A stretch of DNA of 35,451 nucleotides, from positions 1 to 35,451 of the forward strand of contig JACMJS010000152.1 in NCBI GenBank assembly GCA_014380515.1. The letters run 5' to 3'. Positions 1-35,451 of this stretch are shown piece after piece. The notes under the pieces were generated by a model. The model made no database searches. It saw only the letters and a list, made by a program, of their open reading frames with translations, and was not told the origin of the DNA. Source of the DNA: Chlorobiales bacterium (GTDB taxonomy: Bacteria; Bacteroidota; Chlorobiia; Chlorobiales; JACMJS01). The translations under genes were made by a program, and so were the position numbers. Within the stretch, counting starts at the first letter, position 1, and each line of letters begins with the position of its first letter.

Positions 1-212
1 CGGAAGACGAGCAGCAGCCCCAGCACGACGCCCATCAAACTATGCTCCGAAAGCGGTAAGCGAATGTCGATCACATTGAACGTAAAATCCAGCAGGCAGA
101 TGAGCGTTGTGAGTGCGACGATAAACAAGAGACTCCAGAAGATGCGCCGCAGATACAGGCCGCGAAGCGTGAAGAGCGAGGCGAGCCAACTTTTGCTGTC
201 GTATTGAATCAT
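1..212 (-). CDS. Bestrophin-like (UPF0187/YneE family) membrane channel, partial, N-terminus only
   Basis: The reading frame starts at the ATG complementary to 210-212 and runs off the left edge, giving about 70 residues. It begins MIQYDSKSWLASLFTLRG and continues through a hydrophobic segment at about residues 24-43 into RLPLSEHSLMGVVLGLLLVF. This order, a short amphipathic start, a first membrane helix, then a PLS..H..LG...LLVFR stretch, is the usual N-terminus of bacterial bestrophin-related proteins, which form pentameric anion or cation channels in the inner membrane. The gene is divergent from the YkgJ-like gene at 345, with about 130 bp between them. Family assignment rests on pattern recognition of a short fragment; the pore residues lie outside the window. 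Confidence 0.72.
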   Translation of the reverse strand, partial: MIQYDSKSWLASLFTLRGLYLRRIFWSLLFIVALTTLICLLDFTFNVIDIRLPLSEHSLMGVVLGLLLVF

Positions 213-329
213 GTTTGTAAATTTTTTTGATGCGATGAGGCATAAAATACGGCAATGGCTTTTTCAAGCCTCGCTATTGCGATATATTTCGCGCGTCAAA
301 AATATCAAATCACATTGTCAAAATTTTTT

Positions 330-335
330 AAGGAG
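330..335 (+). promoter_or_regulatory. Strong Shine-Dalgarno site for the YkgJ-like gene
   Basis: AAGGAG lies 9 nt before the ATG at 345. Most genes in this window lack such a site, so it decides the start at 345 over the upstream in-frame ATG at 255. Confidence 0.7.
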
Positions 336-344
336 CATCAAGAA

Positions 345-812
345 ATGGAAACGACTGCATTCAAAAGTTGCCTCAACAACCTTCCCGTCTGCAAAGGCAG
401 TTGCTGTAAGAACGGCGTATGGGTCGATCAAGTAGAAGCGGCGGAGATTGAGCGTCAGGTGTTGCTCCGCGACGATTTAAAAGACTTGCATGGCCGCGTG
501 CTCTTTGATCCGAAGGAAACCGAAGAAGATTTCGATTATCATATCTCCGGCAAAGGCATCGGTACGATGCTGCAATCGCCCGAAGGCCCTTGTATTTTCT
601 TGGACGCCGAATACAAGTGCCGCATTTATCAATTCCGTCCGACGTTCTGTAGCGACTATCCGTTTATGCACCCGCTCGAAACTAGTTCGCAGCCGATTAT
701 TTTAGACACGATGTTCGAAGGCGATCCGAAGTGCATTTACACAACGCTGCTCGCCGCTACGATCAAAAGCCGCGACGAAGCCGCGGAAGAAAGCGGCACG
801 ATTCCGAACTGA
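345..812 (+). CDS. YkgJ-family cysteine-cluster protein (putative zinc- or iron-chelating)
   Basis: The protein has about 155 residues. An N-terminal cluster reads SCLNNLPVCKGSCCKN, followed by later cysteines in GPCIFLD, KCRIY, RPTFCSDYP and PKCIY. This spacing matches the YkgJ/UPF0153 cysteine-cluster family, thought to bind zinc or an iron-sulfur cluster; the biochemical role is not established. The start at 345 was chosen because a full AAGGAG lies 9 nt upstream and because the extra 30 residues from the ATG at 255 do not resemble the family. There is no signal peptide, so it is probably cytoplasmic. The next gene starts within about 20 bp, suggesting co-transcription with the receiver-like and methionine sulfoxide reductase genes. 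The related DUF3109 family is an alternative name. Confidence 0.8.
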   Translation: METTAFKSCLNNLPVCKGSCCKNGVWVDQVEAAEIERQVLLRDDLKDLHGRVLFDPKETEEDFDYHISGKGIGTMLQSPEGPCIFLDAEYKCRIYQFRPTFCSDYPFMHPLETSSQPIILDTMFEGDPKCIYTTLLAATIKSRDEAAEESGTIPN

Positions 813-830
813 ACTTTTTGATTGACCATA

Positions 831-1172
831 GTGAAAATTCACCTTGTCGTTACGGATTTTATTTTCCGCAGCCAGATTGAAGTCGCTGCAAAAAATGCCG
901 GTGTTGAAATCGCTTTTATCCATCAACCTTCGGATGTACAGTCGGAAGACGCTCGCATGGCGGTCGTTTTTGATCTGAGCACCGTGTCGGTTGAAACCGT
1001 GAAATTTTTTCGGGAAAAATTTCCGGCGGCGGAGATGCTGGGATTTCTGCCGCACGTCGACGGGGCAAAACGGGAATCTGCGGAAGCGGTCGGCTGCAAA
1101 GTGATGTCGCGCTTCGAGTTTTCGAAAAACCTGCCTGCGATTCTCCGCAACATCACTTCCGCTCCGGCTTGA
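831..1172 (+). CDS. Small receiver-like (degenerate CheY fold) protein, function unknown
   Basis: About 113 residues starting from GTG at 831; an in-frame TTG at 822 is the alternative start. The pattern of alternating beta strands and helices (IHLVVTD, then VEIAFIH, ARMAVVFDLS, AEMLGFLPHVD, AVGCKVMSR) follows a response-regulator receiver fold. The first acidic pair is reduced to one Asp, an Asp persists at the end of the third strand (VFDLS), and the usual Lys of the fifth strand appears as Arg (MSRFEF). It may therefore be a pseudo-receiver. It sits between a cysteine-cluster protein and a methionine sulfoxide reductase, with spacing of about 20 and 50 bp, suggesting one transcript. The fold call is inference from the sequence pattern. 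Confidence 0.6.
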   Translation: MKIHLVVTDFIFRSQIEVAAKNAGVEIAFIHQPSDVQSEDARMAVVFDLSTVSVETVKFFREKFPAAEMLGFLPHVDGAKRESAEAVGCKVMSRFEFSKNLPAILRNITSAPA

Positions 1173-1219
1173 CGTTGTTTACCTTGACACCACTGATTTT
1201 TTAACCAACCGATTTGAAC

Positions 1220-1717
1220 ATGTTTGAACTGAAGGAAACCGAAGCGGCCTCGAAGACCGATCTCTACAAAAGTTTGACGCCGCAACTCTACGGACTCTTA
1301 GACGGCGAGCGCGATTTCACGGCGAACGCAGCCAACTTTTCATCGTTGCTTTTCAATTTGCTGCCGGAAGTAAGTTGGGCGGGCGTGTATCTGTATCGCG
1401 GCGGCGGTTTGGTGCTCGGGCCGTTTCAAGGTAAACCGGCGTGTACGCGCATCGCCATCGGCAAAGGCGTCTGCGGCACGGCGGCGGAAAAAATGAAATC
1501 CGTCGTCGTCAGAGACGTGCATGAATTTCCCGGCCACATCGCGTGCGACGCCGCATCGAATTCGGAAATCGTTATCCCGATGGCCAAAGAAGGTCGTCTC
1601 ATCGGCGTGCTCGACTTGGACAGCACCGCCGCCGCTCGCTTTGACGACGACGACAAGGCGGGCTTGGAAATCATGGTCGAGATATTTTTGAACGCCACCG
1701 ACGTCTCGTTCGTCTGA
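1220..1717 (+). CDS. msrC: Free methionine-R-sulfoxide reductase (GAF domain, fRMsr)
   Basis: The protein has 165 residues, the usual length of the family, and is a single GAF domain. It reduces free L-methionine-R-sulfoxide to methionine in the cytoplasm, using thioredoxin-type reductants. Diagnostic stretches are present: YGLLDGERDFTANAANFSSL, VSWAGVYLY, LVLGPFQGKPAC, GKGVCGTAA, FPGHIACDAASNSEI and LIGVLDLDS. The three conserved cysteines are seen at about residues 75, 85 and 109, including the catalytic/resolving pair. ATG at 1220 fits the family better than the TTG two codons upstream. It is the third gene of a plus-strand cluster and is followed, after a repeat-bearing gap, by an exported thioredoxin-fold protein; a shared redox theme is inference. 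Confidence 0.93.
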   Translation: MFELKETEAASKTDLYKSLTPQLYGLLDGERDFTANAANFSSLLFNLLPEVSWAGVYLYRGGGLVLGPFQGKPACTRIAIGKGVCGTAAEKMKSVVVRDVHEFPGHIACDAASNSEIVIPMAKEGRLIGVLDLDSTAAARFDDDDKAGLEIMVEIFLNATDVSFV

Positions 1718-1781
1718 ATTGAACAGCACATTGTGGGGGCGACAGCGAGTTTTACGAGCTAACGCTCCATGCCTCGCCCTT
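1715..1781 (+). repeat. Intergenic repeat family A, copy 1
   Basis: Starts at the msrC stop codon. It shares with 3514-3583 the ordered blocks TGAATTGA, CATTGT, GGGCGAYAGCGAG, CGAGCTRACGCTC and CCTCGCCC. GGGCGA and TCGCCC are complementary ends, and GAGC/GCTC lie inside, so the transcript could fold into a hairpin. It fills most of the gap before the thioredoxin-family gene. Confidence 0.7.
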
Positions 1782-1836
1782 TTCAAGAAGCATGATTTGT
1801 GTTTCAAATCTTCTCAATCCTCAACGCGATTCAACC

Positions 1837-3507
1837 ATGAAGCGATTCGGTTTTTTCCTCGCACTGTTGCTGTTGCCCGTTCTGGCCGCAAGTCAAACCA
1901 TGATTACCGGCACGCTCAAAACGGCTGACGGCAAAGTGCCGCCTGCTGCAGACCTGCATCTGACGGGCATCGGCGGTTCATACAATGAACCGATGCAAAC
2001 AAAATCCGTTACCGGCGGCAAGTTTCAAGTGGAAGTGAAAGACGCGGGGCTTTACAAACTCTGGTTCACGGCGGCAAATCATCAGGCCTTCGGCGTGCCG
2101 CTGGTGATTGAATCAATTAGCGGGGTCGACAAGAAAATTGATCTGGCCGTGCAACTGCGGCCTTACAGTTACAAGTCTGAACTCGGCGAATTAAAAATCA
2201 TTGGTGAGTGGAACAAGTTCAACCTGCGGAGCGGCGAGCCAATGACGAAACAGGCCGACGGTTCGTTCGTGTATGAACGCGAAGCGAGCGGAAATGAAAT
2301 TGCGTATCAGGTTGTCGGCGCGGATGGTGATGGGCACAGCATCAACGGCACGATGTCGGATAAATTTATTTACGACGGCGGCGGTGATTATCAATCGGTT
2401 GTGAAAGCAAGCGGCGGCAAGGTGCGCATCGTCTTCGAGCCGAAAAAACTGTTACGCATGATGGCGGAGAATTTACCGAGCGTGAAGTTTGACAAGGCTC
2501 ACGCGCATCTCGAAGAAATTGCGTCGTTTGAAAAACAGTTGGATGTGCAGCGCAATGCCGCAATGAAAGCCTATCTCGGAGCACAGGCAAAGGGCGAGGA
2601 TATGAAGAAATTTAGATTTGATTACGAACCGCTTTATACAAACCTCAAAGTGGCGATGAACGATCAGAAAAATCCATTGCCGCTCCGGCAGTTTGCCGCG
2701 GTGAGCCTTGCAAGTTTTCCATTTGCCGAGGTGAATGTGATGAATGATTCTCTGTTCGCGGATGCCATTCGAAAGTTTGTTCCGGCAGAGTCGCTAATGT
2801 GGGCAGCGAGCATGGATGGGACAAACAATATTTGTTTCACGAAGGATAAAACTGAGCAGGAACGGCGGATGCGGATGTTTGTAGATAAAAATCCTGACCG
2901 CAGTGTTCGTGTTAACATGCTGCTCACTATGACTGCGCTCGCAAGTCAAAGAGGAGAGTCGGAAAAATTAGTATCGCTTCTTGAGGAGATGAAATCAAAG
3001 TATGGTGATACGCAGGAGGCTCAATTTGCATTAAAGCGATTTAAACCAAATGCCAGCGTAGCAGTTGGAAAAGCCGTGCCTGCGTTCGAAGTCAAATTGC
3101 TCGGCGGTGAAACGGTTTCGAATAAATCGATGCTCGGCAAATACTACATGATGGATTTCTGGGCGGTGTGGTGCGGCCCCTGCGTGGTCGAGATGCCGAA
3201 ACTGCACGAGGCTTACGGAAAGTTCAAAGGCAAACAAGGCTTCGAAGTGCTCAGCCTCTCGTTTGACCAGAAGCAAGAAGACATCACCAAGTTTCGCGCC
3301 GAGCGTTTTAAAATGCCGTGGCTGCACACGTTCGTTGAAGGTGGTTTTGAGGGCGCGATTTCAAAAAACTTTGAAGTGATCGGTATTCCCAAGCCGGTAT
3401 TGATCGATCCGAAAGGCAACATCGTCGCTACAGAAGATGATCTGCGCGGCGAGAACTTGGAAAACACCCTCGCCAAATTTTTGGGCGAACCGACGAAGAA
3501 CAACTAG
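1837..3507 (+). CDS. Exported TlpA-like thioredoxin-domain protein
   Basis: 556 residues from the ATG at 1837, which places a clean signal peptide (MKRFGFFLALLLLPVLAASQ) at the N-terminus; the in-frame ATG at 1792 would bury it. After the signal comes a beta-rich region with a carboxypeptidase-regulatory-like start (GTLKTADGKVP) and a segment around residues 110-200 reminiscent of a carbohydrate-binding or Ig-like domain. A helical middle follows, and then a C-terminal thioredoxin/TlpA domain from about residue 405. The redox motif WCGPC has its cysteines at residues 446 and 449, followed by EMPKLHEAY, and IPKPVLIDPKGNIV contains the cis-proline region. Similar large proteins in Bacteroidota act as periplasmic disulfide reductases. 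The specific substrate cannot be told. Confidence 0.85.
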   Translation: MKRFGFFLALLLLPVLAASQTMITGTLKTADGKVPPAADLHLTGIGGSYNEPMQTKSVTGGKFQVEVKDAGLYKLWFTAANHQAFGVPLVIESISGVDKKIDLAVQLRPYSYKSELGELKIIGEWNKFNLRSGEPMTKQADGSFVYEREASGNEIAYQVVGADGDGHSINGTMSDKFIYDGGGDYQSVVKASGGKVRIVFEPKKLLRMMAENLPSVKFDKAHAHLEEIASFEKQLDVQRNAAMKAYLGAQAKGEDMKKFRFDYEPLYTNLKVAMNDQKNPLPLRQFAAVSLASFPFAEVNVMNDSLFADAIRKFVPAESLMWAASMDGTNNICFTKDKTEQERRMRMFVDKNPDRSVRVNMLLTMTALASQRGESEKLVSLLEEMKSKYGDTQEAQFALKRFKPNASVAVGKAVPAFEVKLLGGETVSNKSMLGKYYMMDFWAVWCGPCVVEMPKLHEAYGKFKGKQGFEVLSLSFDQKQEDITKFRAERFKMPWLHTFVEGGFEGAISKNFEVIGIPKPVLIDPKGNIVATEDDLRGENLENTLAKFLGEPTKNN

Positions 3508-3513
3508 CCTTTG

Positions 3514-3583
3514 TGAATTGACAACGACCATTGTAAGGGCGATAGCGAGGTAACGAGCTGACGCTCTATGGCCTCGCCCCTAC
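3514..3583 (+). repeat. Intergenic repeat family A, copy 2
   Basis: Second copy of the sequence at 1715-1781, again directly after a plus-strand stop codon. Shared blocks keep the same order and near-identical spacing, with GGGCGATAGCGAGG and GGCCTCGCCCCTAC as ends. It lies between convergent genes (the thioredoxin-domain gene and the SDR) and could serve as a terminator, although no U-tract is obvious. Confidence 0.7.
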
Positions 3584-3598
3584 GGCGTGAAAAAACAT

Positions 3599-4363
3599 CT
3601 AATAAAGCAGTCGACCGCCGTCAACATTGAGGATATGGCCGGTGATGTAAGTTGAACTTTCCAAAAAATCGACGGCCTTCACAATGTCTTCTGGTTCGCC
3701 GATGCGTCCGAGCGGAATCTTTTTTAGAATGTCCGATTTATGTTTCGCGTCCGATTTCGGATTGAGCAGCACCGTGCCGGGTGCGATGGAATTGACGAGG
3801 ATGGCGGGCGCGAATTCCTTCGCAAAAATTTTCGTCAAGTGTTGAATCCCCAACTTTGAAACCGTATAGGGCGCGTGATGTCGCCACACGAGTTCCGCCG
3901 CCACATCGCTCAGCGTGATGATTCGAAACAATTCGGAAGGATTTTTCGCCGCTTGCTCCGCCATCCACAGTGCCGCGAACTGCATCGTGAAGAACGTGCC
4001 TTTCAAGTTGGTGTCGACCAAACTGTCCCATTCTTTTTCGCTGACCTTCGGCAGGGGCGTCGGATAAAAGTTCGAGGCGGTGGTAATGAGTACCTCAAGC
4101 CGTCCGAATTGACGCCGCAAAAACCGGAACATCTCCTGTAGCGATTTCACACTGGCGACATCACACTTGACCATCTCCGATTCCGGCGACATGATACGCA
4201 ACTCCTTCAACGTCGCTGCGGCTTCGCGTTCGGAGTGAATGTAGGTGAAGCACACCGCATAGCCTTTGGCCGCCATTGCCAGTGCAATACTTTTCCCGAC
4301 GCGCCCTGATGCGCCGGTGATCAAACACACTTTTTTTTCGAGATGCTTTTTTGGTTGCGCCAT
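3599..4363 (-). CDS. SDR-family oxidoreductase, pteridine-reductase (FolM/PTR1)-like
   Basis: 254 residues, typical of classical short-chain dehydrogenases. The cofactor motif is TGASGRVG at residues 16-23; the arginine before the last glycine is a feature of pteridine reductases and prefers NADPH. Other landmarks are KCDVAS (adenine-pocket Asp), the catalytic PYTVSK motif, NSIAPGTV, and a C-terminal YITGHILNVDGGRLL. The usual NNAS segment is ITTASNF, as in PTR1/FolM-like enzymes. A role in reducing dihydropteridines (tetrahydromonapterin or folate salvage) is plausible but not proven, since SDR specificity is hard to call. It lies 19 bp downstream of the DUF4126 gene on the same strand, so the two are likely co-transcribed. 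Confidence 0.88.
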   Translation of the reverse strand: MAQPKKHLEKKVCLITGASGRVGKSIALAMAAKGYAVCFTYIHSEREAAATLKELRIMSPESEMVKCDVASVKSLQEMFRFLRRQFGRLEVLITTASNFYPTPLPKVSEKEWDSLVDTNLKGTFFTMQFAALWMAEQAAKNPSELFRIITLSDVAAELVWRHHAPYTVSKLGIQHLTKIFAKEFAPAILVNSIAPGTVLLNPKSDAKHKSDILKKIPLGRIGEPEDIVKAVDFLESSTYITGHILNVDGGRLLY

Positions 4364-4382
4364 GAGCGGGATCGGTTTGTGG

Positions 4383-4955
4383 TTACACTTGCGATGATGA
4401 AGACTTCGCTCGCCGCCGCATCAAAAACACCGCAGCCGCCAGCAGCACCAATATCAAAAATCCAATTGCCAGCAGCGGCACCGCAAGGGCGGTAACGGAA
4501 AGGCCGACCGCGCTTACGGCTTCGAACGTCGATACGACGAAATTGCCGAAACCGCCCGTCGTGCCCGTTGATGCGCTGCGAAGCAACACCGTCGAGACTT
4601 GCACCGCGCCGGAAACCCCGCCGCCCGCAACGACCGCGACCGTCCACCGCAGCCACGGCGACATATCGGTAATGAACGACGCGGTAAGCAACGTACCTGC
4701 AACCACGGCGGCTGGCGTGGTGATCGTGTCAAGCAGATGATCGAGCCACGGCACGTAATAAGCCGCGACCTCAACCGCCGCCGCCGCGCCGAGAGCGATG
4801 AGCGCGGGCGGCGAACTGAGCCACAGAAAATCCGGCGGCAAAGTGATGTAGCCGAACATCGCCGCAATCCCCGCCACGAGCGGCGGAATGAACACCCGAA
4901 AGCCGCACGCCGCGCTCATCGCTACGCCCGCAAGAATACTGATTGCCGTTTCCAT
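4383..4955 (-). CDS. DUF4126-family integral membrane protein
   Basis: 190 residues, very hydrophobic, with about five membrane segments. The N-terminus (METAISILAGVAMSAACGFRVFIPPLVAGI) and the PWLDHLLDTITTPAAVVAGT and FITDMSPWLRW stretches match the DUF4126 family, which has no known function. The protein ends with a short basic, serine-rich cytoplasmic tail (RRRAKSSSSQV). It is the first gene of a two-gene minus-strand unit with the SDR gene. The upstream gap to ppc carries paired hairpins, suggesting a transcription boundary before this gene. Confidence 0.82.
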   Translation of the reverse strand: METAISILAGVAMSAACGFRVFIPPLVAGIAAMFGYITLPPDFLWLSSPPALIALGAAAAVEVAAYYVPWLDHLLDTITTPAAVVAGTLLTASFITDMSPWLRWTVAVVAGGGVSGAVQVSTVLLRSASTGTTGGFGNFVVSTFEAVSAVGLSVTALAVPLLAIGFLILVLLAAAVFLMRRRAKSSSSQV

Positions 4956-5000
4956 CTCGCGTGATTTTCAATTTTTTCTTTTGTTTTTTTCTTGGGACAC

Positions 5001-5040
5001 TTTTCCCTTAGCCAAAGGGGAATGTCAGCCACCGCTGACA
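5001..5040 (-). terminator. Tandem hairpins downstream of ppc, candidate terminator
   Basis: A perfect 7-bp stem TGTCAGC/GCTGACA (5023-5029 and 5034-5040, loop CACC) is followed on the minus strand by a second stem formed by 5002-5009 and 5015-5022. They lie directly after the ppc stop codon. There is no strong U-tract next to the stem. The CCCCTTGTCA next to the stop also occurs in the terminal repeat of the element at 15916-16120. Confidence 0.5.
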
Positions 5041-5046
5041 AGGGGT

Positions 5047-7980
<2,934 letters not shown>

Positions 7981-8181
7981 CGTTAAAAATTATTTTAGGT
8001 GAACACGCAAGCTCAAAATCTTACAGGGCATTCAAATGTATTCGGTGATTTTTACATCAGCCGCATGAATGCGATGCGCGGCGGACGCATCTGAAGATAA
8101 AGAGGCCGGAAGTGAATCGGGAAAAATAAATGAAGGGAAGCGGCGGAGAAGGGGGAAGCAAAACTAAATATATGTTGCCGT

Positions 8182-9099
8182 TTAGCGGTCGGTAAGTTCA
8201 TAGTCATGCAGCGCGCCGTACTTTTGATCGAAGGCAATCGATTTACCGTTGAGCATCACATCGACGGCTTGCACGCGGCCAATCGTGATGCTGAATGAAC
8301 TGTCGGCTTCGAACGCGCGGGTTTGGTACGGACGCAGAAACGCGCGTTGCACCGGCGCGAACCGGTCGGGCTGAACCCGCAGCCAGCAAGAATCTGCCTT
8401 CGCGCGAATGACGAGCGATAGTTTTTTAGATACTGGCGAACGCATCGGTATCATCGTCGGCGTGGCGACGCGTTCTGATTGACGCCCCGACGTTGCGGGC
8501 GCAATTGCTGAAGCAACCGGCGATGTATTTTTCGCAGATACTATCGCCATCGCTGCGACTGACGCTGCGGTCGTTTCCGGCGGCGGTGATGGAATTTGGG
8601 ATAAAGCAACCGGCATTGCGGATGGCTGCGGCCCTTCGGGTTTCGGTGCGGGTGCAGCCGGAAGTTGAACCGTCCGGTGAATGACAACCGCGCTTTCGCC
8701 GAGCAACCCGAACTGCTTGAGACCGAAGAACGCCGCGGTTGCAATGACGGCAAGCATCAAAAAGGCAGGCACGATTTTTTTTGCGAGCAAGTAATAACGC
8801 GCTGCAAGTTCAGAGGATTCGGCGGCGGGCGCGATCGGTTCGGGATCGACGAACGATTTCGGCGCAAGTTCGGCGCGGCATTGTTCAACGAGATCGACCG
8901 GTACGTTCAGGAATTCCGCATAGCGGCGGAGCATGGAGGCTGTATAAGCGGCGGGGAGAAAAGTCGTGTCGGCCTGTTCGAGCCGCTCGAGATATTCGGC
9001 CTTGATACGCAGATGTCGGCTCACATCGGCAAGCGTCAATTTTTTTTCTTCGCGGTGCATGGCCAGCCGCGCTGCAAGCTCGGAAAGAGTAATGTTCAT
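8182..9099 (-). CDS. RodZ-like cytoskeletal membrane protein (HTH_25 + TM + DUF4115)
   Basis: 305 residues from the ATG at 9099; the in-frame extension to 9222 has no family similarity. Residues 5-72 form a RodZ-type helix-turn-helix (LTLADVSRHLRIKAEYLERL, then FLPAAYTASMLRRYAEFLNV). A single transmembrane helix lies at about 109-127 (IVPAFLMLAVIATAAFFGL). A proline/alanine-rich linker reaches to about residue 225, and the periplasmic end (LSLVIRAKADSCWLRVQPD to the end) matches DUF4115. RodZ proteins link MreB filaments to the cell-wall elongation machinery; here mreB is not visible nearby. The gene is preceded by a 384-bp divergent intergenic region with inverted repeats. Confidence 0.85.
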   Translation of the reverse strand: MNITLSELAARLAMHREEKKLTLADVSRHLRIKAEYLERLEQADTTFLPAAYTASMLRRYAEFLNVPVDLVEQCRAELAPKSFVDPEPIAPAAESSELAARYYLLAKKIVPAFLMLAVIATAAFFGLKQFGLLGESAVVIHRTVQLPAAPAPKPEGPQPSAMPVALSQIPSPPPETTAASVAAMAIVSAKNTSPVASAIAPATSGRQSERVATPTMIPMRSPVSKKLSLVIRAKADSCWLRVQPDRFAPVQRAFLRPYQTRAFEADSSFSITIGRVQAVDVMLNGKSIAFDQKYGALHDYELTDR

Positions 9100-9483
9100 C
9101 GGTACATGTATGATAAGGGCGACTTCTACATGTCTGCGGATTGCCTGTAGATGGCCGCGGCGTTTCCTTTCAAAGCAGCAGGGGAAACGGCCTGAAAATA
9201 GGAAAATTTGGGGCATTTCCAATAACCCCTTTCAAAAAAAGAAGTTTTCAATAAAAGAACTTAACCGACGGGCTTTTGAGTGTTCAAAACGCTGAAAATA
9301 ATTGGGTACTAATTTCTTAATGGATAAATCGATTCACGCTGCTTACAACCGCAATCACGTGAGAAATTTTTATTAACAGAAAGGAAATTTTGAACCTCGC
9401 TCTCGCCGCCGCATATTTGCGGTGAGTCGATCACGTTATCGAATCAATCGTTCGAGGCAACCGTTCGAATCCAAATCAAATTT
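9100..9483. other. 384-bp divergent intergenic region between the RodZ-like gene and the HHH barrel gene
   Basis: No gene is supported. Two inverted repeats lie near the RodZ-like start: ACATGTA (9104-9110) with TACATGT (9127-9133), and CGTTTCC (9161-9167) with GGAAACG (9183-9189), the latter extended by GGC/GCC across a small bulge. The section from about 9200 to 9400 is AT-rich and probably contains promoters for both genes, but no clear consensus box was identified. Confidence 0.5.
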
Positions 9484-11817
9484 ATGCCCGCGCCCGGTTT
9501 TCTGCTTCGCAAAGATGATGCGCCGGATCGGGCACAAGCTTTACTGCTTGCAATCGGGAGAAAAATAATTGCATTTCTGACTTGTGTTGCAATTTGCCTC
9601 GGTCTCGCACTCTTTCCGCATACATCGCTTGCGCAAACTTCCGATACCTTGAGAACCGCCGATACCTTGCGCACCGCACCCTCCGGCACTTCACCCGATT
9701 CCACGCCCGATACCGCCAAAGCCGCCCGCTTGCCGCAAACCATCGACCGCCTGCTCGACCGCTCTGTTGAATCCGGCGGCAACGACGAACTCTTGGAACA
9801 ACTCGCACTCTTGCGCAAACAAAAACTCAACCTCAACGCCGCAAGCGTCGCCGAGCTTACCGTCATTCCGTTCTTGACCATCATCGATGCCAAACGCATC
9901 GTCGACTACCGCGCGCGGCAAGGCCGGTTTCAAAGCCTCGATGAACTGGCGGGCGTGCTCGATGAAGATGCTGCAGGTTTGATCGCCGAGTTTCTTTACA
10001 TCGGCGTCCCGCGTCCTGACCGCGATCCCGCGCAGCCCGCGTTTATCAACGATTTGCGGCAAGGTGTTTTGCAGCAGCAAATTCAAATCGAATACATCGG
10101 ACGTTTTTTTACCGAAAGTCCCGCACGCTTCGGCTTTGCGACCGGCAGCAAGAAAACCGTTGTACGTGATTCGACTGGCCGCGCGATTGACACGATTAAA
10201 AGCATCGCCTATCTCGGCACGCCGCAACGCTTCTACAACCGCCTGCAAGTCCGCGTCTCCGAAAATTTTTTGATCTCTGCGCTGACCGATAAAGACATCG
10301 GCGAAGAATCCATCACCGACTTTGCGTCCCTGAGTTTTCAGGCGCGAGACATTTACAACCTCAAAACGTTGGTGGTGGGCGATTTTAATTTGTCGTTCGG
10401 ACAGGGCTTAGCGATGACGTCCGCCCGCGCGATTTCGAAAAGTCCCGACGCGGTGGTTTCCGCGAAACTCTCGAACCGGAATCTGCGCGCCTACACCTCG
10501 ACGACCGAACAAAACTTTTTTCGCGGCGCGGCGGCGGAACTTGGCATTCCAACTCCGCTCGGCACCATTGGCCTGACGCTGTTTTACTCCGATAATTTAT
10601 TCGATGCGTCGGATAGCGACACCGCATTCAGCAGCATTTCATATTCGGGATTGCACCGCACCGAAACCGAACTCGGTAACAAACGCAACATCGGCGAAAC
10701 GCTCGGCGGCGGATACGTGGAACTCAACCGTTCCGGCTTCGGAAATTACATTCACGTCGGCGTGCTCGGCTACGGGGCTGCATACAGCAAGGTGTTTCAG
10801 CCGGACGACCAACTTTACAACCGCTTCCGCTTTACCGGCGACCGTGTGAGCCTCGCCGCCATCGATGCCGACATCGTGATTGAAAAATTCAACGTGTTCG
10901 GCGAAGCGGCCTACTCTACCGGCGGGGCAGGCGCGACGGGCGAAGCGAACAAGGCAAGCATCGCGGCGATCATCGGTGTGCAAACGGAACTCGCCAAAGG
11001 CACGCGCGCGGTCGCGTTGTTTCGAAACTATCCGAAAGATTATTACTCGCCGCGAGCAAGCGCGTTTGCCGAGCGCGGTATTGATGCGAAGAATGAAACC
11101 GGATTTTATTTGGGCTTGCAAACCGCGCTGACGAAAAAACTCACCGTACGCGCCTACTACGATCTCTTCCGGTTTCCGTTCGTCAGTTTTACGACAGTGC
11201 TGCCGTCATCGGGCGATGATTTGCTGCTGCAACTTTCCTATAAACTCACGCCGCAAATTTTTTTGGAAGGTACGCTCCAATTGAAAAACATTGAGCAATC
11301 ACTCACGCAAATCACCACGGATGCCAGCCGGTTGGAGACGGAGTTTCGCGCCGCCGTCCCGACGAAAACGTTTCGAACGCGGCTGGATTTCATTTACCAA
11401 CCGACGGAAAAACTTGCCTTCAAAACCCGCGGCGAACGCAAGCAAGTGGACAAAACTTTTTTGACGGGTGTGGAAGGGGAATTCGGTTGGCTGATCTATC
11501 AGGATGTTGATCTGGAGTTGGTTCGAAACCGGTTGCATCTTGATGGCCGCATCGCCGTTTTCGAGACCGATACGTTCGACAGCGCGATCTATGCATATGA
11601 AGACGACTTACCGCTCGTCTCCAGCATTCCGGCATTCTTCGGCAAAGGCCGCCGCGTCTACCTCAATGCCCGATACCGTCTCACCGATGCCGTTGAACTT
11701 GCCCTGCGCTACGCGAATACTTTTAAAGACGGCATCACCAGTTCCGGCAGCGGCAACGACGCCTTTCTCACTAACGCCCCGAGCCTGTTCAGTCTCGCCC
11801 TCCGCGCCCGTTTCTAA
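9484..11817 (+). CDS. Outer-membrane beta-barrel protein with N-terminal helix-hairpin-helix (ComEA-like) domain
   Basis: 777 residues. A signal peptide ends near residue 50 (LALFPHTSLAQT). Residues about 115-170 form a helix-hairpin-helix pair typical of ComEA-like proteins (LNLNAASVAELTVIPFL, then DAKRIVDYRARQGRFQSLDEL). The remaining 600 residues alternate aromatic and polar residues and end in LRARF, a C-terminal phenylalanine signature of outer-membrane barrels. Such HHH-plus-barrel proteins occur across Bacteroidota and relatives with no assigned function; DNA binding or uptake at the surface is a guess from the ComEA-like part. A short duplication, SDTLRTADTLRTA, follows the signal peptide. 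The stop codon overlaps that of the convergent tsaC/sua5 gene. Confidence 0.85.
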   Translation: MPAPGFLLRKDDAPDRAQALLLAIGRKIIAFLTCVAICLGLALFPHTSLAQTSDTLRTADTLRTAPSGTSPDSTPDTAKAARLPQTIDRLLDRSVESGGNDELLEQLALLRKQKLNLNAASVAELTVIPFLTIIDAKRIVDYRARQGRFQSLDELAGVLDEDAAGLIAEFLYIGVPRPDRDPAQPAFINDLRQGVLQQQIQIEYIGRFFTESPARFGFATGSKKTVVRDSTGRAIDTIKSIAYLGTPQRFYNRLQVRVSENFLISALTDKDIGEESITDFASLSFQARDIYNLKTLVVGDFNLSFGQGLAMTSARAISKSPDAVVSAKLSNRNLRAYTSTTEQNFFRGAAAELGIPTPLGTIGLTLFYSDNLFDASDSDTAFSSISYSGLHRTETELGNKRNIGETLGGGYVELNRSGFGNYIHVGVLGYGAAYSKVFQPDDQLYNRFRFTGDRVSLAAIDADIVIEKFNVFGEAAYSTGGAGATGEANKASIAAIIGVQTELAKGTRAVALFRNYPKDYYSPRASAFAERGIDAKNETGFYLGLQTALTKKLTVRAYYDLFRFPFVSFTTVLPSSGDDLLLQLSYKLTPQIFLEGTLQLKNIEQSLTQITTDASRLETEFRAAVPTKTFRTRLDFIYQPTEKLAFKTRGERKQVDKTFLTGVEGEFGWLIYQDVDLELVRNRLHLDGRIAVFETDTFDSAIYAYEDDLPLVSSIPAFFGKGRRVYLNARYRLTDAVELALRYANTFKDGITSSGSGNDAFLTNAPSLFSLALRARF

Positions 11818-12788
11818 TTCGGGGATTCACTTTGCCCCACCGCCTTACGAAGCCGGTTCATCAACGCGAGGCCAAGCCCCTCTTCACCCACCGCTTGACA
11901 ATAAATCACTTTTGCACCGAGACGATCCGCCTCGCGAAAAAACTCGAAGAGCGAGGCGGCATAGTCTTCTAACGACCGGCAAATTTTTTTCAACTTTAGC
12001 GATGTATCGAAAATTTTTTCGAGACCGATATATGCTGCATCTGCGGCGGCATCACCGGGGAACGGCGGTTCGATAATGATGACGCGGGCTTCAGGAGCGT
12101 AGTGCCGGTATTTCATACCCGGGCTTGGCGGTGGCTTGGCGGCGTCGCTCCCTTTTGTACCGGCGGAAAAAAGTTTGATGGACGGCACCACCGCCTGAAG
12201 TTGCTCCAGTGTAACCGCGCCCGGACGCAGCAGCACCGGGGTCTTGCCCGTGCAATCGACGACTGTTGATTCCAATCCAATCTCCGTCGCCGCGCCTTTG
12301 AGAATACAGGCGATCCGTCCGTCCAAATCTTCTTTGACCGCTTGCCATGAGGTCGGGCTGGGTCTGCCGGAAAGATTGGCCGAAGGCGCCGCGACCGGCA
12401 CGCCGCACGCCGCCAGAAACTGTTGTGCCAGTTCATGTTTCGGCATCCGTACGCCGACGGTCTGAAGGCCGCCCGTTGCGAGGAGCGGCACGTACTTGCT
12501 CTTCGGCATCACAAGCGTGAGCGGCGCGGGCCAGAACGCCTCGATAAATTTTGTTGCAAATTCCGGCACGGAACTTACAAGCAAATCCAGATAGGAAAGG
12601 TGTGAGATGTGAACGATGAGGGGATTGTCGGGCGGACGCTGTTTGGCGACGAAGATTTTCTGAAGGGCGGATTCATCAAAAACATCCGCGCCGAGACCAT
12701 AGACGGTCTCCGTCGGGAAGGCGACCGGCTCGCCTCTGAGTAAAAACTGTGCGGCGATCTGCGGCGAGGGCGTGAGTTTGGTTTTCAT
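11814..12788 (-). CDS. sua5: L-threonylcarbamoyladenylate synthase, Sua5 type
   Basis: 324 residues with both the TsaC catalytic domain and the C-terminal Sua5 domain. It makes threonylcarbamoyl-AMP from threonine, bicarbonate and ATP, the first step of t6A tRNA modification, in the cytoplasm. Motifs include AFPTETVYGLGADV, the KQRPPDNPL loop, HELAQQF, APSANLSGRPSPT, a VLLRPGAV stretch, and the Sua5-specific SPGMKYRHYAP that opens the second domain at about residue 225. It converges on the barrel gene with stop codons overlapping (TAA on plus at 11815-11817, TAG on minus at 11814-11816). Upstream lies the BMC locus on the same strand, separated by 95 bp. Confidence 0.95.
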   Translation of the reverse strand: MKTKLTPSPQIAAQFLLRGEPVAFPTETVYGLGADVFDESALQKIFVAKQRPPDNPLIVHISHLSYLDLLVSSVPEFATKFIEAFWPAPLTLVMPKSKYVPLLATGGLQTVGVRMPKHELAQQFLAACGVPVAAPSANLSGRPSPTSWQAVKEDLDGRIACILKGAATEIGLESTVVDCTGKTPVLLRPGAVTLEQLQAVVPSIKLFSAGTKGSDAAKPPPSPGMKYRHYAPEARVIIIEPPFPGDAAADAAYIGLEKIFDTSLKLKKICRSLEDYAASLFEFFREADRLGAKVIYCQAVGEEGLGLALMNRLRKAVGQSESPN

Positions 12789-12883
12789 GATTTCAAAGCG
12801 GTCTCATGGGCCGCTGCGGGTTGAACTGCGTGGTACTGCGTTCAAGAATACTGCTCCAAACTTCTCCGGTACGACTAAAAAAA

Positions 12884-13435
12884 TTATGATTTCGGGGCGG
12901 CGGCGGTGATTGCGGCGATGAGTTCATCTTTGCTCGCCCGCGAAATCTCGCGGCCTTGAATCGGCAGCGCATCGATCTTGCGCGCCATGCGCCGCAGGTC
13001 TTCAACCGTCATTGCCGAAAGGGCGGCGGCCTCAAATGTGATTTGAACATTGCCGTCGCCGTTCGCGGTATCACTATGAGATGTATCGCCGTTGGCCGCG
13101 TCATCATTGGCCGGAACGGGATTCGATGCGACGGCTTTTTTCTTTCGGCTATCGATCTCAATGTAAATGAGAGTCTCGTTGAGTTCGGGATCGGGGCGGG
13201 GAATGATGTGCGCGCCGACGAGCATCCCAATCCGCTTCGCCGCCGCCGCACCCGCATCGACGGCGGATTGAACGGCGGCGATTTCACCGACCAATTTGAT
13301 CGTAACCAAACCCGCATCGACGCGGTCTTTCGAAATCAATTTCACATCGGCGGCTTTCACCGCAGCATCGGCGGCTTCAATCGCCGCAACGAGGCCGCGC
13401 GTTTCGATCAGACCGAGTGCCAGTTCTTCCCTCAC
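12884..13435 (-). CDS. BMC-domain hexameric shell protein with C-terminal SAP/Rho-N-like extension
   Basis: 183 residues from a GTG start. Residues 4-92 are a BMC-H domain (ALGLIETRGLVAAIEAADAA to GMLVGAHIIPRPDPEL), the fold that forms hexagonal tiles of bacterial microcompartment shells. The pore loop reads VDAG at 39-42 rather than the usual glycine-rich GSG, placing an acidic residue at or near the pore. Residues about 97-132 are a low-complexity linker rich in Asn, Asp, Thr and Ala. Residues 139-178 (LSAMTVEDLRRMARKI through SKDELIAAITAA) resemble a SAP or Rho-N helical domain, often nucleic-acid binding; EutK is a known precedent for a shell protein with such a tail. It begins 8 nt after the preceding stop codon, with no clear ribosome site, so translational coupling is likely. 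Confidence 0.88.
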   Translation of the reverse strand: MREELALGLIETRGLVAAIEAADAAVKAADVKLISKDRVDAGLVTIKLVGEIAAVQSAVDAGAAAAKRIGMLVGAHIIPRPDPELNETLIYIEIDSRKKKAVASNPVPANDDAANGDTSHSDTANGDGNVQITFEAAALSAMTVEDLRRMARKIDALPIQGREISRASKDELIAAITAAAPKS

Positions 13436-13443
13436 GCCGGTCG

Positions 13444-14085
13444 TTACTTGCTGCCTTTGGAAATGTTCGCAATTTCGGTGGCCAGTTTCGGGGCTTCCGA
13501 CACCGCCGATTGCAAATTCTCTTTAGCTTTGCCGACCGCATCGACCACGCCGCCCGCATCCAGCGGTGAGAAATCTTCTTGCGGACGCAATCCGCCCAAC
13601 TGTGAAAGCAACTCGCTTGCCCGCGACTGATCTTTCGTTAACGAAGCGGAGAGTTCCGCCAAAACGGTTTTGAAGTCCATCATCTTCGCAGCTTTGTCTT
13701 TGGCCGCAGTTGAGGCGGCTTTGGCGGAGTTGGTGGCGAAATCGGCGGGCTTCGCACCGTATTTGCCGACGAGGAATTTCGTCTGTTGCATCCGTCCGTT
13801 GATGCTGGCTGATTCGCTGAAGATGTTATCGTACTTCGCGCTGCCGACGGTTTTATACTTGACATTTTCGCCGACGCCGTCGAAATCCGCGACGCCTTCA
13901 TAGACGCTCATCACGGGAAATAGTTTGCCGAGCTTCAACGAGACTTCTTCGAACTTGGCGCGGGGCTGGTTGCTGACGGGCGGTGCGGCGGGCAACCCGA
14001 ACTGCGCGGATGCAACCTTGGCATTGAAAAGTTCTGCACTGAGAAGTGCAAGCGTGAGAACGGCGAGGAAGATTGACCTTTTCAT
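13444..14085 (-). CDS. Exported protein of unknown function encoded between two BMC shell genes
   Basis: 213 residues from the ATG at 14085, which gives a clear signal peptide (MKRSIFLAVLTLALLSAELF, cleavage probable after VASA at residue 27). The mature part is mostly helical and rich in Ala, Lys and Ser, with a beta-like stretch near residues 55-85 (GVADFDGVGENVKYKTVG), then long predicted helices such as KAASTAAKDKAAKMM and LTKDQSRASELLSQLGGL. No cysteine is present and no family was recognised. It lies in the same transcription direction between two shell genes, 74 bp after the first and 8 bp before the second. An exported product within a cytoplasmic-shell locus is odd; an alternative is that the hydrophobic N-terminus is a membrane or shell anchor. 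Function is not assigned. Confidence 0.78.
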   Translation of the reverse strand: MKRSIFLAVLTLALLSAELFNAKVASAQFGLPAAPPVSNQPRAKFEEVSLKLGKLFPVMSVYEGVADFDGVGENVKYKTVGSAKYDNIFSESASINGRMQQTKFLVGKYGAKPADFATNSAKAASTAAKDKAAKMMDFKTVLAELSASLTKDQSRASELLSQLGGLRPQEDFSPLDAGGVVDAVGKAKENLQSAVSEAPKLATEIANISKGSK

Positions 14086-14159
14086 ATTTGATGTGGTTCG
14101 ATTGTGGTGCGATGTGGTTTTATGTCGTGGAAAAGAAGAAATAAAAATCATTGGCAGGA

Positions 14160-14441
14160 CTACACGCTGCGCTTGGGAAGAATAAGTTCGACGTCTTGAT
14201 GCGGGCGGGGAATGACATGAACGGAAACGAGTTCCCCGACGCGCTGCGCCGCCGCCGCGCCCGCATCGGTCGATGCTTTGACTGCGCCGACGTCGCCGCG
14301 AACCATAACTGTAACATAGCCGCCGCCGATGGTTTCTTTGCCGATCAGTTCAACTTTTGCGGCTTTGACCATGGCATCGGCGGCTTCGATTGCGCCGATA
14401 AGTCCCTTGGTTTCAACCATTCCGAGTGCGTCCATTGCCAT
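14160..14441 (-). CDS. BMC-domain hexameric shell protein (PduA/EutM/CcmK-like)
   Basis: 93 residues, the standard length for a single-domain BMC-H protein. Canonical features are [20 protein letters not shown], the pore loop IGGG at residues 38-41, [20 protein letters not shown] and [20 protein letters not shown]. Such proteins assemble as hexamers in the facets of microcompartment shells, with the glycine pore passing metabolites. The start is fixed by a strong AAGGAG site 9 nt upstream, which predicts efficient translation, as expected for a major shell tile. It is the first gene of a three-gene minus-strand cluster. No shell pentamer (BMC-P), trimer (BMC-T) or cargo enzyme gene lies in the window. 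Confidence 0.95.
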
Positions 14442-14787
14442 GCAAAAAATCTCCTTGAAAAATGTGTTTGTAACGAAAATGTGTGTCGGGTATTGCTGTA
14501 AAAAAGCGAACGAAGTTAAACCCTAAACCGCAGATTTACAACAAACCTGCGTGTGCGGTGCATAAATCTTCGGCCCGGACGCGCCGGTTTTGCCGCCGGA
14601 ATTTTTTTGCCTATTTTCAAACGCTTCTTCAACACTTCCACACTAAATAACAGGGTAGAAACAGTGTCCGCTCCAACGGCACTGATGCCGCGCTGCAAGC
14701 GACAGCGGCAGGCAACGGCCAAGGAAGCTAAAGAGGCCGCTCTCAAAGAAAAGACACGCTCCGCAGTTTGTAACTTGATCAACAACT
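14442..14787. other. 346-bp divergent intergenic region between BMC operon and response-regulator pair
   Basis: No convincing gene. Open frames on both strands here (for example 14553-14795 plus) lack family features or good starts. The region must contain the promoters of the BMC cluster and of the response regulator at 14788. A GC-rich segment with short CCGG/CCGG pairing (about 14575-14600) is followed by a run of T at 14602-14608, which could form a hairpin, but the stem is weak. Confidence 0.4.
14451..14456 (-). promoter_or_regulatory. Strong Shine-Dalgarno site of the main BMC shell gene
   Basis: CTCCTT on the plus strand reads AAGGAG on the coding strand, 9 nt before the ATG. This is one of only two full Shine-Dalgarno sites noticed in the window. 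Confidence 0.75.
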
Positions 14788-15417
14788 ATGGTTAGAAAAG
14801 TAATGTGCGCCGATGACGATGAACACATTCATCTCTTTCTGCGCGCGGTCTTGGAGATTTCTCCGGTCGTGATGATGAAATCGTTCTACAACGGCAAAGA
14901 CGCCTACGAAGAATTTCAGAAAGTCGATTACGACCTGATCATCACCGATCTCTCGATGCCTGAAATGACGGGCTTGGATTTTATGCGGGCACTCTCGCAA
15001 TCGAAAACGAAATTCAAAATTCCGCCCGTCGTGGTGATGAGTTCGATGTCGGATTCGTCGCTGATTATGAAATGCCTCAATGCAGGCGTCGCCGATTACA
15101 TCATCAAACCGGCTGAACCCTCGCGCATCCGCTCGACCGTCTTCGGCCTGTTGCGATTGGACAATACCGGCAAACCGCTCTCGCACCGCACGCTCTCGTC
15201 GTTTATGGGCGAGATGACGCTCACCAAAGCATCGGGAAAATTGTTGCTCACCGATGGCGACGCCGCCGGTGAGATGGTTTATGAAGACGGAAAGCTGAAG
15301 CAAATCCGTTTCGGCGCGATGAACGGCCTTGAAGCTTTAGAAGAAGCCAAGAAGTCAAAGTTCCTTCAGATTTCCTTCGTCGCCAGCGACGCCGCCACAG
15401 GTGTTCAAATCACCTAA
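14788..15417 (+). CDS. Response regulator: receiver plus DUF4388/PATAN-like C-terminal domain
   Basis: 209 residues. The receiver occupies residues 1-125, with the acidic pocket DDDE at 9-12, phosphoacceptor Asp54 (LIITDLSMPEMTG), MSS at the Ser/Thr switch position and Lys in YIIKPAEP. The C-terminal 70 residues (LTKASGKLLLTDGDAAGEM, VYEDGKLKQIRFGAMNGLEAL, KFLQISFVA) match the short beta-rich DUF4388/PATAN pattern, used in several phyla for protein-protein contacts rather than DNA binding. It has no DNA-binding domain, so it is probably not a direct transcription factor. It is divergent from the BMC cluster and followed 32 bp later by a second response regulator. A partner histidine kinase is not in the window. 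Confidence 0.88.
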   Translation: MVRKVMCADDDEHIHLFLRAVLEISPVVMMKSFYNGKDAYEEFQKVDYDLIITDLSMPEMTGLDFMRALSQSKTKFKIPPVVVMSSMSDSSLIMKCLNAGVADYIIKPAEPSRIRSTVFGLLRLDNTGKPLSHRTLSSFMGEMTLTKASGKLLLTDGDAAGEMVYEDGKLKQIRFGAMNGLEALEEAKKSKFLQISFVASDAATGVQIT

Positions 15418-15449
15418 GGTCGCCAAGCCCTTGATACGAACCTGATATT

Positions 15450-15917
15450 ATGAGAGAAAGTGTGATAGAATCGATAATGGATCAACGCAACCCGCAGCCC
15501 GCTCAACACGCCGTGTCAGCCCCTCCGAAACGCCGGATTTTGATTACGGACGACGATGAGCAGATTCATCTTTTCTTCAAGAGCGCGCTCGCATCTTTAC
15601 CCGTCTCGCTTACCTTTGCACACAACGGCCTGCAAGCCCTCGCCGAAGTCAAATCCAGCCGCTACGATTTGATCATGCTCGACTTGCTGATGCCGGAATC
15701 GAGCGGCGGCGATTTTATGCGCGAAGTGAAACTGCTGGCCGAATCGCATCCGCCGATCATCATCATGAGTTCGATCATGGACGCCGATTTGGTGCGCAAC
15801 TGCCTGCGGGCGGGTGCAAGCGACTTCATCACCAAACCGATCACGCCTTCCGGCATCCGCGAAAAAATCCGTGCGATTCTATACTTGGATGACCTTGCAT
15901 CGGGCAACCCGGCTTAA
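15450..15917 (+). CDS. Single-domain response regulator (CheY-like)
   Basis: 155 residues from the ATG at 15450; the ATG at 15477 (MDQRNPQP) is a possible alternative, as neither has a clear ribosome site. After a 27-residue polar leader comes a receiver: DDDE at 34-37, phosphoacceptor Asp78 (LIMLDLLMPESSGG), MSS switch, and Lys in FITKPITPSGI. No output domain follows, so it likely acts by protein-protein contact. It resembles the receiver of the preceding gene (IHLFxxxAL, DLxMPE, MSSxMD) and probably arose by duplication. Its TAA stop is formed by T15915 plus the first two bases of the 205-bp element at 15916-16120. Confidence 0.9.
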   Translation: MRESVIESIMDQRNPQPAQHAVSAPPKRRILITDDDEQIHLFFKSALASLPVSLTFAHNGLQALAEVKSSRYDLIMLDLLMPESSGGDFMREVKLLAESHPPIIIMSSIMDADLVRNCLRAGASDFITKPITPSGIREKIRAILYLDDLASGNPA

Positions 15918-16120
15918 TCCCCCTAACCCCCTTTGACAAGGGGGGACGATGTTCGGTGCGGTCAACGCCGCCTTCGATTAATTCAACTCTCTCACTCAAC
16001 TCTCTCTTCGAGTGGACGCAACTCCCGCCTTTGATTGTCTCAACTCTCTCTCTTCGATTGTCTCAACTTTCTCTGCGAAGTTGACGCAACTCCCCCTTGT
16101 CAAAGGGAGCTGGGGGGATT
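15916..16120. mobile_element. 205-bp MITE-like non-autonomous element with 29-bp terminal inverted repeats
   Basis: The ends 15916-15944 and 16092-16120 are inverted repeats matching at 26 of 29 positions (outer AATCCCCC, inner CCCTTTGACAAGGGGG). The element is flanked on both sides by GGCTT (15911-15915 and 16121-16125), a candidate 5-bp target-site duplication. The interior holds no gene; it contains imperfect tandem units with GATTGTCTCAACTYTCTCTC (16033 and 16056 regions), further CAACTCTCTC copies and two GACGCAACTCCC copies. It inserts between convergent genes and supplies the stop codon of each. No transposase is present, so any mobilising enzyme would act from elsewhere. A folded repeat with chance flanking identity is the alternative. 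Confidence 0.62.
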
Positions 16121-16678
16121 GGCTTTCGTCCGCCGCTCAAGGGCGGCATCCCACAGAAGTTGATAGACTTCGGCGGTCTCACCGCGAAAAGTTTCGAGCG
16201 AAAAGAAAACGCTCTCGACCGCTCCACCCGCAATCATCCGGTGCACCGGCTCTGAAACCAAAATTTCCTCCGCCTCACCCAGTTCCTGAAACTCGGCGAG
16301 AAACATCACCGCTTCGCCGTAAATCTCACCGCCTGATTCGCGCAGCACGCCGTAATGCACCGCCGCCCGCACCCGCACAGGTTCTTCCGGCAACCGCGAC
16401 GGCTGCGACGCATTGTATTTGCGAACCGCGCGTTGAATCTGAATTGCCGTTGAAACCGCTTCGAAGGCCGTGTCAAATTCAAAAAGGCATAACGTTTCTT
16501 CGGTGCGTTTGAGTGCGCCGCCGTTCTTGACGGCAATCGGTGCAAACGACTTATTCAATTTTTCAATCCGCACGTCCGCTTCCGGCTGCCCGTAGCGGGC
16601 GGTGAAAGCAAGGTCGCTGAGCACGTCGGTAAGCAGCAATGCGCGTTGCACGGTTGTTGGTGTGGCCGTGTCGGTCAT
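16100..16678 (-). CDS. Degenerate class III nucleotide-cyclase-like domain protein
   Basis: 192 residues from the ATG at 16678. The order of elements matches a class III adenylate/guanylate cyclase homology domain: RALLLTDVLSDLAF (first metal-binding Asp region), FAPIAVKNGGALKRTEET, LFEFDTAFEAVSTAIQIQRAV, VRVRAAVHYGVLRESGGEIYGEAV, AEEILVSEPVHRMI. The second metal Asp of the usual GDG/GDS turn is replaced (KRTEETLCLF), and the Asn and Arg that stabilise the transition state in NxxAR are missing (FLAEFQEL). It is therefore likely catalytically inactive and may act as a binding or sensing domain. The last residues, NPPSSL and stop, are read from the terminal repeat of the element at 15916-16120. 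It converges on the response-regulator pair. Confidence 0.75.
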   Translation of the reverse strand: MTDTATPTTVQRALLLTDVLSDLAFTARYGQPEADVRIEKLNKSFAPIAVKNGGALKRTEETLCLFEFDTAFEAVSTAIQIQRAVRKYNASQPSRLPEEPVRVRAAVHYGVLRESGGEIYGEAVMFLAEFQELGEAEEILVSEPVHRMIAGGAVESVFFSLETFRGETAEVYQLLWDAALERRTKANPPSSL

Positions 16679-16740
16679 GGCGGTGAAACAATTGGCGTGA
16701 AGTGTCGTCGCAGAAAGAAGGGTCATCGCAGAAAGTAAAA

Positions 16741-16759
16741 CGGCGACATGAAGTCGCCG
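16741..16759 (-). terminator. Rho-independent terminator of the cytoplasmic cyclophilin gene
   Basis: CGGCGAC/GTCGCCG form a 7-bp GC-rich stem with a 5-nt loop, flanked by AAAA and TTTT. On the minus strand it lies 20 bp after the cyclophilin stop and is followed by TTTTAC. Confidence 0.7.
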
Positions 16760-16778
16760 CTTTTGTTGAAAAACTTTT

Positions 16779-17270
16779 TTAGACCGTAGCGGCCTTCGCT
16801 GAAACCGTCATCGGGATCGGCGTCGCCGGATTGTCGTTGCCGTCTTTCGGGGCGACGGAAATTTTATCGGCCACATCCATCCCGCTGATGACTTTTCCAA
16901 ACACGGTGTATTCGCCGTTCAGAAAAGAATTGTCTTTGACGTTGATATAAAACTGCGAGCCGCTCGACGCTTTTTGCGGATTGCCGTCGCGTGCGGCTGC
17001 CACTGTGCCGCGGGCGTTCGGATGTTTGATCTCGGCGGGGATGCGCGCGGAGGGGCCGCCGGTGCCGTGCTGCGCGCGCTTCGATTGATCGCGCGAAAGC
17101 GGATCGCCGCCCTGAATCATAAAATCTTTGATGACACGGTGGAAAGTAATCCCGTCGTAGTATTTCTCGGCAACGAGTTTCGAAAAGTTGTCGCGGTGAA
17201 GCGGCGTGTCGTCATAAAGCTCGATGGTGATGTTGCCCATCGGCGTCTCGATCAAAAATTGCTGCGGCAT
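16779..17270 (-). CDS. Cyclophilin-type peptidyl-prolyl cis-trans isomerase, cytoplasmic
   Basis: 163 residues covering a full single cyclophilin domain with no signal peptide. It catalyses cis-trans isomerisation of prolyl bonds. Seen motifs: FLIETPMGNITIELYDDTPL, FHRVIKDFMIQGGDP with the catalytic Arg and the Phe/Met/Gln of the active site, ARGTVAAARDG, SSGSQFYINV and YTVFGKVISGMDV. The position of the tryptophan that binds cyclosporin in eukaryotic cyclophilins is a Phe (NSFLNGEYTVFG), common in bacteria. It lies 35 bp downstream of a close paralogue with a lipoprotein signal, and ends before a hairpin terminator, so both are probably one transcript. Confidence 0.95.
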   Translation of the reverse strand: MPQQFLIETPMGNITIELYDDTPLHRDNFSKLVAEKYYDGITFHRVIKDFMIQGGDPLSRDQSKRAQHGTGGPSARIPAEIKHPNARGTVAAARDGNPQKASSGSQFYINVKDNSFLNGEYTVFGKVISGMDVADKISVAPKDGNDNPATPIPMTVSAKAATV

Positions 17271-17305
17271 CGTTGAAAGGTTGAAGTTGAAAAAAGTTGA
17301 AAAAA

Positions 17306-17944
17306 TTATTTTGAAGCGGCGACGCGGACTTTCATCGTAATCGGCGTCTCAGGATTATCGCGCTGGTCTCTGGGCACGCGCACGATTTTATCGGCGACGT
17401 CCATGCCGAGGCTGTCGACCACGCGGCCAAAGACGGTGTAGCCCATCCCGTCGAGCATCGTGTTGTCATTGACGTTGATATAAAACTGTGAGCCGCTCGA
17501 TTCGCGCTTCGGATTGACTTCATCGCCCGTGCGTGCAGCGGCAACCGTGCCGCGCAAGTTTGAACGCTTGATCTCGGCGGGAATCGTATAGTTCGGGCCG
17601 CCCGCGCCGTGCGATTCCCGACTTTGTTGATTGCGCGAGTTCGGATCGCCACCCTGAATCATAAAGCCCGGAATGACGCGGTGAAAGGTTGTGCCGTCGA
17701 AATATTTTTCGGCCACGAGCGCGGCAAAATTATCGCGGTGCAAGGGCGTATCGTCGAAGAGTTCGATGGTGATGTTGCCCATCGAGGTTTCGATCACGAA
17801 GCGGCGCGGCTTGCCCGGCTCAGGATTTTCGGGCACGGCGGGACGTATGGCTGCCCCGGCGGGCGCGGTCTCGGCTTTCTTGCCACACGCGGACGCCAAT
17901 GCCACAAGGCAAAGAAGGACGAAAAAGGTGCGAACAACTTTCAT
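17306..17944 (-). CDS. Cyclophilin-type peptidyl-prolyl isomerase, lipoprotein
   Basis: 212 residues from the ATG at 17944, giving a lipoprotein signal MKVVRTFFVLLCLVALASAC with the acylated cysteine at residue 20; the longer in-frame start at 18172 runs through a repeat and is rejected. The mature protein starts with a Pro/Ala-rich spacer and then a cyclophilin domain from about residue 48 (RFVIETSMGNITIELFDDTP, FHRVIPGFMIQGGDP, SSGSQFYINV, YTVFGRVV). It is closely similar to the cytoplasmic paralogue 35 bp downstream, implying tandem duplication with a change of compartment. As a membrane-anchored foldase it probably helps fold periplasmic or outer-membrane proteins. Confidence 0.94.
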   Translation of the reverse strand: MKVVRTFFVLLCLVALASACGKKAETAPAGAAIRPAVPENPEPGKPRRFVIETSMGNITIELFDDTPLHRDNFAALVAEKYFDGTTFHRVIPGFMIQGGDPNSRNQQSRESHGAGGPNYTIPAEIKRSNLRGTVAAARTGDEVNPKRESSGSQFYINVNDNTMLDGMGYTVFGRVVDSLGMDVADKIVRVPRDQRDNPETPITMKVRVAASK

Positions 17945-17998
17945 GGTTTTGTTGAATTTTTTTTGAACAATTTTTACGTGCCGTTCCATATTAATCCG

Positions 17999-18026
17999 CG
18001 TAGGGGCGAGACATGCCTCGCCCTTA
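17999..18026. repeat. Short hairpin repeat related to family A ends
   Basis: GGGGCGAG ACATGC CTCGCCC forms a 7-bp stem with a short loop. Its CATGCCTCGCCCTT end matches the 3' end of the family A repeat at 1715-1781, as if the middle had been lost. Confidence 0.55.
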
Positions 18027-18046
18027 GGTGCATCAAAGTTATGTGT

Positions 18047-18131
18047 TGTCATTCTAAGCCGTAGGCTCACAAGTGAGCGCAGTGAAGAATTTTTCGAGAA
18101 CAAGGGATTCTTCGCTGCGCTCAGAATGACA
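18047..18131. repeat. Intergenic inverted repeat, family B copy 1
   Basis: Outer arms TGTCATTCT (18047-18055) and AGAATGACA (18123-18131); inner arms GAGCGCAGTGAAGAAT (18075-18090) and ATTCTTCGCTGCGCTC (18107-18122), one mismatch. The left arm has an extra 19 bp between outer and inner parts. A second copy lies at 23512-23581. Confidence 0.75.
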
Positions 18132-18196
18132 CGAAAAGCAAATCCATAACTTAAATACACGACTCGCCTCATAACCGCAGAGGTGAAATCCTTCTG

Positions 18197-18868
18197 CTAG
18201 CTCTTCAAACGGACGATGGATTGATCAGCGGTGCGCGCTTGCGAGGCTTGCGGATAATCTTTCTTGAGCTTCTCCAATTGCTTGACCGCCTCGTCTTTAT
18301 CGCCTGCAAGTTCGAAGTTGCGGGCGGCGTCGGTGAGATATACCGGCGCCAGTGCCGCGTTGCTGATGCGGCCTGCCGCGCTGCGGTACGCATTCGCCGC
18401 GGATTTAAAATCTTTTTTCTGTTCGTAGCACGCCGCTTCACCCGCAAGCGCAGCCGCGCTGATCAAATCGCTTGATGATGAAACACTCTTGAACGCCTTC
18501 AACGCATTATCGATCTCATTTTTCTGAAAGTAACTGTTGCCCAAATAGACCGCGGCCATGTTGCCCGACGGCGTGCCGGAATATTGATCGGCGATTTTTT
18601 TGAGACCGACCACGCCGGTGCTATCGCCCGCGATGGCTTTGTCAAATGTACCGGCTTGATAAAGCGGCATCACTTTTCGAAGGTCTTCGGCAGCCGTGCC
18701 TTCCTGCCCCGACTTGTATTGTCCCCAGAAAAAAATACCGGCGATGCCGAGCACGATGGCCGCCGCGATGCCGATGACGAGCGTGCGGTTTCGTTCTACA
18801 AAATCGAGAGCGTCGTAATAAAAAGCGGTGAGTTTATCGGTGCTTGAAACGGAAGATGGAGTTGCCAT
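18197..18868 (-). CDS. Single-pass membrane TPR protein (YfgM-like)
   Basis: 223 residues. A cytoplasmic N-terminal segment (DKLTAFYYDALDFVERNR) precedes one membrane helix at about 29-48 (TLVIGIAAAIVLGIAGIFF). The periplasmic remainder has tetratricopeptide-like repeats, for example NMAAVYLGNSYFQKNEIDNA, LISAAALAGEAACYEQKKDF and VYLTDAARNFELAGDKDEAV. This resembles the YfgM/TPR_21-type ancillary membrane proteins that in E. coli associate with PpiD at the Sec translocon; here a peptidyl-prolyl isomerase lipoprotein is encoded just downstream, a neighbourhood that fits but does not prove such a link. It follows tatD on the same strand after 108 bp. Confidence 0.8.
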   Translation of the reverse strand: MATPSSVSSTDKLTAFYYDALDFVERNRTLVIGIAAAIVLGIAGIFFWGQYKSGQEGTAAEDLRKVMPLYQAGTFDKAIAGDSTGVVGLKKIADQYSGTPSGNMAAVYLGNSYFQKNEIDNALKAFKSVSSSSDLISAAALAGEAACYEQKKDFKSAANAYRSAAGRISNAALAPVYLTDAARNFELAGDKDEAVKQLEKLKKDYPQASQARTADQSIVRLKS

Positions 18869-18976
18869 TCGGATTGAAAATTTTTACGGTTACAAAAAAG
18901 CGGGGCAAAGTTACAAAACCGCGCCCGCACAGCCAACACTCAAAATGAGTTGAAGCATAACGAAAGGGTGAAAGGC

Positions 18977-19744
18977 TCAAGCATCAAGGCGGAACATCTC
19001 GGCGGCATTGCGGCGAATCTGTTCGGCTACGGTTTCAAGCGGCAGCGATTTGACTTCGGCAATTTTGCGGGCTACCTCAATCACGAACGCCGGTTCATTG
19101 CGTTTCCCGCGGTGCGGCACGGGTGCCAGATACGGTGCGTCCGTTTCCGTCAGCAGCGATGCCAGCGGCACGCCCGCTACCACTTCCGGCAAGTTCGATT
19201 TCTTGAACGTGATCACGCCCGGAATCGAAAGTTTGAATCCCAACCGGATGCAGCGTTCGGCTTCCGCCGCCGTGCCGGAAAAGCAGTGCATCACGCCGCG
19301 CAGCACGGAAGATTTTTCTTCTTCAAGGATTTTGAACGTGTCTTCCCATGCGTCGCGCGTATGAATGACGACGGGCAAGTCCAGCCGCTTCGCCATGCGG
19401 AGCATCTCGCGGAAACAGAGGGCTTCTTTAGATTTATCCGTTTCGGGGTAATGATAATCCAAACCGATCTCGCCGATGGCGACCACCTTCGGATGCCGCG
19501 CCAGCGACTCTAATGTGATGAAATCTTCGTCTTTCACATCCGCAACATCGCACGGATGCAGGCCGACGTTGGCATAAACGAAATCCTGTTGCTCCGCAAG
19601 GGCAACGGCTTCGCGGCTGGTTTGGATGTTCGTGCCCGGATTGATGACGAGCGAGACGCGGGTTTCTTTCAGCCGCGCGATGACGTCCTCACGGTCGGCG
19701 TCGTAGTCGGAAAAAGCAAGGTGGGAATGAACATCAACAAACAT
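18977..19744 (-). CDS. tatD: TatD-family metal-dependent hydrolase (deoxyribonuclease)
   Basis: 255 residues from the ATG at 19744, where the protein begins MFVDVHSHLAF with metal-binding His6 and His8; the in-frame extension upstream lacks similarity. Other metal ligands: Glu in AIGEIGLDYHY, His in PVVIHTRDAWEDT, His in GVMHCFSGT and Asp in LTETDAPYLAP. PHRGKRNEPAFV is the usual C-terminal family stretch. TatD proteins are cytoplasmic metal-dependent DNases/hydrolases implicated in DNA repair. The gene lies 34 bp downstream of the secreted subtilase on the same strand. Confidence 0.95.
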   Translation of the reverse strand: MFVDVHSHLAFSDYDADREDVIARLKETRVSLVINPGTNIQTSREAVALAEQQDFVYANVGLHPCDVADVKDEDFITLESLARHPKVVAIGEIGLDYHYPETDKSKEALCFREMLRMAKRLDLPVVIHTRDAWEDTFKILEEEKSSVLRGVMHCFSGTAAEAERCIRLGFKLSIPGVITFKKSNLPEVVAGVPLASLLTETDAPYLAPVPHRGKRNEPAFVIEVARKIAEVKSLPLETVAEQIRRNAAEMFRLDA

Positions 19745-19778
19745 GTCTTCAATTTTTTTTTGAACGGTGGCGATGGGA

Positions 19779-22694
19779 TTATTTGATGAACAACATTTTC
19801 TTCGTCTCAATAAAACTTCCGTTCCGTCCGTCGCTACTCCCGGCGTTCAACCGGTAGAAGTAAATCCCGCTGGACAGGTTCGAAGCATCGAACCGCACGC
19901 TATAATTTCCCGCCGCTTGCTTCGCATTGACAAGCGTTGCGACTTCGCGTCCCAACACATCAAAGACTTTCAAACGCACTTCACTGTTCCTTGATAATTG
20001 ATAAGCAATGACTGTGTTCGGATTGAACGGGTTCGGATAGTTCTGCATCAATCGGAATTCTTTGGCGGCTTGTGCGGGAGATGAAGTTGCAAGTGTGGTC
20101 TTGAGGCTTTGCCATTTCAACTTTGCCGCATCGATATTGGCTTGCAGTTCCGCTAAACTTTGTCCGCCGCTGAGGGCGAAGGCCGTCGTCAGCGTGCCGC
20201 CTGCGGCAATCGTAAAAGGCCCCGCCCCGATGATCATCGTCATATCGCCCGCGCCGATGGTGGCTGTGCCCGTCCCGCCGCTGAGATAATTCCATTTGGT
20301 GTCGCGCGAGGGCGGGGCATTCGTGATCGCGCGAAACGACGCGGTGCTGTCTAAGTTCGCCACGCCTGCGTGTGAGAGCGACGCCGGATCAAACGTGTAT
20401 CCCAACCCGCGCGAGGAATCATAACCGTTCAGATTCGCCGCCGCATTGCCGACATCCCAATCGAAATAAAATCCGGCGTAAAAATTCGTCAGCGCAACGC
20501 CCGACGTATTCGTCAGGTTCAGGTGCACGAGCGCGTAGCCGGTATCGGGCGCATCCGAAAAAAGATAGAGGCGTTCATCCATCGAAAGGCCGATGCGGTT
20601 TGCCGCCGGTGCGTTGGCATCGGTGAAAGTGGTGCGCGCTTCTAAACTCGCAACGCCGCTGGGTTCGACGAACGCAACAGGCAACGATGACGTGAAGTCC
20701 GCGTTCTGGCTTGCGGCGGGATCGCGGGCGGCATCGACATATTTTTCGCCGGAGTATCCGAACGCAAGCGAACTTTCATAAAGCAAATTTTCGCCGCGAT
20801 ACTTGAAGCCGACGCCCTCGGTGTTCGAGGAAAAATCGTTGTAGCCGATGAGGCCGCGATTGGTGAGCGTTGTTTGCACCGCGCTTCCGGCCACGCTCAA
20901 AGTTCGATAGGCGGGCTTCAGCGTAACGAAGAATCTGCCATAGTCCGTGGTGCTGCCGGAAGTAATCGTTAGAAAAAATTCGACTTCCTCGCTGAACGGC
21001 GCACCGGCATTGACGTTGAACGTGATCGATGAATCGATGATTTCCGCGAGCGTCGCCATTGACGCGGCGGCAAACGAGGCGGCACTGATGGTAACATTCG
21101 GATTGGCAGTTGACAGCGATACGGTTACAGCGGATGCAGGCTGAAGAAAGTTTTTAAGTTGCACATTCACTTTTACCGATTCGCCGTCGTTCAAAAAGTC
21201 ATCGCCGTTCGGATCGATCACGGTGGCGGAGATCACGCGAATCGCGGTGAGGGAACTATCGCTGACCGCCCGGAGCGCGTTGATACGGCCATGTCCCAAG
21301 CGGTTTTCGTAGCCGGGGTTTTCTAGGTTGATGTTATCGGCGGTGATTCGAACTTGTTCGCCCGCTTGCTCGGCGGTGAGCGCGGGAAACTTCGCCCGAA
21401 CCAGCGCAATCAAACTTGCCGCCATCGGACACGCCATTGATGTACCGGTATTCAAATCGAAAGTGTTTGTCGGAATCGTGCTCCAGATGTTCGTGCCAGG
21501 CGCCATCACATCAACACTCTGCGTGCCGTAGTGCGAGTATGAACCTTTCGTATCGCCAGCGTTCGTTGCGCCGACGGCGAAAGCATATTTATAACTGGCC
21601 GGAAAAGTAGGCGTGCGGTCGTTGTCGATGTTGCTGTTACCGGCGGCGGCGACAACAATCGCATCGCGCACCAAGGCCGCGTAGGTAACCACTTCTTGGT
21701 TGGCCAGACTTTGACCGCCGCCGCCCCAACTGCAACTGATGACCTTCGCGCCGTTGTCGGCGCAATAGACGATGCCTTCGTAGCCGTGCGTGATGCTGTT
21801 CGGATTGTTATCCGGTGCGGCTTTCGCGGGCAAGAGCCGTGAATTAAATCCGAGACTTGCAATGCCAAGGCCGTTGTCCGTCGCTGCCGCTGCGATGCCC
21901 GCGCAGTGCGTGCCGTGCGAGCCAATCGTGGGACTGGGATTGTTGTCACCGTTGGCAAAGTCCCAACCGTGAATGTCGTCGGTATAACCGTTGCCGTCGT
22001 CGTCGATCCCGTTGCCGCTGATCTCACCGGAACTGATGCGCAGGTTCGGCAGCAAGTCGATGTGATCCCATTGCACGCCGTCATCAACCACGCCGATCAC
22101 AACGGATGTATCGCCTTTGGTGATTTCCCACGCGGCGGCGGCCTCTACGGTTTGCGGCCAATAGTTCGATGCGCTGTCGGGATCGTTCGGCGAATAAAAC
22201 GGATGATCAACAAATTGCGGCTCGGCGTATTCAACCTCAGGCAACGCCGAAAGCTCCATGGCCACTTCACGCGCATCGCGCGGCGCGGAAAACTTTAAAA
22301 TGAAAATGCGCGACAGGTCAACCGATGCGAGGGCCGCTTTATCCGATGCCGAAAGTTTGGGCGAAGTCATTGCGGCGGTGCGGGCAACGAATGCGCTCTG
22401 TTTGGTACGCGCGGCTTGCGGAAACATCGGCACTTGCGAAAGGATACTAATCTTCGCAGCGACCTGCGCCGCCGCTGTGAAAGCCTCTGGCGGCACGGAT
22501 GACGACCTGTATTTCACAATCACCGCATCGGGTACAAACGCCGCGTCCGGTTTCCACCACGATTGGATGCGCTGCGCGTCTTGCGGCGTGCGAATTTTTT
22601 TTTGCGGCACACCGGCGTGCAGCGGCAACACGGCGAGCATGACAACCGACATTGCAACGGGTGCGACGAAATAAATCAGGCGATGTGCGTTCAT
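19779..22694 (-). CDS. S8-family subtilisin-like protease with T9SS type A sorting domain
   Basis: 971 residues. A signal peptide (to about PLHAG, residue 28) is followed by a propeptide-like region, then the S8 domain with the catalytic triad Asp204 (VVDDGV), His260 (GSHGTHCAG) and Ser419 (NTGTSMACP), and the oxyanion Asn353 (AAAGNSN). DDDGNGYTDDIHGWDF is a calcium-loop-like insertion typical of S8A. The middle carries beta-sandwich domains. The last 90 or so residues form the T9SS type A sorting domain: FRLMQNYPNPFNP, FDVLGREVATLV and SGIYFYRL, ending KKMLFIK. It is therefore exported through Sec, then secreted across the outer membrane by the type IX system and probably anchored or released after C-terminal cleavage. 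A protein- or peptide-scavenging role is likely. Confidence 0.96.
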   Translation of the reverse strand: MNAHRLIYFVAPVAMSVVMLAVLPLHAGVPQKKIRTPQDAQRIQSWWKPDAAFVPDAVIVKYRSSSVPPEAFTAAAQVAAKISILSQVPMFPQAARTKQSAFVARTAAMTSPKLSASDKAALASVDLSRIFILKFSAPRDAREVAMELSALPEVEYAEPQFVDHPFYSPNDPDSASNYWPQTVEAAAAWEITKGDTSVVIGVVDDGVQWDHIDLLPNLRISSGEISGNGIDDDGNGYTDDIHGWDFANGDNNPSPTIGSHGTHCAGIAAAATDNGLGIASLGFNSRLLPAKAAPDNNPNSITHGYEGIVYCADNGAKVISCSWGGGGQSLANQEVVTYAALVRDAIVVAAAGNSNIDNDRTPTFPASYKYAFAVGATNAGDTKGSYSHYGTQSVDVMAPGTNIWSTIPTNTFDLNTGTSMACPMAASLIALVRAKFPALTAEQAGEQVRITADNINLENPGYENRLGHGRINALRAVSDSSLTAIRVISATVIDPNGDDFLNDGESVKVNVQLKNFLQPASAVTVSLSTANPNVTISAASFAAASMATLAEIIDSSITFNVNAGAPFSEEVEFFLTITSGSTTDYGRFFVTLKPAYRTLSVAGSAVQTTLTNRGLIGYNDFSSNTEGVGFKYRGENLLYESSLAFGYSGEKYVDAARDPAASQNADFTSSLPVAFVEPSGVASLEARTTFTDANAPAANRIGLSMDERLYLFSDAPDTGYALVHLNLTNTSGVALTNFYAGFYFDWDVGNAAANLNGYDSSRGLGYTFDPASLSHAGVANLDSTASFRAITNAPPSRDTKWNYLSGGTGTATIGAGDMTMIIGAGPFTIAAGGTLTTAFALSGGQSLAELQANIDAAKLKWQSLKTTLATSSPAQAAKEFRLMQNYPNPFNPNTVIAYQLSRNSEVRLKVFDVLGREVATLVNAKQAAGNYSVRFDASNLSSGIYFYRLNAGSSDGRNGSFIETKKMLFIK

Positions 22695-22842
22695 ATCCGG
22701 CGAAGGTTAAATGTTTCGGGAACTGGATGGCGGAGACGCTGCGAACATAGCAAACCTTGTGGCCGCTTGCAAAACCGCGCGAAAGCACTTTATCTTTCCG
22801 GCGATCTCGAATGAATTTCACCACACTTCAAACGACTCGGCT

Positions 22843-23445
22843 ATGATAAACCGGTTTCCTCCGCTCGTCCTCGCGGTGCTATTGCTAACAACTGGCTGCG
22901 GCACGGTCTATGAAGGCAGCAGCGAACAGCGTGCGAACGAAGCCGCCGTGCAAGTCGCTAAAGATTCCGTTGAACAAAATAAACCGAAAGCCTTGCCGCC
23001 GCTTTACACCAGCGGCGCCGGGTTTGCGTTTCAATTTGGGATGCCCGTAGGCAGTGGCGTCGGTGTCGGGCTTCGCGCCGGATACAGTGCCGGCAATCAA
23101 CTTTATTTCGGCGCGTCATACACATTGTATATCGGCGGCGTATTCGGATTTATCAACGTCGTCCCGACAAACTTCGCACTTGAGGCTGGCTATGAGATTC
23201 CCGCGAGCTTCGTCATCCTGCGTCCGTACTTGCAAGCCGGACTTTTAAGAATCGAAACTAACTCGGATATTTTTGATCTCACGCCGTCCTCTCAGGAAGA
23301 TTTTTACTTTGCTCCGAGCGCACTTCTTCAATTGCCGTTGCGCGGAAGTGCATTGAGCTTTCACTTTGATACCCGCTACATCATTGTCCCCAGCCGCAAC
23401 TTCAACACTTTCGGTTTGCATGTCGGCATCGGCTTCAAGTTTTAA
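22843..23445 (+). CDS. Small outer-membrane beta-barrel lipoprotein, unknown function
   Basis: 200 residues from the ATG at 22843; the alternative in-frame start at 22711 would place the signal sequence internally. The N-terminus MINRFPPLVLAVLLLTTGCG is a lipoprotein signal with Cys19. After a helical spacer, the body has alternating beta strands (AGFAFQFGMPVGSGVGVGLRAGYS, LYFGASYTLYIGG) and ends LHVGIGFKF with C-terminal phenylalanine, typical of 8-stranded outer-membrane barrels. No enzymatic motif was seen. It is divergent from the S8 protease and ends 18 bp before a strong bidirectional terminator. Confidence 0.78.
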   Translation: MINRFPPLVLAVLLLTTGCGTVYEGSSEQRANEAAVQVAKDSVEQNKPKALPPLYTSGAGFAFQFGMPVGSGVGVGLRAGYSAGNQLYFGASYTLYIGGVFGFINVVPTNFALEAGYEIPASFVILRPYLQAGLLRIETNSDIFDLTPSSQEDFYFAPSALLQLPLRGSALSFHFDTRYIIVPSRNFNTFGLHVGIGFKF

Positions 23446-23462
23446 ACCTTACTGTGAAAATG

Positions 23463-23491
23463 AAAAAGCACTTCGATCTGAAGTGCTTTTT
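23463..23491. terminator. Bidirectional rho-independent terminator
   Basis: AAAAAGCACTTC and GAAGTGCTTTTT form a perfect 12-bp stem with loop GATCT. It lies between convergent genes (barrel lipoprotein ending at 23445 and the pyrophosphatase ending at 23602) and has U-tracts in both directions. Confidence 0.88.
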
Positions 23492-23511
23492 ATCATTTCT
23501 ATTTTCTCCGC

Positions 23512-23581
23512 TGTCATTCCGAGCGCAGCGAAGAATCTGTATTTCGTCTTCGCCCCTACAAACACCGCGTTCAGAATGACA
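23512..23581. repeat. Intergenic inverted repeat, family B copy 2
   Basis: Left end TGTCATTCCGAGCGCAGCG AAGAAT matches the arms of 18047-18131; the right end TTCAGAATGACA is the complement of the outer arm. The middle contains CGCCCCTACAAAC, resembling the end of family A repeats. Confidence 0.7.
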
Positions 23582-23601
23582 AAACATCTGCAATACGCTT
23601 G

Positions 23602-25803
23602 TTAAATAAACAGCGGCGCGAGTACGAGCGTGATCGTGGCGAGCAGTTTGATGAGCACGTGCAATGACGGCCCGGCGGTGTCTTTGAACGGATCACCGAC
23701 GGTATCGCCCACCACCGCCGCTTTGTGCTTGTCCGAACCCTTGCCGGTATTGGCCGCTTTATCGCGCGGTTCGGTTTCGATGTACTTCTTGGCGTTATCC
23801 CACGCCCCGCCCGCATTGTTGAGAAAGAGCGCCATGAGCACACCGGCAATCGTACCGACCATCAGAAAACCGGCCACGACTTCCGCGCCCGTTGCGCCGG
23901 TCGAGAGCCTTCCGCCCCAATTATAAATCACCTTGAACATGATACCGACTGCGACCGGAGCCGCTACAACCAAAACGCCCGGCACGACCATTTGTCGCAA
24001 GGCCGAGGTCGTTACAATATCAACGCAGGTTCGGTAGTCCGGTTTGAAATCCGCCGTGAAAATAATGTTACCCTCTTTATCGCGGGCGAGCGGCGCGAAC
24101 TGACGGCGCACCTCGGCGATCACGGCTTGCGCCGCTTTGCTCACGGCTCTGATGGCAAAAGAGCTGAACAAAAATACAAGCATCGCGCCGAGCAATCCGC
24201 CGATGAATACTTCCGGCTTGTTGATGTTGACCGATTCCAGCCGCAACCCGTAGTTGGCCAGTTCATCGATATACGCGCTGAAAAGTAAAAATGCCGCGAG
24301 TGCCGCGGAGCCTACCGCATAGCCTTTCGTCAGAGCTTTGGTTGTGTTGCCGACCGCATCAAGCTTATCCGTCTTGACGCGAACCTCATCCGGCTGCTCC
24401 GACATTTCAACGATGCCGCCTGCGTTGTCCGTAATCGGGCCGAAGTTGTCCATCGCTAAGATGTAAGCCACCGTGCCGAGCATTCCCATCGTGGCCACCG
24501 CAATTCCGAAAAGTCCCGCATGTTGCAAGCCGGAAGCAAGTCCCAAGTAGTACGATGAAATGAGCGCGGCTGAAATGGCGAGTGCGGGATAAGCCGTGCA
24601 CTCAAAGCCGACTGCAATGCCGGAGATGATGTTCGTGGCGGGTCCCGTCTTGGCCGCTTCGACAATCGAGAGCACCGGACGGTAACGGTATTCGGTATAG
24701 TATTGCGTGATGTAGACGAATACAAGTGAAGTAAGAATTCCAATCAGGCCGCAAAGAAAAAAGTTGAAATAATATTCACTGCCGATCAGCCACCGCGACG
24801 CGATGAAAAATCCAACCGCTACGCCGATGCAGGTTACGTAATACCCGAGGTTGAGCGCGTCCATCGGGTTTTTATTATCGCCCGTCCGTACGGCGATCAC
24901 ACCGGCCATCGAGGCGATGAGTCCAAACGCGCCCACGACAAGCGGGAAGAGCAAGATGCCAAGCAACGAAAGTCCGCGCTGCTCGAACGCCGTTTGATTG
25001 GCCGTGTAAAACGATGCGGCTAAAATCATCGCGCCGATGTTTTCGGCGGCGGTGGATTCGAAAAGGTCGGCGCCGCGGCCTGCACAGTCGCCGACGTTAT
25101 CGCCGACCAAATCCGCAATCACCGCCGGATTGCGCGGGTCATCTTCGGGAATACCGGCCTCAACCTTGCCGACCAAATCCGCACCGACGTCCGCCGCCTT
25201 CGTATAAATACCGCCGCCGAGCTGCGCGAAGAGTGCAACGAACGACGCGCCGAACCCATAGCCCGCGATGAGCAGCGGAATTTTGGTTACGCTCGTTACG
25301 ATGTTGAGCGATTGAATGAGGGCAAAAAGTCCCGCGACGCCGAGCAGGCTCAGCGAGACGACGAAGAAGCCCGACACCGCGCCGCCGCGCAAGGCGGTTT
25401 GCAGGGCATCGTTGAGCGAGCGCGTCGCCGCTGCAGCCGTGCGAATATTGGTGCGAATCGCAACCCACATGCCGACATATCCGCTGACGGCGGAACTGAG
25501 CGCGCCGAAAGCGAACGAAACCGTCGTCCAAACCGCAAGCGTGATCGATGAACCCACGGGGTCAGCCGCATTGTGTTCGCGTACAAATCCGTAAAGAATA
25601 AACAGCAGCGACGCGAGCGCAACGGCCAGATACGCAATCGTGCGGTTCTGACGGGTGAGAAACGCTTCCGCGCCTTCTTTGATCGCGTCGGAAATGGCTC
25701 GCATCTGGTCGGTGCCGGTACTCCGCGAAAGTACTTGCCGAATCAGAACGCCCGCGAAGAGGAGCGCGGCGGCACTGATGGAAAAAATCAAAATCAATTC
25801 CAT
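23602..25803 (-). CDS. hppA: Membrane-bound proton-translocating pyrophosphatase, K+-independent type
   Basis: 733 residues with about 16 membrane helices. It couples hydrolysis of pyrophosphate to proton export across the inner membrane. Catalytic loops are intact: KAADVGADLVGKVEAGIPED, NPAVIADLVGDNVGDCAGRG ADLFES, NAGGIVEMSEQPDEVR, AGGAWDNAKKYIE, KGSDKHKAAVVGDTVGDPFK. The motif after the cytoplasmic loop reads GNTTKALTKGYAVGS; Lys in place of Ala at the fourth position and Thr before KG are the signature of K+-independent enzymes, which pump protons, whereas Na+-pumping members are K+-dependent. The gene stands alone between a bidirectional terminator and a 258-bp gap. Such pumps conserve energy under low-energy or anaerobic conditions. 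Confidence 0.97.
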   Translation of the reverse strand: MELILIFSISAAALLFAGVLIRQVLSRSTGTDQMRAISDAIKEGAEAFLTRQNRTIAYLAVALASLLFILYGFVREHNAADPVGSSITLAVWTTVSFAFGALSSAVSGYVGMWVAIRTNIRTAAAATRSLNDALQTALRGGAVSGFFVVSLSLLGVAGLFALIQSLNIVTSVTKIPLLIAGYGFGASFVALFAQLGGGIYTKAADVGADLVGKVEAGIPEDDPRNPAVIADLVGDNVGDCAGRGADLFESTAAENIGAMILAASFYTANQTAFEQRGLSLLGILLFPLVVGAFGLIASMAGVIAVRTGDNKNPMDALNLGYYVTCIGVAVGFFIASRWLIGSEYYFNFFLCGLIGILTSLVFVYITQYYTEYRYRPVLSIVEAAKTGPATNIISGIAVGFECTAYPALAISAALISSYYLGLASGLQHAGLFGIAVATMGMLGTVAYILAMDNFGPITDNAGGIVEMSEQPDEVRVKTDKLDAVGNTTKALTKGYAVGSAALAAFLLFSAYIDELANYGLRLESVNINKPEVFIGGLLGAMLVFLFSSFAIRAVSKAAQAVIAEVRRQFAPLARDKEGNIIFTADFKPDYRTCVDIVTTSALRQMVVPGVLVVAAPVAVGIMFKVIYNWGGRLSTGATGAEVVAGFLMVGTIAGVLMALFLNNAGGAWDNAKKYIETEPRDKAANTGKGSDKHKAAVVGDTVGDPFKDTAGPSLHVLIKLLATITLVLAPLFI

Positions 25804-26011
25804 GGTTGGTTGTTAAAGTTTGATAGTCGTAAGTAAGTCGCGTCGTTACGGACGGTTGATCAAAGCATTTGCAAAAAAACATCACGCACCTGCGCCACGT
25901 ATTTGCGGCAAGAGCGACAGAAAAGAAGCACAGAATTTTCGGGAGGGATCGGTGCGGCTATGATAACGGGAAGTAAAACCATCGCGGCTGGGCATCATGC
26001 GGAAAGAAATA

Positions 26012-26052
26012 CCGGAAGAAAAATCATGATGGTTGCGCCGGAAGAAAAATCA
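26012..26052 (+). repeat. Pair of 15-bp direct repeats in the hppA-pth gap
   Basis: CCGGAAGAAAAATCA occurs at 26012-26026 and 26038-26052, 26 bp apart. The rest of the 258-bp gap (25804-26061) has no supported gene. Confidence 0.6.
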
Positions 26053-26061
26053 CTCGAAAAA

Positions 26062-26637
26062 TTAGCCCGAAGGTTGAGCGCGGTTGAACCGCGTCATCGT
26101 GATTGAAAGGCCGTGTTCGATAAATGATAAGGCGGCGTCGGCAGCATGTTGAACCCCTTCGGTAACGACGGGCGTTTCGCTTGCGGTAAACTTTGAGAGC
26201 ACGAAATCGGCTTGTGCGCCTTTCGGATAGTTATTGCCGATGCCGAATCGCAAGCGCGGAAACAGGTCTTTGCCCGTTTCATAAATGATGCTCTTCAAGC
26301 CGTTGTGTCCGCCGTCCGATCCCGACGCCCGCAATCGAATCGCGCCCAACGCCAAGTTCAAATCATCGCAGATGACGAGCGTGTCCAAGATGCTGATTTT
26401 ATAGAACTGCATCGCGTCTCTGACCGCGCGGCCTGAAAGGTTCATGTACGTCGTCGGTTTCTGGAGCAACACGTCTTCGCCTTTGTATTTGGTTTTCGCC
26501 AAAAAGAAATCGCCTTTGCCCGCACCGAAAGCGGTTTGAAGACGAAACGCCACGACATCTAAAACATCGAAGCCGATGTTGTGCCGCGTGCCGAAGTATG
26601 TTTGCTCGGGATTGCCTAAGCCGACGAGAAGTTTCAC
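26062..26637 (-). CDS. pth: Peptidyl-tRNA hydrolase
   Basis: 191 residues, standard for bacterial Pth, from a GTG start at 26637. It releases tRNA from prematurely dissociated peptidyl-tRNAs in the cytoplasm. Active-site residues: Asn9 (GLGNPEQTY), His19 (GTRHNIGFDVLD), Asn in KPTTYMNLSG, and Asp in VICDDLNLALG; RASGSDGGHNGLKSI and FPRLRFGIG are also conserved. In related bacteria pth often follows rplY; here an XRE regulator and a response regulator lie between the two. Confidence 0.96.
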   Translation of the reverse strand: MKLLVGLGNPEQTYFGTRHNIGFDVLDVVAFRLQTAFGAGKGDFFLAKTKYKGEDVLLQKPTTYMNLSGRAVRDAMQFYKISILDTLVICDDLNLALGAIRLRASGSDGGHNGLKSIIYETGKDLFPRLRFGIGNNYPKGAQADFVLSKFTASETPVVTEGVQHAADAALSFIEHGLSITMTRFNRAQPSG

Positions 26638-26864
26638 CGCGTGCTCAAATTAAATCGTGATGAAACTAAGCAGCAGGAAAGTAAAAAAAAAATCAGGAGC
26701 CGCAGAATCCGCATCGCTGAAATCGAAAGAAGATGCGCGCGGCGGCGGCGCATCGGTGGGCGTAAAAAGAAAAAACTGTGAAGACCGGCAAAAGTTGCGG
26801 GCGGGTTTTGGGTTGATAAAACTTAAAAATTTGGTTTTTGATTTTGTTTTTCAAACCGGCAGCA

Positions 26865-27302
26865 TTACCGCATCAACAGCAAGACCGGCAAGAGCGGTAA
26901 GTACTGGAGAAGTTTGGCGATTTCAGCAAGCATCTTTTTGCGTGGCTCAGGCAGGGCGGCGAAAAGTTTACCGAGCGCGACAGCATCTCTGAACGTCTTC
27001 GAGGTATATTTACCGCTCTTCTTATCAGGCTTGGCTGAGGCGAGCCGCTGTTGAAGTTTCTTCTCAAAGAAATCCTCCGAGGCGGCGTGATCCTTGCTAC
27101 TGCCGTTCGGAATAATGAGGTTGGGCGGAATCGAAAGGATTTCCATCAGGCGTAGCAGGCGCGGTAGCGGCGGTATGGACTTTGCGTTTTCGTATTGCTG
27201 CACTTGTTGATACGAACATCCGAGCATTTCCGCGACGTCCGACTGGGAGTATTTTTTTTCTTTGCGGAAACGCCGCAAAACGGGTCCGAGAGTGGTCATC
27301 AT
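26865..27302 (-). CDS. XRE-family helix-turn-helix regulator
   Basis: 145 residues. Residues 4-65 form a Cro/C1-type HTH (LGPVLRRFRKEKKYSQSDVA EMLGCSYQQVQQYENAK), with a recognition helix in SYQQVQQYE. The C-terminal 80 residues are helical and basic, ending in a leucine-rich stretch (AKLLQYLPLLPVLLLMR), and do not match a known sensor domain. Two adjacent ATG codons at 27302 and 27299 are equally good starts. It sits on the same strand as pth but 227 bp away, and is divergent from a response regulator across a 426-bp AT-rich region. Its targets are unknown; autoregulation through nearby palindromes is possible. Confidence 0.85.
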   Translation of the reverse strand: MMTTLGPVLRRFRKEKKYSQSDVAEMLGCSYQQVQQYENAKSIPPLPRLLRLMEILSIPPNLIIPNGSSKDHAASEDFFEKKLQQRLASAKPDKKSGKYTSKTFRDAVALGKLFAALPEPRKKMLAEIAKLLQYLPLLPVLLLMR

Positions 27303-27728
27303 ATACTTCTTTTAGATTTAATGTAAAGGTGAAAAACAGAATGAATTACAGCGATTAAATGCGCCGCCCCGTCATTCTATTACGAGAAAAATAGTGTGAG
27401 TAGAGTCGTGTGGCATACAGCAGGCGAGCGGCGGTTGCAGAAGCAGGCAAGATAAATTGAGTAATGTGTAATTTTCGAATTACAAGTTGCCTAAAAATAA
27501 GGGTTGCGCTGCACCGAAAAAACAAGATGACGCTTGCATTGCGTGGGAGATGCAAATACTTATTTGAATAGTATTTAGCGAACAAGGTAAATGTAAGAAT
27601 TGCAGAATAAAACCTTGAAAACACAATTTATAGTTGTATGTTAGATTATTCGTCGCAGCCGATCCTTGCCGAAGGAACCTGCAACCTCTCAACACAATAA
27701 GGCACCCGCCGCCATTCATCTTAACCCG
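27303..27728. other. 426-bp AT-rich intergenic region with palindromes between XRE regulator and response regulator
   Basis: No protein gene is supported. It is visibly more AT-rich than the surroundings. It contains GTAATT TTCG AATTAC (27468-27483), a perfect palindrome with a UUCG loop if transcribed, and TTGCAT/ATGCAA arms 10 bp apart near 27534-27555. Promoters of both flanking genes must lie here; a small RNA is possible but not shown. Confidence 0.45.
27468..27483. promoter_or_regulatory. Palindrome, candidate operator or RNA hairpin
   Basis: GTAATT and AATTAC are perfect inverted 6-mers separated by TTCG. Location upstream of the divergent XRE gene and response regulator would suit an operator; no U-tract follows, so a terminator is unlikely. 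Confidence 0.4.
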
Positions 27729-28112
27729 ATGAGTAAAAAGAAAACAATTCTCGTCGTTGATGACGAAGAACTCATCCGCAGTTTATTCGAAGACCTGCTG
27801 GAGGAATACTTTCACGTCATCACCGCCAAAGACGGCTTGGACGCCGTTCGCGCCTACGAAGAAAACGTCAGCAGAATCGAGTTGGCCATTCTCGACATCA
27901 TTATGCCAGGCATGCGCGGCGACAAAGTGTTCGCGTTCATCCGGGAAAGAAACCCCGCCTTGCCGGTACTGTTTGTTACCGGCAACGCAATGGACGTCGA
28001 TATGATCGAGCTGGGTAAACATGAATATGTTGAAATCCTTCCCAAACCTTTTTCACAATCTCAAATCGAAACCTGCATCGCCCGCTTGCTCGGAACACCC
28101 ATCGCCGCTTAG
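27729..28112 (+). CDS. Single-domain response regulator (CheY-like)
   Basis: 127 residues from the ATG at 27729, where the protein begins MSKKKTILVVDDEELIRSLF; the 21-codon extension to 27666 is not conserved in pattern. Features: acidic pair Asp11-Asp12, phosphoacceptor Asp56 (LAILDIIMPGMRG), Thr switch in LFVTGNA, and Lys in ILPKPFSQ. There is no output domain. No histidine kinase is adjacent, so it is an orphan. It is divergent from the XRE regulator and convergent with rplY, ending before a strong terminator hairpin. Confidence 0.9.
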   Translation: MSKKKTILVVDDEELIRSLFEDLLEEYFHVITAKDGLDAVRAYEENVSRIELAILDIIMPGMRGDKVFAFIRERNPALPVLFVTGNAMDVDMIELGKHEYVEILPKPFSQSQIETCIARLLGTPIAA

Positions 28113-28197
28113 CAAACCCCGGCGGGCGACATACTTTAAAGCCCCGCCGATAGTCTCCTGCCAGAGACGGCTTCGCTCGCAGGAAAGATCATAACGA

Positions 28198-28227
28198 AAA
28201 GAGCAACGCACCAAGGCGTTGCTCTTT
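28198..28227. terminator. Bidirectional rho-independent terminator
   Basis: AAAGAGCAACGC and GCGTTGCTCTTT form a perfect 12-bp stem with a 6-nt loop between the convergent response regulator (ending 28112) and rplY (ending 28295). The remaining 182-bp gap has no other supported feature. Confidence 0.85.
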
Positions 28228-28294
28228 GATTTCGATGAACGGCTTGTGATTCCCTGCAAAGCCCGTGTATGCTTTGCGTCGAAGAATCAACGGC

Positions 28295-28981
28295 TTACTT
28301 TTTCTTCGCCGGTGCTTTGGCATCCGCAGCCGGTGCGGCTTCTTCATCCTTCTTGCCCTTCTTGATGACTTCCGGCTCGGCTGCCGCAACCGCAGCCACC
28401 GCGACCGGCTCTTCCGCCTTCGTCAGCGAGACGATTGAAACCACCGGAAGTTTTTCATCGCCCAGCACTCGGTACTTCGCATTGTCTCCGGCAAATTTGT
28501 TGGCGTCGCCGATATGAAACGATTGGCTCAAATCGAGCGGCGTGAGATCGAACTCAATATGTTCGGGAATATCGGCAGGCAAACAGCGCACCATCACCTT
28601 GTGCATAATGACTTGTACGCGGCCACCTTTGATCGCACCCGCCGGTGTGCCTTTGAACAAGGTCGGTACTTCGATATCGACCGGCTCATCGGATTTGAGG
28701 CTGAGAAAATCGACGTGAATGACTTTATCGGAGAGCGGATCGAAATCCGTTTGCTTCAGAATCGCCTGCTGCTCCGTGCCGTTGGAGAGTTTCAAATTCA
28801 CGATGTGCGATTCGGTCGTGTAGATGAGTTTTCGCAACGGAATTTCTTTGACCGCAATCGCAAGCGTTTCGTCGCCCTTGTGATACAGTACGGCGGGCAC
28901 AAAGCCCAGTTTTCGGAGATTTTTATTGGCACTCTTCGCGGTGGTTTCCCGAAGATCGGCTTCAAGTGTAATCGTTTGCAT
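28295..28981 (-). CDS. rplY: 50S ribosomal protein L25, CTC (general stress) type
   Basis: 228 residues with the N-terminal L25 domain (LEADLRETTAKSANKNLRKL GFVPAVLYHKG, about 1-95), which binds 5S rRNA, and the C-terminal TL5/CTC beta domain (DIEVPTLFKGTPAGAIKGG to about 180). The tail from about 185 is a low-complexity Ala/Lys/Glu stretch ending APAKKK, common in this lineage. It lies 73 bp downstream of prs on the same strand, a conserved pairing in many bacteria, so co-transcription is likely. A hairpin terminator lies downstream. Confidence 0.96.
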   Translation of the reverse strand: MQTITLEADLRETTAKSANKNLRKLGFVPAVLYHKGDETLAIAVKEIPLRKLIYTTESHIVNLKLSNGTEQQAILKQTDFDPLSDKVIHVDFLSLKSDEPVDIEVPTLFKGTPAGAIKGGRVQVIMHKVMVRCLPADIPEHIEFDLTPLDLSQSFHIGDANKFAGDNAKYRVLGDEKLPVVSIVSLTKAEEPVAVAAVAAAEPEVIKKGKKDEEAAPAADAKAPAKKK

Positions 28982-29054
28982 GATCGTTAATAATTAGTCG
29001 TTGGAAAAATCCGTGCGGCCTTGCGGCTAAATAAGTTTGTCTTGAAATACAGTT

Positions 29055-29996
29055 TCAATGAAAATCATCGAAGAGGGAAGTGATCGATTCATCTTCGAAT
29101 GTGCGTCTGATCGCTTCGCTGAACAGCGTGCTGACGGAAACGATTTCTAATTTCGAGTTGCCGGTGTGCGGCGTCATTACTGTGTCGGTCGCAATGACTT
29201 TTTCGACGAACGAGTTTTCGATCCGCTCCATCGCATTGCCGGAAAGTACCGGATGCGTGCACGCGGCGATAATCCGCTGCGCGCCTTGCTGCTTCATCGC
29301 CGCCGCCGCACCCACGAGCGTACCGCCGGTATCAATGAGATCATCTACGATCAACACATTTTTCCCGTTCACATCGCCGATGATGTTCATCACTTCGGCG
29401 ACGTTCGCTTTCGGGCGTCGCTTGTCGACGATCACCAAATCGGCATCCAGCCGCCGCGCGTACGAACGGGCGAGTTTGACGCCGCCGACATCGGGCGAAG
29501 CAACGACCAAATTTTCAATGTTCATCTTTTTAAAGTGCTCGACGAGCACCGCCGAAGAATAAAGATGATCAAACGGAATGTCAAAGAACCCTTGAATCTG
29601 CGGCGCGTGCAAATCCATCGTCAGCATCCGGTCGGCACCCGCGGCGGTAATCAAATTCGCTACCAATCTTGCCGTGATGCTGATACGCGGTTGATCCTTG
29701 CGGTCTTGGCGGGCATAGCCGTAATACGGCAGCACGGCGGTTACGCGGCTGGCCGACGCGCGTTTGGCGGCATCGATCAGGATGAGCAATTCCATCAGAT
29801 GTTCGGCGGGCGGATTGGTCGGCTGCACAATGAACAAATCGCTGCCGCGAATCGACTCTTCGTACTTGGCCATGATCTCGCCATCCGAAAAATTTTGAAT
29901 CTCCACACGCCCCAGCGGCAAAGAAAGATTGGCGGCGATTTTTTCGGCTAAGGGTTGGTTGCCTCTACCCGAAAAAATCTTGATCGTCTTGAGCAT
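29055..29996 (-). CDS. prs: Ribose-phosphate pyrophosphokinase (PRPP synthetase)
   Basis: 313 residues from the ATG at 29996 (MLKTIKIFSGRGNQPLAEKI); the 12-codon upstream extension is not typical. It makes PRPP from ribose 5-phosphate and ATP for nucleotide, His and Trp synthesis. Motifs: QNFSDGE, the ATP-binding YYGYARQDRKDQPR, the metal His in TMDLHAPQIQGFFDIP, the flexible-loop KRRP and the PRPP loop VLIVDDLIDTGGT. It is first in a unit with rplY. The 269-bp divergent gap to lpxD (29997-30265) holds no supported gene and must contain both promoters. Confidence 0.98.
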   Translation of the reverse strand: MLKTIKIFSGRGNQPLAEKIAANLSLPLGRVEIQNFSDGEIMAKYEESIRGSDLFIVQPTNPPAEHLMELLILIDAAKRASASRVTAVLPYYGYARQDRKDQPRISITARLVANLITAAGADRMLTMDLHAPQIQGFFDIPFDHLYSSAVLVEHFKKMNIENLVVASPDVGGVKLARSYARRLDADLVIVDKRRPKANVAEVMNIIGDVNGKNVLIVDDLIDTGGTLVGAAAAMKQQGAQRIIAACTHPVLSGNAMERIENSFVEKVIATDTVMTPHTGNSKLEIVSVSTLFSEAIRRTFEDESITSLFDDFH

Positions 29997-30265
29997 CTCG
30001 CAAGGTTTTTTATATTCATCCGCCCTTGCCATCCGCTATCGCCGTGGATGTCCGCAGACGAAGTTGCCGCATGTTCGCAACCGTGAGCCTCTAACGGCGT
30101 CTCCTGAAAAATCTCAGGCCGAACGGCGTCAGAAAAAAGTTGATTGGCACTCTGAAAAAAAGAGCCGCAAATATAGAAAAGTTTTCGCAAACGCCAACGC
30201 CCGTCCGGCATTTGACCTCAAAACTTTGAGGACGGCCAGACCGCACCCGACATACATAGACTGCT

Positions 30266-31333
30266 ATGACGCTGCTCGATATTCAAAACTATCTCCTGCA
30301 ATTCCTGCCGTCCGTTGAGATCACCGGCGATGAAACCCGCATCATCAATCGCCTCGCCAAAATTGAAGACGCCGTCGAAGGCGACTTGACCTTCATCGCC
30401 AATCCGAAATACGAAAAATTTTTAGAGACGACGGCGGCTTCGGCCATTCTGATCTCGCCGAAACTTGCAACCGCCTATCCGTCAAACCGCGCGACGTTTA
30501 TCAAGACGGCTGATCCTTACACCGCCTTTGTTTTTCTCTTGGAAAAACTTTCACCGCCGCGCACGTGGATCAATGCGGGCTCGCATCCGGCGGCGATCAT
30601 TGCCCGGACGGCGAGCGTGCATCCGTCAGCAAGCATCGGGGCGGGGGCGTATATCGGCGAACAGTGTGTGATCGGCGAAGGCAGTTTCATCGGACACAAT
30701 ACGGTGGTGATGACCGGCACGCGCATCGGCGCCGCGTGTACGATTTATCCGAATGTTACGATTTATGACGGCTCGCAGTTGGGCGACCGCGTAACGATTC
30801 ACAGCGGCAGCGCAGTCGGCAGCGATGGTTTCGGATTTGCGCCGCAGCCGGACGGGAGCTACCGGAAGATTCCGCAAACGGGCATCGTCGTTATTGAAGA
30901 CGATGTTGAAATCGGCGCGAACGTGTGTATTGACCGCGCGACGCTCGGCGAGACGCGCATCGAGAAAGGTGCCAAGATCGATAACCTTGTGCAGATCGCG
31001 CACAACGTTCGCATCGGCGCGAACACCGTCGTTGCGGCACAGACGGGAATTTCGGGAAGTACGTCGGTAGGCCAGAGCTGTATGATCGGCGGGCAGGCGG
31101 GACTTGTCGGGCATCTGACGATTGCCGACCGGGTAGTGATCGGCGCACAGTCGGGCGTCTCGCGCTCGATTATGGCTGCGGGTGAAATCGTGCGCGGGTG
31201 GCCCGCACAACCGATCAAGACACAACTGCGTCAGGAAGCCATCGTGCGGCGGTTGGAAACCGATCTGGCGGCGATGATGAATCGAATCAAGGCCTTGGAA
31301 TCGGAACTGGCGCAGATGAAAGCCGCCGAATGA
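30266..31333 (+). CDS. lpxD: UDP-3-O-acylglucosamine N-acyltransferase
   Basis: 355 residues. It adds the second acyl chain to UDP-3-O-acylglucosamine, the third step of lipid A synthesis, and so shows a lipopolysaccharide-bearing outer membrane. The N-terminal uridine-binding domain (about 1-100) contains [13 protein letters not shown]. The left-handed beta helix (about 105-310) is made of hexapeptide repeats such as [29 protein letters not shown] at 185-193 and the catalytic His246 in [13 protein letters not shown] are present. The C-terminal helix ([19 protein letters not shown]) is a trimer-forming coil. The gene is alone on the plus strand and converges on the M1 peptidase after 43 bp. 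Confidence 0.97.
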
Positions 31334-31376
31334 TTTTTGACACGCGATACGGAGAAATAAACCCGCGCGAAAAAAA

Positions 31377-33389
31377 TTATTTCACTACCATCATTTTTTT
31401 TGTTTCAATGAATCCCGCGGCCTGCAGGCGATAAAAGTAAACGCCGCTCGGCAATCCGCTCGCGGTGAATACCACGTCGTAACTGCCCGGTGCTTTGGAT
31501 TCACTAACGAGCGTCCGAACTTCACGCCCCAGAACATCAAATACTTTCAATGTAACCGGCTCGCTGCGTGCGCCCGTCGGCAACGAACCGACGGAGAAAC
31601 GGATCGTTGTTTCGGGATTGAACGGGTTCGGATAGTTCTGCATGAGCCGGAACTTGCCCGCCGCACTGCTTTGGCCTTCATAGACGGTAAGGTTCGTTGA
31701 TTCTTTCAACACCCAGTCGTCGGGATCAAGGGTAACGCTGAGCGGCTCGGCGGTGGTGGTAAAGGTGAGCGTCGTGTCGCGGCTTTGCACGGTGGCAACG
31801 AAAGTCTCGGCACCGGCTCCGGCGGAAGTTGCTACAAACTCCAGCGGCATTTGATACGTCGGCCATGCGGCGCTTTGAATCTGTTGGACGCGCACGCTCA
31901 GATTCCAACTTGCACCGCTCTGTACTTTCGACCAACTGTATTCATACTTCGGCCAGCCCGCGCGGTAAATCCATTCATCAAAGAACCAGCCGAGCGACGC
32001 GCCATAAACTTCTTCGGCGGCGGCTTGAAACTGCGCGGTGTTTGCCGTTGCATATTTGTAGCGGTTGCCCCACAGCTCGAGCAGCGTTTTGAATTTTGCT
32101 TCCCCGATTACATGCCGGAGCATGTGTAATGTCCAGCCGGCTTTACCATAAACCACATCGGTGAAAAGGGCATTCTCACCAAAGGCGAGCGTGTTGTAAA
32201 CCGCATACGTCTGCCACGCGGTGCTGGCAAAGTTTTTACGGCCATTCATATAACTTTTCAATGCGGATAAGCCGCCGGAGTTTTCGAGATAGAGGGCTTC
32301 GCTGTAGGTCGCAAAGCCTTCGTTGAGCCACAGGTCGGCGAAGGTTTCGCATGTCAGCATATCGCCCCACCAATGGTGCGCCAGTTCGTGGACGAGGCCG
32401 TTCTGCTGATTCTGCGCGATCCAACTGCGGTTGATGGAAGTCATCGTTTGATGTTCCATGCCGCCGAAGACGAAGGGGCTGATGGACACTTGTCCGTATT
32501 TCTCGAACGGATAAGAGATTGCAAAATACGATTCGAAAAATGCAATCGCTTGCGGCACTGTACCCAAGACGGGTCTTGCAGCGGCGGAATCCGCTTTCCA
32601 GACGTAATTGTAAACCGGCACGACTTCATTGGTCGCGGCGCGAACATAGTTATCGGTGAAGAACGCATAGCGCGAAGCGGTGATGCACATCAAGTACGTC
32701 GCTATCGGAAATGCGTTCGCCCAATGAAAGGTCGTTGTGCCGTTCGGATTTTGTACGGTGCTTTGCAGAAGGCCGTTGGATGCGACTTGGTAGCCAGCGG
32801 GCACAGTGATGAACATTTCGCTCGTCGCCTTATCAGCCGGGTCATCGTAGCACGGCATCCAGTAGCGGGCATCGAACGGCTCGGACATCGTATAGCCGAT
32901 GTTTTCGTAGCCCGTCGTACCGGCGGAATAAAAATAGTAGCCGATGCCGCTTTGGGTGAGGCGGTAGAAAATCTCCAGCGTGCAGGTGTCGCTCAGGTTG
33001 TAAGCGCGGCCCAACGTGATGCGAAGCGAATCGGAAAGCGAGAAAGCGAGCGATGCGTTGGTCGCCGTGAGCCGCACGGAATCAACGATCATCGCGTTCG
33101 CGTTGAGCGCGATGGCTGAAAGCGAAGCACTCAGGCTTCGAAATTTTATTTGGTTGCTGCCTGAAAAACCGCCGTTCGTCATGGCGGGATTTGCATTCAC
33201 GCGGTAGTGCAACACGTCATAGGCGTGCGCGAGATTCTGCGTTGCGGGCGCCCGAAAAGCGGTATGATAACGCGCGGTTTCAGCGGCGCGGAGATCGTCA
33301 TTAAAAGATTTTTCCTCTATTGACTGCGCCCGCAAATGAGCCGCATCGACAAGCAGCAGCAGCAACACAAAGCAAGTTCTGTTGATCAT
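31377..33389 (-). CDS. M1-family metallopeptidase (aminopeptidase) with T9SS type A sorting domain
   Basis: 670 residues from the ATG at 33389, giving the signal peptide MINRTCFVLLLLLVDAAHLRA. The N-terminal beta domain (about 60-250) precedes the catalytic domain with FGGMEHQTMTS (variant of the GAMEN exopeptidase motif) and the zinc site His334, His338 and Glu357 in VHELAHHWWGD and LWLNEGFATY. The C-terminal 90 residues are a T9SS sorting domain (FRLMQNYPNPFNPETTIRF, FDVLGREVRTLV, SGVYFYRL, ending KKMMVVK). The enzyme is therefore expected to be secreted and to trim peptides outside the cell or on its surface. It starts 10 bp after a lipoprotein gene on the same strand, likely one operon. 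Confidence 0.95.
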   Translation of the reverse strand: MINRTCFVLLLLLVDAAHLRAQSIEEKSFNDDLRAAETARYHTAFRAPATQNLAHAYDVLHYRVNANPAMTNGGFSGSNQIKFRSLSASLSAIALNANAMIVDSVRLTATNASLAFSLSDSLRITLGRAYNLSDTCTLEIFYRLTQSGIGYYFYSAGTTGYENIGYTMSEPFDARYWMPCYDDPADKATSEMFITVPAGYQVASNGLLQSTVQNPNGTTTFHWANAFPIATYLMCITASRYAFFTDNYVRAATNEVVPVYNYVWKADSAAARPVLGTVPQAIAFFESYFAISYPFEKYGQVSISPFVFGGMEHQTMTSINRSWIAQNQQNGLVHELAHHWWGDMLTCETFADLWLNEGFATYSEALYLENSGGLSALKSYMNGRKNFASTAWQTYAVYNTLAFGENALFTDVVYGKAGWTLHMLRHVIGEAKFKTLLELWGNRYKYATANTAQFQAAAEEVYGASLGWFFDEWIYRAGWPKYEYSWSKVQSGASWNLSVRVQQIQSAAWPTYQMPLEFVATSAGAGAETFVATVQSRDTTLTFTTTAEPLSVTLDPDDWVLKESTNLTVYEGQSSAAGKFRLMQNYPNPFNPETTIRFSVGSLPTGARSEPVTLKVFDVLGREVRTLVSESKAPGSYDVVFTASGLPSGVYFYRLQAAGFIETKKMMVVK

Positions 33390-33399
33390 CGAATGTTGT

Positions 33400-34221
33400 T
33401 TAGTTGCCGGTAATGCTGACGAGTTCCTTCTTCGTGCCCGCAATGACAATCGATGGGAAAAGCGGAATCGTAACGGTCGTCGATGGCGTGTCTTGCTTGA
33501 CAATGCCGACGCGATCCGCCACCCAAAATCCGGCGTTGATGGCCGGAACGGCGACGGGAAAGGGAAAACCGGATACGGAAATCGTCAGGGAAATGGACAG
33601 CGTGAGTTTAACGGTATCGTACGTTTTTCCGCCGACGGTGATGCTCTCTTTACCGTCCACTTTGCCGTTGATCGTCGTAGTGATCGTTGCGTCAACATAT
33701 ACCGGGGTGCCGGTCGGATTCGTGTTGATGCGGGCACTGACCGGCACGCTGGTGATGACCGGGTAAGTGGCGCCGATGCCGACCGACGGCTTGAGATAAG
33801 GCTGCCATCCTGTAAGTGAGCCGCTTAAAAATTCGACGCCCGCAACGTTGCCGATCAAATCCGTAATGCTGTTCAAATAGATTTGGACGTCGCTGCTGTT
33901 TTCAACCGCGTACCGGACGGTATCGTTTGTCGTTCCGCCAACCGTGAAGGTGGTGGTGCCGCGAACGAGAATCGCGCTCTTGCCTGCGATCACGCTGTCT
34001 TTCTTATACAAGACCTCGGAGCGCGTGCTGGTTTGGGCATACTTGCCGCTGCCGCTTGCACTTGTATCGGAGAATTGGTTGTACCACCAAGTGGTGTTTT
34101 GGTTGGCCGGATACGCCGGAGCTACATAGTCGTTGCCGGAAGGCGAGTTGCTGTTGCAGGCGGAGAGCGTGAGCGCGGTTGCGAAAGCTAAAAGCAGTAA
34201 GGAAAGCCGCAGGAATTTCAT
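33400..34221 (-). CDS. Lipoprotein of unknown function
   Basis: 273 residues with a clear lipoprotein signal (MKFLRLSLLLLAFATALTLS then AC, acylated Cys22). The mature part begins NSNSPSGNDYVAPAYPANQN and is rich in beta strands, Thr and Ser; TTWWYNQFSDT and a C-terminal WVADRVGIVKQDT stretch resemble sequences seen in lipoproteins of Bacteroidota and Ignavibacteria of unknown role. No catalytic motif was found. It precedes the M1 peptidase by 10 bp and is separated from the next upstream gene by a terminator, so the two form an operon; a role in peptide capture would be a guess. Confidence 0.8.
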   Translation of the reverse strand: MKFLRLSLLLLAFATALTLSACNSNSPSGNDYVAPAYPANQNTTWWYNQFSDTSASGSGKYAQTSTRSEVLYKKDSVIAGKSAILVRGTTTFTVGGTTNDTVRYAVENSSDVQIYLNSITDLIGNVAGVEFLSGSLTGWQPYLKPSVGIGATYPVITSVPVSARINTNPTGTPVYVDATITTTINGKVDGKESITVGGKTYDTVKLTLSISLTISVSGFPFPVAVPAINAGFWVADRVGIVKQDTPSTTVTIPLFPSIVIAGTKKELVSITGN

Positions 34222-34372
34222 GGTGCGAGATAATTTAAATGAAAGGTAGAATGTATCGGTTGTTGAACGGAGATGAAATTAACTTTTCCGAAAGACGAAA
34301 CAAGGCCATTGTTAGAAGTCGGTGTCTTTCGCTTCGGCAGTGATTGCAACATAGCCCGCAATGTTTGAAATG

Positions 34373-34400
34373 AAAAGCCTGTCGTGTCGGACAGGCTTTT
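34373..34400. terminator. Rho-independent terminator after the T9SS repeat-protein gene
   Basis: AAAAGCCTGTC and GACAGGCTTTT form a perfect 11-bp stem with loop GTGTCG. It lies 42 bp after the minus-strand stop at 34442 and upstream of the lipoprotein operon; there is a T-run on the plus-strand side and a short one on the minus side. Confidence 0.82.
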
Positions 34401-34441
34401 TTAATGCTTTCATTTTTCCTTTTGCAAAAGAGACTACAGGA

Positions 34442-35451
34442 TTACTTGACGAGCAACATTTTTTTGGTCTGTGTGAAATTGCCGGTCTGCAATCTATAAA
34501 AATAAATCCCGCTCGAAAGGTTCGAGGCATTAAAGCCAACCCGATAATTTCCGGCACTCTGCCGCTGATTGACCAGCGTAGCGACCTCGCGTCCCAACAC
34601 ATCAAACACATTTAATTTCACATCGCTCGGTGCGGCCAGTTCGTAGCGAATCGTCGTTGAGGGGTTGAACGGGTTCGGATAGTTCTGTTTCAACCCGAAC
34701 GCATTCGGCTTGCTTGATGCGGGCGTTTCACCTTCGCCCGTCGCCAGCACATTGCCGCCCGTGTTGGTGATGACTGCCGTGCCGTTGTTGCCCACGCCGA
34801 CGCCCGTCCCGTTCGGCAGCACCACGATTGAATTGAGCGTGTCGCCCGTCCCCGAACTTTGCGCCGTCCAACTTGTTCCGCCGTCCGTCGTGATCAGAAT
34901 CGTGCCGCCCGCGCCTGAGATATACCCGAGCGTTTCGGAAGCCATCACGACCGAAAGTAAGTTCGCGTTCGTGCCGCCCGAAACACTCGTCCAGTTTGCC
35001 CCGCCGTCCGCGCTCCGCAAAATCGTGCCGCCGACGCCCACCGCCACCGCACTTCCAAAACCTTGTGTGCTTGATGTGCTATTTCCTTTTGCAGCGGCGA
35101 AGGAATCGCCGAACCATGCGACGGCATTCAAATCGCCCGATGTCGGAGCGGAGACCGAAGCGTTCCACGTGTCGCCGCCATCGCCTGAGCGCAGAATCGT
35201 ACCGCCCACGCCGACCGCGACTGCCGAACCAAAGCCGTTCGTTGAAAATGTGCCGTCGGATTTCCACGCGGTGGTGAGCGTGTAATCATTCGAGACCGCT
35301 ACGCCGCGTAACTCTGAACCCGTGCCGCTCGCAACGCTTGACCATGCAACGCCGTCCGCACTGCGAAGAATCGTGCCGCCCACGCCCACCGCCACCGCCG
35401 ATCCGAAACCTTGCGTAGAAAGTGTGCCCGATGCCGATTGAGATTCATTGC
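34442..35451 (-). CDS. Secreted Ycf48/BNR-like repeat protein with T9SS sorting domain, N-terminus beyond window
   Basis: The frame stays open to the right edge, so the gene is partial; a GTG at 35395 is within the repeats and is not the start. The visible 336 residues contain repeats built on SAVAVGVGGTILRSADGG...W, like Ycf48/BNR-type beta-propeller blades that end in aspartate boxes. Three units are 58 residues long and a fourth is shortened to 41. The C-terminal 90 residues form a T9SS type A sorting domain (FGLKQNYPNPFNPSTTIRYE, FDVLGREVATLV, SGIYFYRL, ending KKMLLVK). The product is expected to be an extracellular or surface beta-propeller protein. Substrate and role are unknown; there is no reason to link it to photosystem assembly despite the fold name. 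Confidence 0.85.
   Translation of the reverse strand, partial: NESQSASGTLSTQGFGSAVAVGVGGTILRSADGVAWSSVASGTGSELRGVAVSNDYTLTTAWKSDGTFSTNGFGSAVAVGVGGTILRSGDGGDTWNASVSAPTSGDLNAVAWFGDSFAAAKGNSTSSTQGFGSAVAVGVGGTILRSADGGANWTSVSGGTNANLLSVVMASETLGYISGAGGTILITTDGGTSWTAQSSGTGDTLNSIVVLPNGTGVGVGNNGTAVITNTGGNVLATGEGETPASSKPNAFGLKQNYPNPFNPSTTIRYELAAPSDVKLNVFDVLGREVATLVNQRQSAGNYRVGFNASNLSSGIYFYRLQTGNFTQTKKMLLVK
34847..35451 (-). repeat. Tandem coding repeats with a 174-bp period
   Basis: The segment AATCGT..CCGCC..CGCC (coding for GGTILR) starts at 35021, 35195 and 35369, exactly 174 bp apart, with a divergent copy at 34898 (123 bp). DNA conservation is high in the VAVGVGGTILRS part and in the STxGFGSA joint. 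The array continues past the window. Confidence 0.8.

What the first reader, a model, noticed from the sequence alone, without database searches (positions are those of the whole stretch)
12884..14441. Small BMC shell locus with no visible cargo enzymes
Two BMC-H shell genes flank an exported protein in one minus-strand cluster, while genes for BMC-P vertices, BMC-T trimers, aldehyde dehydrogenase, phosphotransacylase or other signature enzymes are absent from at least 12 kb on each side. Known metabolosomes usually group shell and enzyme genes. This is either a satellite shell locus of a main BMC elsewhere in the genome, or a BMC-H-based structure with a different job, such as a sheet, tube or scaffold.
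Basis: partly seen in the sequence, partly recalled or inferred. Interest (0 to 1): 0.78.

Follow-up and report, generated by a model that had tools for sequence, protein, structure and literature searches.

The report
Shell genes of a scattered microcompartment
The two shell-protein genes are one piece of a complete bacterial microcompartment whose other shell genes and likely enzymes are scattered around the same chromosome, so the odd-looking locus is an already catalogued "fragmented" type, but its probable cargo can now be named and tested.

Summary
Two BMC-H genes (14160-14441 and 12884-13435, minus strand) flank a small exported-protein gene, with no other shell or enzyme genes nearby. 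The genome has no main BMC operon, so this is not a satellite locus. It does encode three BMC-P pentamers on two other contigs, so it is not a BMC-H-only sheet or scaffold. Two BMC-H plus three dispersed BMC-P fits the "FRAG" BMCs catalogued in 2021 (PMC8217296); relatives, including one single-contig genome, carry the same scattered set. New here is the likely cargo. A CoA-acylating aldehyde dehydrogenase with a conserved C-terminal encapsulation-peptide-like helix occurs in 53 of 55 genomes with BMC-P and 0 of 242 without (297-genome phylum sample). In Gemmatimonadetes the same BMC-H pair sits in one operon with this enzyme and PduL. In Chlorobiales a class II aldolase carries a C-terminal helix only where the shell exists; PduL is absent. 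BMC-H2 ends in a basic Rho_N/SAP-like domain that may position the organelle, as proposed for EutK. It is an ordinary member of a known, functionally obscure kind whose function is now testable.

The parts
14160..14441 (-). BMC-H1, canonical EutM-like hexamer shell protein (93 aa)
   Evidence: PF00936 102 bits; NCBIfam EutM model 136 bits, cut-off 133; 91-93% identical homologues in Chlorobiales and Ignavibacteria MAGs
14451..14455 (-). AGGAG ribosome-binding site of BMC-H1
   Evidence: read from sequence
12884..13435 (-). BMC-H2, hexamer shell protein with C-terminal extension (183 aa, GTG start)
   Evidence: PF00936 89 bits; same architecture in all six order relatives with a BMC-H pair and in Ignavibacteria, Rhodothermales and Gemmatimonadetes
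13046..13144 (-). disordered linker of BMC-H2 (residues 98-130)
   Evidence: AlphaFold2 pLDDT below 50
12899..13030 (-). C-terminal Rho_N/SAP-like helical domain of BMC-H2 (residues 136-179)
   Evidence: AF2 pLDDT about 95; Rho_N E=1.3e-4 at 22.3 bits, below the cut-off of 24.9; SAP and HeH also weakly matched among 20 homologues; Rho and 3'hExo SAP among the nearest folds, TM 0.6-0.66, E not significant
13444..14085 (-). exported protein of unknown function between the BMC-H genes; probably not part of the BMC
   Evidence: signal peptide; no Pfam match; between the BMC-H genes only here and in G007
11814..12788 (-). Sua5/YrdC-type gene downstream of BMC-H2; conserved neighbour, not BMC
   Evidence: near the BMC-H pair in the window and five order relatives; family name from my reading of the sequence, not from a family search

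Best explanation
The locus encodes the facet proteins of a FRAG-type metabolosome whose genes are dispersed. BMC-H1 and BMC-H2 form the facets and three BMC-P (two on contig C394 between a GAF/GGDEF gene and a sigma-70 gene, one on C135) close the vertices. Shown: the parts, their dispersal and their co-occurrence. Inferred: the shell encloses a CoA-acylating aldehyde dehydrogenase (contig C8), recruited by its C-terminal amphipathic helix, which turns an aldehyde into acyl-CoA. In Chlorobiales the aldehyde is probably supplied inside by a class II (fuculose-phosphate-like) aldolase that also carries a C-terminal helix. No PduL is present, so CoA is not recycled by the standard route. Most speculative: the basic Rho_N/SAP-like tail of BMC-H2 tethers the organelle to the nucleoid, as proposed for EutK.
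For: Whole-genome search: only two PF00936 and three PF03319 genes, at three loci. Same complement in order relatives; in single-contig G002 the aldolase, AldDH, BMC-P3, BMC-H pair and BMC-P pair lie at 0.05, 1.26, 1.81, 2.22 and 3.15 Mb. AldDH: NCBIfam acetaldehyde dehydrogenase (acetylating), 624 bits, cut-off 620; at 69-100% identity in exactly the 8 of 41 order genomes with BMC-P; in the phylum sample in 53 of 55 BMC-P genomes and 0 of 242 others, the two exceptions carrying conventional multi-gene BMC loci with a different AldDH. Its C-terminus ends in a conserved helix (GISEEEIDRIIKEF type) after a variable linker in all 8 order members and 13 of 13 phylum loci read; hydrophobic moment of the G000 peptide above shuffles, p=0.0004. 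Gemmatimonadetes L022 and L074: BMC-H1, BMC-H2, AldDH and PduL in one operon. Aldolase: single-domain PF00596 in all 8 BMC genomes and only 3 of 33 others; two of those three can be read to the end and lack the C-terminal extension. No PduL in 16 genomes.
Against: No protein has been shown to be encapsulated. The aldolase of the window genome is cut by a contig end, so its tail is unseen. The aldolase helices are only variably amphipathic, and the Ignavibacteria homologues read here (about 40-46% identical) have no such tail. Co-occurrence tests were not corrected for phylogeny, and the AldDH cut-off (1e-125) was set after seeing the nearest tail-less homologue at 1e-120. G017 (81% complete) has the AldDH and one BMC-P but no BMC-H was found.
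Confidence: 0.82

Rival explanations
1. Satellite locus of a conventional BMC operon elsewhere in the genome.
For: Satellite shell loci are common (PMC8217296); the assembly is in 420 contigs.
Against: No further PF00936 gene in a 97%-complete genome; no PduL; no AldDH beside any BMC-P gene; single-contig relative G002 shows the same dispersed set and nothing more.
Confidence: 0.04
2. A BMC-H-only structure (sheet, tube or scaffold) with a non-compartment job.
For: No BMC-P or BMC-T near the locus. A sister genus (G004, G013, G019) really has only BMC-H of one type and no BMC-P or matching AldDH.
Against: The window genome has three BMC-P genes, and BMC-P and the AldDH are present or absent together across the phylum.
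Confidence: 0.06
3. Remnant of a decayed BMC with no present function.
For: Loci are dispersed, PduL is missing, and the BMC-P pair is cleanly absent between the same neighbours in G004, G005, G013 and G019.
Against: BMC-H1 is 88-96% identical across the order; intact frames and the same complement in many families; AldDH and BMC-P are present or absent together.
Confidence: 0.04
4. A FRAG BMC whose cargo is the acylating AldDH alone or with another enzyme; the class II aldolase is an unrelated housekeeping enzyme.
For: Aldolase tails vary in amphipathicity; three genomes without BMC-P keep the aldolase; Ignavibacteria homologues have no tail.
Against: The tail is present in all seven BMC genomes where the C-terminus is readable and absent in the readable genomes without BMC-P; class II aldolases with a C-terminal EP are found in ACI BMC loci (PMC8217296).
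Confidence: 0.3

Closest known systems
FRAG BMCs (Sutter et al. 2021, PMC8217296)
   Same: Shell genes at several genomic sites, three BMC-P genes, mostly remote from enzymes; reported in Ignavibacteriae and closely related phyla
   Different: FRAG subtype not assigned here (the paper's supplement could not be read); a cargo, acylating AldDH and in Chlorobiales a class II aldolase, is proposed here from co-occurrence, a compact Gemmatimonadetes operon and protein tails
ACI and PVM BMCs
   Same: Class II aldolase as signature enzyme (in ACI with a C-terminal EP); ACI has a BMC-P triplet and its AldDH on a satellite locus
   Different: ACI keeps the aldolase with shell genes in one locus; here every part is dispersed
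EutK / PduK
   Same: BMC-H domain plus C-terminal extension; the EutK tail is positively charged, may bind nucleotides, and EutK governs BMC distribution in the cell (PMC12487888)
   Different: The tail here is a Rho_N/SAP-like helical domain; homology to the EutK tail was not tested
HO BMC (Haliangium ochraceum)
   Same: BMC-P triplet; the best solved-structure match of one BMC-P is to entry 5v74, the H. ochraceum shell
   Different: HO has BMC-T proteins and main loci (PMC8217296, PMC4207490); none here

Membership tests
FRAG BMC | Shell genes dispersed over several genomic locations, no defined locus | tested here: met
   PF00936 and PF03319 found at three contigs; same dispersal in single-contig G002
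FRAG BMC | BMC-P triplet (three paralogues, two from fixed clades) | tested here: inconclusive
   Three BMC-P present, with different best solved-structure matches; clade placement not tested for lack of the reference tree
FRAG BMC | Shell genes remote from known enzymes | tested here: met
   AldDH and aldolase are on other contigs; shell neighbours are a Sua5-like gene, GAF/GGDEF, sigma factor and a phosphoglucosamine-mutase-like gene
FRAG BMC | Occurrence in Ignavibacteriae and closely related phyla | tested here: met
   The order contains a MAG titled Chlorobiales (L014 = G011); close homologues in Ignavibacteria
Canonical metabolosome | CoA-acylating aldehyde dehydrogenase with encapsulation peptide | tested here: met
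   from sequence only; encapsulation itself not tested
Canonical metabolosome | PduL-type phosphotransacylase | tested here: not met
   No PF06130 match in the window genome or 15 relatives
Canonical metabolosome | Alcohol dehydrogenase for NAD recycling | not tested
Satellite BMC locus | A main locus with BMC-H and BMC-P elsewhere in the genome | tested here: not met

The most novel reading that the evidence does not exclude
FRAG BMCs of this phylum are aldehyde-to-acyl-CoA metabolosomes. In Chlorobiales they run without a PduL phosphotransacylase, are fed by an encapsulated class II aldolase, and are positioned on the nucleoid by a Rho_N/SAP-like tail on BMC-H2. The parts are held together only by encapsulation peptides and co-inheritance, with no shared operon.
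Probability: 0.4. Interest if true: 0.68.

Novelty: new member of a known kind. Interest (0 to 1): 0.5.

Why it matters
The function of FRAG BMCs was left open in the 2021 catalogue, partly because their genes sit far from enzymes, so the usual reading of function from operon neighbours fails. Phylogenetic profiling, a compact operon in another phylum and terminal peptides give a named cargo (acylating AldDH, near-perfect co-occurrence), a candidate aldehyde source (class II aldolase) and a shell-protein tail that could explain positioning. These are directly testable in a cultured member of the order.

Tried and rejected
(1) Exported protein between the BMC-H genes as a BMC part: rejected, since it is there only in the window and G007. 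(2) GAF/GGDEF protein next to the BMC-P pair as a BMC-specific regulator: its orthologue (52-54% identity) is kept next to the sigma factor in G004, G005, G013 and G019, which lack BMC-P. (3) A metabolic operon between BMC-P3 and AldDH in family f10 (about 14-15 kb apart): the intervening genes include DprA, MTHFR, penicillin amidase, a DivIC-like protein and a LytTR two-component pair, mostly housekeeping and on both strands; the one useful lead was a class II aldolase. (4) Response regulators divergent from BMC-H1: no conserved pairing with the BMC-H genes was found. (5) The inner conserved motif of the AldDH tail (SWMEEIEERIRLKAGN) is not amphipathic by hydrophobic moment, so it is not called an EP.

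Full report
Observation. The window is one whole contig (C210) of a 3.57 Mb, 420-contig, 97.3% complete genome. The minus strand carries BMC-H1 (14160-14441), an exported protein (start best at 14085, end 13444) and BMC-H2 (12884-13435), followed by a Sua5/YrdC-type gene. Both BMC-H genes score far above the PF00936 cut-off. Nothing else on the contig matches BMC-P, aldehyde dehydrogenase or PduL families.

Genome-wide shell inventory. PF00936 finds only these two genes in the genome, so there is no BMC-T and no other BMC-H. PF03319 finds three BMC-P genes: two adjacent on C394, between a GAF/GGDEF gene and an RpoD-like sigma gene, and one on C135 beside a phosphoglucosamine-mutase-like gene. 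No operon holds shell and enzyme genes, so the locus is neither a satellite nor a BMC-H-only structure. Among 40 order relatives the BMC-H pair recurs in G001, G002, G007, G009, G011 and G015, with three BMC-P (two found in G007); the BMC-P pair keeps the same two neighbours in all seven genomes compared. G002 is one contig of 3,293,456 bases, so dispersal is not an assembly artefact. G011 is the record titled 'uncultured Chlorobiales bacterium' (L014).

Classification. The 2021 BMC catalogue describes FRAG BMCs: shell genes at as many as six genomic locations, a BMC-P triplet, mostly remote from known enzymes, found in Ignavibacteriae and closely related phyla (PMC8217296). The window fits. 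The subtype could not be assigned because the supplement was not readable and the reference trees were not at hand. The catalogue does list AldDH among FRAG1-7, a few of them near shell genes, so an AldDH cargo as such was already expected; which one, and how tightly it follows the shell, is what is added here. No later paper using the term 'FRAG BMC' was found in the held library.

Cargo 1, aldehyde dehydrogenase. The genome has six PF00171 genes. One, P0001 on C8, matches NCBIfam 'acetaldehyde dehydrogenase (acetylating)' (624 bits, cut-off 620) and has a C-terminal extension ending ...KMSSDDIEKIVKTFSK. Close homologues (69-78% identity) occur in exactly the other seven order genomes that have BMC-P, and in none of the 33 that do not; the nearest outsider, G003, is 46% identical and lacks the extension. 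In a 297-genome phylum sample 53 genomes have the enzyme and 55 have BMC-P, and all 53 are among the 55, over 14 families and 43 genera. The two exceptions, G140 and G248, carry clustered BMC loci with a BMC-T-length shell gene and a different, N-terminally tailed AldDH. A naive Fisher test gives 8e-57, uncorrected for phylogeny. The tail is conserved: a motif like SW(M/I)EEIEERIRLKAGN, a variable linker, and a final helix like GISEEEIDRIIKEF in all 13 phylum loci read. The final helix of the window genome's enzyme is strongly amphipathic (p=0.0004 against shuffles); others range from p=0.01 to 0.23. This matches the published description of encapsulation peptides (terminal amphipathic helix after a poorly conserved linker; PMC12339742).

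Independent linkage. In two Gemmatimonadetes contigs (L022, L074) the same BMC-H1 and BMC-H2 genes are followed directly by this AldDH (in L022 with a tail LTEEDIERIVQNFLRERR) and then by a PduL-type gene (PF06130 E=2.5e-37 in L022; in L074 read by eye from the translation). This is the strongest evidence that the remote enzyme belongs with these shell proteins. PduL itself is absent from the window genome and from 15 order relatives tested.

Cargo 2, class II aldolase. A single-domain PF00596 protein (E at or below 1e-39) is present in all eight BMC-P genomes of the order and in three others (G004, G013, G019); the remaining 30 have none or only a weaker match, mostly in frames of about 700 residues. 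In the seven BMC genomes whose C-terminus can be read, the protein carries an extra tail, often with cysteine motifs, and a final helix such as LDFIKQTAEKVLKRL; in G004 and G019, which lack BMC-P and the AldDH, the protein ends without it (the G013 reading frame is broken before the end). The helix is amphipathic in some and not in others, and in the window genome the gene runs off contig C179, so this is weaker evidence. NCBIfam places it near fuculose-phosphate, ribulose-phosphate and related aldolases, below every cut-off, so the substrate is open. Class II aldolases are found in PVM, GRM5 and ACI BMCs (PMC8217296).

BMC-H2 tail. AlphaFold2 gives a confident BMC fold (residues 1-97), a disordered linker (98-130) and a confident four-helix C-terminal domain (136-179). 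Domain matches are mainly Rho_N, SAP or HeH, all below cut-offs; a separate model has Rho and 3'hExo structures among its nearest neighbours at TM 0.60-0.66, with non-significant E-values. The domain is net positive in all 20 homologues and also occurs on some Clostridia BMC-H. In Salmonella, loss of EutK, another BMC-H with a positively charged C-terminal domain, changes the distribution of Eut BMCs, and nucleotide binding is suggested (PMC12487888). A nucleoid-tethering role is therefore a reasonable but untested inference.

Loss series. G004, G005, G013 and G019 keep the GAF/GGDEF and sigma genes side by side with no BMC-P pair between them. G004, G013 and G019 also keep a BMC-H about 57% identical to BMC-H1, without BMC-P or the AldDH.

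Verdict. The locus is a new member of a known kind. What raises its interest is that the profile, operon and tail evidence turn an acknowledged open question (what FRAG BMCs do) into specific tests.

Noticed in passing
L174:7897-8172, L182:7681-8001, L183:7677-7946, L184:7784-8053 (G004, G013, G019): A lone type of BMC-H (57% identical to BMC-H1) in genomes without BMC-P or the acylating AldDH; the IPRPH motif has lost its arginine; dN 0.064 against dS 1.9 between G013 and G019 suggests constraint. A possible BMC-H-only function.
   Followed up: partly
C394 in G000 (L006:3076-6522) and equivalents in relatives: Two BMC-P genes sit between a GAF/GGDEF gene and the RpoD-like sigma gene in seven genomes; relatives without BMC-P have the same neighbours with nothing between.
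   Followed up: yes
L022:1284-4382 and L074:8001-11298: Gemmatimonadetes operon BMC-H1, BMC-H2, acylating AldDH, PduL: apparently a compact version of the same metabolosome.
   Followed up: partly
BMC-H2 C-terminal domain, window 12899-13030; also L072, L083, L090, L091: A Rho_N/SAP-like domain recurs on BMC-H proteins of Clostridia beside a related AldDH; apparently a shared shell-tail domain across phyla with no Pfam assignment above cut-off.
   Followed up: partly
aldolase tails in L249, L251, L252, L253 (C-terminal 35 residues): CxC...CxxC cysteine motifs in the linker before the final helix of the BMC-associated class II aldolase; could bind metal.
   Followed up: no
window 14788-15917 (+): Two response-regulator genes divergent from BMC-H1, the first with an extra C-terminal region of no Pfam family.
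   Followed up: no

Follow-up and report, generated by a model that had tools for sequence, protein, structure and literature searches.

A predicted exported helical protein encoded between two microcompartment shell genes of Chlorobiales, probably without a functional link to the shell

The window, a stretch of 35,451 nucleotides from a Chlorobiales bacterium (contig JACMJS010000152.1 of assembly GCA_014380515.1; its genome is designated G000 below), carries at 13444-14085 an open reading frame of 213 residues that lies between two genes for microcompartment (BMC) shell proteins, BMC-H1 and BMC-H2, with all three on the minus strand. The features of the locus are as follows.

14160..14441, minus strand: BMC-H1, a shell hexamer protein of 93 aa, EutM-like (PF00936, E 1.5e-29; NCBIfam EutM, 136 bits versus a cut-off of 133)
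13444..14085, minus strand: predicted exported helical protein of 213 aa, signal peptide at residues 1-27 and mature protein from Q28; no Pfam or NCBIfam family above cut-off
14005..14085, minus strand: predicted Sec/SPI signal peptide of that protein, residues 1-27 (MKR...KVASA), cut before QFG (hydropathy, motif and the Q-rule of PMC5837995)
12884..13435, minus strand: BMC-H2, a shell hexamer protein of 183 aa with a GTG start, a linker and a C-terminal Rho_N-like region (PF00936, E 1.9e-25)
11814..12788, minus strand: Sua5/YrdC threonylcarbamoyl-AMP synthase (PF01300, E 1.7e-57; PF03481, E 2.2e-25)

A preliminary description had placed a protein of unknown nature between two shell genes, 8 bp from the second of them, and both statements proved accurate: each neighbor is a true BMC-domain protein, and the spacer to BMC-H2 (13436-13443) measures 8 nt, the gap on the BMC-H1 side being 74 nt. 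A Shine-Dalgarno sequence, AAGGAG, lies upstream of BMC-H1 and none is present in the 8-nt spacer before the GTG of BMC-H2. Since no minus-strand promoter- or terminator-like site was found between the three genes, a single transcript spanning them is plausible. That 13444-14085 is a real gene is indicated by an orthologue of 50% identity in the same position, between the BMC-H genes, in GBChlB (Candidatus Thermochlorobacteriaceae, G007). There is an alternative in-frame ATG upstream, at 14151, but the ATG at 14085 is the likelier start because the GBChlB protein begins near the same position and the predicted signal peptide begins there. Downstream of BMC-H2, the Sua5/YrdC gene is a conserved neighbor in most of the Chlorobiales compared. 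The Rho_N-like region of BMC-H2 occupies residues 139-179 (PF07498, E 0.0028, under the curated cut-off) and its core, GREISRA/S, is kept in the Chlorobiales copies examined; a nucleic-acid-binding or assembly role for this tail is conceivable and worth testing.

The signal peptide, which the preliminary description had called convincing, with cleavage after VASA, was assessed solely by hydropathy and motif, and that reading held. A positively charged n-region, MKR, is followed by a hydrophobic core with a maximum 15-residue Kyte-Doolittle mean of 2.31, and after residue 35 no 15-residue window exceeds 1.07. The predicted AxA-type cleavage motif is KVASA|QFG (VASA|Q28), and the A|QFGLP junction is identical in GBChlB (SVA|QFGLP) although the signal peptides themselves have diverged, so that Q at +1 of the predicted cut is common to both proteins. 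In Bacteroidetes, Q at +1 is the rule for signal-peptidase-I substrates; exceptions among the Chlorobi that obey it include Chloroherpeton thalassium (55%) and a 'Chlorobi bacterium' (63%), with values of 55-67% for the outlier Chlorobi (PMC5837995). The prediction of export is well supported, and the product would be located in the periplasm, or at least in the envelope.

Searches of Pfam, NCBIfam and PDB sequences returned nothing above cut-offs for the product, and no BMC, EutN or known cargo domain was found in it with Pfam or NCBIfam. Folding from the single sequence was unusable (pLDDT only 44), but AlphaFold on the two-sequence alignment gave a model with pLDDT 78 and pTM 0.72, in which three long helices form a bundle accompanied by two short strands, the signal peptide being of low confidence. 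Foldseek with this model against the PDB gave no match of E below 0.2 (best E 0.2). The helical predicted fold, the lack of Cys and Trp in the mature protein and the lack of an enzyme-family match together suggest that it may have a structural or adaptor function in the envelope.

Distant relatives were nevertheless detectable. Homologues in G001 and G015 were found by single sequence (one-genome E values of 7.5e-5 and 2.4e-4), and two in a second Bacteroidota class, G344 and G491, were linked by hhalign over 139 columns (97% probability, E 4e-11). Profile homology over most of its length places the product in an exported helical family with these four proteins, a family for which no named entry was found in Pfam or NCBIfam. 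The G001 and G015 homologues have a lipobox (NAGC and LSGC, respectively) at the position equivalent to the SPI site, and in G491 the domain forms the N-terminal part of a 760-aa lipoprotein. All of these homologues sit away from BMC genes: those of G001 and G015 adjoin genes for other secreted proteins, and that of G344 adjoins a caspase/Sel1 gene and a DUF900 hydrolase gene in a genome in which no BMC gene was found. As every distant homologue is a lipoprotein or another kind of exported protein and is encoded away from BMC genes, export would be a trait of the whole family rather than a special anchor for the shell. The G344 cluster (L079, 7348-14034) comprises the caspase/Sel1 gene, a second caspase-like gene and the gene for the DUF900 hydrolase, a lipoprotein. 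Other weak hits in the phylum were set aside, that in G239 matching part of a 441-aa coiled-coil protein and those in G152, G256 and G289 having E values of ~0.001-0.01 over short stretches of long frames.

How regularly does the gene accompany the shell pair? The preliminary description had proposed to look for the trio in other genomes, and had staked the functional tie on the gene lying beside BMC genes in at least some relative; it does so, narrowly, in GBChlB alone, and the rest of the comparison goes the other way. The gene stands beside the shell pair in 2/57 H1-H2 pairs, those of G000 and GBChlB. In the other 55 the BMC domains are separated by 49-237 nt, which is too short to hold it, whereas the distances are 724 and 781 nt in the pairs that enclose the gene; the BMC-H genes are directly adjacent in G001, G002, G009, G011 and G015, for example. 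Across the 245 genomes of the second Bacteroidota class, 50 have a BMC match, with the same adjacent pair of a short and a long BMC-H, one weak hit aside. The H1-H2 pair is thus old and widespread, spanning the Chlorobiales and a second class, and the exported gene is a rare insert within it. In that class (L104, L110-L112, L114) a YbbR-domain gene, where one was called, lies downstream of the pair, and genes of the menaquinone type (for a MenD-like TPP enzyme and a chorismate-binding enzyme) are close by.

A profile search for the exported family over the 98 genomes of the Chlorobiales' own class found members in five. Of the seven genomes in which a member is encoded, six have a BMC-H gene, but most of the searched Chlorobiales outside the Chlorobiaceae carry BMC-H in any case, and in the second class BMC occurs in one of two genomes with a member versus a base rate of 20%, so there is no clear link beyond ancestry. 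The set of close orthologues comprises three genomes. The third, G013, has its copy (L037) at the start of a contig, with queA and ispD after it, no BMC gene visible there and the upstream neighbor out of view; its sole BMC-H gene is on another contig and no pentamer gene was found in it. Over the common C-terminal part, orthologue identity is 57% between G007 and G013, 50% between G000 and G007 and 46% between G000 and G013, values that track the families and are consistent with vertical descent. A tree of seven concatenated proteins puts G000 outside the other family, the order of G007 and G009 being weakly supported (66, 74). The relationship to GBChlB and the pattern of families put G000 among the Chlorobiales that fall outside a large main family of closely similar species, presumably the Chlorobiaceae. 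The simplest history would be one insertion before the two families split, followed by losses or moves; an independent transfer would be a less simple alternative.

We consider it probable that the product is a vertically inherited envelope protein that is carried in the shell operon but works independently of the shell. It would be exported by the Sec route and processed by signal peptidase I ahead of Q28, a residue that probably then cyclises to pyroglutamate, and would fold outside the cytoplasm as a helical bundle, residing in the envelope as a member of a small and sparse Bacteroidota family. A copy of its gene would have entered the BMC-H1/BMC-H2 operon before the two Chlorobiales families in which it still occurs diverged, so that the protein would be transcribed with the shell genes and yet not act on the shell, which is in another compartment; we infer no functional link between the two. 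There are observations that sit less easily with this account. The trio persists in two lineages that belong to different families, a degree of persistence that a neutral passenger would not require, and the gene has retained both the operon direction and a tight 3' spacing (8 and 28 nt). Also, six of seven genomes with family members have BMC-H, though this mostly follows from their clade, and the case from orthologues comes from three genomes, with the G013 copy at a contig end.

On a rival reading the product would be a partner by co-expression, an envelope protein serving the same process as the compartment, for instance by binding its substrate in the periplasm or acting there as a scaffold, or in response to the stress that induces the shell, the operon tying their amounts together. 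In favor of this, the two genera that retain the trio belong to different families, and their proteins are 50% identical. The shared strand, the tight spacing and the lack of a Shine-Dalgarno sequence before BMC-H2 fit coupled translation, and the lack of minus-strand promoter- or terminator-like sites fits a common transcript. We nevertheless regard such a partnership as improbable, because the gene is missing from 55/57 pairs, the G013 orthologue lies elsewhere in a genome without pentamer genes, and the G344 homologue belongs to a genome without any BMC gene. The preliminary description had argued from the spacing to a functional tie; the 55 pairs, the G013 orthologue off the BMC locus and the placement of every distant homologue away from BMC genes leave that argument unsupported. 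A shell partnership thus finds no support in the comparison, and only a small chance is left to it by the survival of the trio in two genera; that the periplasmic protein, produced together with the hexamers in two Chlorobiales lineages, is a true partner of the cytoplasmic microcompartment, with shell and envelope in one process, is in our judgment quite doubtful.

Two further readings would keep the protein in the cytoplasm. If the hydrophobic N-terminus were not cleaved, it might anchor the shell to the inner membrane, as the preliminary description had offered by way of an alternative, and a single hydrophobic N-terminal stretch ahead of a soluble helical body would suit such a tether. However, the MKR n-region, the core and the conserved A|Q site predict an N-in/C-out topology and cleavage, a lipobox takes the corresponding position in the G001 and G015 homologues, and shell pairs elsewhere manage without the gene, all of which make an anchor very unlikely. 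The N-terminal helix might instead be an encapsulation peptide and the protein a cargo packed inside the shell. Cargo genes of metabolosomes are often housed within shell operons, but the N-terminus here, with its strong hydrophobicity and the SPI motif at its end, differs from the short amphipathic encapsulation peptides, of which none was found in the product, and there is no enzyme-family match; we give this reading hardly any credence.

What is at stake in the choice is that a shell partnership, if true, would connect a cytoplasmic organelle with the periplasm, and we know of no precedent for a periplasmic partner linking to such an organelle. The comparison of 57 pairs makes the link unlikely, and leaves the gene as one for an exported, uncharacterised protein whose predicted fold is usable. 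More curious is the host shell system itself, which may merit a study of its own: its BMC-H pair is conserved over two Bacteroidota classes, and in the Chlorobiales the pentamer genes lie at separate loci and the usual core enzyme is missing. The shell set of G000 consists of two BMC-H and three BMC-P genes at separate loci. Two of the BMC-P (EutN/CcmL) genes are flanked by a GAF-GAF-GGDEF gene and a gene for an RpoD-like sigma factor (L028, C394, 3076-6522), in a P1-P2 order that is syntenic in six relatives (L065-L070), and the third stands alone elsewhere (L029; L071-L076), in G000 after a phosphoglucomutase-type gene, the assignments at L028 and L029 having been made by reading the sequence. 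The shell-gene set of these Chlorobiales is, judged by gene content, complete but scattered. Three genomes of genus g5 (L036, 8681-9001; L038, 9397-9672; L039, 9177-9446) have only a single, divergent type of BMC-H and lack pentamer genes, so that one kind of hexamer gene persists there without the remaining shell. A literature search for microcompartments in Chloroherpeton gave a tetrapyrrole review as its sole text hit, and neither Chlorobi nor Bacteroidetes is mentioned in the main text of the BMC catalogue.

Among known systems, the arrangement resembles the BMC satellite loci (Axen et al., 2014, PMC4207490; Sutter et al., 2021, PMC8217296) in that H1-H2, P1-P2 and P3 lie apart and without signature enzymes adjoining, but neither in G000 nor in the Chlorobiales relatives searched did BMC-H and BMC-P turn up together at a main locus. 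From metabolosome-type BMCs the genomes that carry the neighboring shell genes differ in that the phosphotransacylase PduL (PF06130) occurs in 0/7 of them. BMC-H1, above the NCBIfam EutM cut-off, and BMC-H2 each contain one complete PF00936 domain, as in BMC-H proteins of the EutM/PduA/CsoS1 type, whereas the product encoded between them lacks a BMC domain and resembles neither shell nor cargo proteins. Its likeness is to the exported family of G001, G015, G344 and G491. Although members in G001, G015 and G491 have a lipobox where it has an SPI site, and although all four are encoded away from BMC genes, with that of G491 lying inside a larger protein, they share with it an export signal at the N-terminus and, after it, a strand of the type Y-x-x-(V/I)-G, an F-x-x-(S/A)-A motif where a helix begins and a helical body that contains an L-x-P motif.
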